Part shown: piece by piece, positions 1-38,035 of the stretch
Layout of the letters: the number at the start of each line of letters is the position of its first letter
Numbering within the stretch: position 1 is the stretch's first letter
Source of the DNA: Tepidimonas thermarum
GTDB taxonomy: Bacteria > Pseudomonadota > Gammaproteobacteria > Burkholderiales > Burkholderiaceae_C
Reading direction: 5' to 3'
Length of the DNA: 38,035 nucleotides
NCBI RefSeq assembly: GCF_007556705.1
Contig: NZ_VJOL01000025.1
Location: 1-38,035, forward strand
The notes under the pieces: model-generated
Seen by the model: only the letters and a program-made list of their open reading frames with translations
Told to the model about the DNA's origin: nothing
Databases searched by the model: none
Position numbers and translations under genes: made by a program

Positions 1-15
1 TAGATATTGAAGTGC

Positions 16-58
16 ATGACCGCCTCCGCAAACGAAATATAACACATTGATGTGTTAT
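16..58 (+). promoter_or_regulatory. Candidate promoter overlapped by a 20-bp palindromic operator
   Basis: A perfect inverted repeat, ATAACACATTGATGTGTTAT (39-58, arms of 9 bp around TG), overlaps a possible -10 element TATAAC at 38-43. A weak -35 match ATGACC lies at 16-21, 16 bp upstream. The shape, a repressor-type palindrome on the downstream side of a -10 box, suggests a regulated promoter firing rightward. No gene start with a good ribosome site follows within 200 bases, so the target could be a leader or the terminase operon. Binding protein unknown. Confidence 0.4.
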
Positions 59-342
59 GCGACATGAGCGGCAATGTCAAGACTCTGCTCCGAGTTGGAA
101 CACTGAAAGTCGATAGCCCTAAAACGCGCCAGAAAGGCTTCTGAGCGATTTTGCGATGCGGGCATCTCCGAGCATTGCCGGGGCTGCAATTGCGCCTCTG
201 GCGACGATTAACGGGTCCTTCCGGGCGATCTAAAAAGCGGGGGCCGCGCGCAGCGCGACGCTTGCCTAGCGTCAGACACAAAAAATAGGTGGTCAGGTGG
301 TCAGTGGTCACCCCGGCTGCCATCGAATGCTTGGAGATCCCC
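59..342. other. Noncoding stretch before the small terminase gene; possible cos region
   Basis: No convincing gene is visible here. The stretch contains a GC-rich segment (about 228-262), a small hairpin with 6-bp arms GACGCT/AGCGTC (257-262 and 268-273), and an A-rich tract followed by a tandem repeat (288-310). In lambda-like phages the cos site lies directly upstream of the small terminase gene, and this stretch occupies that position. The cleavage site itself cannot be recognised from sequence alone, so the cos assignment is positional inference. Confidence 0.35.
288..310 (+). repeat. Three tandem copies of (G)GTGGTCA
   Basis: Two perfect 8-bp copies of GGTGGTCA (288-295 and 296-303) are followed directly by GTGGTCA (304-310). 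The array ends 33 bases before the small terminase start. Iterated short sites beside a terminase gene are typical of binding arrays for the terminase small subunit (cosB/pac-like). That role is inferred from position. Confidence 0.5.
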
Positions 343-885
343 ATGAGCATGAGCTTGCGCGCCTACGCCCGGCATCGCGGTGTGGCGCTGTCCGCTGTCC
401 AGAAGGCGATTGCCATGGGCCGCATCCATCCCGAACCCGATGGCAGCATCGATCCGGCCAAGGCTGATGCCCAGTGGGATCGGCACACGCGAACCGCCCA
501 GCCGACCACCCCGAGGGTGACCACCACCCGACCACCGCCTGTTGCCCAGCACGCTTCCCAACCCGCGCCACCGCCGCCGATGCCCCAGGCCAGCGACGAT
601 GCCCGAGGCGTCGATTACCACAAGGCCCGGGCCGTGCGCGAAACCTACTCTGCCCGCCTGGCCAAGCTCGAATTCGAAGAGCGCACCGGCAAGCTGATCA
701 GCAAGGACGAGGTCGACATCAAGTATTTCCAGCTGGCCCGCCAGCTGCGGGATCGGATGCAGCAAATCCCGCGCAAGGTTGCCCCCGAGATCGTCGCCTT
801 GGTGGTGGCCGACCCGGATGTGCGCGGCGTCACCGACATCTTGGATGTCGCCATTCGTGAAGCGCTGGAGGATCTGGCCCGATGA
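343..885 (+). CDS. Terminase small subunit, Nu1-like
   Basis: DNA-packaging protein that would recognise the phage packaging site and recruit the large subunit. The first 30 residues (SLRAYARHRGVALSAVQKAI) look like the winged helix-turn-helix of Nu1-type small subunits. A Pro/Thr-rich linker follows (about residues 45-85), then an alpha-helical, charged part (about 90-180) with the sequence YHKARAVRETYSARLAKLE, usual in this family. The start at 343 was chosen because GGAG (333-336) sits 6 bases upstream; longer reading frames enter the repeat array. The protein is 180 aa, close to the family norm. Unusually, the large subunit is not next but starts at 7246. Confidence 0.8.
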   Translation: MSMSLRAYARHRGVALSAVQKAIAMGRIHPEPDGSIDPAKADAQWDRHTRTAQPTTPRVTTTRPPPVAQHASQPAPPPPMPQASDDARGVDYHKARAVRETYSARLAKLEFEERTGKLISKDEVDIKYFQLARQLRDRMQQIPRKVAPEIVALVVADPDVRGVTDILDVAIREALEDLAR

Positions 886-1124
886 AGAAACACCTGATCA
901 AAACCCACCCGATGTGGAGCCCCAGCGAGCCGACCTACGCCGATGTGGGCGATGTGGTCGGCAAAGCCTTCGCAGCGGGCCTGCGCCCCGATCCCGTCGA
1001 TGAGCCCGCAGTGGCGGACCTGTCGCCCGAGCTTCTCGAAATCCTGGTGCGCGACGCCTTACGCCAGCACCTTGATGCGCTGATTCCTATCGTCGCCCGC
1101 GAGATCACGCAGCGCCTGCGCTGA
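882..1124 (+). CDS. Small hypothetical protein behind the small terminase gene
   Basis: An 80-residue protein whose ATG overlaps the terminase stop (ATGA), so it is translationally coupled and part of the same operon. It has a basic N-terminus, a middle rich in Asp, Val and Pro, and a C-terminal amphipathic helix (about residues 45-78: LLEILVRDAL, IVAREITQRLR). No membrane segment or known motif is visible. I do not recognise the family. Confidence 0.65.
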   Translation: MKKHLIKTHPMWSPSEPTYADVGDVVGKAFAAGLRPDPVDEPAVADLSPELLEILVRDALRQHLDALIPIVAREITQRLR

Positions 1125-1128
1125 TTTC

Positions 1129-1150
1129 TTCGTCAGATCCCTCTGACGAA
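1129..1150. other. Perfect hairpin before the first methyltransferase gene
   Basis: Arms TTCGTCAGA (1129-1137) and TCTGACGAA (1142-1150) pair perfectly around a TCCC loop. The hairpin begins five bases after the upstream stop codon and ends 30 bases before the next start. No T-run follows, so it is a poor intrinsic terminator. It could act as an operator or an RNA-stability element. Confidence 0.5.
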
Positions 1151-1179
1151 TGCTTCAACACTTTCGTCGAGGGTCATCA

Positions 1180-2661
1180 ATGACGACTCCCTTCACCCCT
1201 GCCATGGCCAGCCGTATCGAGCTGTGGCCGCTGGACCGGCTCAAGCCCTACGCCAAAAATGCGCGCACCCACTCCGATGCACAGGTGGCACAGATCGCTG
1301 CCAGCATCGTCGAGTACGGTTTTACCGCGCCGCTGCTGGTGTCTGGCGAGGGCGACATCATGGCCGGTCACGGTCGCTTGGCCGCCGCGAAGAAACTCGC
1401 GCTCGATGTCGTGCCGGTGGTCGTCCTCGATCACCTCACGCCCACGCAGCGCCGCGCCTACATCCTCGCCGACAATGCGCTTGCCCAAGCCGCAGGCTGG
1501 GATGAGGAACTGCTGGCGTCCGAACTGGCCGAGCTCTCCGCTGCCGGTTTTGACCTGGCACTCACCGGCTTCAGCGACGAAGAGCTGGCCAGTCTGCTCG
1601 ATGAGGCCGATCCGGGCGACGAAACAAATCCGCCCATGGGCGGATTTACCGAGGACGCCGACGAGGACATTCCTGATGCGCCGGTGATCCCGGTGTCACG
1701 CCCGGGCGACATCTGGCAACTGGGCGCCCACCGCCTGATCTGCGGCGACTCGACCGATCCGGCTGTGGTCGCCAAGCTGATGGCCGATGACCAGGCGAGC
1801 CTGTGCTTCACCAGCCCGCCCTACGGCCAGCAGCGCGACTACACCCAGGGCATCGCCGACTGGGATGCGCTGATGCGCGGCGTCTTCGCCAATTTGCCGA
1901 TGGCAGGCGACGGTCAGGTGCTGGTGAACCTCGGTCTGATTCATCGCGACAACGAGGTGATCCCGTACTGGGATGGCTGGATCGCCTGGATGCGCCAGCA
2001 AGGCTGGCGACGCTTTGGCTGGTACGTCTGGGACCAGGGCCCCGGGATGCCTGGCGACTGGCAGGGCCGATTGGCTCCAAGCTTCGAGTTTGTTTTCCAC
2101 TTCAACCGCCAGAGCAGGAGGCCCAACAAGATCGTCCCCTGCAAGCACGCTGGCCAGGACAGCCACCTGCGCGCCGATGGCAGTTCCACGGCGATGCGCG
2201 GCAAGGATGGCGAAGTCGGTGGCTGGACCCATGCCGGACAGCCCACCCAGGACTACCGCATCCCGGACAGCGTGATCCGTCTCATGCGCCACAAGGGCAA
2301 GATCGGCCGGGACATCGACCATCCGGCGGTGTTTCCGGTGGCCCTGCCCGAGCACATCTTGCTGGCGTACTCGGACCCGGGTGATGTCGTCTTCGAGCCC
2401 TTCGGGGGCTCCGGTACCACGATCCTGGCCGCCCAGAAGACTGGACGCCAGGCCCGAGCCATCGAACTCGCCCCGCAATACACCGACGTGGCGGTCAAGC
2501 GCTTCCAACAGAACCACCCCGACATCCCGGTGACCTTGCTGGCGACCGGACAGGCCTTTGCCGAGGTCGAGGCAGAACGCCGGATCAGTAGTGGTAGCGC
2601 CCCTGCAGAAACTCGATCCGATCCGCTTTCACCAGATAGACGCAGCGGTGCTCTTGCGTAA
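1180..2661 (+). CDS. ParB-like domain fused to a DNA methyltransferase (N4/N6 type), copy 1
   Basis: The N-terminus (about residues 8-120, IELWPLDRLKPYAKNARTHS to the GHGRLAAAKKL motif) is a ParB/Srx-like nuclease fold. The C-terminal half is an amino-methyltransferase with catalytic motif SPPYG at residues 212-216 and the SAM-binding motif FEPFGGSGTT at 405-414. This order (IV before I) is that of the beta class. It probably modifies phage DNA against host restriction. GAGGG (1169-1173) supports the start at 1180. The last ~25 residues are encoded antisense to the toxin gene and look like read-through into a later insertion. Paralogous to the protein at 3168. Confidence 0.88.
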   Translation: MTTPFTPAMASRIELWPLDRLKPYAKNARTHSDAQVAQIAASIVEYGFTAPLLVSGEGDIMAGHGRLAAAKKLALDVVPVVVLDHLTPTQRRAYILADNALAQAAGWDEELLASELAELSAAGFDLALTGFSDEELASLLDEADPGDETNPPMGGFTEDADEDIPDAPVIPVSRPGDIWQLGAHRLICGDSTDPAVVAKLMADDQASLCFTSPPYGQQRDYTQGIADWDALMRGVFANLPMAGDGQVLVNLGLIHRDNEVIPYWDGWIAWMRQQGWRRFGWYVWDQGPGMPGDWQGRLAPSFEFVFHFNRQSRRPNKIVPCKHAGQDSHLRADGSSTAMRGKDGEVGGWTHAGQPTQDYRIPDSVIRLMRHKGKIGRDIDHPAVFPVALPEHILLAYSDPGDVVFEPFGGSGTTILAAQKTGRQARAIELAPQYTDVAVKRFQQNHPDIPVTLLATGQAFAEVEAERRISSGSAPAETRSDPLSPDRRSGALA

Positions 2662-2863
2662 TGCGACGTGACCACACATCCGCGCCCAAGTACTTCAGTG
2701 GTTCGGGATTGCCGATGCCCTTGAAGGGATCACGTAGTGCGGCCTTGACCAGTTCCAGTAACCGTTTGGCCGTGCGGCGTTCCGTTTCTACCCAGTAGCT
2801 CAAGTCTTCCAGAAACTCGGGCTGAAACACCGCGACGCGTTTGGCCTCAGGCTTCGAGGCCAT
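2585..2863 (-). CDS. yoeB: YoeB-family toxin (ribosome-dependent mRNA interferase)
   Basis: Type II toxin that cleaves mRNA in the ribosomal A site. The 92 residues contain the family signature: FLEDLSYW, a helical LLELVKAALRDPFKGIGNPEPLK segment, RRITQEHRCVY, and the C-terminal HY pair that acts in catalysis in E. coli YoeB. The start at 2863 (MASKPEAKR) gives the usual length and a 17-base overlap with the antitoxin gene, as in other yefM-yoeB operons. It is encoded opposite the late genes, and its 3' end overlaps the end of the first methyltransferase gene by 77 bases. Confidence 0.93.
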   Translation of the reverse strand: MASKPEAKRVAVFQPEFLEDLSYWVETERRTAKRLLELVKAALRDPFKGIGNPEPLKYLGADVWSRRITQEHRCVYLVKADRIEFLQGRYHY

Positions 2864-3128
2864 AGTGCTTCTCAAGGGCATCGACGGCGGTCGGGGCGAC
2901 ATCCCCAGCACGGGCGCGTGCCAAGGCGGCCAGCAGACGCTCGGCATTCTTCGGCGAGCGCAGCAGGTGTGCCGTCTCCATCAGGCTTTGCAGCTCATCG
3001 GCGGCAATCATCGCCACCGCATCCCCGGAACGGCGGCGTACCAGTATCACTTCTCGGTCATCGACCGCGCGGTCCATGAGCGTCTTGAACTGCTCCCGGG
3101 CTTGGCTGTAGGTGGTTTCGATGGTCAT
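2847..3128 (-). CDS. yefM: YefM-family antitoxin (Phd/YefM)
   Basis: Antitoxin and autorepressor of the YoeB toxin. The N-terminal DNA-binding part has the Phd/YefM pattern (TYSQAREQFKTLMDRAVDDRE, ILVRRRSGDAVAMIAADELQSLMET). The C-terminal part (residues ~55-93) would wrap the toxin. A strong AAGGAGG site lies 5 bases before the ATG. Antitoxin-first order and overlap with yoeB are canonical. The pair is a self-contained cassette placed between two methyltransferase paralogues on the opposite strand, and could stabilise the prophage. Confidence 0.93.
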   Translation of the reverse strand: MTIETTYSQAREQFKTLMDRAVDDREVILVRRRSGDAVAMIAADELQSLMETAHLLRSPKNAERLLAALARARAGDVAPTAVDALEKHYGLEA

Positions 3129-3133
3129 GGCAA

Positions 3134-3193
3134 CCTCCTTCTAATTGGACAGAATTATTGTACAACTATGGACCAACAAATGCTCGCTGACAA
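3134..3193 (-). promoter_or_regulatory. yefM-yoeB promoter, operator and ribosome site
   Basis: On the minus strand a -35 TTGTCA (3188-3193) and a -10 CATAGT (3165-3170) are 17 bp apart. Just downstream is the palindrome TTGTACAA (3158-3165), which contains the TGTACA core known as the YefM operator in E. coli. AAGGAGG (3134-3140) precedes the antitoxin start. The -35 and -10 boxes fall inside the start region of the second methyltransferase gene. Confidence 0.6.
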
Positions 3194-4442
3194 AATCGAA
3201 CTCTGGCCAACCAGTCGGCTGATCCCCTACGCCAGAAACCCCAGGAAGAACGATCACGCGGTCGAGCAGATGGCGGCGGCCATTACCGAGTTCGGGTTTC
3301 GCATCCCGATCATCGCCAAGAGCACAGGCGAGGTGGTCGACGGCCATCTGCGTCTCAAGGCCGCTTTGCGACTGGGGCTGGAGACGGTGCCGGTGATCTT
3401 GGCCGATGACCTGACGCCAGCGCAGATCAAGGCCTTCCGTATCCTGGCCAACCGCTCGGCCACCTGGGCGGACTGGGACGAGGACCTGCTGCGCCTCGAA
3501 CTCGAAGAGCTCAAGCTCGACGACTTCGATCTCGCGCTCACCGGTTTCGATGCCGACGAGCTCCTGGAAATCATGGCCGGCGAAGAAACCACCACCGAGG
3601 GCAACACCGACGAGGATGCTGCTCCCGAGGTGCCAGTCAACCCGGTATCCAAACCCGGCGACGTCTGGATCATGGGCCAGCACCGGCTGCTCTGTGGCGA
3701 TGCGACCGATCCGGCAAGTTACGACACGCTGCTGGGCACCGAGCGGGTGGCGATGATCTTTCAAGATCCGCCGTACAACGTGGACTATGCCAACAGTCCC
3801 AAGGACAAGCTGCGCGGCACCCACCGCCCGATCCTGAACGACAACCTGGGTGAAGGCTTTCAGGCCTTCCTGCTTGCCGCACTCAAGCCTGCGCTACAGC
3901 GGTGCGACGGTGCCATCTACATCGCCATGTCCTCCAGCGAACTGGACACGCTGCAGTCCGCCTTTCGGGCTGCCGGGGGCCACTGGTCCACCTTCATCAT
4001 CTGGGCCAAGAACACCTTTACGCTCGGGCGCTCGGATTACCAGCGCCAGTACGAGCCCATCCTCTACGGTTGGCGTGAGGGGGCTAATCGGCACTGGTGC
4101 GGTGATCGTGACCAGGGTGACGTGTGGGAGATCAAGAAGCCCGCGAAGAATGCCTTGCACCCGACCCAGAAGCCGGTGGAGGTGCCTGAGCGCGCGATTC
4201 GCAATTCCAGTCGTCCGGGCAGTCTTGTTTTGGACTGCTTCGGCGGTTCGGGTAGCACGCTGATTGCCTGCGAGAGGACGGGCCGCGTTTGTCGGGTCAT
4301 GGAACTCGATCCGAAGTATTGCGACGTTATTGTTCGCCGCTGGCAAGACTGGACCGGACAGAAGGCGCAGCGCGCTGACGATGGCTTGCTGTTCGATGAG
4401 CTGGCGAGCGATCAGCCCCTCGAGGCAGGGATGATCGACTGA
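3168..4442 (+). CDS. ParB-like domain fused to a DNA methyltransferase (N4/N6 type), copy 2
   Basis: Same architecture as the gene at 1180: ParB-like domain (residues ~6-110, IELWPTSRLIPYARNPRK, then VVDGHLRLKAA) and a beta-class methyltransferase with DPPYN at residues 200-204 and DCFGGSGST at 356-364. DPPY is the usual catalytic motif of N6-adenine enzymes, so this copy probably makes N6-methyladenine, whereas the SPPY copy may methylate cytosine N4 or adenine. The start is uncertain (ATG at 3168 or 3180): neither has a clear ribosome site, perhaps because the toxin-antitoxin cassette displaced the original leader. Confidence 0.88.
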   Translation: MDQQMLADKIELWPTSRLIPYARNPRKNDHAVEQMAAAITEFGFRIPIIAKSTGEVVDGHLRLKAALRLGLETVPVILADDLTPAQIKAFRILANRSATWADWDEDLLRLELEELKLDDFDLALTGFDADELLEIMAGEETTTEGNTDEDAAPEVPVNPVSKPGDVWIMGQHRLLCGDATDPASYDTLLGTERVAMIFQDPPYNVDYANSPKDKLRGTHRPILNDNLGEGFQAFLLAALKPALQRCDGAIYIAMSSSELDTLQSAFRAAGGHWSTFIIWAKNTFTLGRSDYQRQYEPILYGWREGANRHWCGDRDQGDVWEIKKPAKNALHPTQKPVEVPERAIRNSSRPGSLVLDCFGGSGSTLIACERTGRVCRVMELDPKYCDVIVRRWQDWTGQKAQRADDGLLFDELASDQPLEAGMID

Positions 4443-4560
4443 AGGTGGTAAGGCAAGGTGTGGTACAGGTCCGGTACCGCATGCCAAGCTCCGGCGTGGC
4501 GAGATCTGGCGTGGAAAAGGCATGGCATGGAATCCACGCACGGGAAGCCGAGGAGGCGCT

Positions 4561-4797
4561 GTGAAGCAGTCGCGCTGGATGTCGCTGGTGGAAGCCGTGG
4601 CCAATGTGCTGGTCGGCTATGGCGTGGCGGTGGCAACCCAGTGGGCGGTGTTTCCGCTCTTCGGTCTGTACGCCACGCTGCAGGAGAACTTGCTGATTGG
4701 CCTGATCTTCACGGCCGTGTCGCTCGTCAGGAGTTACGTGCTGCGTCGGGCCTTCGAGGCGCTGCGCGTGCGTCAGCTGTCCGCAAACTCCGGATAA
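4561..4797 (+). CDS. Small membrane protein, DUF7220-like
   Basis: A 78-residue protein with two hydrophobic segments (about residues 14-33, ANVLVGYGVAVATQWAVFP, and 40-58, NLLIGLIFTAVSLV) and a basic C-terminus (VRSYVLRRAFEALR). I recognise it as the small phage protein family annotated DUF7220, whose members begin MKQSRWMSLVEA. The GTG start at 4561 was chosen because AGGAGG (4551-4556) sits 4 bases upstream. An ATG at 4522 would add 13 residues without a good ribosome site. Function unknown; inner-membrane location inferred. Confidence 0.75.
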   Translation: MKQSRWMSLVEAVANVLVGYGVAVATQWAVFPLFGLYATLQENLLIGLIFTAVSLVRSYVLRRAFEALRVRQLSANSG

Positions 4798-4979
4798 AGA
4801 TCACCGCTGCTGATGTCGGCGCGGTACGTGACGTTGCGAAACTCGTCCGGGGCGTCGGCCAGGATCACGCCGCCGACCGACTGGATAGCGACGCCGTACT
4901 TGCGGGTGAGTACCGTCAGCTCGGCGATGAACTGGTCGTAGTTGGCTTCGAGTTGTGGGCTGGTGGGTGCGACGGCCAT
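4773..4979 (-). CDS. Small hypothetical protein, last gene of the minus-strand array
   Basis: A 68-residue acidic protein (MAVAPTSPQLEANYDQF...), preceded by AAGGAG at a good distance and starting 10 bases after the stop of the gene at 4990, so probably cotranscribed with it. A short helix at residues 10-28 is followed by likely beta strands (VAIQSVGGVILAD, NVTYRADI). Its 3' end overlaps the convergent membrane gene by 25 bases. No family recognised. Confidence 0.65.
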   Translation of the reverse strand: MAVAPTSPQLEANYDQFIAELTVLTRKYGVAIQSVGGVILADAPDEFRNVTYRADISSGDLYPEFADS

Positions 4980-4989
4980 GGTGTGCTCC

Positions 4990-5358
4990 TTATGCCGCCA
5001 GGGACTCTTCGACGATCTCGCAGTGGATCACGAAGCCCGTCAGGTAGGGAAGGCCCTTGGGGATGCCGAAACGCTTGCTGGTGCTGCGGCCAATCGTCCA
5101 GCCCATCCAACGTTGCGTGGCGGCGTTGATCGCGTCGGCCAGGGTGGCGCCAGTGTAGAGGCCGTTTTGCACGTCGTCGGCAAAGTGGCGACCGTGGCGG
5201 CTGTCGAGGAAGGCGCGCACCGATTCGAGCGGCTGGCCGGTGGCGTCCGAGATGGCGGTCATGGCCAGTGGCCAGGCGGCTTCGGCCTGCTCGTTCATCG
5301 TGCCGTAAAAGCCCCACGACTCGTTCTGGGTGGCGGGGATCTGGGTGGTGGTGTTCAT
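4990..5358 (-). CDS. Hypothetical protein of the minus-strand array (122 aa)
   Basis: Begins MNTTTQIPATQ with AGGAG 7 bases upstream. The protein is mixed alpha/beta, with WGFYGTMNEQAEAAWPLAMTAIS (helical), RHFADDVQNGLYTG, and a C-terminal LTGFVIHCEIVEESL strand. No membrane segment or catalytic motif is visible, and I do not assign a function. The frame is open upstream through the repeat element (LGFHRPKRGTLGVATIN, in frame), but the ATG at 5358 is better supported. First in a short interval after the 5374-5424 repeat copy. Confidence 0.65.
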   Translation of the reverse strand: MNTTTQIPATQNESWGFYGTMNEQAEAAWPLAMTAISDATGQPLESVRAFLDSRHGRHFADDVQNGLYTGATLADAINAATQRWMGWTIGRSTSKRFGIPKGLPYLTGFVIHCEIVEESLAA

Positions 5359-5373
5359 CTCTGGCTCCTGGCG

Positions 5374-5424
5374 GTTGATCGTTGCGACACCCAACGTGCC
5401 GCGCTTCGGGCGATGGAAGCCAAG
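5374..5424 (-). repeat. Leader-like repeat, copy R1
   Basis: Read on the minus strand this is CTTGGCTTC..., a variable spacer, then GGTGTCGCAACGATCAAC directly before the ribosome site of the gene at 5358. Its last 18 bases (5374-5391) are identical to those of copy R2 (5747-5764). In the conserved frame it spells LGF-x4-RGTLGVATIN. A preceding inverted AGCCAAG (5446-5452 against 5418-5424) could form a hairpin with 7-bp arms. Confidence 0.7.
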
Positions 5425-5461
5425 TGCCATCTCCATCTTTCTGCGCTTGGCTCGGGGGGCC

Positions 5462-5728
5462 TCATTCCATCGTGTCGGCACGCACCAGTTCTGCCTGGGC
5501 GCTGGCAATCAGGTCCAGGCGCAGGTTCGGCGTGATGTTGCAGGCCAGTTCATTGAGGGTCCAGTTCATCACATCAGCCTTGTCACGCAGCGACTCGGCT
5601 TCATCGAACCGGGCGGTGTAGCGATCCAGTTCGCGCAAGGCTCGTTCCAGGGTGGATCGGGCTTGCGCCAGGGCCTCGCGGGCGCGGTGTTCGGCGTGCA
5701 GGGCTTGAAATTCGCGGGGGGTGTTCAT
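5462..5728 (-). CDS. Small hypothetical coiled-coil protein
   Basis: An 88-residue, highly charged protein. Residues ~5-45 (FQALHAEHRAREALAQARST, LERALRELDRYTARFDEAES) are strongly helical with heptad-like spacing, suggesting a coiled coil, and the rest is also helical. Good ribosome site (GGAG, 9 bases upstream). It follows repeat copy R2 and the 44-codon gene. No family recognised. Confidence 0.65.
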   Translation of the reverse strand: MNTPREFQALHAEHRAREALAQARSTLERALRELDRYTARFDEAESLRDKADVMNWTLNELACNITPNLRLDLIASAQAELVRADTME

Positions 5729-5743
5729 GGTGTGCTCTCCTTC

Positions 5744-5878
5744 TCAGTTGATCGTTGCGACACCTGTATGAACGCGCTTGTCGCCACTGAAGCCAAGCTC
5801 AATCTGCATCTCCCGGCAGGCCACCAGCAAGGTTGGCAACAGGTCTGCCGGGATTGGCTCGTCGGGCTGCGTGCTCAC
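5744..5878 (-). CDS. 44-residue small protein overlapping the DUF3489 gene
   Basis: A GTG start (5878) overlaps the TGA of the DUF3489 gene (GTGA), so translation is likely coupled. The product begins MSTQPDEPIPADLLPTLL, has an amphipathic helix (LLPTLLVACREMQIEL) and ends GFSGDKRVHTGVATIN. Its last third is repeat copy R2, so the repeat is coding here. The same LGF....RVH...V pattern is readable in the other three copies, which argues that the repeat has, or had, coding value. Function unknown. Confidence 0.5.
   Translation of the reverse strand: MSTQPDEPIPADLLPTLLVACREMQIELGFSGDKRVHTGVATIN
5747..5799 (-). repeat. Leader-like repeat, copy R2
   Basis: Minus strand: CTTGGCTTC, spacer, AAGCGCGTTCATACAGGTGT, CGCAACGATCAAC, stop codon, then the ribosome site of the gene at 5728. 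It shares an 18-bp identical end with R1 and the CGCGTTCATACAG-like middle with R3 and R4. It lies inside the 44-codon gene. Confidence 0.7.
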
Positions 5879-6471
5879 GCGGTAGCTTCCTCGGCGATGC
5901 GGTAGAGGCGCTGTCCTGCGCCCGGCGTGCCAGCAGGCCCTTCGATCTTCTCGGAGACGATGGTCAGGCCCAACTTCTTCTTGAGTGCGCCGGCAAAGGT
6001 GCCGCGTACCGTGTGCGCCTGCCAGCCCGTGGCCTCGCAGATCTGCGCGATGGTCGCGCCCTCGGGGCGTTTCAACATCTCGATCACCAGCGCCTGCTTG
6101 CTGTGCTCGCGACCGCGCTTCGGCGCGGCATCGGGCTGGTCCTGTTGCCAGCTGGCCTCGGCGGCGGCGACCGCTGCTTCCAGCTCCGGGTCGTCGGCCA
6201 GGGGCGGCGTGGCAACGCGGGTGGCCACCGTCGGCGGCAGGACATCTTCCGGCTGCGCCTCGCCCTTGATGATGGCGATGGCTGCTGGGCTCAGGCGCCA
6301 CTGGCCGCCTTGCTGCTCGATCAACCCCCGCTGCGCGAGGCTGGCGATCATCTTGAGCTTGGCGCCGCCCTTGAGCTCGAGCAGCGGCTCGATCAGGCCA
6401 TTGGCGTCGCAATGGGCGCGGGTGATGAGATCGAGTTGGCGTTCGGTGATGGGGGAGGTTTGTGCAGACAT
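5875..6471 (-). CDS. DUF3489 family protein
   Basis: A 198-residue protein. Residues ~8-70 (SPITERQLDLITRAH ... LRLSPAAIAIIKGE-like) form one small helical, winged-helix-like domain. An Ala/Pro/Asp-rich linker follows (~75-125), then the conserved C-terminal DUF3489 part (~125-190), with REHSKQALVIEMLKRPEGAT, IAQICEATGWQAHTVRGTFA and LKKKLGLTI. The second half resembles a helix-turn-helix, so DNA binding is plausible. AGGAG lies 8 bases upstream. The family is common in phage and plasmid accessory regions; role unknown. Confidence 0.82.
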   Translation of the reverse strand: MSAQTSPITERQLDLITRAHCDANGLIEPLLELKGGAKLKMIASLAQRGLIEQQGGQWRLSPAAIAIIKGEAQPEDVLPPTVATRVATPPLADDPELEAAVAAAEASWQQDQPDAAPKRGREHSKQALVIEMLKRPEGATIAQICEATGWQAHTVRGTFAGALKKKLGLTIVSEKIEGPAGTPGAGQRLYRIAEEATA

Positions 6472-6507
6472 GGTGTTTCTCCTGGTCGTTGGATGGATCG
6501 GCGCGAG

Positions 6508-6753
6508 TCAGTCTTCCCACAGGTGCTCGCCATCGAGGCTGATCCACAGGCGCGCATCGCGCGCGGTGGCCATCTCGCGCACCGGCAGGCCGGTTTTGAG
6601 GTTGGTGCCGGTCTTGCCGGTGAAGTCGTAACGCTGGCCGTCGTACATCACGGTCGCTGGGCCTTGATCGTTGAACTCGACGCGGATCAGGCGGGGGCCG
6701 AGGGCGTTGCCGTTGGTGTCGGTGACCTGGGGTTGGCGGATGCGCAGGGTCAT
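6508..6753 (-). CDS. Small hypothetical protein (81 aa), beta-rich
   Basis: Short protein dominated by likely beta strands (LRIRQPQVTD, RLIRVEFNDQGPATVMYDGQ, RYDFTGKTG, ARLWISLDGEHLWED). A good AAGGAG ribosome site lies upstream, just after repeat copy R3. It probably belongs to the same transcription unit as its neighbours. No motif or family recognised. Confidence 0.65.
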   Translation of the reverse strand: MTLRIRQPQVTDTNGNALGPRLIRVEFNDQGPATVMYDGQRYDFTGKTGTNLKTGLPVREMATARDARLWISLDGEHLWED

Positions 6754-6782
6754 GGTCTGCTCCTTGGTGCGTGGTGATCGGG

Positions 6783-6820
6783 TGACGTGATGAACGCGCT
6801 GTTCGCGTGAGAAGCCAAGC
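6783..6820 (-). repeat. Leader-like repeat, copy R3, with 10-bp hairpin
   Basis: Minus strand: GCTTGGCTTC, spacer, AACAGCGCGTTCATCACGTC, before the ribosome site of the gene at 6753. The GAAGCCAAGC arm (6811-6820) pairs perfectly with GCTTGGCTTC (6828-6837) around a 7-base loop. In the frame conserved with R2 it reads LGFSREQRVHHVT. Confidence 0.65.
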
Positions 6821-6847
6821 GCTTTTTGCTTGGCTTCGCGTTTCTCG

Positions 6848-7150
6848 TCAGGCCTTGCGCAACACCGCGATGCCGGCTTGCGCGAGATCCAGGGCAGCAG
6901 CGTGGAAGGCGGCTTCGGCCACCCAGGGTGCGGCGCGGGCGTCGTCGAGCAAGCGGTCGATGACCGGGCGTGCCTGGGCGCGCATGGCGACGCAGGCGGC
7001 TTCGAGCTCGTCGCGGCTGGCGGAGGCCACTTCCTTGCGGCAAGTGCGCACCAGCACGGTCAGGGCGGCCTCGGCGAGCTTGTGGCCAAGGGTGTCGAGG
7101 GATTGGGTAGCGTGGGTGTTCACGAGGTTGGTGTGGCGGTTGGCGTTCAT
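6848..7150 (-). CDS. Hypothetical helical protein (100 aa), first gene of the minus-strand array
   Basis: Begins MNANRHTNLVNT, with GGAG 6 bases upstream. Almost wholly helical (LDTLGHKLAEAALTVLVRTC, ELEAACVAMRAQARPVIDRL, AFHAAALDLAQAGIAVLRKA), Ala-rich, soluble. It is the first gene reading leftward from the divergent interval with the large terminase gene, so the promoter for the array may lie in 7151-7245. No family recognised. Confidence 0.65.
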   Translation of the reverse strand: MNANRHTNLVNTHATQSLDTLGHKLAEAALTVLVRTCRKEVASASRDELEAACVAMRAQARPVIDRLLDDARAAPWVAEAAFHAAALDLAQAGIAVLRKA

Positions 7151-7167
7151 GGCGTTCTCCGTGGGGG

Positions 7168-7212
7168 TTGATGACATCTGTATGAACGCGCTGTTCAAGC
7201 AGAAAGCCAAGC
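7168..7212 (-). repeat. Leader-like repeat, copy R4
   Basis: Minus strand: GCTTGGCTTTC, spacer, AACAGCGCGTTCATACAG, ATGTCATCAAC, then the ribosome site of the gene at 7150. In the frame conserved with R2 it reads LGFLLEQRVHTDVIN. Located in the divergent interval before the large terminase gene, so it could also carry promoter function for the array. Confidence 0.65.
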
Positions 7213-7245
7213 GTTCGGCCTATCTATTTCGCATTGGAGTGGCTT

Positions 7246-9105
7246 GTGTTCGACACTGCTGAATCGGCTGTTGAATCGGCCTGGAAACGGGGTCTGGCGC
7301 CCGACCCCATCCTCACCGTCGATGACTGGGCCAACCGGCACCGGATGCTCTCGTCGGTGGCCTCCGCCGAACCCGGGCGATGGTCGACCAGCCGCACCCC
7401 GTACCTGAAGGCGGTGATGGATGCGCTGTCGGCCACCTCGCGCATCGAGCGTGTTGTGTTCATGGCCGGAGGGCAGGTGGGTAAAACCGAATGCGGACTC
7501 AACTGGGTCGGCTACGTCATCCACCACGCCCCGGGGCCGATGTTGCTGGTGCAGCCCACGGTGGAAGGCGCCAAGCGCGTCTCCAAGCAGCGGGTGGATG
7601 CCCTGATCGAGGCGAGCCCTGAACTCGCCAGTCGGGTGAAGGACCCACGGTCACGCGATTCCGGCAACACCCAGCTGATGAAGGAATTCCCCGGCGGCGT
7701 GCTGATCATGACCGGCGCCAACAGTGCGGTGGGCCTGCGCTCGATGCCGGTGCGCTACCTGTTTCTCGATGAGGTGGATGGCTACCCGGGCGATGCCGAT
7801 GGCGAGGGCGATCCGGTGGCGCTGGCCGTGCAGCGCGCTGCCACCTTCGTCAATCGCAAGGTCTATCTGTGCTCAACGCCGACGCTCAAAGGCTTCTCGC
7901 GCATCGAGGCGGCCTACCTGGAGTCGGACCAGCGGGTGTTCGAGGTGCCTTGCGATCACTGTGGGGCGCACAGCCAGATCCAATGGCGGGACATCAAGTG
8001 GCCGACCGGCAAGATGGCGGACGCCGCCTGGCACTGCCCGGCCTGCGACGGCATTCATCCCGAGTACCGCAAGCCGGCACTGCTGGCCAACGGTCGCTGG
8101 GTGGCCAAGGCCAAGGGCGATGGCAAGACGGTGGGCTTTCATCTGTCGAGCCTGTATTCGCCGTGGCTCACCTGGGGCGAGATCGCCCAGGAGCACCACG
8201 CCGCCAAGGACGATCCGGTGCGGCTCAAGGTCTGGGTGAACACCAAACTGGCCGAGACCTGGGAAGACCGGGAGGGTGAGACCTTGGATGCGGAAGGCCT
8301 GATGGAACGTCGAGAAGCCTACGGGCCAGCCATCCCTGCGGAGGTCGCGCTGCTCACCTGCGGCATCGACGTGCAGGACGACCGGCTGGAGTTGGAGGTG
8401 GTCGGCTGGGGCCGGGACGAGGAGTCCTGGTCCATCGACTACAAGGTGCTGTGGGGCGACCCGTCGGCACCGGACACCTGGGCGCAGCTGGATGCCTATC
8501 TGTCTAACCGTTTCGAGCACGAGACCCTGGCCAACGGTCTGACCATCGAAGCTGCTTGCCTCGATACCGGTGGCCACCATACGCTCGCCGCCTACGCCTT
8601 CTGCAAGGGCCGGGAGAGGAAACGCATCTGGGCGATCAAGGGGGGCTCAGGCAAACGGCCGATCTGGCCCAAGCGTCCGAGCAAGGCCAACAAGGGCAAG
8701 GTCAATCTGTTCACGGTGGGCGTCGATGCTGCCAAGGAGGCGATCTACGCCCGCCTCAAGAAGTCCGAGGCTGGCGCTGGTGCGATGCATTTCCCGTTGG
8801 ACCGGGATGCGCAGTATTTCGAGCAGCTGACGGCCGAGCGGATTCGCACCCGCTACGTGAAGGGCTTCTCGCAGCGCTTCTGGTGGAAACCGGATGGCCG
8901 ACGCAACGAAGCGCTGGACTGCCGGGTGTACGCCTATGCCGCGCTGCATGGGCTGCTGTCGATGGGGCTCAACCTGAACCGGCGGGTAGAGGCGCTGCCG
9001 AAGCAGTCGGTGGCTCGTCAGGATGCTGGCCAAAGCGTTGTGTCGATTCCATCGGTGCCGACGCCGCGCCGTCGGCGCATGGCGATTTCGTCGAACTACG
9101 TGTGA
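7246..9105 (+). CDS. Terminase large subunit, lambda GpA family
   Basis: ATP-driven DNA translocase and nuclease of the packaging motor. Walker A GGQVGKT at residues 75-81 and Walker B YLFLDEVD with D175-E176. A CxxC...CxxC zinc-ribbon-like pair (C236, C239, C264, C267) follows, as in GpA proteins. The nuclease half begins near residue 370 (CGIDVQDDRLELEVVGWG). The protein is 619 aa, near the usual 600-650. GTG at 7246 was chosen as start because GGAG (7236-7239) lies 6 bases upstream; a TTG at 7234 would overlap that site. First gene of the late unit, divergent from the minus-strand array. Confidence 0.95.
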   Translation: MFDTAESAVESAWKRGLAPDPILTVDDWANRHRMLSSVASAEPGRWSTSRTPYLKAVMDALSATSRIERVVFMAGGQVGKTECGLNWVGYVIHHAPGPMLLVQPTVEGAKRVSKQRVDALIEASPELASRVKDPRSRDSGNTQLMKEFPGGVLIMTGANSAVGLRSMPVRYLFLDEVDGYPGDADGEGDPVALAVQRAATFVNRKVYLCSTPTLKGFSRIEAAYLESDQRVFEVPCDHCGAHSQIQWRDIKWPTGKMADAAWHCPACDGIHPEYRKPALLANGRWVAKAKGDGKTVGFHLSSLYSPWLTWGEIAQEHHAAKDDPVRLKVWVNTKLAETWEDREGETLDAEGLMERREAYGPAIPAEVALLTCGIDVQDDRLELEVVGWGRDEESWSIDYKVLWGDPSAPDTWAQLDAYLSNRFEHETLANGLTIEAACLDTGGHHTLAAYAFCKGRERKRIWAIKGGSGKRPIWPKRPSKANKGKVNLFTVGVDAAKEAIYARLKKSEAGAGAMHFPLDRDAQYFEQLTAERIRTRYVKGFSQRFWWKPDGRRNEALDCRVYAYAALHGLLSMGLNLNRRVEALPKQSVARQDAGQSVVSIPSVPTPRRRRMAISSNYV

Positions 9106-9131
9106 TCAGTTCGAACGGGGCAGCGTAGCGC

Positions 9132-9428
9132 TCAGGCGTGTAGCGTCTTGAGCGCTACGTCCGGCGCGGTGGTGACGATTTTGAGCAAGGCTGCGGCTGG
9201 GCCGGTGGGGGTGCGGCGGTGCTGCTCCCAGTTCTGCAGGGTTTTGATGCTGACGTGCATCAACTGGGCGAACTCACTTTGCGACAGCCCGATCTGCTCA
9301 CGCACCGCCTTGACGTCAGGCGTATCGATTCGGATACGCCGCGAAGCCGCCATCTCACCCCGCGAGATGGCCTTGGCCTCTTTCAGGCTCTGCACCAGAT
9401 CCTCGAACAGTGTTTGGTCCATCGTCAT
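9132..9428 (-). CDS. NadS/HigA-like antitoxin with XRE helix-turn-helix
   Basis: A 98-residue DNA-binding antitoxin. The XRE helix-turn-helix is at residues ~38-90 (VKAVREQIGLSQSEFAQLMH, VSIKTLQNWEQHRRTPTGPA). Its ATG overlaps the toxin stop (ATGA), giving the toxin-first order of HigBA and NadS-type systems. It would bind the palindrome at 9748-9766 and repress the pair. Encoded on the minus strand inside the otherwise plus-strand head operon, as a moron. Confidence 0.9.
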   Translation of the reverse strand: MTMDQTLFEDLVQSLKEAKAISRGEMAASRRIRIDTPDVKAVREQIGLSQSEFAQLMHVSIKTLQNWEQHRRTPTGPAAALLKIVTTAPDVALKTLHA

Positions 9429-9736
9429 AGCTCCTTCACAAATTCACGCAACACGGCGGTTTCCTGGTCGGTCAGGTTGTCTTTCTTGGACTTTGGGTAG
9501 ATCAACAGCATGTAGATCTGGTGGTCGTCCCTGCTCCAGTAATAGATCGCCCTGACTCCGCCACTTTTGCCCCGACCTGGCAAGGCGTGACGCAGTTTGC
9601 GGATGCCGCCACCACCTGGGATGAGATCGCCGCGCGCGGGGTTTTCCACCAGGACATTCTGAAGCGCCCGGTATTCATCGTCGGTCAGCAAACTGGCCAG
9701 CAGACGGGTGAAGGTCGGGGTTTCGATGAATTCCAT
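9425..9736 (-). CDS. RelE/HigB-like toxin
   Basis: A 103-residue mRNA interferase of the RelE superfamily: FIETPTFTRLLASLLTDDEY, NPARGDLIPGGGGIRKLRHA, GKSGGVRAIYYW, YMLLIYPKSKKDNLT. The final strand and the R-A-IYYW segment match the RelE-type group usually paired with XRE antitoxins. The start at 9736 gives the family-typical beginning MEFIETP. An upstream ATG at 9757 lies inside the operator, and the predicted transcript would start after it. Confidence 0.88.
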   Translation of the reverse strand: MEFIETPTFTRLLASLLTDDEYRALQNVLVENPARGDLIPGGGGIRKLRHALPGRGKSGGVRAIYYWSRDDHQIYMLLIYPKSKKDNLTDQETAVLREFVKEL

Positions 9737-9743
9737 ATTGCGC

Positions 9744-9773
9744 AGTATATCCGCCATTGGCGGATAGCGTAAA
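9744..9773 (-). promoter_or_regulatory. Promoter and palindromic operator of the RelE/NadS-like pair
   Basis: On the minus strand TTTACG (9768-9773) and TATACT (9744-9749) are 18 bp apart. The palindrome TATCCGCCATTGGCGGATA (9748-9766, 9-bp arms around a central T) fills the spacer and touches the -10. This is a textbook position for autorepression by the XRE antitoxin. The -10 is 7 bases from the toxin ATG, so the mRNA may be leaderless or nearly so. Confidence 0.65.
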
Positions 9774-9811
9774 GACTAAACCAGCCAGCACCGTGCTGGC
9801 GAGGAGTGCTC

Positions 9812-10024
9812 ATGACCCTCGAACAACTCAGGGCCCAGCGGGAAGCCCTGCAGGCCGCGCGCTTCAATGGCGTGCTCACCGTGAAGGCCGGCGACAAGTG
9901 GGTGACCTATAAGTCGGATGCCGAGCTGCAGTCGGCCCTGGGTGACCTGGATCGTGAGATCGCCAAGGCAGAAGGCCGCCGCCCGGCGCGGCGTATCCGC
10001 GTCTACGCGAGCAAGGGGCTGTGA
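9812..10024 (+). CDS. gpW-like head-tail joining protein
   Basis: A 70-residue protein between the terminase and portal genes, the normal place for lambda gpW. MTLEQLRAQREALQAARFNG, VKAGDKWVTYKSDAELQSAL and the basic tail RRPARRIRVYASKG fit the small gpW-like family, which binds the portal and completes the head before tail joining. The start at 9812 is fixed by GAGGAG (9801-9806). Its stop overlaps the portal ATG (TGATG). Confidence 0.8.
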   Translation: MTLEQLRAQREALQAARFNGVLTVKAGDKWVTYKSDAELQSALGDLDREIAKAEGRRPARRIRVYASKGL

Positions 10025-11499
10025 TGGGCGTGTGGCAACAGTGGCGTCAGCGGCTGGGGCGGCAGGTGTTGCGCGTCGGCGCGATGGTTGGCGGCTTTGA
10101 GGGCGGCTTGTCGTCGCGCCGCCTGAAGATGTTTCAGGCCAGCCGCGCGCACGTCAACACCCTGATCCAGGCCGCCGGCGCGGACATGACCGCCCGCGCC
10201 CGGTACCTGATCCGCAACAACGGCTACGCCGCCAACGCGGTCGAGTCCTGGGCAGGCAATGCCGTGGGCACGGGCATCAAGCCCTCGTCAGGCATCGCCG
10301 ATGCCGTGCTCAAGGACCGGGTGCAACGGCTGTGGCTACGTTGGACCGATGAGTCCGATGCCGAAGGGCTGACCGACTTCTATGGTCAGCAGCGGCGGGC
10401 CGCCCGGGAACTGTTCATCGCCGGGGAAGTGTTCTTTCGCATCCGGCCACGTCGGCCCGAGGATGGTTTGAGCGTGCCGCTGCAGTTGCAGATGCTCCCC
10501 GCCGAGATGCTGCCGCTCAATCACAACCAGCTGCTGGAGAACGGCCACCGCATTCGCCAGGGCATCGAGTTCGACCGCATTGGTCGGAGAGTCGCCTACC
10601 ACTTCCTGCGCCGCCACCCGGGCGACATCACCGATCCGGGGCTGGCCGGGGAGACGGTACGGGTGCCGGCTGAGTCGGTACTGCACATCGTTGATCCCGT
10701 CGACGCTGGGCAACTCAGAGGCGTGTCACGTTTCTCTCCGGCGCTGGTGAAGCTCTTTCTGCTCGACCAGTACGACGACGCCGAGCTGGATCGCAAGAAG
10801 GTCGCTGCGATGTTCGTCGGCTTCGTGCGCCGGCCCGAACGCGACTTCGACAACAGCAATGAAACGGACGACCGGGGCGAGCCGCTGCTGCCGCTCGAAC
10901 CCGGGCAACTCCAGATCCTGGACGACGGCGAGGACATCACCTTCTCGAACCCGGCCGATGTCGGGGGCAACTACGAGTCGTTTCAGTACCGCACCTTGCT
11001 GCAGGTGGCCGCCGCGCTGGGCTTGCCCTACGCGAACCTGTCGGCCGATATGTTGAAGGCCAACTACTCCAACACCCGGGCGGCGCTCTTGGAGTTTCGC
11101 CGGCGCATCGAGGCATTCCAGCATTCGGTACTGGTGTTTCAGCTGTGCCGGGCGGTGTGGGCGCGCTGGATGGACACGGCGGTGCTCTCGGGTGCTCTGG
11201 AGCTTCCGGACTACGAGCAACGCCGCGCCGACTACCTGGACTGCAGTTGGCTACCGCCCCGCTGGGACTGGGTCGATCCCTTGAAAGACATCCGCGCCGA
11301 GATCAACGCCATCGAGGCGGGGCTTAAGTCGCGTACCCAGGCGATTGCCGAGCGCGGGTTTGATGCCGCGATGGTGGATGCCGAGATTGCTGCTGACCAC
11401 CGGCGCGAGGACAGCCTGGGGCTGCGTTTCGGGCGTGAGCCTGCACCGGTCCCGGCACCGACTCCTGCGCAGGCGCCGCCGCCAGCCCCCTCGAACTGA
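10024..11499 (+). CDS. Portal protein, lambda gpB family
   Basis: A 491-residue protein forming the dodecameric portal at the packaging vertex. Recognised by the N-terminal RARYLIRNNGYAANAVESWA and NAVGTGIKPSSG, the LSADMLKANYSNTRAALLEF segment, and the C-terminal RADYLDCSWLPPRWDWVDPL, which are hallmarks of lambda-type portals. Slightly shorter than lambda gpB (533 aa). The ATG at 10024 overlaps the gpW stop. The C-terminus is Pro/Ala-rich and probably disordered. Confidence 0.95.
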   Translation: MGVWQQWRQRLGRQVLRVGAMVGGFEGGLSSRRLKMFQASRAHVNTLIQAAGADMTARARYLIRNNGYAANAVESWAGNAVGTGIKPSSGIADAVLKDRVQRLWLRWTDESDAEGLTDFYGQQRRAARELFIAGEVFFRIRPRRPEDGLSVPLQLQMLPAEMLPLNHNQLLENGHRIRQGIEFDRIGRRVAYHFLRRHPGDITDPGLAGETVRVPAESVLHIVDPVDAGQLRGVSRFSPALVKLFLLDQYDDAELDRKKVAAMFVGFVRRPERDFDNSNETDDRGEPLLPLEPGQLQILDDGEDITFSNPADVGGNYESFQYRTLLQVAAALGLPYANLSADMLKANYSNTRAALLEFRRRIEAFQHSVLVFQLCRAVWARWMDTAVLSGALELPDYEQRRADYLDCSWLPPRWDWVDPLKDIRAEINAIEAGLKSRTQAIAERGFDAAMVDAEIAADHRREDSLGLRFGREPAPVPAPTPAQAPPPAPSN

Positions 11500-11508
11500 G
11501 GAATTCCC

Positions 11509-12807
11509 ATGACCGATTTGCCCTACCTGGCGTCCCGTCTGTATGGGACGCCGCTCCTCATTGCGCGCCCCAAACTCGAAGTCATCCTCGGGGTGGTGGC
11601 CAGAAAGCTCGCGGGCGACACCCTGGCCACGCCGCCCCCGGCCAACGTCGATGCCGGCATGACCGGTGGCCTCCAGATTGTGGACGGCATCACCATCCTC
11701 CCGATCCTCGGCACCCTGGTGCGTCGCTCTTCGTATATCGGTGCAGCCAGTGGCCTCACCAGTTATCACGACATCGAGGCCATGGCCGAGGCAGCCTTTG
11801 CCGATCCGATGGTCAAGGCGGTGCTGCTGGAGATTGACTCCAGCGGTGGCGAGGCGGGTGGGGTGTTCGATTTGGCGCAGCGATTGCGTACCCTGGCACA
11901 GACCTCTGGCAAGCCGCTCTGGGCCATCGCCGATGAGGCCGCATTGTCAGCCGCCTATGCCATTGCCTGTGCGGCTGACCGAGTGTGGCTCACCCGCACC
12001 GCCGAGGTCGGCTCCATCGGCGTGGTGGCGGTGCATGTCGATGAGTCGGTCGCCGATGCCAAAGCCGGTCTGAACTACACCTTCCTGCACGCCGGCGCCC
12101 ACAAGGTCGACGGCCATCCGCACGCGCCGCTGCCGGCATCGGTCGCCGCCGACATCCAGGCCGACATCGAGCAACTGTACGACCAGTTCATCGCCTTGGT
12201 CGCCGGATTCCGCCGCCTCACACCCGAGGCGATTCGTGACACCGAGGCTCGCGTCTATCGCGGTGAAGCCGCCCTCCGCGTGGGCCTGGCCGATCGGATC
12301 GGTACCCGCGCTGATGCGATCACGGCCCTGCATCGCCAGTTTGCCATGCGTGACGGACGCAGGTCGCGCAATGAGTCGGCCGCCCGCGCATCCCATCCAT
12401 CTCAACTGACCCAGAAGGAGACCTACATGATCGATCACAACACCACCGATGCGCCGGTGGAGGATGTCCACGAGGACGGCGCGCCGAACTCAAGCCCGAC
12501 CCCGCCGACGCTCGATGAAGCGGCCATCGCCGCCCAGGTGGAGCAGCGACTGCGCCGCCAGCTCGCCGAGCTCACTGAGATCGCCGCCCAGGCCAAGCGC
12601 CTCGGCGTGACGGTTGACCCGGCGCAGGCCCTAGCGCGTGGCGTCACCCCGGATGCGCTGCGCCAGTCGGTACTGAAGCAGGCCGCCGAACGTGATGTGG
12701 CGCAAGACATCGTCGCCGAGGCTCCGCCGCAACCCCACACCAAACCCCAATCCGTCGCTGACAGCCCCTTGGTCAAAGCGGCCCAAGCCTATGGAGGTCG
12801 TAAATGA
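11509..12807 (+). CDS. Prohead protease, S49 (SppA/gpC-like), with scaffold C-terminus
   Basis: A 432-residue protein. Residues ~50-290 form an S49 Ser-Lys protease: EIDSSGGEAGG, the nucleophile Ser147 in EAALSAAYAIA, GSIGVV, and Lys199 in HAGAHKVDG. The Ser-Lys distance of 52 residues equals that of lambda gpC. It matures the prohead by cleaving scaffold and portal. Residues ~307-432 are a charged, helical scaffold-like part (RLRRQLAELTEIAAQAKRLG) that can also be made alone from an internal start (see 12427). AGGAATTCCC precedes the ATG; it lies between the portal and decoration genes. Confidence 0.93.
   Translation: MTDLPYLASRLYGTPLLIARPKLEVILGVVARKLAGDTLATPPPANVDAGMTGGLQIVDGITILPILGTLVRRSSYIGAASGLTSYHDIEAMAEAAFADPMVKAVLLEIDSSGGEAGGVFDLAQRLRTLAQTSGKPLWAIADEAALSAAYAIACAADRVWLTRTAEVGSIGVVAVHVDESVADAKAGLNYTFLHAGAHKVDGHPHAPLPASVAADIQADIEQLYDQFIALVAGFRRLTPEAIRDTEARVYRGEAALRVGLADRIGTRADAITALHRQFAMRDGRRSRNESAARASHPSQLTQKETYMIDHNTTDAPVEDVHEDGAPNSSPTPPTLDEAAIAAQVEQRLRRQLAELTEIAAQAKRLGVTVDPAQALARGVTPDALRQSVLKQAAERDVAQDIVAEAPPQPHTKPQSVADSPLVKAAQAYGGRK
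12427..12807 (+). CDS. Nu3-like scaffold from an internal in-frame start
   Basis: An AAGGAG site (12415-12420) lies 6 bases before an in-frame ATG inside the protease gene, stronger than the site of the full-length gene. The 126-residue product is Pro/Asp-rich at its start, then helical (residues ~30-75), matching head scaffolds. Lambda makes scaffold Nu3 in exactly this way, from within gene C. Expression of this shorter form is inferred from the ribosome site and the analogy. Confidence 0.7.
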   Translation: MIDHNTTDAPVEDVHEDGAPNSSPTPPTLDEAAIAAQVEQRLRRQLAELTEIAAQAKRLGVTVDPAQALARGVTPDALRQSVLKQAAERDVAQDIVAEAPPQPHTKPQSVADSPLVKAAQAYGGRK

Positions 12808-13196
12808 GCACACCTTTGATTTCCCCTTTGAGCCTTGGTGACCTCATCAAGCGCGAGTCCGACCCGGACTACACCCGCGAGACCGTCACCCTGAAGGCCG
12901 GTGTCGCCTATCCCTTGGGGGCGGTGCTCGGTCGTATCACCGCCACGGGCGTCTATGCCTTCTCGCCGGCAGCCTCCACCCCAGGGCTGGAAGGCGCTGA
13001 GATTGCTTCGGCCGTGCTGCTGCACCCGGTGGCCGCCAGCGACACCGACACCCAAGCCGTGGTGCTTGCGCGTGGCCAAGTCATCGTCGCCGACCGTGCT
13101 CTGGCCTTCGATGCATCCGTGGCGGACGCCGCTGCCCAATCCCTCAAACACCAGCAACTGGCTGCCCACGGCAGTTGTGTATCGTTCTTTCTGTAA
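12804..13196 (+). CDS. Head decoration protein, gpD-like, with altered C-terminus
   Basis: A 130-residue capsid-stabilising protein: GVAYPLGAVLGRITATGVY and VVLARGQVIVADRALAFD match the decoration-protein (HDPD) family. The ATG overlaps the protease stop. The 3' end is disturbed by a 29-base insertion (13174-13202 or equivalent). Without it the frame would continue LAAHG-IVVRTAA and stop at 13225; with it the protein ends LAAHG-SCVSFFL at 13196. The ribosome site of the capsid gene is intact. The protein may still work, since only the last residues change. Confidence 0.88.
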   Translation: MSTPLISPLSLGDLIKRESDPDYTRETVTLKAGVAYPLGAVLGRITATGVYAFSPAASTPGLEGAEIASAVLLHPVAASDTDTQAVVLARGQVIVADRALAFDASVADAAAQSLKHQQLAAHGSCVSFFL

Positions 13197-13198
13197 AT
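13174..13198. mobile_element. 25-bp solo end of an IS256-like element (excision footprint)
   Basis: The 25 bases beginning GTTGTGTATC and ending TTTCTGTAAAT are identical to 37816-37840, where an insertion sequence starts. Here they stand alone, flanked on both sides by GGCA (13170-13173 and 13199-13202). Removing 25 bases plus one GGCA restores a normal decoration-protein C-terminus. The simplest reading is that an IS inserted here and left by imprecise excision, keeping one terminal repeat and part of its target duplication. Confidence 0.7.
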
Positions 13199-13247
13199 GG
13201 CATCGTCGTGCGTACCGCTGCCTGATTCAAATTCGCAGGAGTTTTCC

Positions 13248-14285
13248 ATGACCGTGATTGTCAATCCTTTCGACGCCGGCGGCTTCACGCTGGCCGAGAT
13301 GTCGGCAGCCATCCAGATGCTGCCCAACCCCTATGGCCGGGTGGGCCAGCTGGGGCTGTTCGCTCCTGAGCCGATTTCCCAGCGCAACGTCACCATCGAA
13401 TCTATCGAGGGTGAGCTGCGACTGTTGCCGGCTGTTGCGCCCGGTGCGCCTGCGACGGTGGGCACCACCGACAAGCGCTCGGTACGCTCGTTTGCCGTGC
13501 CCCACATCCCGCACAACGACGTGGTGCTGCCCGAGGAAATCCAGGGGATTCGGGGCTTGGGCCTGGCCGCTGGTGAAGACCCGCTGGTCACCGTGATGAC
13601 ACGCAAGCTCGCCCGGATGCGTGCGAAACACGCGCAGACGCTGGAGTACATGCGCGTTAATGCACTCTTGGGTATCACCAAGGATGGTGCTGGCAACACC
13701 CTCTACGACTGGCACGACGAGTTCGGCATCCAGAAGCCCGAGGTGGATTTTGTGTTCGGCAGCACCGAGGACATGGTCATCCACTGCACCCAGGTCGCGC
13801 GCCACATCGAGGAGAACCTCAAAGGCGAGATGATGACCAGCATCCACGCCCTGGTCAGCCCCGAGTTCTTCGATGCCCTGGTCAAGCACAAGACCGTCAA
13901 GGAGGCCTACACCTTCTACCAGGGCACGGCTGGCACCAACCCGCTGCGCGACGATGTGCGCCGGGGCTTCCGCTTCGGCTCCATCCTGTTCGAGGAGTAT
14001 TTCGGCACGGTGACGCTCGCCAACGGCACATCCGTGCGCCTGATCCCGCCGCGCGAAGGGGTGGCGTTCCCCTTGGGCACGCTGGATACTTTCCGCACCT
14101 ACTTCGCGCCGGCGAACCTGATGGAAGCTGTCGGCACTTATGGTCAGGAGCTCTATGCCCACCAGCTGGCACGTGCGAACGGCACGGGCGTTGACATCTA
14201 CACCCAGTCGAACCCGCTGCCCATTGTGAAACGCCCGGCGCTGACCGTGCGGCTCTTTTCCAGCAATGGCTGGCCGGCGCCATGA
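13248..14285 (+). CDS. Major capsid protein, lambda gpE family
   Basis: A 345-residue shell protein, the same size class as lambda gpE (341 aa). Recognised by the N-terminal FTLAEMSAAIQMLPNPYGRVG, the ALLGITKDGAGNTLYDWHDEFG segment, and the C-terminal region ending NGTGVDIYTQSNPLP and IVKRPALTVRLFSS, typical of gpE-type capsids. AGGAG (13237-13241) places the start at 13248 (MTVIVNPFD). The last four bases overlap the next gene. Confidence 0.95.
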   Translation: MTVIVNPFDAGGFTLAEMSAAIQMLPNPYGRVGQLGLFAPEPISQRNVTIESIEGELRLLPAVAPGAPATVGTTDKRSVRSFAVPHIPHNDVVLPEEIQGIRGLGLAAGEDPLVTVMTRKLARMRAKHAQTLEYMRVNALLGITKDGAGNTLYDWHDEFGIQKPEVDFVFGSTEDMVIHCTQVARHIEENLKGEMMTSIHALVSPEFFDALVKHKTVKEAYTFYQGTAGTNPLRDDVRRGFRFGSILFEEYFGTVTLANGTSVRLIPPREGVAFPLGTLDTFRTYFAPANLMEAVGTYGQELYAHQLARANGTGVDIYTQSNPLPIVKRPALTVRLFSSNGWPAP

Positions 14286-14638
14286 CGGTTTTTAGCGAAC
14301 TGACTCGATCCATGTCCGCGATCGTGCTGACCACATTTGGTGAGCCGGTCGTCTTTCACCTCGAAGGCCAGCCTGAGGCACTGACTCGCCGGGCCATTTT
14401 TACGGCAATGCACCAGGACGTCGATACCCGCTCAGGCGTGCCCGTCTCGAGCACACAGCCGATGCTTGAGGTGCGACAGGTGGACCTGCCCGCCTTGCCC
14501 ACGCAGGGCGATGCGGTGACGGTCCAAGGTGCGCTCTACCTGATCGTCGATGTGCAGCCCGATGGCCATGGCTTTTTGAAACTGATGCTGCACAAAGGGG
14601 GCAGTGAGCATGAAGCACCCACGCACCCTGATCCGTGA
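14282..14638 (+). CDS. Head-tail joining protein, FII-like
   Basis: A 118-residue protein translated from an ATG overlapping the capsid stop. The beta-rich sequence (VVFHLEGQPEALTRRAIFTA, PMLEVRQVDLPALPTQGDAV, YLIVDVQPDGHGFLKLML) matches small connector proteins (lambda FII-like, often annotated as ATP-binding sugar transporter-like or head-tail joining). It would form the ring beneath the portal. The 3' end overlaps the next gene by 29 bases. Confidence 0.75.
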   Translation: MTVFSELTRSMSAIVLTTFGEPVVFHLEGQPEALTRRAIFTAMHQDVDTRSGVPVSSTQPMLEVRQVDLPALPTQGDAVTVQGALYLIVDVQPDGHGFLKLMLHKGGSEHEAPTHPDP

Positions 14639-15164
14639 GGCAGTCAAGGAACGTCTGGTAGCGCAGTTGCCGGCCATTGACCCGCGCATCACGGCCGCGC
14701 GCATCAGCATCCATCGCAGTACCCCGCTTTTTGCCGGCAAGCTGCCCGCCATCCTGATCTACACCCGCGACGAGCGCATCGAGGATCAGCCCAATGCTGA
14801 TCCGGGGCTACGGCGCCGCTTGCTCGAACTGTCGGTGGAAATCATCGCCAGTGGTGACGCCGCTGCCGAAGAGGCCGATGTGCTGGCCCAGGCGGTGGAA
14901 GCCATCCTCGATGCCGATGAGACTTTGGGACTGCTGGTCGAAGGCACGCGCCTCACCCGCACCGAGGTCGATCAGGGCGGTGATGGTGACACGCCGGTGC
15001 TGGCCGCTCGATTGTCGTTCGAGGTCAGCTACTGGACCCGACCGCTGGAAACACCCGAGGGGGCGCTGCCGCTGCAGGTGCTCTACAGCTGGGCGCCGCG
15101 CATCGGTATACCTCACGAGCCAGACTACCAACCTCTGCTTGATCCCGCCGGAGCCACGCCATGA
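14610..15164 (+). CDS. Putative tail-completion / terminator protein
   Basis: A 184-residue protein: N-terminal helix (TLIREAVKERLVAQLP), then alternating strands and helices (AILIYTRDERIED, LLELSVEIIASGDAAAEEAD, RLSFEVSYWTRPLETPEGAL). Position between the head-joining gene and baseplate gene V, plus this fold pattern, fit the gpZ or tail-terminator type of protein that caps the tail tube. The start at 14610 follows a purine-rich AAAGGGGG site. The family assignment is tentative. Confidence 0.6.
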   Translation: MKHPRTLIREAVKERLVAQLPAIDPRITAARISIHRSTPLFAGKLPAILIYTRDERIEDQPNADPGLRRRLLELSVEIIASGDAAAEEADVLAQAVEAILDADETLGLLVEGTRLTRTEVDQGGDGDTPVLAARLSFEVSYWTRPLETPEGALPLQVLYSWAPRIGIPHEPDYQPLLDPAGATP

Positions 15165-15637
15165 GCGAACGCCATCTGCACCAGGATATGACCGAGGCCG
15201 AGCGGCGGCTGAGCAACCTGGTGATGCTGGGGCAAGTGGCCGAACTCGATGCATCGAGGGCCCGGGTGCGGGTGCAGGCGGGGCCCATCCTGACCGCATG
15301 GCTGCCGTTTGCCACCGTGCGCGCCGGACCCGACCGCACCTGGCACGCCCCGGAGCCCGGCGAGCAAGTCGTGCTGGTGGCGCCAGGCGGCGATCTCAAC
15401 CAGGCGGTGGTGGTGGGTTCGCTCTACCGCGACGCCTATCCTCCGCCGGCCGACAGCGCCGACATCAGTCGCACCGCATGGAAAGACGGCGCGGTGATGG
15501 AGTACGACCGGGCGCAGCACCACTGGCGTCTGTCGGTACCGTCAGGCGGCAAGATCGTCCTGGAGATCGGCCCCAGCAAGATCGAGATGACGGACGCCGG
15601 CATTCGCCTCACCGCTCCCCGGATTGATCTGAACTGA
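15161..15637 (+). CDS. V: Baseplate assembly protein V (P2 gpV family)
   Basis: A 158-residue protein forming the trimeric central spike of contractile tails. The N-terminal OB-fold region (LVMLGQVAELDASRARVRVQ, TAWLPFATVRAGPDRTWHAP, GEQVVLVAPGGDLNQAVVVG) is diagnostic. The C-terminus (GGKIVLEIGPSKIEMTDAGI) has the repetitive pattern of a beta-helix needle. The ATGA overlap with the previous gene indicates coupling. It is followed by a hairpin and the PAAR gene, whose product would sit on its tip. Confidence 0.93.
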   Translation: MSERHLHQDMTEAERRLSNLVMLGQVAELDASRARVRVQAGPILTAWLPFATVRAGPDRTWHAPEPGEQVVLVAPGGDLNQAVVVGSLYRDAYPPPADSADISRTAWKDGAVMEYDRAQHHWRLSVPSGGKIVLEIGPSKIEMTDAGIRLTAPRIDLN

Positions 15638-15662
15638 ACCTTCCGCAAATGTGCGGAAGGTT
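15637..15662. other. 11-bp perfect hairpin after gene V
   Basis: AACCTTCCGCA (15637-15647) pairs with TGCGGAAGGTT (15652-15662) around a 4-base loop, starting on the last base of the V stop codon. No T-run follows. It may slow or protect the transcript between V and the PAAR gene. Confidence 0.55.
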
Positions 15663-15681
15663 GGCAACCGAGGAGAAAGCA

Positions 15682-15969
15682 ATGCCTGCAGCCACACGTT
15701 TGGGGGATCGCTGCACCGGTCACGGTTGCTGGCCACCCCGGCCTTCTACCGGAGCGAGTGCGACGGTCTTCATCAACGGTATCGGCGCCCACCGCCAAGG
15801 CGATGGCTGGGCCACCCATTGCTGTGGACCGGCCTGCCACGCCAGCACCTTGGCCCAGGGCAGCGCTTCGGTGTTCGTCGATGGCCGGGCGCTGGGGCGC
15901 ATCGGCGACCCGGTCGCCTGTGGATCACGGGTGGCGCAGGGCTCGCCGAATGTCTTTGCGGGTGGGTAG
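15682..15969 (+). CDS. PAAR-domain spike-tip protein
   Basis: A 95-residue PAAR protein that would sharpen the tip of the V spike and help pierce the outer membrane. The motifs are RLGDRCTGHGCWPPRPSTGA, VFINGIGAHRQGD and CHASTLAQGSASVFVDGRAL, ending GSPNVFAGG. The conserved His and Cys residues (CTGHGC, HCCGPACH) would bind one zinc or iron ion. The start at 15682 has AGGAG 6 bases upstream. Nearly the whole protein is the domain, so no toxin is attached. Confidence 0.92.
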   Translation: MPAATRLGDRCTGHGCWPPRPSTGASATVFINGIGAHRQGDGWATHCCGPACHASTLAQGSASVFVDGRALGRIGDPVACGSRVAQGSPNVFAGG

Positions 15970-15999
15970 GCAACAGCTGACCCTTGAGCGCGACGTAAT

Positions 16000-16015
16000 T
16001 GCGCAAATTTGCGCA
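16000..16015. other. Perfect 16-bp palindrome between the PAAR and W genes
   Basis: TGCGCAAATTTGCGCA is perfectly self-complementary and AT-rich at its centre, unlike the GC-rich surroundings; TTTAT follows. It could be an operator or a weak terminator. It sits 33 bases before the W start. Confidence 0.45.
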
Positions 16016-16048
16016 TTTATCCGAATGGGATGAAGGGGGTGCTTTGCG

Positions 16049-16420
16049 ATGAATGGCTTCAACGCCCACACCGGCCAGCCCCTCGCTGGCCTCGATCACC
16101 TGCGCCAGAGCATCGCCGACATCCTCTCCACGCCCCTGAACACCCGGGTGATGCGCCGCGACTACGGCTCTCGCTTGCCGGAACTGATCGATCAGCCCAT
16201 CACGCCACGTCTGGCCGTGGAACTTTACGCCGCCACCGCCGAGGCGCTGCGCCGCTGGGAGCCCCGCTTCAAGCTCACCCGCGTGCGCCTGAGCGACGCG
16301 CGGGCCGGCTGGGTGGAGATCACGCTCGAAGGCGAAGTGCGGCTGCAGGGCTTTGAGGGTCAGACGGTCACCTTGTCGGGGTTGAGCATCGGTGGCAGGA
16401 CCAGCGGAGAGAACCCATGA
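16049..16420 (+). CDS. W: Baseplate protein W / gp25-like
   Basis: A 123-residue wedge component of the baseplate inner ring (GPW_gp25 family, related to lysozyme-like gp25 of T4). Recognisable by LDHLRQSIADILSTPLNTRV, MRRDYGSRLPELIDQPIT and YAATAEALRRWEPRFKLTRV. AAGGGGG is 9 bases upstream of the ATG. Overlaps the J gene by 4 bases (ATGA). The trio W, J, I in this order is standard for P2-type baseplates. Confidence 0.93.
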   Translation: MNGFNAHTGQPLAGLDHLRQSIADILSTPLNTRVMRRDYGSRLPELIDQPITPRLAVELYAATAEALRRWEPRFKLTRVRLSDARAGWVEITLEGEVRLQGFEGQTVTLSGLSIGGRTSGENP

Positions 16421-17268
16421 ATCTGACCACGATGGCCCCGGAACTCGCGGGCCTGCCCACGCCGCAGGTGCTCGAGACCCTGCGCTTTGAGACCGTGTTC
16501 GACGCGCTGCTGCGCGACTTCCAGATGCGCTACCCGCAGTACAGCGCGCTGCTGGCCTCCGACCCGGCGATCAAGCTGATCGAGGTGGCGGCCTACCGCG
16601 AGCTACTGCTGCGCGCCCGTATCAACGAAGCCGCGCGGGCCAATCTGCTGGCCTTTGCGGTGGGCAACGACCTGGAGCACCTGGGGGCCTTCTATGGCGT
16701 TTCCCGGCTGCCCCAGGAGCAAGATGAGCCGCTGCGTCGGCGCATCCGCGCCCGCATCATGGGCTTTGCCAATGCCGGCGGTGCGGCGCACTACCGCTAC
16801 TGGGCCTTGTCGGCTTCTCCGGAAGTGGCCGATGTGGCGGTCGATAGCCCCGGGCCGGGTCGAGTGCGCATCAGCGTGCTGCCCACCGGGCACAGCGACA
16901 CCGTGCCCGAAGCGCTGCTGGACGCCGTGCGCGCCACGGTGCTGCGCGACGACGTGCGGGTGCTGACGGATACCGTGGAAGTGGTGCCGGTCAGTCTGGT
17001 GCCGGTGACGGTCTCCGCCCAGATCTGGCTCTACCCCGACACGCCGATGGCGGTGTTTGACGGGCTGGCGCAGCGACTGACCCAAGCCCTGGCCAAGGAG
17101 GCCGTGCTCGGCTGGGACCTGACCCAGTCCTGGTTGATCGGGCAATTGCAGCAGCCCGGTGTCCACAAGGTCGAGCTCAGTGAGCCGGCCACCGATATCC
17201 GCATCCACAGCACCCAGGCGGTGCGCCTGACCGACGTTCAGCTGACCTTCGCGGGCAGAGACCGGTAA
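16417..17268 (+). CDS. J: Baseplate assembly protein J
   Basis: A 283-residue wedge protein (baseplate J-like). Typical segments are FETVFDALLRDFQMRYPQYS, IEVAAYRELLLRARINEAAR, NLLAFAVGNDLEHLGAFYGV and PGPGRVRISVLPTGH. It binds W and I to form the wedge triangle. The length is in the family range. Translation is coupled to W by an ATGA overlap. A 37-base interval containing an AGGAGG site separates it from gene I. Confidence 0.94.
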   Translation: MNLTTMAPELAGLPTPQVLETLRFETVFDALLRDFQMRYPQYSALLASDPAIKLIEVAAYRELLLRARINEAARANLLAFAVGNDLEHLGAFYGVSRLPQEQDEPLRRRIRARIMGFANAGGAAHYRYWALSASPEVADVAVDSPGPGRVRISVLPTGHSDTVPEALLDAVRATVLRDDVRVLTDTVEVVPVSLVPVTVSAQIWLYPDTPMAVFDGLAQRLTQALAKEAVLGWDLTQSWLIGQLQQPGVHKVELSEPATDIRIHSTQAVRLTDVQLTFAGRDR

Positions 17269-17305
17269 GCGCGCCGCCCTGGGGTTTCTCTACCCAGGAG
17301 GGCGC

Positions 17306-18877
17306 ATGACATCGGATCACCTGCTGCCGCCCAACGCCACGGCACTCGAATGTTCGCTCTCCCTCTCGACCGATCTGCTGGCCCGACTGGGAGGCGAGAC
17401 TGAGTCCCTCAAGGGGTTCAAGACCGACCCCAGCGACAGTCTCTTGCCCTGGCTGATCTGGGAATATGGCCTGGGCGAATTGTTGCCCTACCTGCCCGAT
17501 CCTCGCCGGGCCATTGCCGAGGGTATCCGCTGGCAACGCCTGCGCGGCACCCCGGCAGCGCTCACGACCGCCCTGTCCTGGATCGGCGCGACCGCCACGG
17601 TCGAGCAGGAAACCCCCGGCATTCACTTCGCCGAGTTCCAGTTCGATCCGGGTCAGGTACTGGATGACGATGGAACCATCGCCAACCTGATCGCGATGGC
17701 CCGGCTGTCGGCACCAGCCCGATCCCGCCTGTCACGCATCTACCACGGCTGGGATCTGCGCCGTCTGGTGCCGGGTGAGAGTCGGCTGGGCGAGGCGCTG
17801 CTGTCGGATCACAGTGGCGTGTTCTGGCGAGATGGGCAGACCAAGCTGTCGTTTGGCCGTGTCCGCCAATTGGCGAACCCTCCGCCCGACATCGTGCTGG
17901 CGCCCGCGCGGGAAGCCGTGCGCTTTGCGATCGCGCGCCTGATGGATCGCTACTTGTTGAGCTTCTCGGCCCTGGGTGATCCGGGCCATACGCCCAACGA
18001 GGAGATCCTGCATTCGCACCTGTTCACGCTGGCCAATGCGCTGGGCGTCCCCGATCCGGTTGGGGTGCGACCCGAGCGCAAGTTCTGCCGGGCGATGGTG
18101 GTGCTCTCGGACAGCACGCCCTTGGGCGACATCAACGCCAACCTGCCGAGGTTTGTCTGGCAGGAACACGGCGAACAATTCGGACTCGGTAAGGGCACCT
18201 TGTCCGAATCGGATCATCGCCTGCGCCGGGTGGAAGTGCTGGAGCGATTCAGGCGGGCGCATACGAGTGACCTGGTCGTGCCGACCTTGAGTCTGCTGGC
18301 CCACCGCGACCATCTCGCTGTTCACCGGGTCCAGGCCCGTGCCGATCAGGCGCTGGGGATGTGGGCCTTGGGCGAGTCCGTACCCAGCCTCGACCGGGGT
18401 TTTGTGCGGCGTGATCACGCCCGGAGCAATCCAGCTCTACCCGATGCGGCCGGCTGGCGGCCACGCCTGTACCAACGGGCGCAGGTGGTGCTCAGTGAGG
18501 TCATTCTGGGCGAGGTCAATACCCGCACGCCCCGGCGAGCACTGTTGCGCACCCGGCCTGTTGCCCGACTGGGTGATCTCACCTTGGGTGACCTGGCCGA
18601 GATCGAATGGCGGCCACTCACCGAGATGCAAATTTGCACATCGGTACTGACGCCGCCGCTGCCCTATGACTTTGAAGACGCTGCAGCAAGAATGCTGCGC
18701 CTGCTGTCTCAGGCCACTGAGCCCTATGTCTCGGCGGTGCTGCAGCCGGCACGGATCTCGACTGCCAGTGTCCGTGCTGCTTGGCGCGGCCAAACCTGGA
18801 CCGGCGTGCGCTGGCCGACTTCAACCTGGACCGACACCCGCGAGCTGATCGGCAGCGCCCACAGCACGCAGTCCTGA
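17306..18877 (+). CDS. I: Tail protein I with a long C-terminal extension
   Basis: Residues ~1-180 match P2 gpI-type wedge proteins (LLPPNATALECSLSLSTDLL, LLPWLIWEYGLGELLPYLPD, GTPAALTTALSWIG). P2 gpI is about 180 residues; this protein is 523. The extra ~340 residues contain repeated R-A-Q-V-V-L-S and R-F-V-x-R-D-H-like strands and may hold a fibre-attachment module. AGGAGG (17296-17301) marks the start. I find no sign of a fused second gene (no internal strong ribosome site seen), so it is probably one enlarged protein. Confidence 0.82.
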   Translation: MTSDHLLPPNATALECSLSLSTDLLARLGGETESLKGFKTDPSDSLLPWLIWEYGLGELLPYLPDPRRAIAEGIRWQRLRGTPAALTTALSWIGATATVEQETPGIHFAEFQFDPGQVLDDDGTIANLIAMARLSAPARSRLSRIYHGWDLRRLVPGESRLGEALLSDHSGVFWRDGQTKLSFGRVRQLANPPPDIVLAPAREAVRFAIARLMDRYLLSFSALGDPGHTPNEEILHSHLFTLANALGVPDPVGVRPERKFCRAMVVLSDSTPLGDINANLPRFVWQEHGEQFGLGKGTLSESDHRLRRVEVLERFRRAHTSDLVVPTLSLLAHRDHLAVHRVQARADQALGMWALGESVPSLDRGFVRRDHARSNPALPDAAGWRPRLYQRAQVVLSEVILGEVNTRTPRRALLRTRPVARLGDLTLGDLAEIEWRPLTEMQICTSVLTPPLPYDFEDAAARMLRLLSQATEPYVSAVLQPARISTASVRAAWRGQTWTGVRWPTSTWTDTRELIGSAHSTQS

Positions 18878-18910
18878 TTTCTTGACCCTTTTCATTTCCT
18901 GGAGCACCCG

Positions 18911-19603
18911 ATGGCCATCCTGACTGCCAGCGGTCGCGCGGCCCTTGCCGCCGCGATCAAAGAACAAACCCTGCATCTCGCCCTGGGCGAGGGCGATCCG
19001 CTGTGGGACACCACCAAGGCGATCAGCACACCTTTTGACGAGGCGGGTGTGATCGAGCTGGGCTTTACGCACCTGGCCGACATTCGCGTCACCTCGCTGG
19101 ATGACCAGACCGAATACGCGCTCGACATCGACTACAGCGCCAATGCCCGTGAGGGCGTGATCCGGCGTCTGCCTGACAGCACCATCCCGGAAGGCGGTGA
19201 CGTCACCGTCCACTTCAAGGTCACGCACCCGCCCGAGTCGATTGGCCAGACGGCGCTCTTGCGCGAAGTCGGCCGCCGGGTGGTGGATGAGGTGCATTTC
19301 GTTGCCGCCGACCCCGAGGGTGAGATCGTGGTGCCGACCGGGCGATACCGACTCTCGGTTGAGCCGACCAACCATCTGTTCATCCGGGTGCGTTTCGACT
19401 TCGAGGATGCCGCCACCAGCGTGGTGCGCGAGCAAGGCCTCTTCGTCGGCACCCAGACCGATCCCGCTTTGCCCATCGGGCAGAAGTTCTTCATTCCAGC
19501 CCAGATCACCGATCCGGGCATTTTGCTCGTGCTGCAGAACTCGGTGCCCATCGTGCGCCAGCCCAGCACGCGCGAGACCTTCGAATTCGTTGTCACGTTT
19601 TAA
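18911..19603 (+). CDS. Hypothetical phage tail/baseplate protein (230 aa)
   Basis: Beta-rich protein starting MAILTASGRAALAAAIKEQT, a beginning shared by fibre-attachment and tail-collar type proteins encoded just after gene I. The middle has alternating polar/hydrophobic strands (YRLSVEPTNHLFIRVRFDF). No enzyme motif is visible. TGGAG is upstream of the ATG. Placed between the I gene and a very large DUF4815 protein, it probably belongs to the distal baseplate. Confidence 0.72.
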   Translation: MAILTASGRAALAAAIKEQTLHLALGEGDPLWDTTKAISTPFDEAGVIELGFTHLADIRVTSLDDQTEYALDIDYSANAREGVIRRLPDSTIPEGGDVTVHFKVTHPPESIGQTALLREVGRRVVDEVHFVAADPEGEIVVPTGRYRLSVEPTNHLFIRVRFDFEDAATSVVREQGLFVGTQTDPALPIGQKFFIPAQITDPGILLVLQNSVPIVRQPSTRETFEFVVTF

Positions 19604-19615
19604 GCGAGGCCATCC

Positions 19616-22600
19616 ATGATCGAGCGTTACTACAACCTGTTTGACCCGGCCAAGCACTACACCCAGCTCTTGTTCCGCGCCGGCGATGGCCTGCAGTCCC
19701 GAGAGCTCAACGAGATCCAGGCCACCCTGATCCACCGCCTGCAGGGCGTGGCCGATGCGCTGCTCAAGGATGGCGACATCGTCAGCGGGGCCAACCTGCA
19801 GATCGATGCCGACACGGGGCTGGTCACCCTGGAAGCCGGCCGCGTCTATCTGCGTGGCGCCGTGCGCGAGGTGCCGGCTGCGAGTTTCACCGTCCCCACC
19901 ACCGGCCGTATTGCGGTCGGCGTGCGCTTCACCACCCGCACCATCACTGAACTCGAAGATCCCAACCTGCGCGAACCCGCCGTCGGCGTGCGCAACTACC
20001 AGGAGCCGGGTGCGGGTCGTCTGCAAGAGACGCTCGCCTGGGGCTGGGAAGGTGCCGGCACCAGTGACGGTCAGCCCGGCGACTTTCACGCCATCTATGC
20101 GCTGGACAACGGCATCCTCGAGAACCGCCGCCAGCCGCCCGTGCTCGATGGCGTGATCGCGAGCCTGGCGCGCTACGACTATGACGCCAACGGCCACTAT
20201 GTGACCGAAGGGCTGGGCGTGCGTTTCCTCAGCACCGATACCGATGCCCAAGAGCACATCTTCTCGGTCGCCGAGGGCCGTGCCAACATCGACGGTTTCA
20301 AAGTCGAGCGCAGCCAGTCGCAGCGCCTGCGGCTGCCCATCGACCCGGATCTGCAGCGGGTGTCCTCGGAACCGCAGGTGTTCAATGACAGCGGCAATGG
20401 CACGATGGTGGTGACCATCAACCGCCCGCCGCTCGCCCAGGTGCTCGACATCAAGGTCACGCAGCAGAAGACCGAGACCGTCGTGCACGGTGCCTTCACC
20501 GGTTCGCGCGATGTGCTGACCGAGCCGACGGTGGTCGCCGTGCTGGAGGTCAAGCAAGGCACGACCACCTACACCCAAGGCAGCGACTACAAGGTGGTGG
20601 GCGATGAGATCGACTGGTCGCCCGGCGGCGCTGAGCCGGCACCCGGATCGAGCTACCAGGTCACCTACCAGTACATCGCCAGCGTCACGCCGACGGACTT
20701 GACCGACACCGGCTTCAAGGTCGCGGACGTGGTGCAGGGTTCCACTATGTACATCGACTACCAGTGGAAGCTGCCGCGCGTGGATGTGCTGGCGCTCACC
20801 GCCGATGGCCAGGTCGAGCGCATCAAGGGCATCAGCCAGGTGAGGAACCCCGTCGCGCCCACGGTGCCCGCCTCGCGTCTGGCATTGGTCGAGATCGCCT
20901 ACGACTGGCGCAGTGGTTCGGAGCCCGAGGTCAGGAATGTGGCGATTCGCACCATCAAGGTCTCGGAATTGACCGCGATGCAGCGCCAGATTGCCGACCT
21001 CTACGATCTCATGGCCCTGGAGCGCCTGCGCGTGGATGCCAACATCCGTGAGCCCGCCGCCAAGAAGGGCCTGTTCGTGGACAACTTCCTCGACGATGAC
21101 CTGCGCGACCAGGGTGTGGCGCAGACCGGGGCGATTGTGGCCGGTGTCCTCACCTTGCCGATCACGGCATCCGCCCAGCACGCCAAGGAGAACGGCAACA
21201 CCCTCATCACGCTGGATTACACACTGACCCCGGTGATCGAGCAGCTGGCCCGTACCGGGTCGATGAAGATCAACCCCTACCAGGCCTTCGAGCCGGTGCC
21301 GGCCCGGGTCACCTTGAACCCGGCTGTCGACCAGTTCACCGTCACCAACACCACCTGGGCGTCCGACGTCACCGAGCGCCTGATCACCGGCAGCGGTGTG
21401 CTCGAGCAGGTCGTCGAGGTTCGCCGTTCGGAGCAGGTGCTGGCCTCCTCGAGTGTGGAAGCGCAGTTTCTGCGCAGCCTCAACGTCGCCTATCGGGTGG
21501 AAGGCTTCGGACCCGGCGAGGCGCTGGCCGCTTTGCGCTTTGACGGTATCGGGATCGCGCAGCCTGCGGGCACCGCTGCCAATGCCTCGGGCATCTTGAC
21601 GGGTACGTTCCAGATCCCGCAGGCCATCCCGGCTGGCGCCAAGCTGGTGGAATTCCTCGGGGCGGGTGGCAGTTATGGCTCCGCCACCTACGTCGGTCGG
21701 GGTCAGATCGTGACGGAGACCCGTCGTCGCATCCTGACCACGGTAGTGCGTCGCTGGGACCCGTTGGCGCAAACCTTCACGCTGCCCGAACGCCGCACCA
21801 TCGGCGCTCTGGAGCTGTGGTTCACCACCAAAGGGGGTTCGGCACCCGTCATCGTGCAAATCCGCGAGACCCAAGTCGGCATCCCGACCACCACGGTGCT
21901 GACCGAAGGCCGATTGCTGGCGTCCGACATCAAGACCGACGGCAACCCGACCCGGATCACCCTCGATCCGGTGGCACTCGAGGCCAACCGCGAGTACGCC
22001 ATCGTGGTGCTCACCGACGATGCGAACCACGCCGTGTCGGTGGCCGAGCTCGGCAAGTACGACCCGCGCACCGGTTGGGTGACGGCGCAGCCCTACCAGA
22101 TCGGGGTACTGCTCTCGTCCTCCAACGGCATCACCTGGACACCGCACCAGACGCAGGACCTGACGTTTCGACTCTTGGGTTGCCGCTTCACGCAGCAGTC
22201 CAAGACGATCAGTTTGGGCCAGTACACGGTGACCAACCTGTCGGATGTGATGGCGCTCGCGGGCGTCGAGCGTCCGGCCGCCGGTACCGATGTGCAGTTC
22301 CTGGCGACCGATGCGCAAGGGCGCACTTACACCCTGTCGGAAGGCCAGGGGTTGGCCTTGAGCGAGAAGATCTCGGGCAACCTGGCGGTGTCGGCCAAGC
22401 TGACTGGCACGGAGACGGCCAGTCCGATCCTCTACCCGGGCACGCAGCTGGTGTTCGGCACGCTGGAGGCCGCTGGCGACTACCTGTCGCGTGCGATTCC
22501 GGCTGCTGCCACCTTCAATGTGTCCGTCACCTTCGATGCGCTCACCCCCGGCACGTCCAGTGTCACGGTGCAGGCCGAGTCCGGCACGCCAGGCAGTTTT

Positions 22601-22777
22601 ACAGACCTGGCGCTGGACAAGGGCGTGGAAGTGGGCAACGGCTGGGTCGAGCGCACCTACAAGGCCAGCAGCCTCGTTGGCGTCGGTGCCGACCGCACCA
22701 CGCGCGTGAAGCTGGCGTTGTCCGGCAATCCCCAGCACCGGCCCTTCGTGCGCAACCTGCGCGTCATCGTCACCTGA
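19616..22777 (+). CDS. DUF4815 protein, large baseplate/fibre component
   Basis: A 1053-residue protein. The first ~130 residues (YYNLFDPAKHYTQLLFRAGD, GLQSRELNEIQATLIHRLQG, LEAGRVYLRGAVREVPAASF) are the DUF4815 signature, found in large structural proteins of contractile-tailed phages. The rest is beta-rich, with strand-turn modules (FQIPQAIPAGAKLVEFLGAG; FTLPERRTIGALELWF) that suggest tandem beta-sandwich domains. It probably links the baseplate wedges to the adhesins encoded next. Its length and lack of enzymatic motifs fit a structural role. Confidence 0.82.
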   Translation: MIERYYNLFDPAKHYTQLLFRAGDGLQSRELNEIQATLIHRLQGVADALLKDGDIVSGANLQIDADTGLVTLEAGRVYLRGAVREVPAASFTVPTTGRIAVGVRFTTRTITELEDPNLREPAVGVRNYQEPGAGRLQETLAWGWEGAGTSDGQPGDFHAIYALDNGILENRRQPPVLDGVIASLARYDYDANGHYVTEGLGVRFLSTDTDAQEHIFSVAEGRANIDGFKVERSQSQRLRLPIDPDLQRVSSEPQVFNDSGNGTMVVTINRPPLAQVLDIKVTQQKTETVVHGAFTGSRDVLTEPTVVAVLEVKQGTTTYTQGSDYKVVGDEIDWSPGGAEPAPGSSYQVTYQYIASVTPTDLTDTGFKVADVVQGSTMYIDYQWKLPRVDVLALTADGQVERIKGISQVRNPVAPTVPASRLALVEIAYDWRSGSEPEVRNVAIRTIKVSELTAMQRQIADLYDLMALERLRVDANIREPAAKKGLFVDNFLDDDLRDQGVAQTGAIVAGVLTLPITASAQHAKENGNTLITLDYTLTPVIEQLARTGSMKINPYQAFEPVPARVTLNPAVDQFTVTNTTWASDVTERLITGSGVLEQVVEVRRSEQVLASSSVEAQFLRSLNVAYRVEGFGPGEALAALRFDGIGIAQPAGTAANASGILTGTFQIPQAIPAGAKLVEFLGAGGSYGSATYVGRGQIVTETRRRILTTVVRRWDPLAQTFTLPERRTIGALELWFTTKGGSAPVIVQIRETQVGIPTTTVLTEGRLLASDIKTDGNPTRITLDPVALEANREYAIVVLTDDANHAVSVAELGKYDPRTGWVTAQPYQIGVLLSSSNGITWTPHQTQDLTFRLLGCRFTQQSKTISLGQYTVTNLSDVMALAGVERPAAGTDVQFLATDAQGRTYTLSEGQGLALSEKISGNLAVSAKLTGTETASPILYPGTQLVFGTLEAAGDYLSRAIPAAATFNVSVTFDALTPGTSSVTVQAESGTPGSFTDLALDKGVEVGNGWVERTYKASSLVGVGADRTTRVKLALSGNPQHRPFVRNLRVIVT

Positions 22778-22789
22778 TGGGGGTGAGCG

Positions 22790-22996
22790 ATGACCCAGGA
22801 GCGCACGCCGCGCGGCTATCCATTGCCGCACCCCGAGCACCTGCTGTCTGAAGACGTCCTCAACCTGCGCGAGGCCCTCACCCGCATCGATGCGGATGTG
22901 GCCGCGCAGGAGGCGTCTACCCAGCAGGGGCAAGATCAACTCGCCGAACGGCTGCACCGCCAGCAACTGCGGGTGTTTCACCAGTTCGGCTTTTAA
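22790..22996 (+). CDS. Small hypothetical tail-region protein (68 aa)
   Basis: Begins MTQERTPRGYPLPHPEHLLS and continues with a helical, Gln-rich coiled-coil-like part (LNLREALTRIDADVAAQEAS, QLAERLHRQQLRVFHQF). It starts 12 bases after the DUF4815 stop. The PHPEN/PHPEH-type N-terminus with a following helix is common in short proteins that anchor fibres; this is an inference. No family recognised. Confidence 0.65.
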   Translation: MTQERTPRGYPLPHPEHLLSEDVLNLREALTRIDADVAAQEASTQQGQDQLAERLHRQQLRVFHQFGF

Positions 22997-23008
22997 GGAG
23001 CACACCCC

Positions 23009-23569
23009 ATGGCCAAAGACCCCTTGCTGCGCGATGCGGTGCGCGCGATCAAAGCCAAGATCGAAACCGCCGCCGAGATCGCCACACCCGAAGAGCTGGC
23101 CTATCTCGGCACCGCCATCGACCGCATCGGTGGTCGCGCCACCGTCCTCGAGGTCGAGGAAATGGGCGACATCAAGATGGCGGAGATCTCGGCGCACGCG
23201 ACCGCCGTAGAGACAGCGACGCTCGACACCATCGCCACGGCCGCCGATGTGGCCATTGCCAACGTCACGGCCACCAAGACAGCGGCCGAGACCGCGATCA
23301 CCGCCACCAAGACGGCAGCGGAATCCTCGGTCACCCAGACCAAGAACGCGGCCTTGGCCGTGATGGCGCAGACCGAGGCCAGCACGGTGGCCACGGTCAA
23401 TGCCGCTGCCCAGACCGCGATCCAGCAATCGGCCAGTGCTCGCGACCAGGCGATTGCCGCCGCGCAAAGCGCGGCCAACCAGGCCGTGGCCACGGCGCAA
23501 GCCGCTGCCAACAGCGTCACCCAGCAACTGGTGCTGGGGCGCAAGACCTTCTTCCTTGCCCAACTCTAA
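23009..23569 (+). CDS. Alanine-rich coiled-coil fibre-like protein
   Basis: A 186-residue protein. The N-terminus (LLRDAVRAIKAKIETAAEIA) is followed by a long Ala/Thr-rich helical repeat (~50-165: TATKTAAETAITATKTAAES, AAAQTAIQQSASARDQAIAA), likely a trimeric coiled-coil shaft. It ends with a short hydrophobic cap (LVLGRKTFFLAQL). Such shafts are usual in tail-fibre subunits. AAGGAG is upstream of the ATG. The next genes could encode the parts it holds. Confidence 0.7.
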   Translation: MAKDPLLRDAVRAIKAKIETAAEIATPEELAYLGTAIDRIGGRATVLEVEEMGDIKMAEISAHATAVETATLDTIATAADVAIANVTATKTAAETAITATKTAAESSVTQTKNAALAVMAQTEASTVATVNAAAQTAIQQSASARDQAIAAAQSAANQAVATAQAAANSVTQQLVLGRKTFFLAQL

Positions 23570-23581
23570 GGAGCCCCCTCG

Positions 23582-23893
23582 ATGTCCATTCTGGGAACGG
23601 CGCTGCCAGCCGCCAACACGCTGGCGACCCTCTACGAAGTGCCCACCGGCCGCCGTTCGGTGGTCAATGTCGCCGCCTGCAACAAAGGCACGGCGGCCGC
23701 CAAGGTGCGCGTGGCGCTCACCGCATCAGCCACACCGGCCGAGAGCGAGTTCATCGAATTTGATGTGAGTCTGGCGGCGACCGAGGTGCTGGAACGCACT
23801 GCGCTCTCCCTGGCTGCGGGCCAGAAGATCGTGGTGCAGGCCAGCGCCGCCAGCGTGACATTCAACGCCTGGGGCATCGAGGAGGTGGCGTAA
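23582..23893 (+). CDS. Small beta-sandwich tail protein (103 aa)
   Basis: All-beta pattern: LATLYEVPTGRRSVVNVAAC, AAKVRVALTASATPAESEFI, GQKIVVQASAASVTFNAWGI. Similar small proteins with the TLYTVP...VNVCN theme occur among tail and fibre genes and may form an adhesin or neck domain. TAATG overlap with the next gene. Function inferred only from position and fold. Confidence 0.68.
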   Translation: MSILGTALPAANTLATLYEVPTGRRSVVNVAACNKGTAAAKVRVALTASATPAESEFIEFDVSLAATEVLERTALSLAAGQKIVVQASAASVTFNAWGIEEVA

Positions 23894-25239
23894 TGGGACG
23901 ATTTTTGCGCACCCTGCCGGTCGAGACCGCCCCGGCCTATGAGAAGCAGCCCCTGCCACTGGTGGGGGTGTTCTCCTCGTACAACAACAGCCCGGACTGC
24001 AGCATCTACGACTCGGATTTCAATCTGGTCAGCCGGGCCAACCAGACCAATGCCGGCAATGCCTGGGCTACCTCGGGCGAGATCTGGTCAGACTACACCG
24101 GCTGGAACTACACCAACGGCCAGGTCGGCTCGAGTCCGGCAGGTACCTATTGGATCAAGGCCACGCCCTGCTACTCGGTCGATGGTCACCAGCTGCTGCG
24201 GCTGTCCGCCAATGGCGGCATGGCGATGCGCCAGCCCGATCAGATGGGCAGCTTCATGGCCAATTTCGGCGTGGTCGTGGGGCCTGAAGGCTACCGCCAG
24301 CCGATGTCGCTGTGGTTCTCCGGCACCACCTTGCGCCAATACACGCGCGGTGGCTTTGCCCAGCTGGATCAACTCACCACCGGCCTGGCAACGGCCTCGG
24401 CCGCTACCTGGGCCGGGGCCAATACCAATATGCGCAGCGCTGTCGGCTACCACTGGGCCGCCGGGCTCTTGGTGTTGATCGAGGCGCGTGACGCCAGTTG
24501 CAACTACCGCGCCCATATCTGGAAGCACCCAACGGCCAAGCTCTCGGGCAAGCCTGGGGAACTGGATCGCTTCATTCTGGAAGCCAAGGCCGGCAGCAAC
24601 GGTGCGAGCTACCAATATGTGGATTTCAGCTGGAACGCCAACGGTTCGACCGGCTACACCGAGAGCCAGTACCGGATGCGGGTGATTCCGACCAAGAGTG
24701 GCAAGATCGCCCTGGTGCGTTTTGTGCCGCACGCCTGCACACACATGGCGGTGCTCACACCCGGCAGCGGCAACACCGGCACGCTGGATACCAACTTCAC
24801 GACGGTCTCCTGCACAACGTCTTACGGCATCGAGCAGGGCAACTACTACGGGATGCGTCACCAGATCACCTGGGACAACCAGTGGGTGGCGGCGTTCGCG
24901 CCCTATTACTACTATGGCTCGGGCCTGTCGGGGTACGTGGTCAACACCGATGACCCCACGCGCTACTACCGGCTGTCCTACAGCAGCTCCAGTTGTGGTG
25001 TGTCGATCATCCCGATCCGGGCGAGCGCCTTTGCCTATTCCTTCCACGAGAACAACGCCGACTCCAGCCAGGGCTTGAACGTCGGCTTGATGGATTTTGC
25101 GGGGGCGGGATTCCAGACCACGGGGGTGCTGGCCAACGGTGGCGCAGTCAGTTTGTCGACCAGCCGCTACTGGATCGATACCGGCTACACCAGCACCAAT
25201 TACCCCTGCCTGATGCCCGTTGAGAACTGGAAGATCTAA
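23893..25239 (+). CDS. Large hypothetical protein, candidate receptor-binding adhesin (448 aa)
   Basis: Unusually rich in Tyr, Trp, Ser, Asn and Gly (IYDSDFNLVSRANQTNAGNA; IWSDYTGWNYTNGQVGSSP; NYYGMRHQITWDNQWV; YYYYGSGLSGYVVNTDD). That composition is typical of carbohydrate- or surface-binding phage proteins. No catalytic motif or signal peptide is visible. It is the largest gene at the end of the fibre block, translationally coupled to the beta-sandwich gene and followed by a probable accessory gene. It may be the host-range determinant. I do not recognise the family. Confidence 0.7.
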   Translation: MGRFLRTLPVETAPAYEKQPLPLVGVFSSYNNSPDCSIYDSDFNLVSRANQTNAGNAWATSGEIWSDYTGWNYTNGQVGSSPAGTYWIKATPCYSVDGHQLLRLSANGGMAMRQPDQMGSFMANFGVVVGPEGYRQPMSLWFSGTTLRQYTRGGFAQLDQLTTGLATASAATWAGANTNMRSAVGYHWAAGLLVLIEARDASCNYRAHIWKHPTAKLSGKPGELDRFILEAKAGSNGASYQYVDFSWNANGSTGYTESQYRMRVIPTKSGKIALVRFVPHACTHMAVLTPGSGNTGTLDTNFTTVSCTTSYGIEQGNYYGMRHQITWDNQWVAAFAPYYYYGSGLSGYVVNTDDPTRYYRLSYSSSSCGVSIIPIRASAFAYSFHENNADSSQGLNVGLMDFAGAGFQTTGVLANGGAVSLSTSRYWIDTGYTSTNYPCLMPVENWKI

Positions 25240-25250
25240 AGGAGACCGCG

Positions 25251-25703
25251 ATGCCCAAGCTCTACATTGCATTTCATGACAACGGGGTGGTGCGCGATAT
25301 CGCCACCGAGGCGCTGGAGGGCTATTTACCTGCACCCAGCAAAGCCACCTCGACACTGGCCCTGCGCTACGCTCTGCAGGACGGCAAGGCGGTTGATCGC
25401 TTCCCCGGCAAAACCGATGAGGAGGTGTTGGCCCTCATCTCTTCGGAACAAGCAGCCCAAGTCGTGGCTGCTCCATCCCAGAAGGTCATCACCAAACTGG
25501 CCTTCATGAATCGCTTCACCATGGAGGAGTTGGCCGCGATCTATACCGCTGCCAAGACCGAGGTCATGGTCGAGGTGTTTCTCGACAAGTTGAAGATCGC
25601 TGAAGAGGTGAATCTGGCCGATGCCCAGACCATTGGTGGCCTGCAGGCGCTCGCCGCCAGCGGCCTCTTGACCGAGGCCCGGGTGCAGGAGGTGCTGCAG
25701 TGA
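25251..25703 (+). CDS. Hypothetical protein, possible fibre accessory or chaperone (150 aa)
   Basis: The N-terminal ~60 residues look like a small alpha/beta domain (KLYIAFHDNGVVRDIATEAL). The C-terminal ~80 residues are helical (KLAFMNRFTMEELAAIYTAA, EVMVEVFLDKLKIAEEVNLA, TIGGLQALAASGLLTEARVQ), a pattern seen in short proteins encoded right after phage adhesins. AAGGAG ribosome site. A role in fibre assembly is suggested by position only. Confidence 0.65.
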   Translation: MPKLYIAFHDNGVVRDIATEALEGYLPAPSKATSTLALRYALQDGKAVDRFPGKTDEEVLALISSEQAAQVVAAPSQKVITKLAFMNRFTMEELAAIYTAAKTEVMVEVFLDKLKIAEEVNLADAQTIGGLQALAASGLLTEARVQEVLQ

Positions 25704-26038
25704 TGGTCACCCTGATCCGCGTCATCTCACATCGCCTGTCGATGCTGGCCGTTTGGATGCTCTGCCAGATCGCCGCTGTGATCGCGTCCCTGTGGATGCT
25801 GTTGGCCATCGTCACCGGTTCCCGCCGTGCCTGGACCCTGCTGGCAGTCGCCCACGACCAGCTGGCCAACGCGGCCTTCGGCGGGCACGAGGACGAGACG
25901 CTCTCCAGTCGCGCCGGCAAGGCTGCGCGCGAAGGCAAGCGCTGGGCCTGTGTCTTCTGCCGGCTGCTGGACCGACTCGATCCGAACCACTGCGAGAAGG
26001 CCATCGAGCCGGACGAGGGTAAGCCGCTACGGTCGTAG
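25703..26038 (+). CDS. Small membrane-anchored hypothetical phage protein
   Basis: A 111-residue protein with one or two N-terminal hydrophobic segments (residues ~9-38, LSMLAVWMLCQIAAVIASLW then MLLAIV), followed by a soluble part with conserved-looking VAHDQLANAAFGGHEDETLS, SRAGKAAREGKRWACVFCRL and LDPNHCEKAI. The latter pattern (DQLxNAxxGGxxDETLSSR ... HC) occurs in a phage/prophage family of unknown function, often wrongly called pseudouridine synthase. ATG overlaps the preceding stop (TGATG). Confidence 0.7.
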   Translation: MVTLIRVISHRLSMLAVWMLCQIAAVIASLWMLLAIVTGSRRAWTLLAVAHDQLANAAFGGHEDETLSSRAGKAAREGKRWACVFCRLLDRLDPNHCEKAIEPDEGKPLRS

Positions 26039-26078
26039 CCGGTCTCTCGCCAGCTTGCTTTCTCAACCCCATTTTTAT

Positions 26079-26100
26079 TCCGCCAATTGGCGGATTTTTG
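26079..26100. terminator. Weak terminator-like palindrome before the sheath gene
   Basis: The perfect palindrome TCCGCCAATTGGCGGA (26079-26094) is followed by TTTTTG and, on the other side, preceded by an A/T tract (ATTTTTATT). As RNA it forms a 5-6 bp GC stem with AATT as loop plus a U-run. It may end part of the fibre transcripts or act as an operator: its core resembles the operator at 9748-9766. Confidence 0.5.
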
Positions 26101-26117
26101 TTTTCTGGAGAACCGCT

Positions 26118-27614
26118 ATGGCAGACAATTTCCTGCACGGCATCGAACTTGTCGAGATCGAAGACGGCGGGCGCACGGTGCGCACCGTCAAGTCCTCGGT
26201 CATTGGCCTGGTGGGCACCGCGCCCCAGGCGTCCACCGCCCGTGCCGCCACCCTGACCTTGGGACAGGGCGATGCGGCACTGACTTTTACGGCCAAGGCC
26301 CCGGGTGCGCTGGGCAACACCCTGCGCGTACAGATCCGCGCCGCCACTGAACCGGAGGCGCCACTGGCGGTGGCCCTGGACACTCGCAGCCCGGGCACCA
26401 CCCTGATCGACGTGACGCTGGCCACCGATCTCGACGGTGCGCGCATCAGCACCGCCGCTGAAGTCGCCCAAGCATTGATGGCCGAACCGACGATTGCCGA
26501 GCGCATCAGCGTCACGGCCGGCGGCAAGGGTACTGGCATCGTCGCCGCCACCCTCGGTTCGCGCGGCTTGGATGGCGGCATGGACGAGCCGTTTCCGTTC
26601 AATGTCCCGGTACTGGTCAACAACCGGCGCCTGGCCGCCCACCTGGGGGAGGCCGGCACTCTGCCCCAGGCGCTTCGCGCCATCCAGGACCAGGCCTCGC
26701 CCTTTGTCTATGTGGTGCGTGTCCCCGAAGGGGCGACGCTGGATGAGACGATGAACGCCGTGATCGGCGGTCTTGATCCAGCGACCGGGCAACTCGCCGG
26801 TATTGCGGCATTGCAAGAAACCCGCAGCGAGATGAAGTCGCGCATCCTCATCGCCCCGGGGTTCAGCCAGCACAAGGCCGTGGCCGATGCGCTGATTGCA
26901 GTGGCCCAGAAGACCCGAGCGATTGCGGTGATCGATGGCCCGAACACCAACGACGAAGCGGCCATCGACTACCGCGCCCAGTTCGGCAGTGACCGCGCCT
27001 ATATCGTCGATCCTTGGCTGGTGGTGCGTGCCCGCGACGGCTCGGAGACCATCGAGCCGCCTTCGGCTCGGGTGGCCGGGCTGATTGCCAAGTCCGATGC
27101 CGAGCGCGGCTTCTGGTTCAGTCCGTCCAACCAGGTGGTGGCTGGCGTGCTGCGACCCGCTCGCCCCGTGTCCTGGGCGATCAACGATCCCAATACCCAG
27201 GCCAACTACTTGAACGAGTTCTCGGTGGCGACCTTCGTGTCCCATGACGGCATTCGCCTGTGGGGCAACCGCACCTGTGCCACGGACAGCCGCTGGGCCT
27301 TCCTGTCGGTGCGGCGCACCGCCGACATGATCAACGAGTCGCTGGTCAAAGCGCACCTGTGGGCAGTGGATCGCAACATCACCCGCACCTACGTCGAGGA
27401 AGTGACCGAGATGGTCAATGCCTACTTGCGCCAGTTGAAGGCCAAGGCGGCCATTCTGGGCGGACGCTGCTGGGCAGACCCCGAGCTCAACACCGCGCAG
27501 GCCATTGCCGATGGCCGGGTGTACTTCGACTTTGATTTCACGGCCCCGTACCCGGCCGAGCACATCGTGTTTCGCTCGCACCTGGTCGGTGACTACCTCG
27601 AAGAAATTCTGTAA
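26118..27614 (+). CDS. Tail sheath protein
   Basis: A 498-residue contractile sheath subunit. Diagnostic segments are the N-terminal HGIELVEIEDGGRTVRTVKS, SSVIGLVGTAPQ, the central LIAPGFSQHKAVADALIAVA, and the C-terminal NRTCATDSRWAFLSVRRTAD, VEEVTEMVNAYLRQLKA and YPAEHIVFRSHLVGDYLEEI. These match the P2/T4-like sheath core. The start at 26118 has TGGAG 7 bases upstream. Followed at 12 bases by the tube gene, the standard order. Confidence 0.95.
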   Translation: MADNFLHGIELVEIEDGGRTVRTVKSSVIGLVGTAPQASTARAATLTLGQGDAALTFTAKAPGALGNTLRVQIRAATEPEAPLAVALDTRSPGTTLIDVTLATDLDGARISTAAEVAQALMAEPTIAERISVTAGGKGTGIVAATLGSRGLDGGMDEPFPFNVPVLVNNRRLAAHLGEAGTLPQALRAIQDQASPFVYVVRVPEGATLDETMNAVIGGLDPATGQLAGIAALQETRSEMKSRILIAPGFSQHKAVADALIAVAQKTRAIAVIDGPNTNDEAAIDYRAQFGSDRAYIVDPWLVVRARDGSETIEPPSARVAGLIAKSDAERGFWFSPSNQVVAGVLRPARPVSWAINDPNTQANYLNEFSVATFVSHDGIRLWGNRTCATDSRWAFLSVRRTADMINESLVKAHLWAVDRNITRTYVEEVTEMVNAYLRQLKAKAAILGGRCWADPELNTAQAIADGRVYFDFDFTAPYPAEHIVFRSHLVGDYLEEIL

Positions 27615-27626
27615 GGAGATCCTGTC

Positions 27627-28139
27627 ATGGCCATTGAATTGCCGCACGTCTTGAAGAACATGAACCTCTTTGTCGATGGCCGGGGTTACGCCGGGCGGGT
27701 CGACGAGATCAAGCTGCCCAAACTCACCCTGAAGACCGAGGAGCACCGGGCTGGAGGCATGGACATCCCGGTTGAGCTCGAACTGGGTATGGACAAGCTC
27801 GAAGCGGAGCTCACCATCTCCGACTTCGATCCGGAGGTCTTCAAGCTCTTTGGGTTGCTGGACTCCACCCGCACCCAGATCACCCTGCGTGGGGCGATTC
27901 AGGCCCAGGGCACGGTGGCCCGGCCGGTGATCGTCAATCTCGCGGGCGGTTGCAAGGAGATCGAGGCCAGCGCCTGGAAGCCCGGCGACAAGAGCACGCT
28001 GACGCTACAGGTGGCGGCGCACTACTACAAGCTCACCATCGCCGATGAGGAGCTGGTTGAGATCGATGCCGTGAACCTCGTGCGCAAGGTTGGCGGGGTC
28101 GATCAGATGGCAGAGATTCGCGCCGCGATTGGCGTTTGA
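27627..28139 (+). CDS. Tail tube protein (P2 FII family)
   Basis: A 170-residue inner tube subunit: LPHVLKNMNLFVDGRGYAGR, VDEIKLPKLTLKTEEHRAGG, MDIPVELELGMDKLEAELTI, then YYKLTIADEELVEIDAVNLV. P2 FII is 172 residues, so the length is normal. AAGGAG ribosome site. Hexameric rings of this protein stack inside the sheath and carry the DNA. Confidence 0.95.
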   Translation: MAIELPHVLKNMNLFVDGRGYAGRVDEIKLPKLTLKTEEHRAGGMDIPVELELGMDKLEAELTISDFDPEVFKLFGLLDSTRTQITLRGAIQAQGTVARPVIVNLAGGCKEIEASAWKPGDKSTLTLQVAAHYYKLTIADEELVEIDAVNLVRKVGGVDQMAEIRAAIGV

Positions 28140-28163
28140 TCACACCACCAGGAGAACCTCCCC

Positions 28164-28415
28164 ATGAAACCCATCCCCGAACGCATCACCCTGAACTTCC
28201 CCATCGAGCACGACGGTCTGCCGATCAAGGAGATCGCGCTGCGTCGCCCCACCGTCGGTGACCACCTGGCCGCGCAGAAGGCCGCCGGGACGGACGCCGA
28301 GCGCGAGATCCGGCTCATCGCCAACCTGGCCGAGTTGCCGCCGGCCGCCATCCACCAGCTGGACATGAAGGACTACGCCCAGTTGCAGAAGGTGCTGGGG
28401 GGTTTTTTGCAGTGA
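28164..28415 (+). CDS. E: Tail assembly chaperone gpE-like (0-frame product)
   Basis: An 83-residue protein (ITLNFPIEHDGLPIKEIALR, RPTVGDHLAAQKAAGTDAER) matching P2 gpE-type chaperones (Phage_TAC family), which coat the tape measure during tail assembly. Near its end the codons GGT TTT TTG contain the slippery sequence TTTTTTG, where P2 shifts -1 to make gpE+E'. The following open frame continues to 28558. Confidence 0.88.
   Translation: MKPIPERITLNFPIEHDGLPIKEIALRRPTVGDHLAAQKAAGTDAEREIRLIANLAELPPAAIHQLDMKDYAQLQKVLGGFLQ
28403..28409 (+). promoter_or_regulatory. T6G slippery site for programmed -1 frameshifting
   Basis: T TTT TTG in the zero frame (28403-28409), four bases before the E stop codon (28413-28415). 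A -1 slip there enters the E' frame at GCA GTG AAT. P2 uses the same T6G heptamer at the same place in gene E. Confidence 0.85.
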
Positions 28416-28558
28416 ATCCGGGCGAGCTTGCCGCCCTCGTGGTGGAGCTTGCCCTCTACACCCACTGGCCTCGATCCGAGCTGCTCGCCATGGAGGTGAG
28501 CGAGCTGGTCGAGGCCTTGTCGATTGCGCGGCGCTTGTCTGCCGTGCCATCTTCCTGA
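28412..28558 (+). CDS. gpE'-like extension, reached by -1 frameshift
   Basis: The -1 frame after the slippery site is open for 49 codons (AVNPGELAALVVELALYTHW, LLAMEVSELVEALSIARRLS) and ends at 28558. It contains the HWP and LLAMxVxELxEAL pattern of the P2 GpE' family. The full frameshift product spans 28164-28558 and has about 131 residues, near the 142 of P2 gpE+E'. A separate GTG start at 28412 exists but lacks a ribosome site, so the fusion is the likely form. Confidence 0.82.
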   Translation: MNPGELAALVVELALYTHWPRSELLAMEVSELVEALSIARRLSAVPSS

Positions 28559-28567
28559 GGTTTGCCC

Positions 28568-31500
28568 ATGGCCACCGCACATCCCGTTCAGATCAGCATC
28601 GGTGCCACGCTGGCGGCTTCCCTGGGCTCTGCCGTGCGCGGTGCCCAGGCGCAGCTGAACCAGCTGGGCTCCACGATGGCCGAACTGGGCAACAAGCAAT
28701 CTGGCATCAAACAGCTGGAGACTCTGCGCAGCCAGGCCAAGGATGCGGCGCTGGCCATGCGCGCCGCGCAGCAGAAGGTCTCCGGACTGGAAGCGAACAT
28801 TGCCGGCCAGGATGGCGGTGCCACGGCCAAGCAGGCCAGAGAGTTGGAGCGTGCCCGTGCCGCAGCGACCCGAGCCGAGGAAGCCTACCGTCGCCAGCGG
28901 GCAGCCGTCGATGAACTCTCAGGGGCGCTGCAGCGTGCGGGCGTCAACACCCGCGCCATGGGCACTGAGTCTGCGCGCCTCGGTAGCCAGCTGGAAACGC
29001 TCCGATCCCGTACCGAAGCCCTGACCCGTGCCCAGCAGGCACAGGCCCGTAATCTGGAGAACCGCAGCGCCTACCGCGCCCAGATGATGGACGCAGTCGC
29101 TCTGGGCGGTGCGCTCTATGGCCTGGTGCAACCAGCTGTCCAGTTCGAGTCGGTGATGGCCGACGTCAAGAAGGTGGTCAATTTCGACACGCCCGAGCAG
29201 TTCGGGCAGATGAGCAAGGATGTGCTCTTGCTGTCGACGCGCATTCCGATGGCCGCTGACGGCATTGGCGCCATCGTCGCGGCCGCTGGTCAGGCTGGCA
29301 TCGCCCGCGAGGAGTTGCTGCGCTTTGCCGAGGACGCCGCCAAGATGGGCGTGGCGTTTGATCTCTCCGGGGATCAGGCCGGAGCCGCGATGACCGGCCT
29401 GCGCTCGATCTTCGGATTGACGCAAGACGAAGTGGTGAAGTTGGGCGACGCTATCAACCACCTGTCCAACAACATGGATGCCAAGGCATCCGATCTTTTG
29501 AACATCGCCAACCGGGCCGGTTCGACCGCCAAACTCTTCGGACTGTCCGGCGCACAGTTGAATGCTTTGGGCGCGACCTTTCTGGCGCTCAAGACGCCCC
29601 CGGAGGTGGCGGCTACCGGCATCAATGCGCTGCTGATGAAGTTGGCCACCGCCGACAAGCAGAACGAGAAGTTCCAGCAGGGGCTGCAGGACATCGGGTT
29701 GTCCGCTGAGGTCATGAAGAAGATGATCCAGCGCGATGCCCAAGGCGCGCTGACCACCTTCCTGCAGCAGGTGAAGAACGCGCCCGATCTGATGGGCACC
29801 CTGTCTGATCTCTTCGGCATGGAGTACGCCGACGACATCGCCAAGCTGGTGGGCTCGATGGAGACCTACGAGAAGGCGGTGGGCCTGGTAGCCGACCAGA
29901 CAGCCTATGCAGGCTCGATGCAGAAGGAGTACGAAGCACGCTCGGCCACCACCGCCAACAATCTGCAGCTCCTCAAGAACCAGATGAGCCGGCTGGGCAT
30001 CACGGTGGGCAATGCGCTGCTGCCGGCCTTGAACAACTTGGTGGGCGCGTTGATGGGGCCGATCGATAGCCTGGCCCATCTCGCCGAACGGTTTCCTATC
30101 GTCACGCAAGTGGTGGTGGGCACCGTCGGTGCCGTGCTGGGCTTGAAGGTGGCCACCATCGCATTGGGCTATGCCTGGACCTTCGTGAAGGGGCCGATCC
30201 TCGGTGCGCAGGTGGCGTTTCAATCGGCGCGGGCCGGTCTGGCGTTGCTGCAAGTGCAGGCGGCAGCGACGGGCACCAGTGCGGGCATTCTGTCGCTGGC
30301 CTGGAGTCGGATGCAGACCGGAGCCCTCGGGCTGATCGCGCCGATCAAGTCGGCAGCGCAGGCCTTCTGGTCGATGCTGCCGGCCATTGGTGCCACCACG
30401 ACTGCGCTCTTGACCAACCCGATCACCTGGATCGTCGCTGGCATCGGGGTCGCCGTCGCAGGCCTTGCCTTGGTGATCCGCAAATATTGGGACCCCATTG
30501 CTGCCTATGTGGGTGGCGTGTTCCAAGGCATTCGCGCCGCAGTGCAGCCAGCGATCACCAGCTTGACCACGGCGCTGGCGCCACTGGCACCCATCGGTCA
30601 GGCGGTCGCGTCGGTGTTCGGATTCATTGCCGATGCAGTCAGCGGCCTGATTGGCTGGGTGGGCGAACTGCTCGCGCCGGTGACGCTTTCCAAGGATGAA
30701 TTCGACAGCCTCTCGGGATCGGGCCAGTCCCTCGGGTCGGTGATCGGCAGTGTGTTGAGTGCCGCTTTTACGGCGCTGACGTTCCCGATCCGTGCCGTGG
30801 GCACCTTGGTGGGCTGGGTGATGGAGGGCTTCCGGTGGCTGGTGTCGTTCTCGCCGCTGGCTGCGCTGCAAGCCGCCTGGCAACCGCTCTCGGGGTTCTT
30901 CGGCAGCCTGTGGGCCGGCGTGGTCAGCGGTGCCCAGTCGGCCTGGCAGCAACTGACTGCTGCGCTGAGCTCACCCAACCCGCTGCTTGCACTGCAGTCG
31001 GTGATGGGGGCGATGCTGACGGCGCTGGGTAATCTGCCCGGCCAGTTCATGAGCCTGGGCAGTGCGATGCTGCAAGGTCTGGCCCAAGGCGTGCGCAATG
31101 CCGCAGAGCAGGCCGTCGCCGCAGTCGGTGAAGTGGCCGCCGGGGTGCGTGACCGCTTCAAGGCGATGCTGGGCATCCGCAGCCCGTCGCGGGTGTTCGC
31201 CACGCTGGGCAGCGCGCTGTCGCTCGGGCTGGCGCAAGGGGTGGCGGCCGCGGGGCCGGCGGTAGTGAATGAGGTCGGGCAACTGGCGCAGTCGCTGCAG
31301 GCGGTGCCGTTGTCGCTGGCCAACCCTGACGTGGTATCGCCAGCACAGGGGCTGCGGCTGCCCTCACCGGAGCGTCCGTCGCTGGGGTTGGCGCTGCCTG
31401 CTCAGAGCGATGTGCCCGTGCCAACGCTGCGGCCGGTGTGGGAGGGCACGTCTGCACCGCAACTGCCATCGGTCAAAGATGAGCCTGGCGATGTGGTGGC

Positions 31501-31732
31501 TCCGGCGCGTGCCCAGCCAGTCCCGGTGAACGATCCCACTCGTGTGGCGCCATCCATGCCACCGGGGGCACCGGCAGCCCCAGGCGCAGCCTCGATCCAC
31601 TTCGCCCCGCAGATCACCATCCATGCGCCCCCGGGCAGCGACCCGCAGGCCTTGGCCGATCTGCTCGACAGTCGGCTGCGCAGCCTGATCCGCGAAGTCT
31701 TGCGTGGCTCCAGCGCGGCACTGCACGACTGA
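28568..31732 (+). CDS. Tail tape measure protein (gpT)
   Basis: A 1054-residue protein that sets tail length. Residues ~20-140 form long helices (MAELGNKQSGIKQLETLRSQ, ARAAATRAEEAYRRQRAAVD). The PhageMin_Tail core is at about 180-400 (FESVMADVKKVVNFDTPEQF, RAGSTAKLFGLSGAQLNALG). Hydrophobic segments near 508-530 (VTQVVVGTVGAVLGLKV) and 607-635 (NPITWIVAGIGVAVAGLALV) may insert into the host membrane. The SPSRVF motif (GIRSPSRVFATLGSALSLGL) near 870 is usual. The C-terminus is Pro/Ala-rich. ATG at 28568 has GAGG upstream; it directly follows E'. Confidence 0.93.
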   Translation: MATAHPVQISIGATLAASLGSAVRGAQAQLNQLGSTMAELGNKQSGIKQLETLRSQAKDAALAMRAAQQKVSGLEANIAGQDGGATAKQARELERARAAATRAEEAYRRQRAAVDELSGALQRAGVNTRAMGTESARLGSQLETLRSRTEALTRAQQAQARNLENRSAYRAQMMDAVALGGALYGLVQPAVQFESVMADVKKVVNFDTPEQFGQMSKDVLLLSTRIPMAADGIGAIVAAAGQAGIAREELLRFAEDAAKMGVAFDLSGDQAGAAMTGLRSIFGLTQDEVVKLGDAINHLSNNMDAKASDLLNIANRAGSTAKLFGLSGAQLNALGATFLALKTPPEVAATGINALLMKLATADKQNEKFQQGLQDIGLSAEVMKKMIQRDAQGALTTFLQQVKNAPDLMGTLSDLFGMEYADDIAKLVGSMETYEKAVGLVADQTAYAGSMQKEYEARSATTANNLQLLKNQMSRLGITVGNALLPALNNLVGALMGPIDSLAHLAERFPIVTQVVVGTVGAVLGLKVATIALGYAWTFVKGPILGAQVAFQSARAGLALLQVQAAATGTSAGILSLAWSRMQTGALGLIAPIKSAAQAFWSMLPAIGATTTALLTNPITWIVAGIGVAVAGLALVIRKYWDPIAAYVGGVFQGIRAAVQPAITSLTTALAPLAPIGQAVASVFGFIADAVSGLIGWVGELLAPVTLSKDEFDSLSGSGQSLGSVIGSVLSAAFTALTFPIRAVGTLVGWVMEGFRWLVSFSPLAALQAAWQPLSGFFGSLWAGVVSGAQSAWQQLTAALSSPNPLLALQSVMGAMLTALGNLPGQFMSLGSAMLQGLAQGVRNAAEQAVAAVGEVAAGVRDRFKAMLGIRSPSRVFATLGSALSLGLAQGVAAAGPAVVNEVGQLAQSLQAVPLSLANPDVVSPAQGLRLPSPERPSLGLALPAQSDVPVPTLRPVWEGTSAPQLPSVKDEPGDVVAPARAQPVPVNDPTRVAPSMPPGAPAAPGAASIHFAPQITIHAPPGSDPQALADLLDSRLRSLIREVLRGSSAALHD

Positions 31733-31761
31733 TCCTTCTATTCCTGTTGCGGAGGTTCGCC

Positions 31762-32661
31762 ATGGCCGAACGCGTGATGTTGGCCTTGGGGCCGTTTCGT
31801 TTCGAGATGGGGCAAGCGACCTACCAGAGCCTGGCCATGAGCCAGTCCTGGCGCTGGCCCGAGCAGGCGCGCATCGGGCGGGAACCTGCGCTGCAGTTCA
31901 CTGGCCGTGAGCCAGCGGAGATTCGGCTGCAGGGTGTGCTCTTTCCGGGGTTCGACGCGGGCCTCAAGCAGGTGGAGGAGATGCGTGCGCTCGCCGATCT
32001 GGGCAAACCCCTGCAACTGGTCGATGGCCTGGGCCGGGTGTGGGGGTCGTGGGTGATCGTCGAGGTCGGCGACACCCGCAGCGTGCTGATGGACGACGGT
32101 CAGCCGCGCCGGGTGGGATTCGACATGAAGCTCAAAGCGTATGGCGAGGACGAGACCGTCACCGACTACTCGGGCGGTTGGAGTCCGTTCGCGGTGTTGT
32201 CGGTCGTCGATTCGGTACTTACCGACCCCATCGGCGCGATTGATGACCTGCTCGGATCGTTGCCCGGCTTGCTGGAAGAAACGGGCACCGCCAGTGAAGT
32301 CACTTCCGTGGCCTCGGTCCATACCGCCCTGAAGGAGCTGCTCGCCGCCTTCGGCCCCAGCCTCAACGGCCTGCACAGCCAGCTGAGGTCGGCAGGGCTG
32401 ACGATCCACGCGGTCGATCCGCTGGTACAGCAGGTGATCAGCGCCGCCAACGCACCGCTGACCTCTGCTGCTGCACTGGACACACAGATCTCCGCCTTGC
32501 TCACCGCCATCAATGCGCTGTGGACCACCGCCGCCCAGATCCAGGCGCGCACCGACCCGGTGCTCTACAGCCCGCGCCACAGCGAGATCGCCGGCGAGCT
32601 CATCGCCTTGCTGGAAAAAACCCGCACCGCCTTGGTCTGGCTGCAGGAGGCCTTGCCATGA
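31762..32661 (+). CDS. U: Tail protein U (P2 gpU) with extra C-terminal half
   Basis: Residues ~1-135 match P2 gpU (MLALGPFRFEMGQATYQSLA, MSQSWRWPEQARIGREPALQ, GLGRVWGSWVIVEVGDTRSV), a tail-completion protein. P2 gpU is about 160 residues, but this protein has 299. The added part (~145-299) is mostly helical (ALKELLAAFGPSLNGLHSQL, ALLTAINALWTTAAQIQART) and is of unknown role. GGAGG (31751-31755) precedes the ATG at 31762. The stop overlaps the X start. Confidence 0.88.
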   Translation: MAERVMLALGPFRFEMGQATYQSLAMSQSWRWPEQARIGREPALQFTGREPAEIRLQGVLFPGFDAGLKQVEEMRALADLGKPLQLVDGLGRVWGSWVIVEVGDTRSVLMDDGQPRRVGFDMKLKAYGEDETVTDYSGGWSPFAVLSVVDSVLTDPIGAIDDLLGSLPGLLEETGTASEVTSVASVHTALKELLAAFGPSLNGLHSQLRSAGLTIHAVDPLVQQVISAANAPLTSAAALDTQISALLTAINALWTTAAQIQARTDPVLYSPRHSEIAGELIALLEKTRTALVWLQEALP

Positions 32662-32894
32662 CCCGTAAATCGTTCGATGCCCAGGTGCTCACTGCTCGCG
32701 AGGGCGAGATGCTCGATGCGCTGGTCTGGCGGCACTACGGCCGCCTCGATGTGCTGCCGCTGGTGCTGGAAGCCAACCGCCAACTGGCACGACTGCCGGT
32801 CGCGCAGATGCTGCGTTTGCCTGCGGGCACCCCCGTCTTTCTGCCAGCGCTCAACGACCAGCCCGTGTTGCCGCTGGTGCGCATCTGGTCGTAG
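32658..32894 (+). CDS. X: Tail protein X (P2 gpX)
   Basis: A 78-residue LysM-like protein: LTAREGEMLDALVWRHYGRL, VLEANRQLARLPVAQMLRLP, GTPVFLPAL. The family joins the tail to the baseplate hub near gpD. ATGA overlap with U. Length and position (U-X-D order) are those of P2-like phages. Confidence 0.92.
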   Translation: MTRKSFDAQVLTAREGEMLDALVWRHYGRLDVLPLVLEANRQLARLPVAQMLRLPAGTPVFLPALNDQPVLPLVRIWS

Positions 32895-32906
32895 AGGAGA
32901 CACACG

Positions 32907-33965
32907 ATGCAACCCACCTTCCTGATCCTCGCCGACCGTACCGATATCACCCGCGCCGTGGCCGACCGGCTGCTGGAGCTGGTCGTGACCGACGAAGCCG
33001 GTCTGTCCTCAGACACCTTGCGCCTGACGCTGGATGATCGACGCCGGGCCGATGGGGCGATTGCGCAACTCCCCAAGATCGGCACGGTGCTCGAAGTCTC
33101 GCTCTCCTACGCTGGCCGATCCTGGGTGGCGATGGGCAAATTCATCGTCGATGAGATCGAGATCCGCTCACCCCCAGCCACGCTGTCGGTCTCGGCCAAG
33201 GCGGCCGACATGGTCGGGCCGTTTCGCAGTCCCAAGACACGCTCATGGGATGCAACGACGCTGGGCAAACTGGTCGAGACCATCGCCGGTGAGCACGGCT
33301 ACACGCCGAAGGTCGATCCTGAGCTTGGCGCGATCCCCATCCCGCATCTGGACCAGACCGCCGAGTCGGACATGGCGCTGCTGACACGTCTGGCCGCCAA
33401 GCACGATGCCGTGGCCAAGCCCGTCGCCGGTTTCCTGGTGCTCGCCCGCCAAGGGGCGGCCAAGACCATCACCGGTCAGACGCTGCCGACGCTGCGGCTC
33501 GAACCTGAGCAGCTCGCCCAGTGGCGTTATCAGCATAGTGCGCGCAAACCGGCCGGCACCGGTAGCGCCCAAGGGGAAAACGGCCAATCCCCGCCGCAGG
33601 TCAGCACCGGCGGCACCAAGGCCTACTGGTGGGACTTCGAGAAAGGCGAGCGCCAGGAAGTGACCACCGGATCGCCGCCCTTCGAGGAAATCCGCTACGT
33701 CCATGCCACCGAGGCCGAGGCCAAGGCTGCGGCGGCCACCCGCAAGAACACCGGCGAGCGCGGCCAGGGCGAACTCAGTTTCAGCCTGCCGGGCGATCCC
33801 AGGCTGGCGGCAGAAGGCCGGCTGTCCATCAATCTGCGCCCGGGCATCCCCACGGACTGGCGCATCAAGCGCGTCGAGCACCGCCTGGGCGCCCAGGGCT
33901 ACACGACGCAAGTCGAGTGCGAGCGCTTCACCGCCGCCCCCGTTCCCATCACTGCAACCGAGTAA
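32907..33965 (+). CDS. D: Late control protein D (P2 gpD), baseplate hub
   Basis: A 352-residue hub protein of the gpD/VgrG-type fold: FLILADRTDITRAVADRLLE, VTDEAGLSSDTLRLTLDDRR, HLDQTAESDMALLTRLAAKH, VAKPVAGFLVLARQGAAKTI. It forms the base of the spike and links tube and V. AGAGGAG ribosome site upstream. It ends the tail operon just before the lysis genes. Confidence 0.94.
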   Translation: MQPTFLILADRTDITRAVADRLLELVVTDEAGLSSDTLRLTLDDRRRADGAIAQLPKIGTVLEVSLSYAGRSWVAMGKFIVDEIEIRSPPATLSVSAKAADMVGPFRSPKTRSWDATTLGKLVETIAGEHGYTPKVDPELGAIPIPHLDQTAESDMALLTRLAAKHDAVAKPVAGFLVLARQGAAKTITGQTLPTLRLEPEQLAQWRYQHSARKPAGTGSAQGENGQSPPQVSTGGTKAYWWDFEKGERQEVTTGSPPFEEIRYVHATEAEAKAAAATRKNTGERGQGELSFSLPGDPRLAAEGRLSINLRPGIPTDWRIKRVEHRLGAQGYTTQVECERFTAAPVPITATE

Positions 33966-33975
33966 GGAGGCCGCC

Positions 33976-34293
33976 GTGCCAGACAAAGATCCTTCGACCT
34001 ACGGCCTGATCACCTACCTGTGGGTGACGGGACTCGCCGCCTGGGGTGGCCTCGTCAATTTCTATCGCAAGGTGAAGTCCGGCGAGACCCGGGCTTTCAA
34101 CGTGGTGGAGCTCATCGGCGAGATCGCCACAAGTGCGTTTGCCGGGCTCATCACCTTCTGGCTGTGCGAGGCCGCGCAGTTCAATCCGCTGGTCACCGCT
34201 GCGCTGGTCGGTATCTCCGGCCACATGGGCGGCCAGGCCATCTACCAACTGGAGCGCTGGGCGCAGACGCGTCTTGGCAAGGGGCGGCCATGA
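33976..34293 (+). CDS. Holin, LydA-type (holin superfamily III)
   Basis: A 105-residue membrane protein with hydrophobic segments at about residues 9-25 (LITYLWVTGLAAWGGL), 48-66 (ATSAFAGLITFWLCEA) and 72-88 (PLVTAALVGISGHMGG), and a basic C-terminus. The pattern matches LydA-type phage holins, which open the inner membrane for the endolysin. The GTG start at 33976 is set by AAGGAGG (33964-33970) 5 bases upstream. Overlaps the endolysin gene by 4 bases. Confidence 0.85.
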   Translation: MPDKDPSTYGLITYLWVTGLAAWGGLVNFYRKVKSGETRAFNVVELIGEIATSAFAGLITFWLCEAAQFNPLVTAALVGISGHMGGQAIYQLERWAQTRLGKGRP

Positions 34294-34808
34294 ACGCCAT
34301 CGACACCATCCTCGACGAGATCATCCGCCGTGAAGGCGGCTACGTGAACCATCCTGCCGACCGGGGCGGGCCGACGAACTTCGGCATCACCGCGCAGACG
34401 CTGGGCAACTGGCGCCAGCTCGGTCGCCCGGCCACCGCTGCCGAAGTCCAGGCGCTGACGGAAACCGAGGCCCGTGCCATCTACCGCCAGCAGTACATCA
34501 CCGGCCCCGGGTTCGAGGCCGTTACCCATCCGGCGCTGCTGCATCTGCTGGTGGATGCGGCGGTGCATTCTGGGCCGAAGCGGGCGGTGCAGTGGCTGCA
34601 GACGGCGCTCGGTGTCGCTGCTGACGGCGTGATCGGTCCCAAGACCCGGGCGGCATTGGCTGCGGCTGACCAAGGTGTGCTCTACGGCAAGGTGCTGGGG
34701 CAGCGCTTACGCCATCTCGGACGGCTGATCACCAACGATCCGAAGCAGTCGGCATTCGCGGCTGGCTGGATGAACCGGATGGCGGAGTTCGTGGAGGGCA
34801 CGGTATGA
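34290..34808 (+). CDS. Endolysin, glycoside hydrolase family 108
   Basis: A 172-residue peptidoglycan-cleaving enzyme. The GH108 signature REGGYVNHPADRGGPTNFGI is at residues 14-33, with catalytic Glu15. The C-terminal part (~100-172; LQTALGVAADGVIGPKTRAA) is a small peptidoglycan-binding domain (PG_binding_3). No signal peptide, so export depends on a holin. ATGA overlaps with both flanking genes. Confidence 0.95.
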   Translation: MNAIDTILDEIIRREGGYVNHPADRGGPTNFGITAQTLGNWRQLGRPATAAEVQALTETEARAIYRQQYITGPGFEAVTHPALLHLLVDAAVHSGPKRAVQWLQTALGVAADGVIGPKTRAALAAADQGVLYGKVLGQRLRHLGRLITNDPKQSAFAAGWMNRMAEFVEGTV

Positions 34809-35233
34809 CCCCGATACTCACCACCTTGGCGCCGGGCCTGCTGGAAGCCGGCAGCCGACTCATCGACCGCCTGGTGCCTGACCCAGCCGAACGCGAGAAA
34901 GCCAAGCTCGCGCTGCTGCAGGCCGAGGGGCAGCTGGCGCTGCAGGAGATGCAGACCAGCCTCTCGGCGATCCTGGCTGAGGCCAACTCGGCCGACCCCT
35001 GGACCAGCCGGGTACGGCCGACGTTTCTGTATGTGATCTACGGCGTGATCCTGCTGTGCGTGATGGGCGCCATCATGGGCATCTGGTGGCCGACGCACGT
35101 CTTCCAGGCAGCGGAGAACTTGAACAAACTGCTGGGCGCGGTGCCCGAGAGCCTGTGGTGGCTCTTCGGTGCCGGCTACCTCGGCTACACCGGGGCGAGG
35201 AGCTTCGACAAGTGGCGTGGGCAGGCTCGCTGA
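34805..35233 (+). CDS. 3TM-type phage holin (GTA_holin_3TM family)
   Basis: A 142-residue protein: N-terminal helix, a charged helical stretch (PAEREKAKLALLQAEGQLAL), ADPWTSRVRPTFLYVIYGVI, then hydrophobic segments (YVIYGVILLCVMGAIMGIWW and LWWLFGAGYLGYTGARS). The SRVRPT...WWLFGAGYLGYTGAR pattern is characteristic of this holin family, first noted in gene transfer agents. A second membrane protein in the lysis cassette; it could be the holin or an antiholin. No spanin pair seen. Confidence 0.87.
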   Translation: MTPILTTLAPGLLEAGSRLIDRLVPDPAEREKAKLALLQAEGQLALQEMQTSLSAILAEANSADPWTSRVRPTFLYVIYGVILLCVMGAIMGIWWPTHVFQAAENLNKLLGAVPESLWWLFGAGYLGYTGARSFDKWRGQAR

Positions 35234-35267
35234 CCGGTGCTGCCGGGCATGACAACCTGAAACGACG

Positions 35268-35315
35268 ATCCCCCGATCTCACTGCCTTCACGGGTGGTGG
35301 GGTCGGGGGATTTTT
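35268..35315 (+). terminator. Intrinsic terminator of the late/lysis operon
   Basis: ATCCCCCGATC (35268-35278) pairs with GGTCGGGGGAT (35301-35311; one G-T pair), followed by TTTTTG. It lies 35 bases after the last lysis gene and is the clearest terminator in the window. Confidence 0.85.
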
Positions 35316-35343
35316 GCTTTGTATTGGGATGCGCCGGTAAAAT
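35314..35343 (+). promoter_or_regulatory. Candidate promoter of the Abi/HEPN gene and its leader
   Basis: TTGCTT (35314-35319) and TAAAAT (35338-35343) are 18 bp apart, immediately after the late terminator. A start near 35350 would give a leader of about 180 nt. The -10 is good and the -35 is weak. Confidence 0.45.
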
Positions 35344-35530
35344 GACGGCTTGGACAGGGGATGGATTCGTAATTTTCCGACCCCAGAAAAGACTAACCCC
35401 GGGTTCATCACCAGTCTCATTGGAGACTGGGAGAGGAATAGCCCGGGGACTGCTGACGAAGTATAACACACCTCCGCCACCGATTGCCAGTCCCCGCTGT
35501 GCCTTGACGGCGAGGTAGAGAGGGCAATCC
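35344..35530 (+). ncRNA. Candidate structured leader or small RNA upstream of the Abi/HEPN gene
   Basis: Several stems are possible. (1) CCAGTCTC (35411-35418) with GAGACTGG (35423-35430), loop ATTG, perfect. (2) CCCCGGG (35397-35403) with CCCGGGG (35442-35448), enclosing stem 1. (3) GGGGACTG (35445-35452) with CAGTCCCC (35488-35495), which competes with stem 2 for the same GGGG. A long leader with mutually exclusive stems is unusual for a moron gene. Rfam lists an 'AbiF RNA' associated with Abi_2-type genes, so a regulatory or antitoxin-like RNA is plausible. I cannot match it to that family by eye. Confidence 0.45.
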
Positions 35531-36247
35531 ATGCAACAGACAGGCTCCGGCAGCCAAGCAGCACCGACCCTCTCGAGCACGACGATCACCTGGTCGGAGC
35601 TCGAGGCTGCCTTTGCGCCTGAGCGCTTGGCGCCTTACCTGAACCACTCGGGGGGTGACCGCGACCGGGCGGTGGCACTCTACCTCTGGAACATCGCCCT
35701 GTGTGAGAGTCTGTATCCCTTGCTCAACCTGAGTGAAATCACGTTACGCAATCGGTTCCATCAGGTGCTCAGCCAGCATTTCCAGCGACTGGACTGGTAC
35801 GACGACGCGTGGCTGGATCAGCGGGATGCATCCAAGGTGTTGGAGGCCAAGCAGAAGATTGCTCGTCACCGGCTGAGTCCGACACCCGGGCGCGTGGTGG
35901 CCGAGTTGACGTTCGGATTCTGGACCAGCTTGCTCGACGTTCGCTACGAACGCAGCCGGGTTCTCTGGCCTGCCTTGGCGCCGAAGATTTTCAGCAACGC
36001 GCCTCGCAAGCTGCGCACCCGAAAAGATCAGTCTCCTTATGCAGCTCGACTGCGCACCCTGCGCAACCGGGTGTTCCACCACGAGCCGGTCTGGCACTGG
36101 CCCAATCTGCCGGCAGTGGTCAGGGAATCGGAAACCTGGCTACTCTGGTTGAATCCTGACATTGCCCGCTTGCACAGTCTGCTGGATCGCTTTCACAGCA
36201 TCCACGCGGCCGGCCCAGGTGGTATGCCGAGCATCAAGGCGGTGTGA
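35531..36247 (+). CDS. Abi-like protein with HEPN RNase motif (abortive infection)
   Basis: A 238-residue soluble protein of the Abi_2/AbiF-like superfamily. N-terminal helices (ALYLWNIALCESLYPLLNLS, EITLRNRFHQVLSQHF), then LTFGFWTSLLDVRYERSRVL, and the signature RNRVFHHEP at residues 178-186 with the HEPN pattern R178-x4-H183. HEPN proteins cut RNA; in abortive infection they stop growth of infected cells, protecting the lysogen population from other phages. The gene stands alone between the late terminator and the integrase, behind its own candidate promoter and leader. The GGC-rich surroundings show no sign of decay. Confidence 0.82.
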   Translation: MQQTGSGSQAAPTLSSTTITWSELEAAFAPERLAPYLNHSGGDRDRAVALYLWNIALCESLYPLLNLSEITLRNRFHQVLSQHFQRLDWYDDAWLDQRDASKVLEAKQKIARHRLSPTPGRVVAELTFGFWTSLLDVRYERSRVLWPALAPKIFSNAPRKLRTRKDQSPYAARLRTLRNRVFHHEPVWHWPNLPAVVRESETWLLWLNPDIARLHSLLDRFHSIHAAGPGGMPSIKAV

Positions 36248-36281
36248 TGGTATCGGTACTGGGCATCCAAGTGCCCAGCCC

Positions 36282-36314
36282 AAAAGCAAAAGCGCGACAG
36301 CAATGTGTCGCGCT
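36282..36314 (-). terminator. Intrinsic terminator of the integrase gene
   Basis: Read on the minus strand, AGCGCGACA and TGTCGCGCT (36306-36314 and 36291-36299, 9-bp perfect arms) are followed by TTTTGCTTTT (36282-36291). It lies 28 bases after the integrase stop. In the plus direction no T-run follows, so it mainly stops integrase transcripts. A second small hairpin (CTGGGCA/TGCCCAG, 36259-36278) lies beyond it. Confidence 0.78.
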
Positions 36315-36341
36315 CTTGTCGGGCCTTGTCGGGCTGGGCCG

Positions 36342-37565
36342 TCACATAGTGGCCACTGCCTCCTGTCCCTGACTCGCCGCCGCCACCGTCCGTCCCACCC
36401 TGGCTCCGGCGACCACATTCCCCACCACGTTGACCGCTTCCAACATCGCCTGCGGTGACAGGTGCGCGTAGCGCATCGTCACCTTGGGATCGTGGTGCCC
36501 CAGGAGCTTCTGCACCTCATACAGCGACCGCCCGGCATTGACCAGGAAACTCGCATAACTGTGGCGCAGGTCGTGCAGCCGCACCTCGCCCAAGCCCACC
36601 TTCTTCCTGATCGAGTCCCAGGCGTAGAAGATCGACACTGGCGGCTTCTTGGTCTTCGGATTGAAGAACACCCAGGGGATGTCGTCCTGCCGAGGTAGCG
36701 ACAGCAGCAATTCCACCGCCGCATCGGAGAGCGGAATGTGGCGCGGTTTTTTCGACTTCGAGCGCGCCGCCGGCACCGTCAACATCCGCCGGTTGAAATC
36801 GATCTCGTCCCAGCGGGCATCCAGAATCTCCCGCTTCCTCGCCCCGGTGTAGAGCAGCAGCCGGATCACCTGGCCCACCTGCACATTGCGGTTGGTGTCC
36901 AGCTCATCAAACAGCCGCTGCACCTCCTCGGTCGTCAGGTACCGCTCCCGGGCACCGTGGTCCTCAAAGGGCTCGACGCCATCGCAGGGGTTGCTCTTGG
37001 GCGGCAGGATGTCCCAGCGGATCGCGCAGTTGTAGATGAACTTCATCAGCACGATCATCCGATTGCAGGTTCCAGCTGCGTAGCCCTTCTCGAACACCGC
37101 GTGGTGGAAGGCCACCACGTCGGAGCGGGTGATCCGATTCATCCGGAAATCGGCAAACACCGGCAGCAGATGATTGCGCAGCATCGTCTCATCCGTCTCC
37201 CAGCTGCGCTTCCTCGTCTTGGCGTAGGGCAGATACCGCTCGGCCACGAAATCCCCGAAGGTCGGCACATCCTTGAAGCGATGGCTCTCCACCTTGGGAT
37301 CGCCACCCTCGGTGACCATCTGCTTCATCTTGTGCGCCTTGGCCCGGGCGTCCGACACCGAAATCTCATCGGCCCGGCCAATCCGGTTCAGTCGCACCTT
37401 GCCGGCCGCATCGCGGTAGCGGAAGTAGAAGGTCGCTCCGCCACTGGCGCGATGCTCCAGCAAGAAGCCCTTGATCTCCGTATCGAAGTAACTCACGGCC
37501 CCGGAGGCAGGCTCGCGACCTGGCAGGGTCGCCAGGAATTCGGTCGTCAACGCTTGTGCTGGCAT
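36342..37565 (-). CDS. Tyrosine-type phage integrase
   Basis: A 407-residue site-specific recombinase. An N-terminal DUF4102-like arm-binding domain (residues ~1-90, VSYFDTEIKGFLLEHRASGG) is followed by a SAM-like core-binding domain (~105-200) and the catalytic domain with R243 (YTGARKREI), H331-x-x-R334 (HDLRHS), H357 (LGHHDP) and Tyr366 (TMRYAHLS). All key residues are present, so it should be active. GAGGAG precedes the start at 37565. The attachment site is expected near 37566-37690, but I see no matching repeat elsewhere in the window. Confidence 0.96.
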   Translation of the reverse strand: MPAQALTTEFLATLPGREPASGAVSYFDTEIKGFLLEHRASGGATFYFRYRDAAGKVRLNRIGRADEISVSDARAKAHKMKQMVTEGGDPKVESHRFKDVPTFGDFVAERYLPYAKTRKRSWETDETMLRNHLLPVFADFRMNRITRSDVVAFHHAVFEKGYAAGTCNRMIVLMKFIYNCAIRWDILPPKSNPCDGVEPFEDHGARERYLTTEEVQRLFDELDTNRNVQVGQVIRLLLYTGARKREILDARWDEIDFNRRMLTVPAARSKSKKPRHIPLSDAAVELLLSLPRQDDIPWVFFNPKTKKPPVSIFYAWDSIRKKVGLGEVRLHDLRHSYASFLVNAGRSLYEVQKLLGHHDPKVTMRYAHLSPQAMLEAVNVVGNVVAGARVGRTVAAASQGQEAVATM

Positions 37566-37689
37566 CGTCGTGCTCCTCTATCAATTGAGGGTCATATTAC
37601 GATACAATGCGCCGGAAAGGACACAAAAAGCGTCCGATAGACCAGAATATTTACCTACCAAGACCGGGCAAGAAAGAAGAGGAGTCGAC

Positions 37690-37815
37690 CATGATCGACG
37701 GAAGACAGATCCGTGCCGCACGCGCGATGCTGGGCTGGAGCCGGGAGGACCTGCTCAAGGCCTCGGGCATCTCGATGTCGGCACTGCTGCGCATGGAAGG
37801 AGCGCTGGCCGACAA
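37690..37815 (+). pseudogene. Helix-turn-helix regulator truncated by an insertion sequence
   Basis: The ATG at 37690 (GAGGAG upstream) starts a XRE-like protein: MIDGRQIRAARAMLGWSRED, LLKASGISMSALLRMEGALA. After 42 residues the sequence enters the IS end at 37816. The reading frame happens to stay open through the IS to the window edge (LCIVLSVNSILPVVCWAG...), giving a nonsense fusion. Intact relatives have about 65-100 residues, so the C-terminal half is lost or lies beyond the IS. Confidence 0.7.
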
Positions 37816-37854
37816 GTTGTGTATCGTTCTTTCTGTAAATTCCATTTTGCCGGT

Positions 37855-37911
37855 TGTCTGCTGGGCGGGGATCTCCGGCGCTACGCGCCTACGCTCCCCG
37901 CCCAGCAGACA
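37855..37911. repeat. 16-bp-arm hairpin in the IS leader
   Basis: TGTCTGCTGGGCGGGG (37855-37870) pairs perfectly with CCCCGCCCAGCAGACA (37896-37911) around a 25-base loop. Between the IS end and the transposase start, such hairpins usually block read-through transcription from outside, or hide the transposase start in long transcripts. Confidence 0.75.
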
Positions 37912-37961
37912 GCGCGAGGGTGGGTCTGACGCCATGACTTCGAGAAAGGAGTGTAACCCTC

Positions 37962-38035
37962 ATGGCAATACGAGTCGAAACCAACCCCTTGGAAGCCGCT
38001 TATGCGATCTTGCTCGAGAACGGACTGGATGGCGC
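37962..38035 (+). CDS. Transposase, IS256-like (partial, runs off the window)
   Basis: ATG at 37962 with AAGGAG (37946-37951) 10 bases upstream. Only 24 codons are present, MAIRVETNPLEAAYAILLEN then GLDG. This beginning resembles the N-terminus of a group of IS256/mutator-type transposases. DDE residues lie outside the window, so activity cannot be judged. Confidence 0.6.
   Translation, partial: MAIRVETNPLEAAYAILLENGLDG

Follow-up and report, generated by a model that had tools for sequence, protein, structure and literature searches.

What does a gene encode that stands by itself in a prophage, behind DNA that folds strongly, and does the folded stretch belong to its mRNA? The window (the whole stretch of DNA analyzed here, 38,035 nt from Tepidimonas thermarum) is a contractile-tail prophage, with genes for terminase, portal, tail sheath, and integrase. 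Genes for a GH108 lysozyme and a GTA-type holin are followed by the late terminator (35267-35312) and then by the gene in question, abi, after which comes the integrase gene (36342-37565), encoded on the opposite strand. The stand-alone position between terminator and integrase, described in an earlier note made from the sequence, is confirmed. Elsewhere in the window, the adjacent ORFs 1150-2661 and 2841-4442 each match phage families of ParB-like nuclease plus DNA methyltransferase (phrog_498). The right end (37846-38035) is present in many copies and contains an inverted repeat; it comes after an HTH-like ORF that starts at 37607 and that it seems to truncate. A 26-base stretch of it has 32 copies without mismatch in the same genome, and 19 of these lie no more than ~310 bases from a contig start.

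The features of the abi region are as follows, several of them predicted.

35314-35343, plus strand: possible abi promoter TTGCTT-18-TAAAAT, by eye only
35386-35396, minus strand: U-rich tract after the outer stem, an intrinsic-terminator-like 3' end, from U counts across loci
35387-35453, minus strand: small structured RNA gene, putative RNA antitoxin, ~67 nt, divergent from abi; ends deduced
35397-35403, minus strand: 3' arm of the outer stem, CCCGGGG on this strand, pairing with 35442-35448
35411-35430, minus strand: inner hairpin, with arms at 35411-35418 and 35423-35430
35442-35448, minus strand: 5' arm of the outer stem, CCCCGGG on this strand, partner of 35397-35403
35460-35468, minus strand: extended -10 box TGT-TATACT of the RNA gene, with a predicted +1 at 35453, six nt on
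35531-36247, plus strand: abi gene, for a 238-aa HEPN RNase-like protein of the PD-T4-5 / Abi_2 group
36062-36079, plus strand: HEPN catalytic motif R178-x4-H183 (RNRVFH), with residues invariant in homologues

The abi ORF is intact. Its product matches the PADLOC PD-T4-5 profile (E 2.2e-18), as do all 38 of the aligned proteins, the window protein among them; the score is 64.6 bits, against 226.9 bits for L174, the best found among E. coli plasmid genes. It also matches phrog_26181 (E 3.7e-12). None of the NCBIfam models matches it, and Pfam Abi_2 (PF07751) reaches E 0.0095 and 16.7 bits, below the gathering cut-off of 25.6; 25 of the 38 family members match Abi_2 at E<=0.001, the window protein not being one of them. 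The relatives carry no annotation beyond “Abi family protein,” and scans of viral contigs with other members of the family as queries yielded one locus and none.

The RNRVFHHEP motif that the earlier note had picked out (R178-x4-H183) proves to be well chosen: R178, N179, and H183 are unchanged in 38 of 38 aligned homologues. A structure model (AlphaFold2, 34 sequences) is all-helical, with a pLDDT of 92.8. Its only convincing match in the PDB is 8vz6, a PbAbiF dimer with ncRNA bound, and this is modest (probability 1.00, TM 0.50, E 1.9e-3); no PDB structure match to the model reaches E 0.001, and a PDB search by sequence gave nothing credible. Sequence and model combine the features expected of the HEPN RNase superfamily (R-polar-x3-H in a predicted all-helical fold), and with 8vz6 as its top match the model falls within the AbiF fold. 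The product of 35531-36247 is a HEPN RNase-like Abi protein, and a predicted RNase.

The ~180 nt upstream of abi had been described as a foldable leader. Folding is indeed strong, on the plus strand (35340-35531, -74.3 kcal/mol, z -3.82, with none of 200 shuffles as low) as well as on the minus strand (35385-35454, -31.3 kcal/mol, z -4.31), but the conserved element is just ~35387-35453, and it is most likely a minus-strand RNA. The best-conserved block in ten close sequences is ~65 bp long (35387-35452), and its flanks diverge, most clearly in L002. Around the inner hairpin are a short UUC/GAA helix (35436-35438 with 35404-35406) and a conserved internal loop, CUC opposite U, with GGUGAUGA. 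Two stems had been thought to compete for the GGGG at 35445-35448. The competition lacks support: in the minimum-energy fold this GGGG pairs with CCCC at 35397-35400, in a stem neither arm of which varies among the ten close sequences.

The same layout of outer stem, short helix, internal loop, and inner hairpin recurs upstream of homologues with ~31-45% protein identity, so that the covariance analysis of homologous leaders suggested in the earlier note does recover a conserved element. In a 20-sequence minus-strand alignment, pairing holds in 99.6% of the 280 cells of its 14-pair structure, with double-sided changes in 9 of the 14 pairs. None of 500 shuffles is as high either in pairing fraction or in number of double changes; for further pair types, 21 of 500 reach the observed value. 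When the partners are slid by one column, pairing falls to 46%. In class A loci, the internal-loop bases are conserved while the stems change. A peptide encoded on the RNA strand was considered and rejected, since loop-length differences are not divisible by three and conservation tracks pairing. A second hairpin with a changing stem can be seen by eye on the minus strand, 3' of the RNA, in L020 (2860-2960) and relatives (class A2); many proteobacterial relatives have it.

Because MAFFT alone misaligned the outer stems between classes, a covariance model (R1) was seeded from the 20 sequences that are in register, the window and its close relatives being excluded. R1 matches the window on its minus strand, at 35391-35453, with 51.9 bits and E 3.8e-12; this is the sole such match in the 2.7 Mb of its own genome, where the next best has E 2.2. 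Over 87 sources, among which are 17 of the 20 seed sequences, matching by construction, there are 57 matches at E<=1; 54 of these are at E<=2e-6, and all 54 stand on the strand opposite abi.

A hairpin looks similar on either strand, so the strand was tested in four ways. The first was a count of wobble pairs in curated outer stems (78 loci, with 43 distinct arm pairs, identical ones entered once, and 277 cells), for which arms and helix lengths were chosen after the sequences had been seen: 254 cells are Watson-Crick, 17 are G.U only on the minus strand (A.C on the plus), 3 are G.U only on the plus strand, and 3 are other (binomial p 0.0026). Tests of promoter and U-tract reuse the curated stem positions, but not the wobble pairs. 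Of 42 Bacteroidota loci, 39 have on the minus strand a TAnnTTTG box, taken here to be the Bacteroidota -7 consensus, usually 9 nt ahead of the stem (1.8 expected from shuffles); 5 have one on the plus strand. Outside the Bacteroidota, 47 of 67 loci have a TATAAT-like -10 box 9-13 nt ahead of the stem on the minus strand (6.7 expected), and none has one on the plus. Both counts include near-identical loci. In the -10 profile, the distance is exactly 11 nt for 34 of 64 distinct upstream sequences. Over the 10 nt that follow the stem, U averages 6.6 on the minus strand vs. 2.3 on the plus (109 loci), with the minus count higher at 96 loci and the plus count at 8; in class C alone this bias is absent (2.7 vs. 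3.2).

Two coarser tests stand against these four. Fold energies of 74 elements, loop positions included, are lower on the plus strand for 46, lower on the minus for 27, and equal for one (Wilcoxon p 0.18). Automatic helix extension gives 34 cells on the minus and 32 on the plus strand for the outer stem, and 10 and 12 for the inner, showing no minus bias because the extension runs into conserved loop positions. At the window RNA gene, the promoter scan shows no good -35 on the minus strand, and a simple terminator scan lists no terminator there on that strand. For abi itself, the candidate promoter put forward earlier is visible by eye only: its boxes are at 35314-35319 and 35338-35343, and 8 of 10 close sequences retain TAAAAT, but the scan of 35230-35560 on both strands finds no sigma-70-like site of 9/12 or better.

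Two loci have another arrangement. In L039 (Hymenobacter) and L015 (Cupriavidus) the RNA is at the 3' end of abi and convergent with it, in L039 with its own -7 box and U-tract retained, by eye; L164 has the layout of L015 and an equal score, and may be from the same species. The RNA therefore need not belong to the abi mRNA. The existence of the RNA and its strand are well supported by the sequence comparisons, and the conserved element most likely constitutes a small RNA gene by itself, read from the minus strand, with its own extended -10 box and with the outer stem as its terminator, rather than the leader or switch of the abi mRNA first envisaged: the strand counts, the minus-strand promoter and terminator signals, and the downstream copies in L039 and L015 all point away from that.

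How closely is the RNA tied to abi? Of 136 abi loci, 125 were recognized as having it, in a tally, made partly by eye, that includes near-copies but omits 11 duplicate or control loci (L087, L088, L096, L118, L127, and L132-L137) and holds three doubtful assignments (L053 and L009, entered as present, and L063, entered as absent). The 11 loci without a recognized RNA are L063; L091 and L131, which are fragments; L092-L094, which are distant homologues; and the plasmid loci L141 and L144-L147, the last of which looks broken. Long enterobacterial and Acinetobacter plasmid-type Abi loci (L144-L146 and L175-L177) give no credible R1 match, the best being 12 bits. One genome has two related abi genes in tandem (L120 and L130, at G700:C254:4801-6437).

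In 295 Bacteroidia genomes, all four strong R1 matches (E < 1e-14), three of them seed loci, lie 25-149 nt from abi in divergent orientation. The 399 genomes of the order of G004 also gave four strong matches (E < 1e-8), and abi adjoins two of these, one being a seed locus. For the other two, L162 (1501-1558, 69.0 bits) and L163 (1501-1560, 49.7 bits), no abi was detected within ~1.5 kb by tblastn with six family queries, and these RNAs are possible orphan antidotes. Solitary RNAs together with a scarcity of intact abi genes lacking the RNA are the pattern expected from toxin loss; two cases prove nothing. Of 17 weaker matches in the two genome sets (E 4e-4 to 0.09), 15 were fetched, none of them adjoining abi, and such matches are taken as chance.

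The RNA superfamily falls into ten classes by our own grouping, and eight phyla are named in the titles of the records concerned. Placed on a tree of the proteins from 97 loci (from 109, less 8 near-copies and 4 without the 150-aa piece), these classes require 12 changes, against a minimum of 9 and a mean of 68.6 after shuffling, an agreement to which taxonomy and near-copies contribute.

The closest described counterparts are the AbiF systems. AbiF of Clostridioides difficile is toxic, and RCd22 neutralizes it by binding it directly, both in cis and in trans, according to the parts of that report consulted, which also describe RCd22 as a same-strand, co-transcribed leader of abiF (PMC12373285). 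According to passages of a review, each PbAbiF monomer binds one AbiFr, and the RNase is inhibited by bulge nucleotides (PMC12737573). The window locus resembles these in having a HEPN RNase of the same structural group (8vz6) with an RxxxxH motif, beside a short RNA of stem, internal loop, and hairpin; abiF of phage phiC2 lies inside the lysis module, and abi in the window after the holin gene. The two proteins, however, have no BLASTP similarity (E 4.7), the window RNA is unrelated in sequence to RF03085 (abiF RNA), and it is divergent with promoter signals of its own, whereas RCd22, as described in the text consulted, is a same-strand leader. The search with the Rfam AbiF RNA model that the earlier note had proposed came out negative: RF03085 has no match at E<=10 in 35230-35560. 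As a positive control, phage phiC2 was matched at 37.6 bits on the same strand as its gene; in four related genomes no copy was found, and control genomes gave none as well. Rfam 15 gathering hits number zero in the window and zero in 20 related loci. Six sub-threshold Rfam hits in 35230-35560 were judged to be chance; one of them is mir-1289 (E 0.007), which overlies the late terminator.

In type III toxin-antitoxin systems, by definition, the RNA is encoded on the toxin strand, in the toxin operon; that of ToxIN is a tandem-repeat pseudoknot, and its toxin is non-HEPN. The window pair is like ToxIN in that a protein toxin is proposed to be held by a structured RNA. It is unlike in that the RNA is a single non-repeat hairpin on the strand opposite abi, and hence outside the same-strand operon of the type III definition.

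PD-T4-5, as far as its description in the sections consulted goes, is a plasmid-borne single gene, toxin-antitoxin-like, that causes abortive infection in E. coli and is a distant relative of AbiF/D; no RNA partner is mentioned in those sections (PMC9519451). The L174 gene is present in 7 of 5426 E. coli genomes, on plasmids in all of them. R1 has no match in its upstream region, where (508-627) a minus-strand sigma-70-like TTGACA-17-TACTAT and a terminator bracket a different putative small RNA; the scan found one promoter-like site (0.4 expected) and one terminator (0.3 expected), both on the minus strand. At L175 the scan gave three promoter-like sites, two on the minus and one on the plus strand, with no terminator by the scan rule, and minus-strand promoter-like sites and terminators were seen by eye upstream of some of the plasmid-type loci. 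On one clear scan, one mixed one, and a few loci judged by eye, the divergent layout may be wider than the R1 family.

By analogy with AbiF, the locus is best read as a type III-like toxin-antitoxin unit with an RNA antitoxin whose transcription would run divergently from that of the toxin gene. It is fairly probable that the cassette consists of a HEPN RNase and a divergent, opposite-strand structured RNA, with its own promoter and terminator, that holds the RNase silent until infection. The RNA would bind the Abi dimer as AbiFr/RCd22 binds AbiF, as suggested by the fold kinship of Abi with AbiF (8vz6, TM 0.50, E 1.9e-3), and contact could be through the conserved internal loop (CUC opposite U, with GGUGAUGA). 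Bound RNA would hold the RNase silent in the lysogen. A second phage might then disturb host transcription or degrade the short-lived RNA; with the RNA lost, the RNase would be freed to cut RNA, and growth of the infected cell would stop (abortive infection). Binding, neutralization, release on infection, and abortive infection at the window locus are all proposed from analogy. In its central idea of an Abi/HEPN defense gene with a conserved structured RNA that probably silences the RNase, the earlier note appears to have been right.

The minus-strand RNA could instead act in cis as a type I-like antisense, pairing with the 5' part of the abi mRNA and blocking its translation or stability. The abi start codon is within tens of nt of the RNA in many loci, an mRNA started upstream would contain its complement, and a plus-strand TAnnTTTG box lies upstream at 5 of the 42 Bacteroidota loci. 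A perfect antisense, however, has no need of internal-loop bases that are conserved while the stems vary, as in class A; the RNA is 3' of abi in L039 and L015; and the fold kinship of Abi is with an RNA-binding protein, AbiF. This possibility is regarded as unlikely.

Less plausible still is a guide or sensor RNA, which, instead of or besides being an antidote, would direct the RNase to phage RNA or switch it on there; this would be RNA-guided HEPN targeting in an early form. AbiD/F HEPNs do form a clade with the HEPN domains of Cas13an, as stated in the portion of that study consulted (PMC12165695), but the RNA is nearly all stem and conserved loops, and no variable guide-like stretch was seen in the alignments, so that a guide role seems quite improbable.

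A plus-strand 5' leader whose folding or termination governs abi, in the way suggested for RCd22 in cis, could draw on the good folding of the plus strand (lower in energy in 46 of 74 elements) and on the action of RCd22 as a leader of its abiF mRNA in the account consulted (PMC12373285), but the wobble bias, promoter boxes, and U-tracts are on the minus strand and the downstream copies in L039 and L015 would serve no leader, making it very improbable. Equally remote is a conserved terminator or DNA hairpin that insulates abi without any RNA partner role: outer stem and U-tract are terminator-like, but a promoter box at fixed distance on the 5' side, conserved internal loops, an inner covarying hairpin, and RNA classes that follow the protein tree would all be superfluous.

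A wider claim is about as likely as not: that there is a widespread, undescribed toxin-antitoxin architecture in which HEPN RNases of PD-T4-5/Abi_2 type are paired and co-evolve with a divergent, trans-acting RNA antitoxin, a sister arrangement to AbiF-AbiFr on a branch near the roots of Cas13. As part of this reading, the RNA superfamily of PD-T4-5/Abi_2-type loci would be a fast-diversifying one. In the open-access literature on PD-T4-5, on AbiF, HEPN, and ncRNA, on structured RNA catalogues, and on divergent RNA antitoxins, no title or opening passage was found to describe such an RNA.

Surveys limited to same-strand leaders or to RF03085 would miss a divergent RNA. PD-T4-5 is listed as a single-gene suicide system, which leaves its tolerance by the host unexplained, and the divergent RNA is a candidate for the missing antidote; whether abi genes are cloned with or without the ~150 bp of upstream DNA may decide tolerance. 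Should the RNA bind the HEPN dimer in the manner of AbiFr, these loci would provide a second family in which RNA control of HEPN RNases before Cas13 could be compared.
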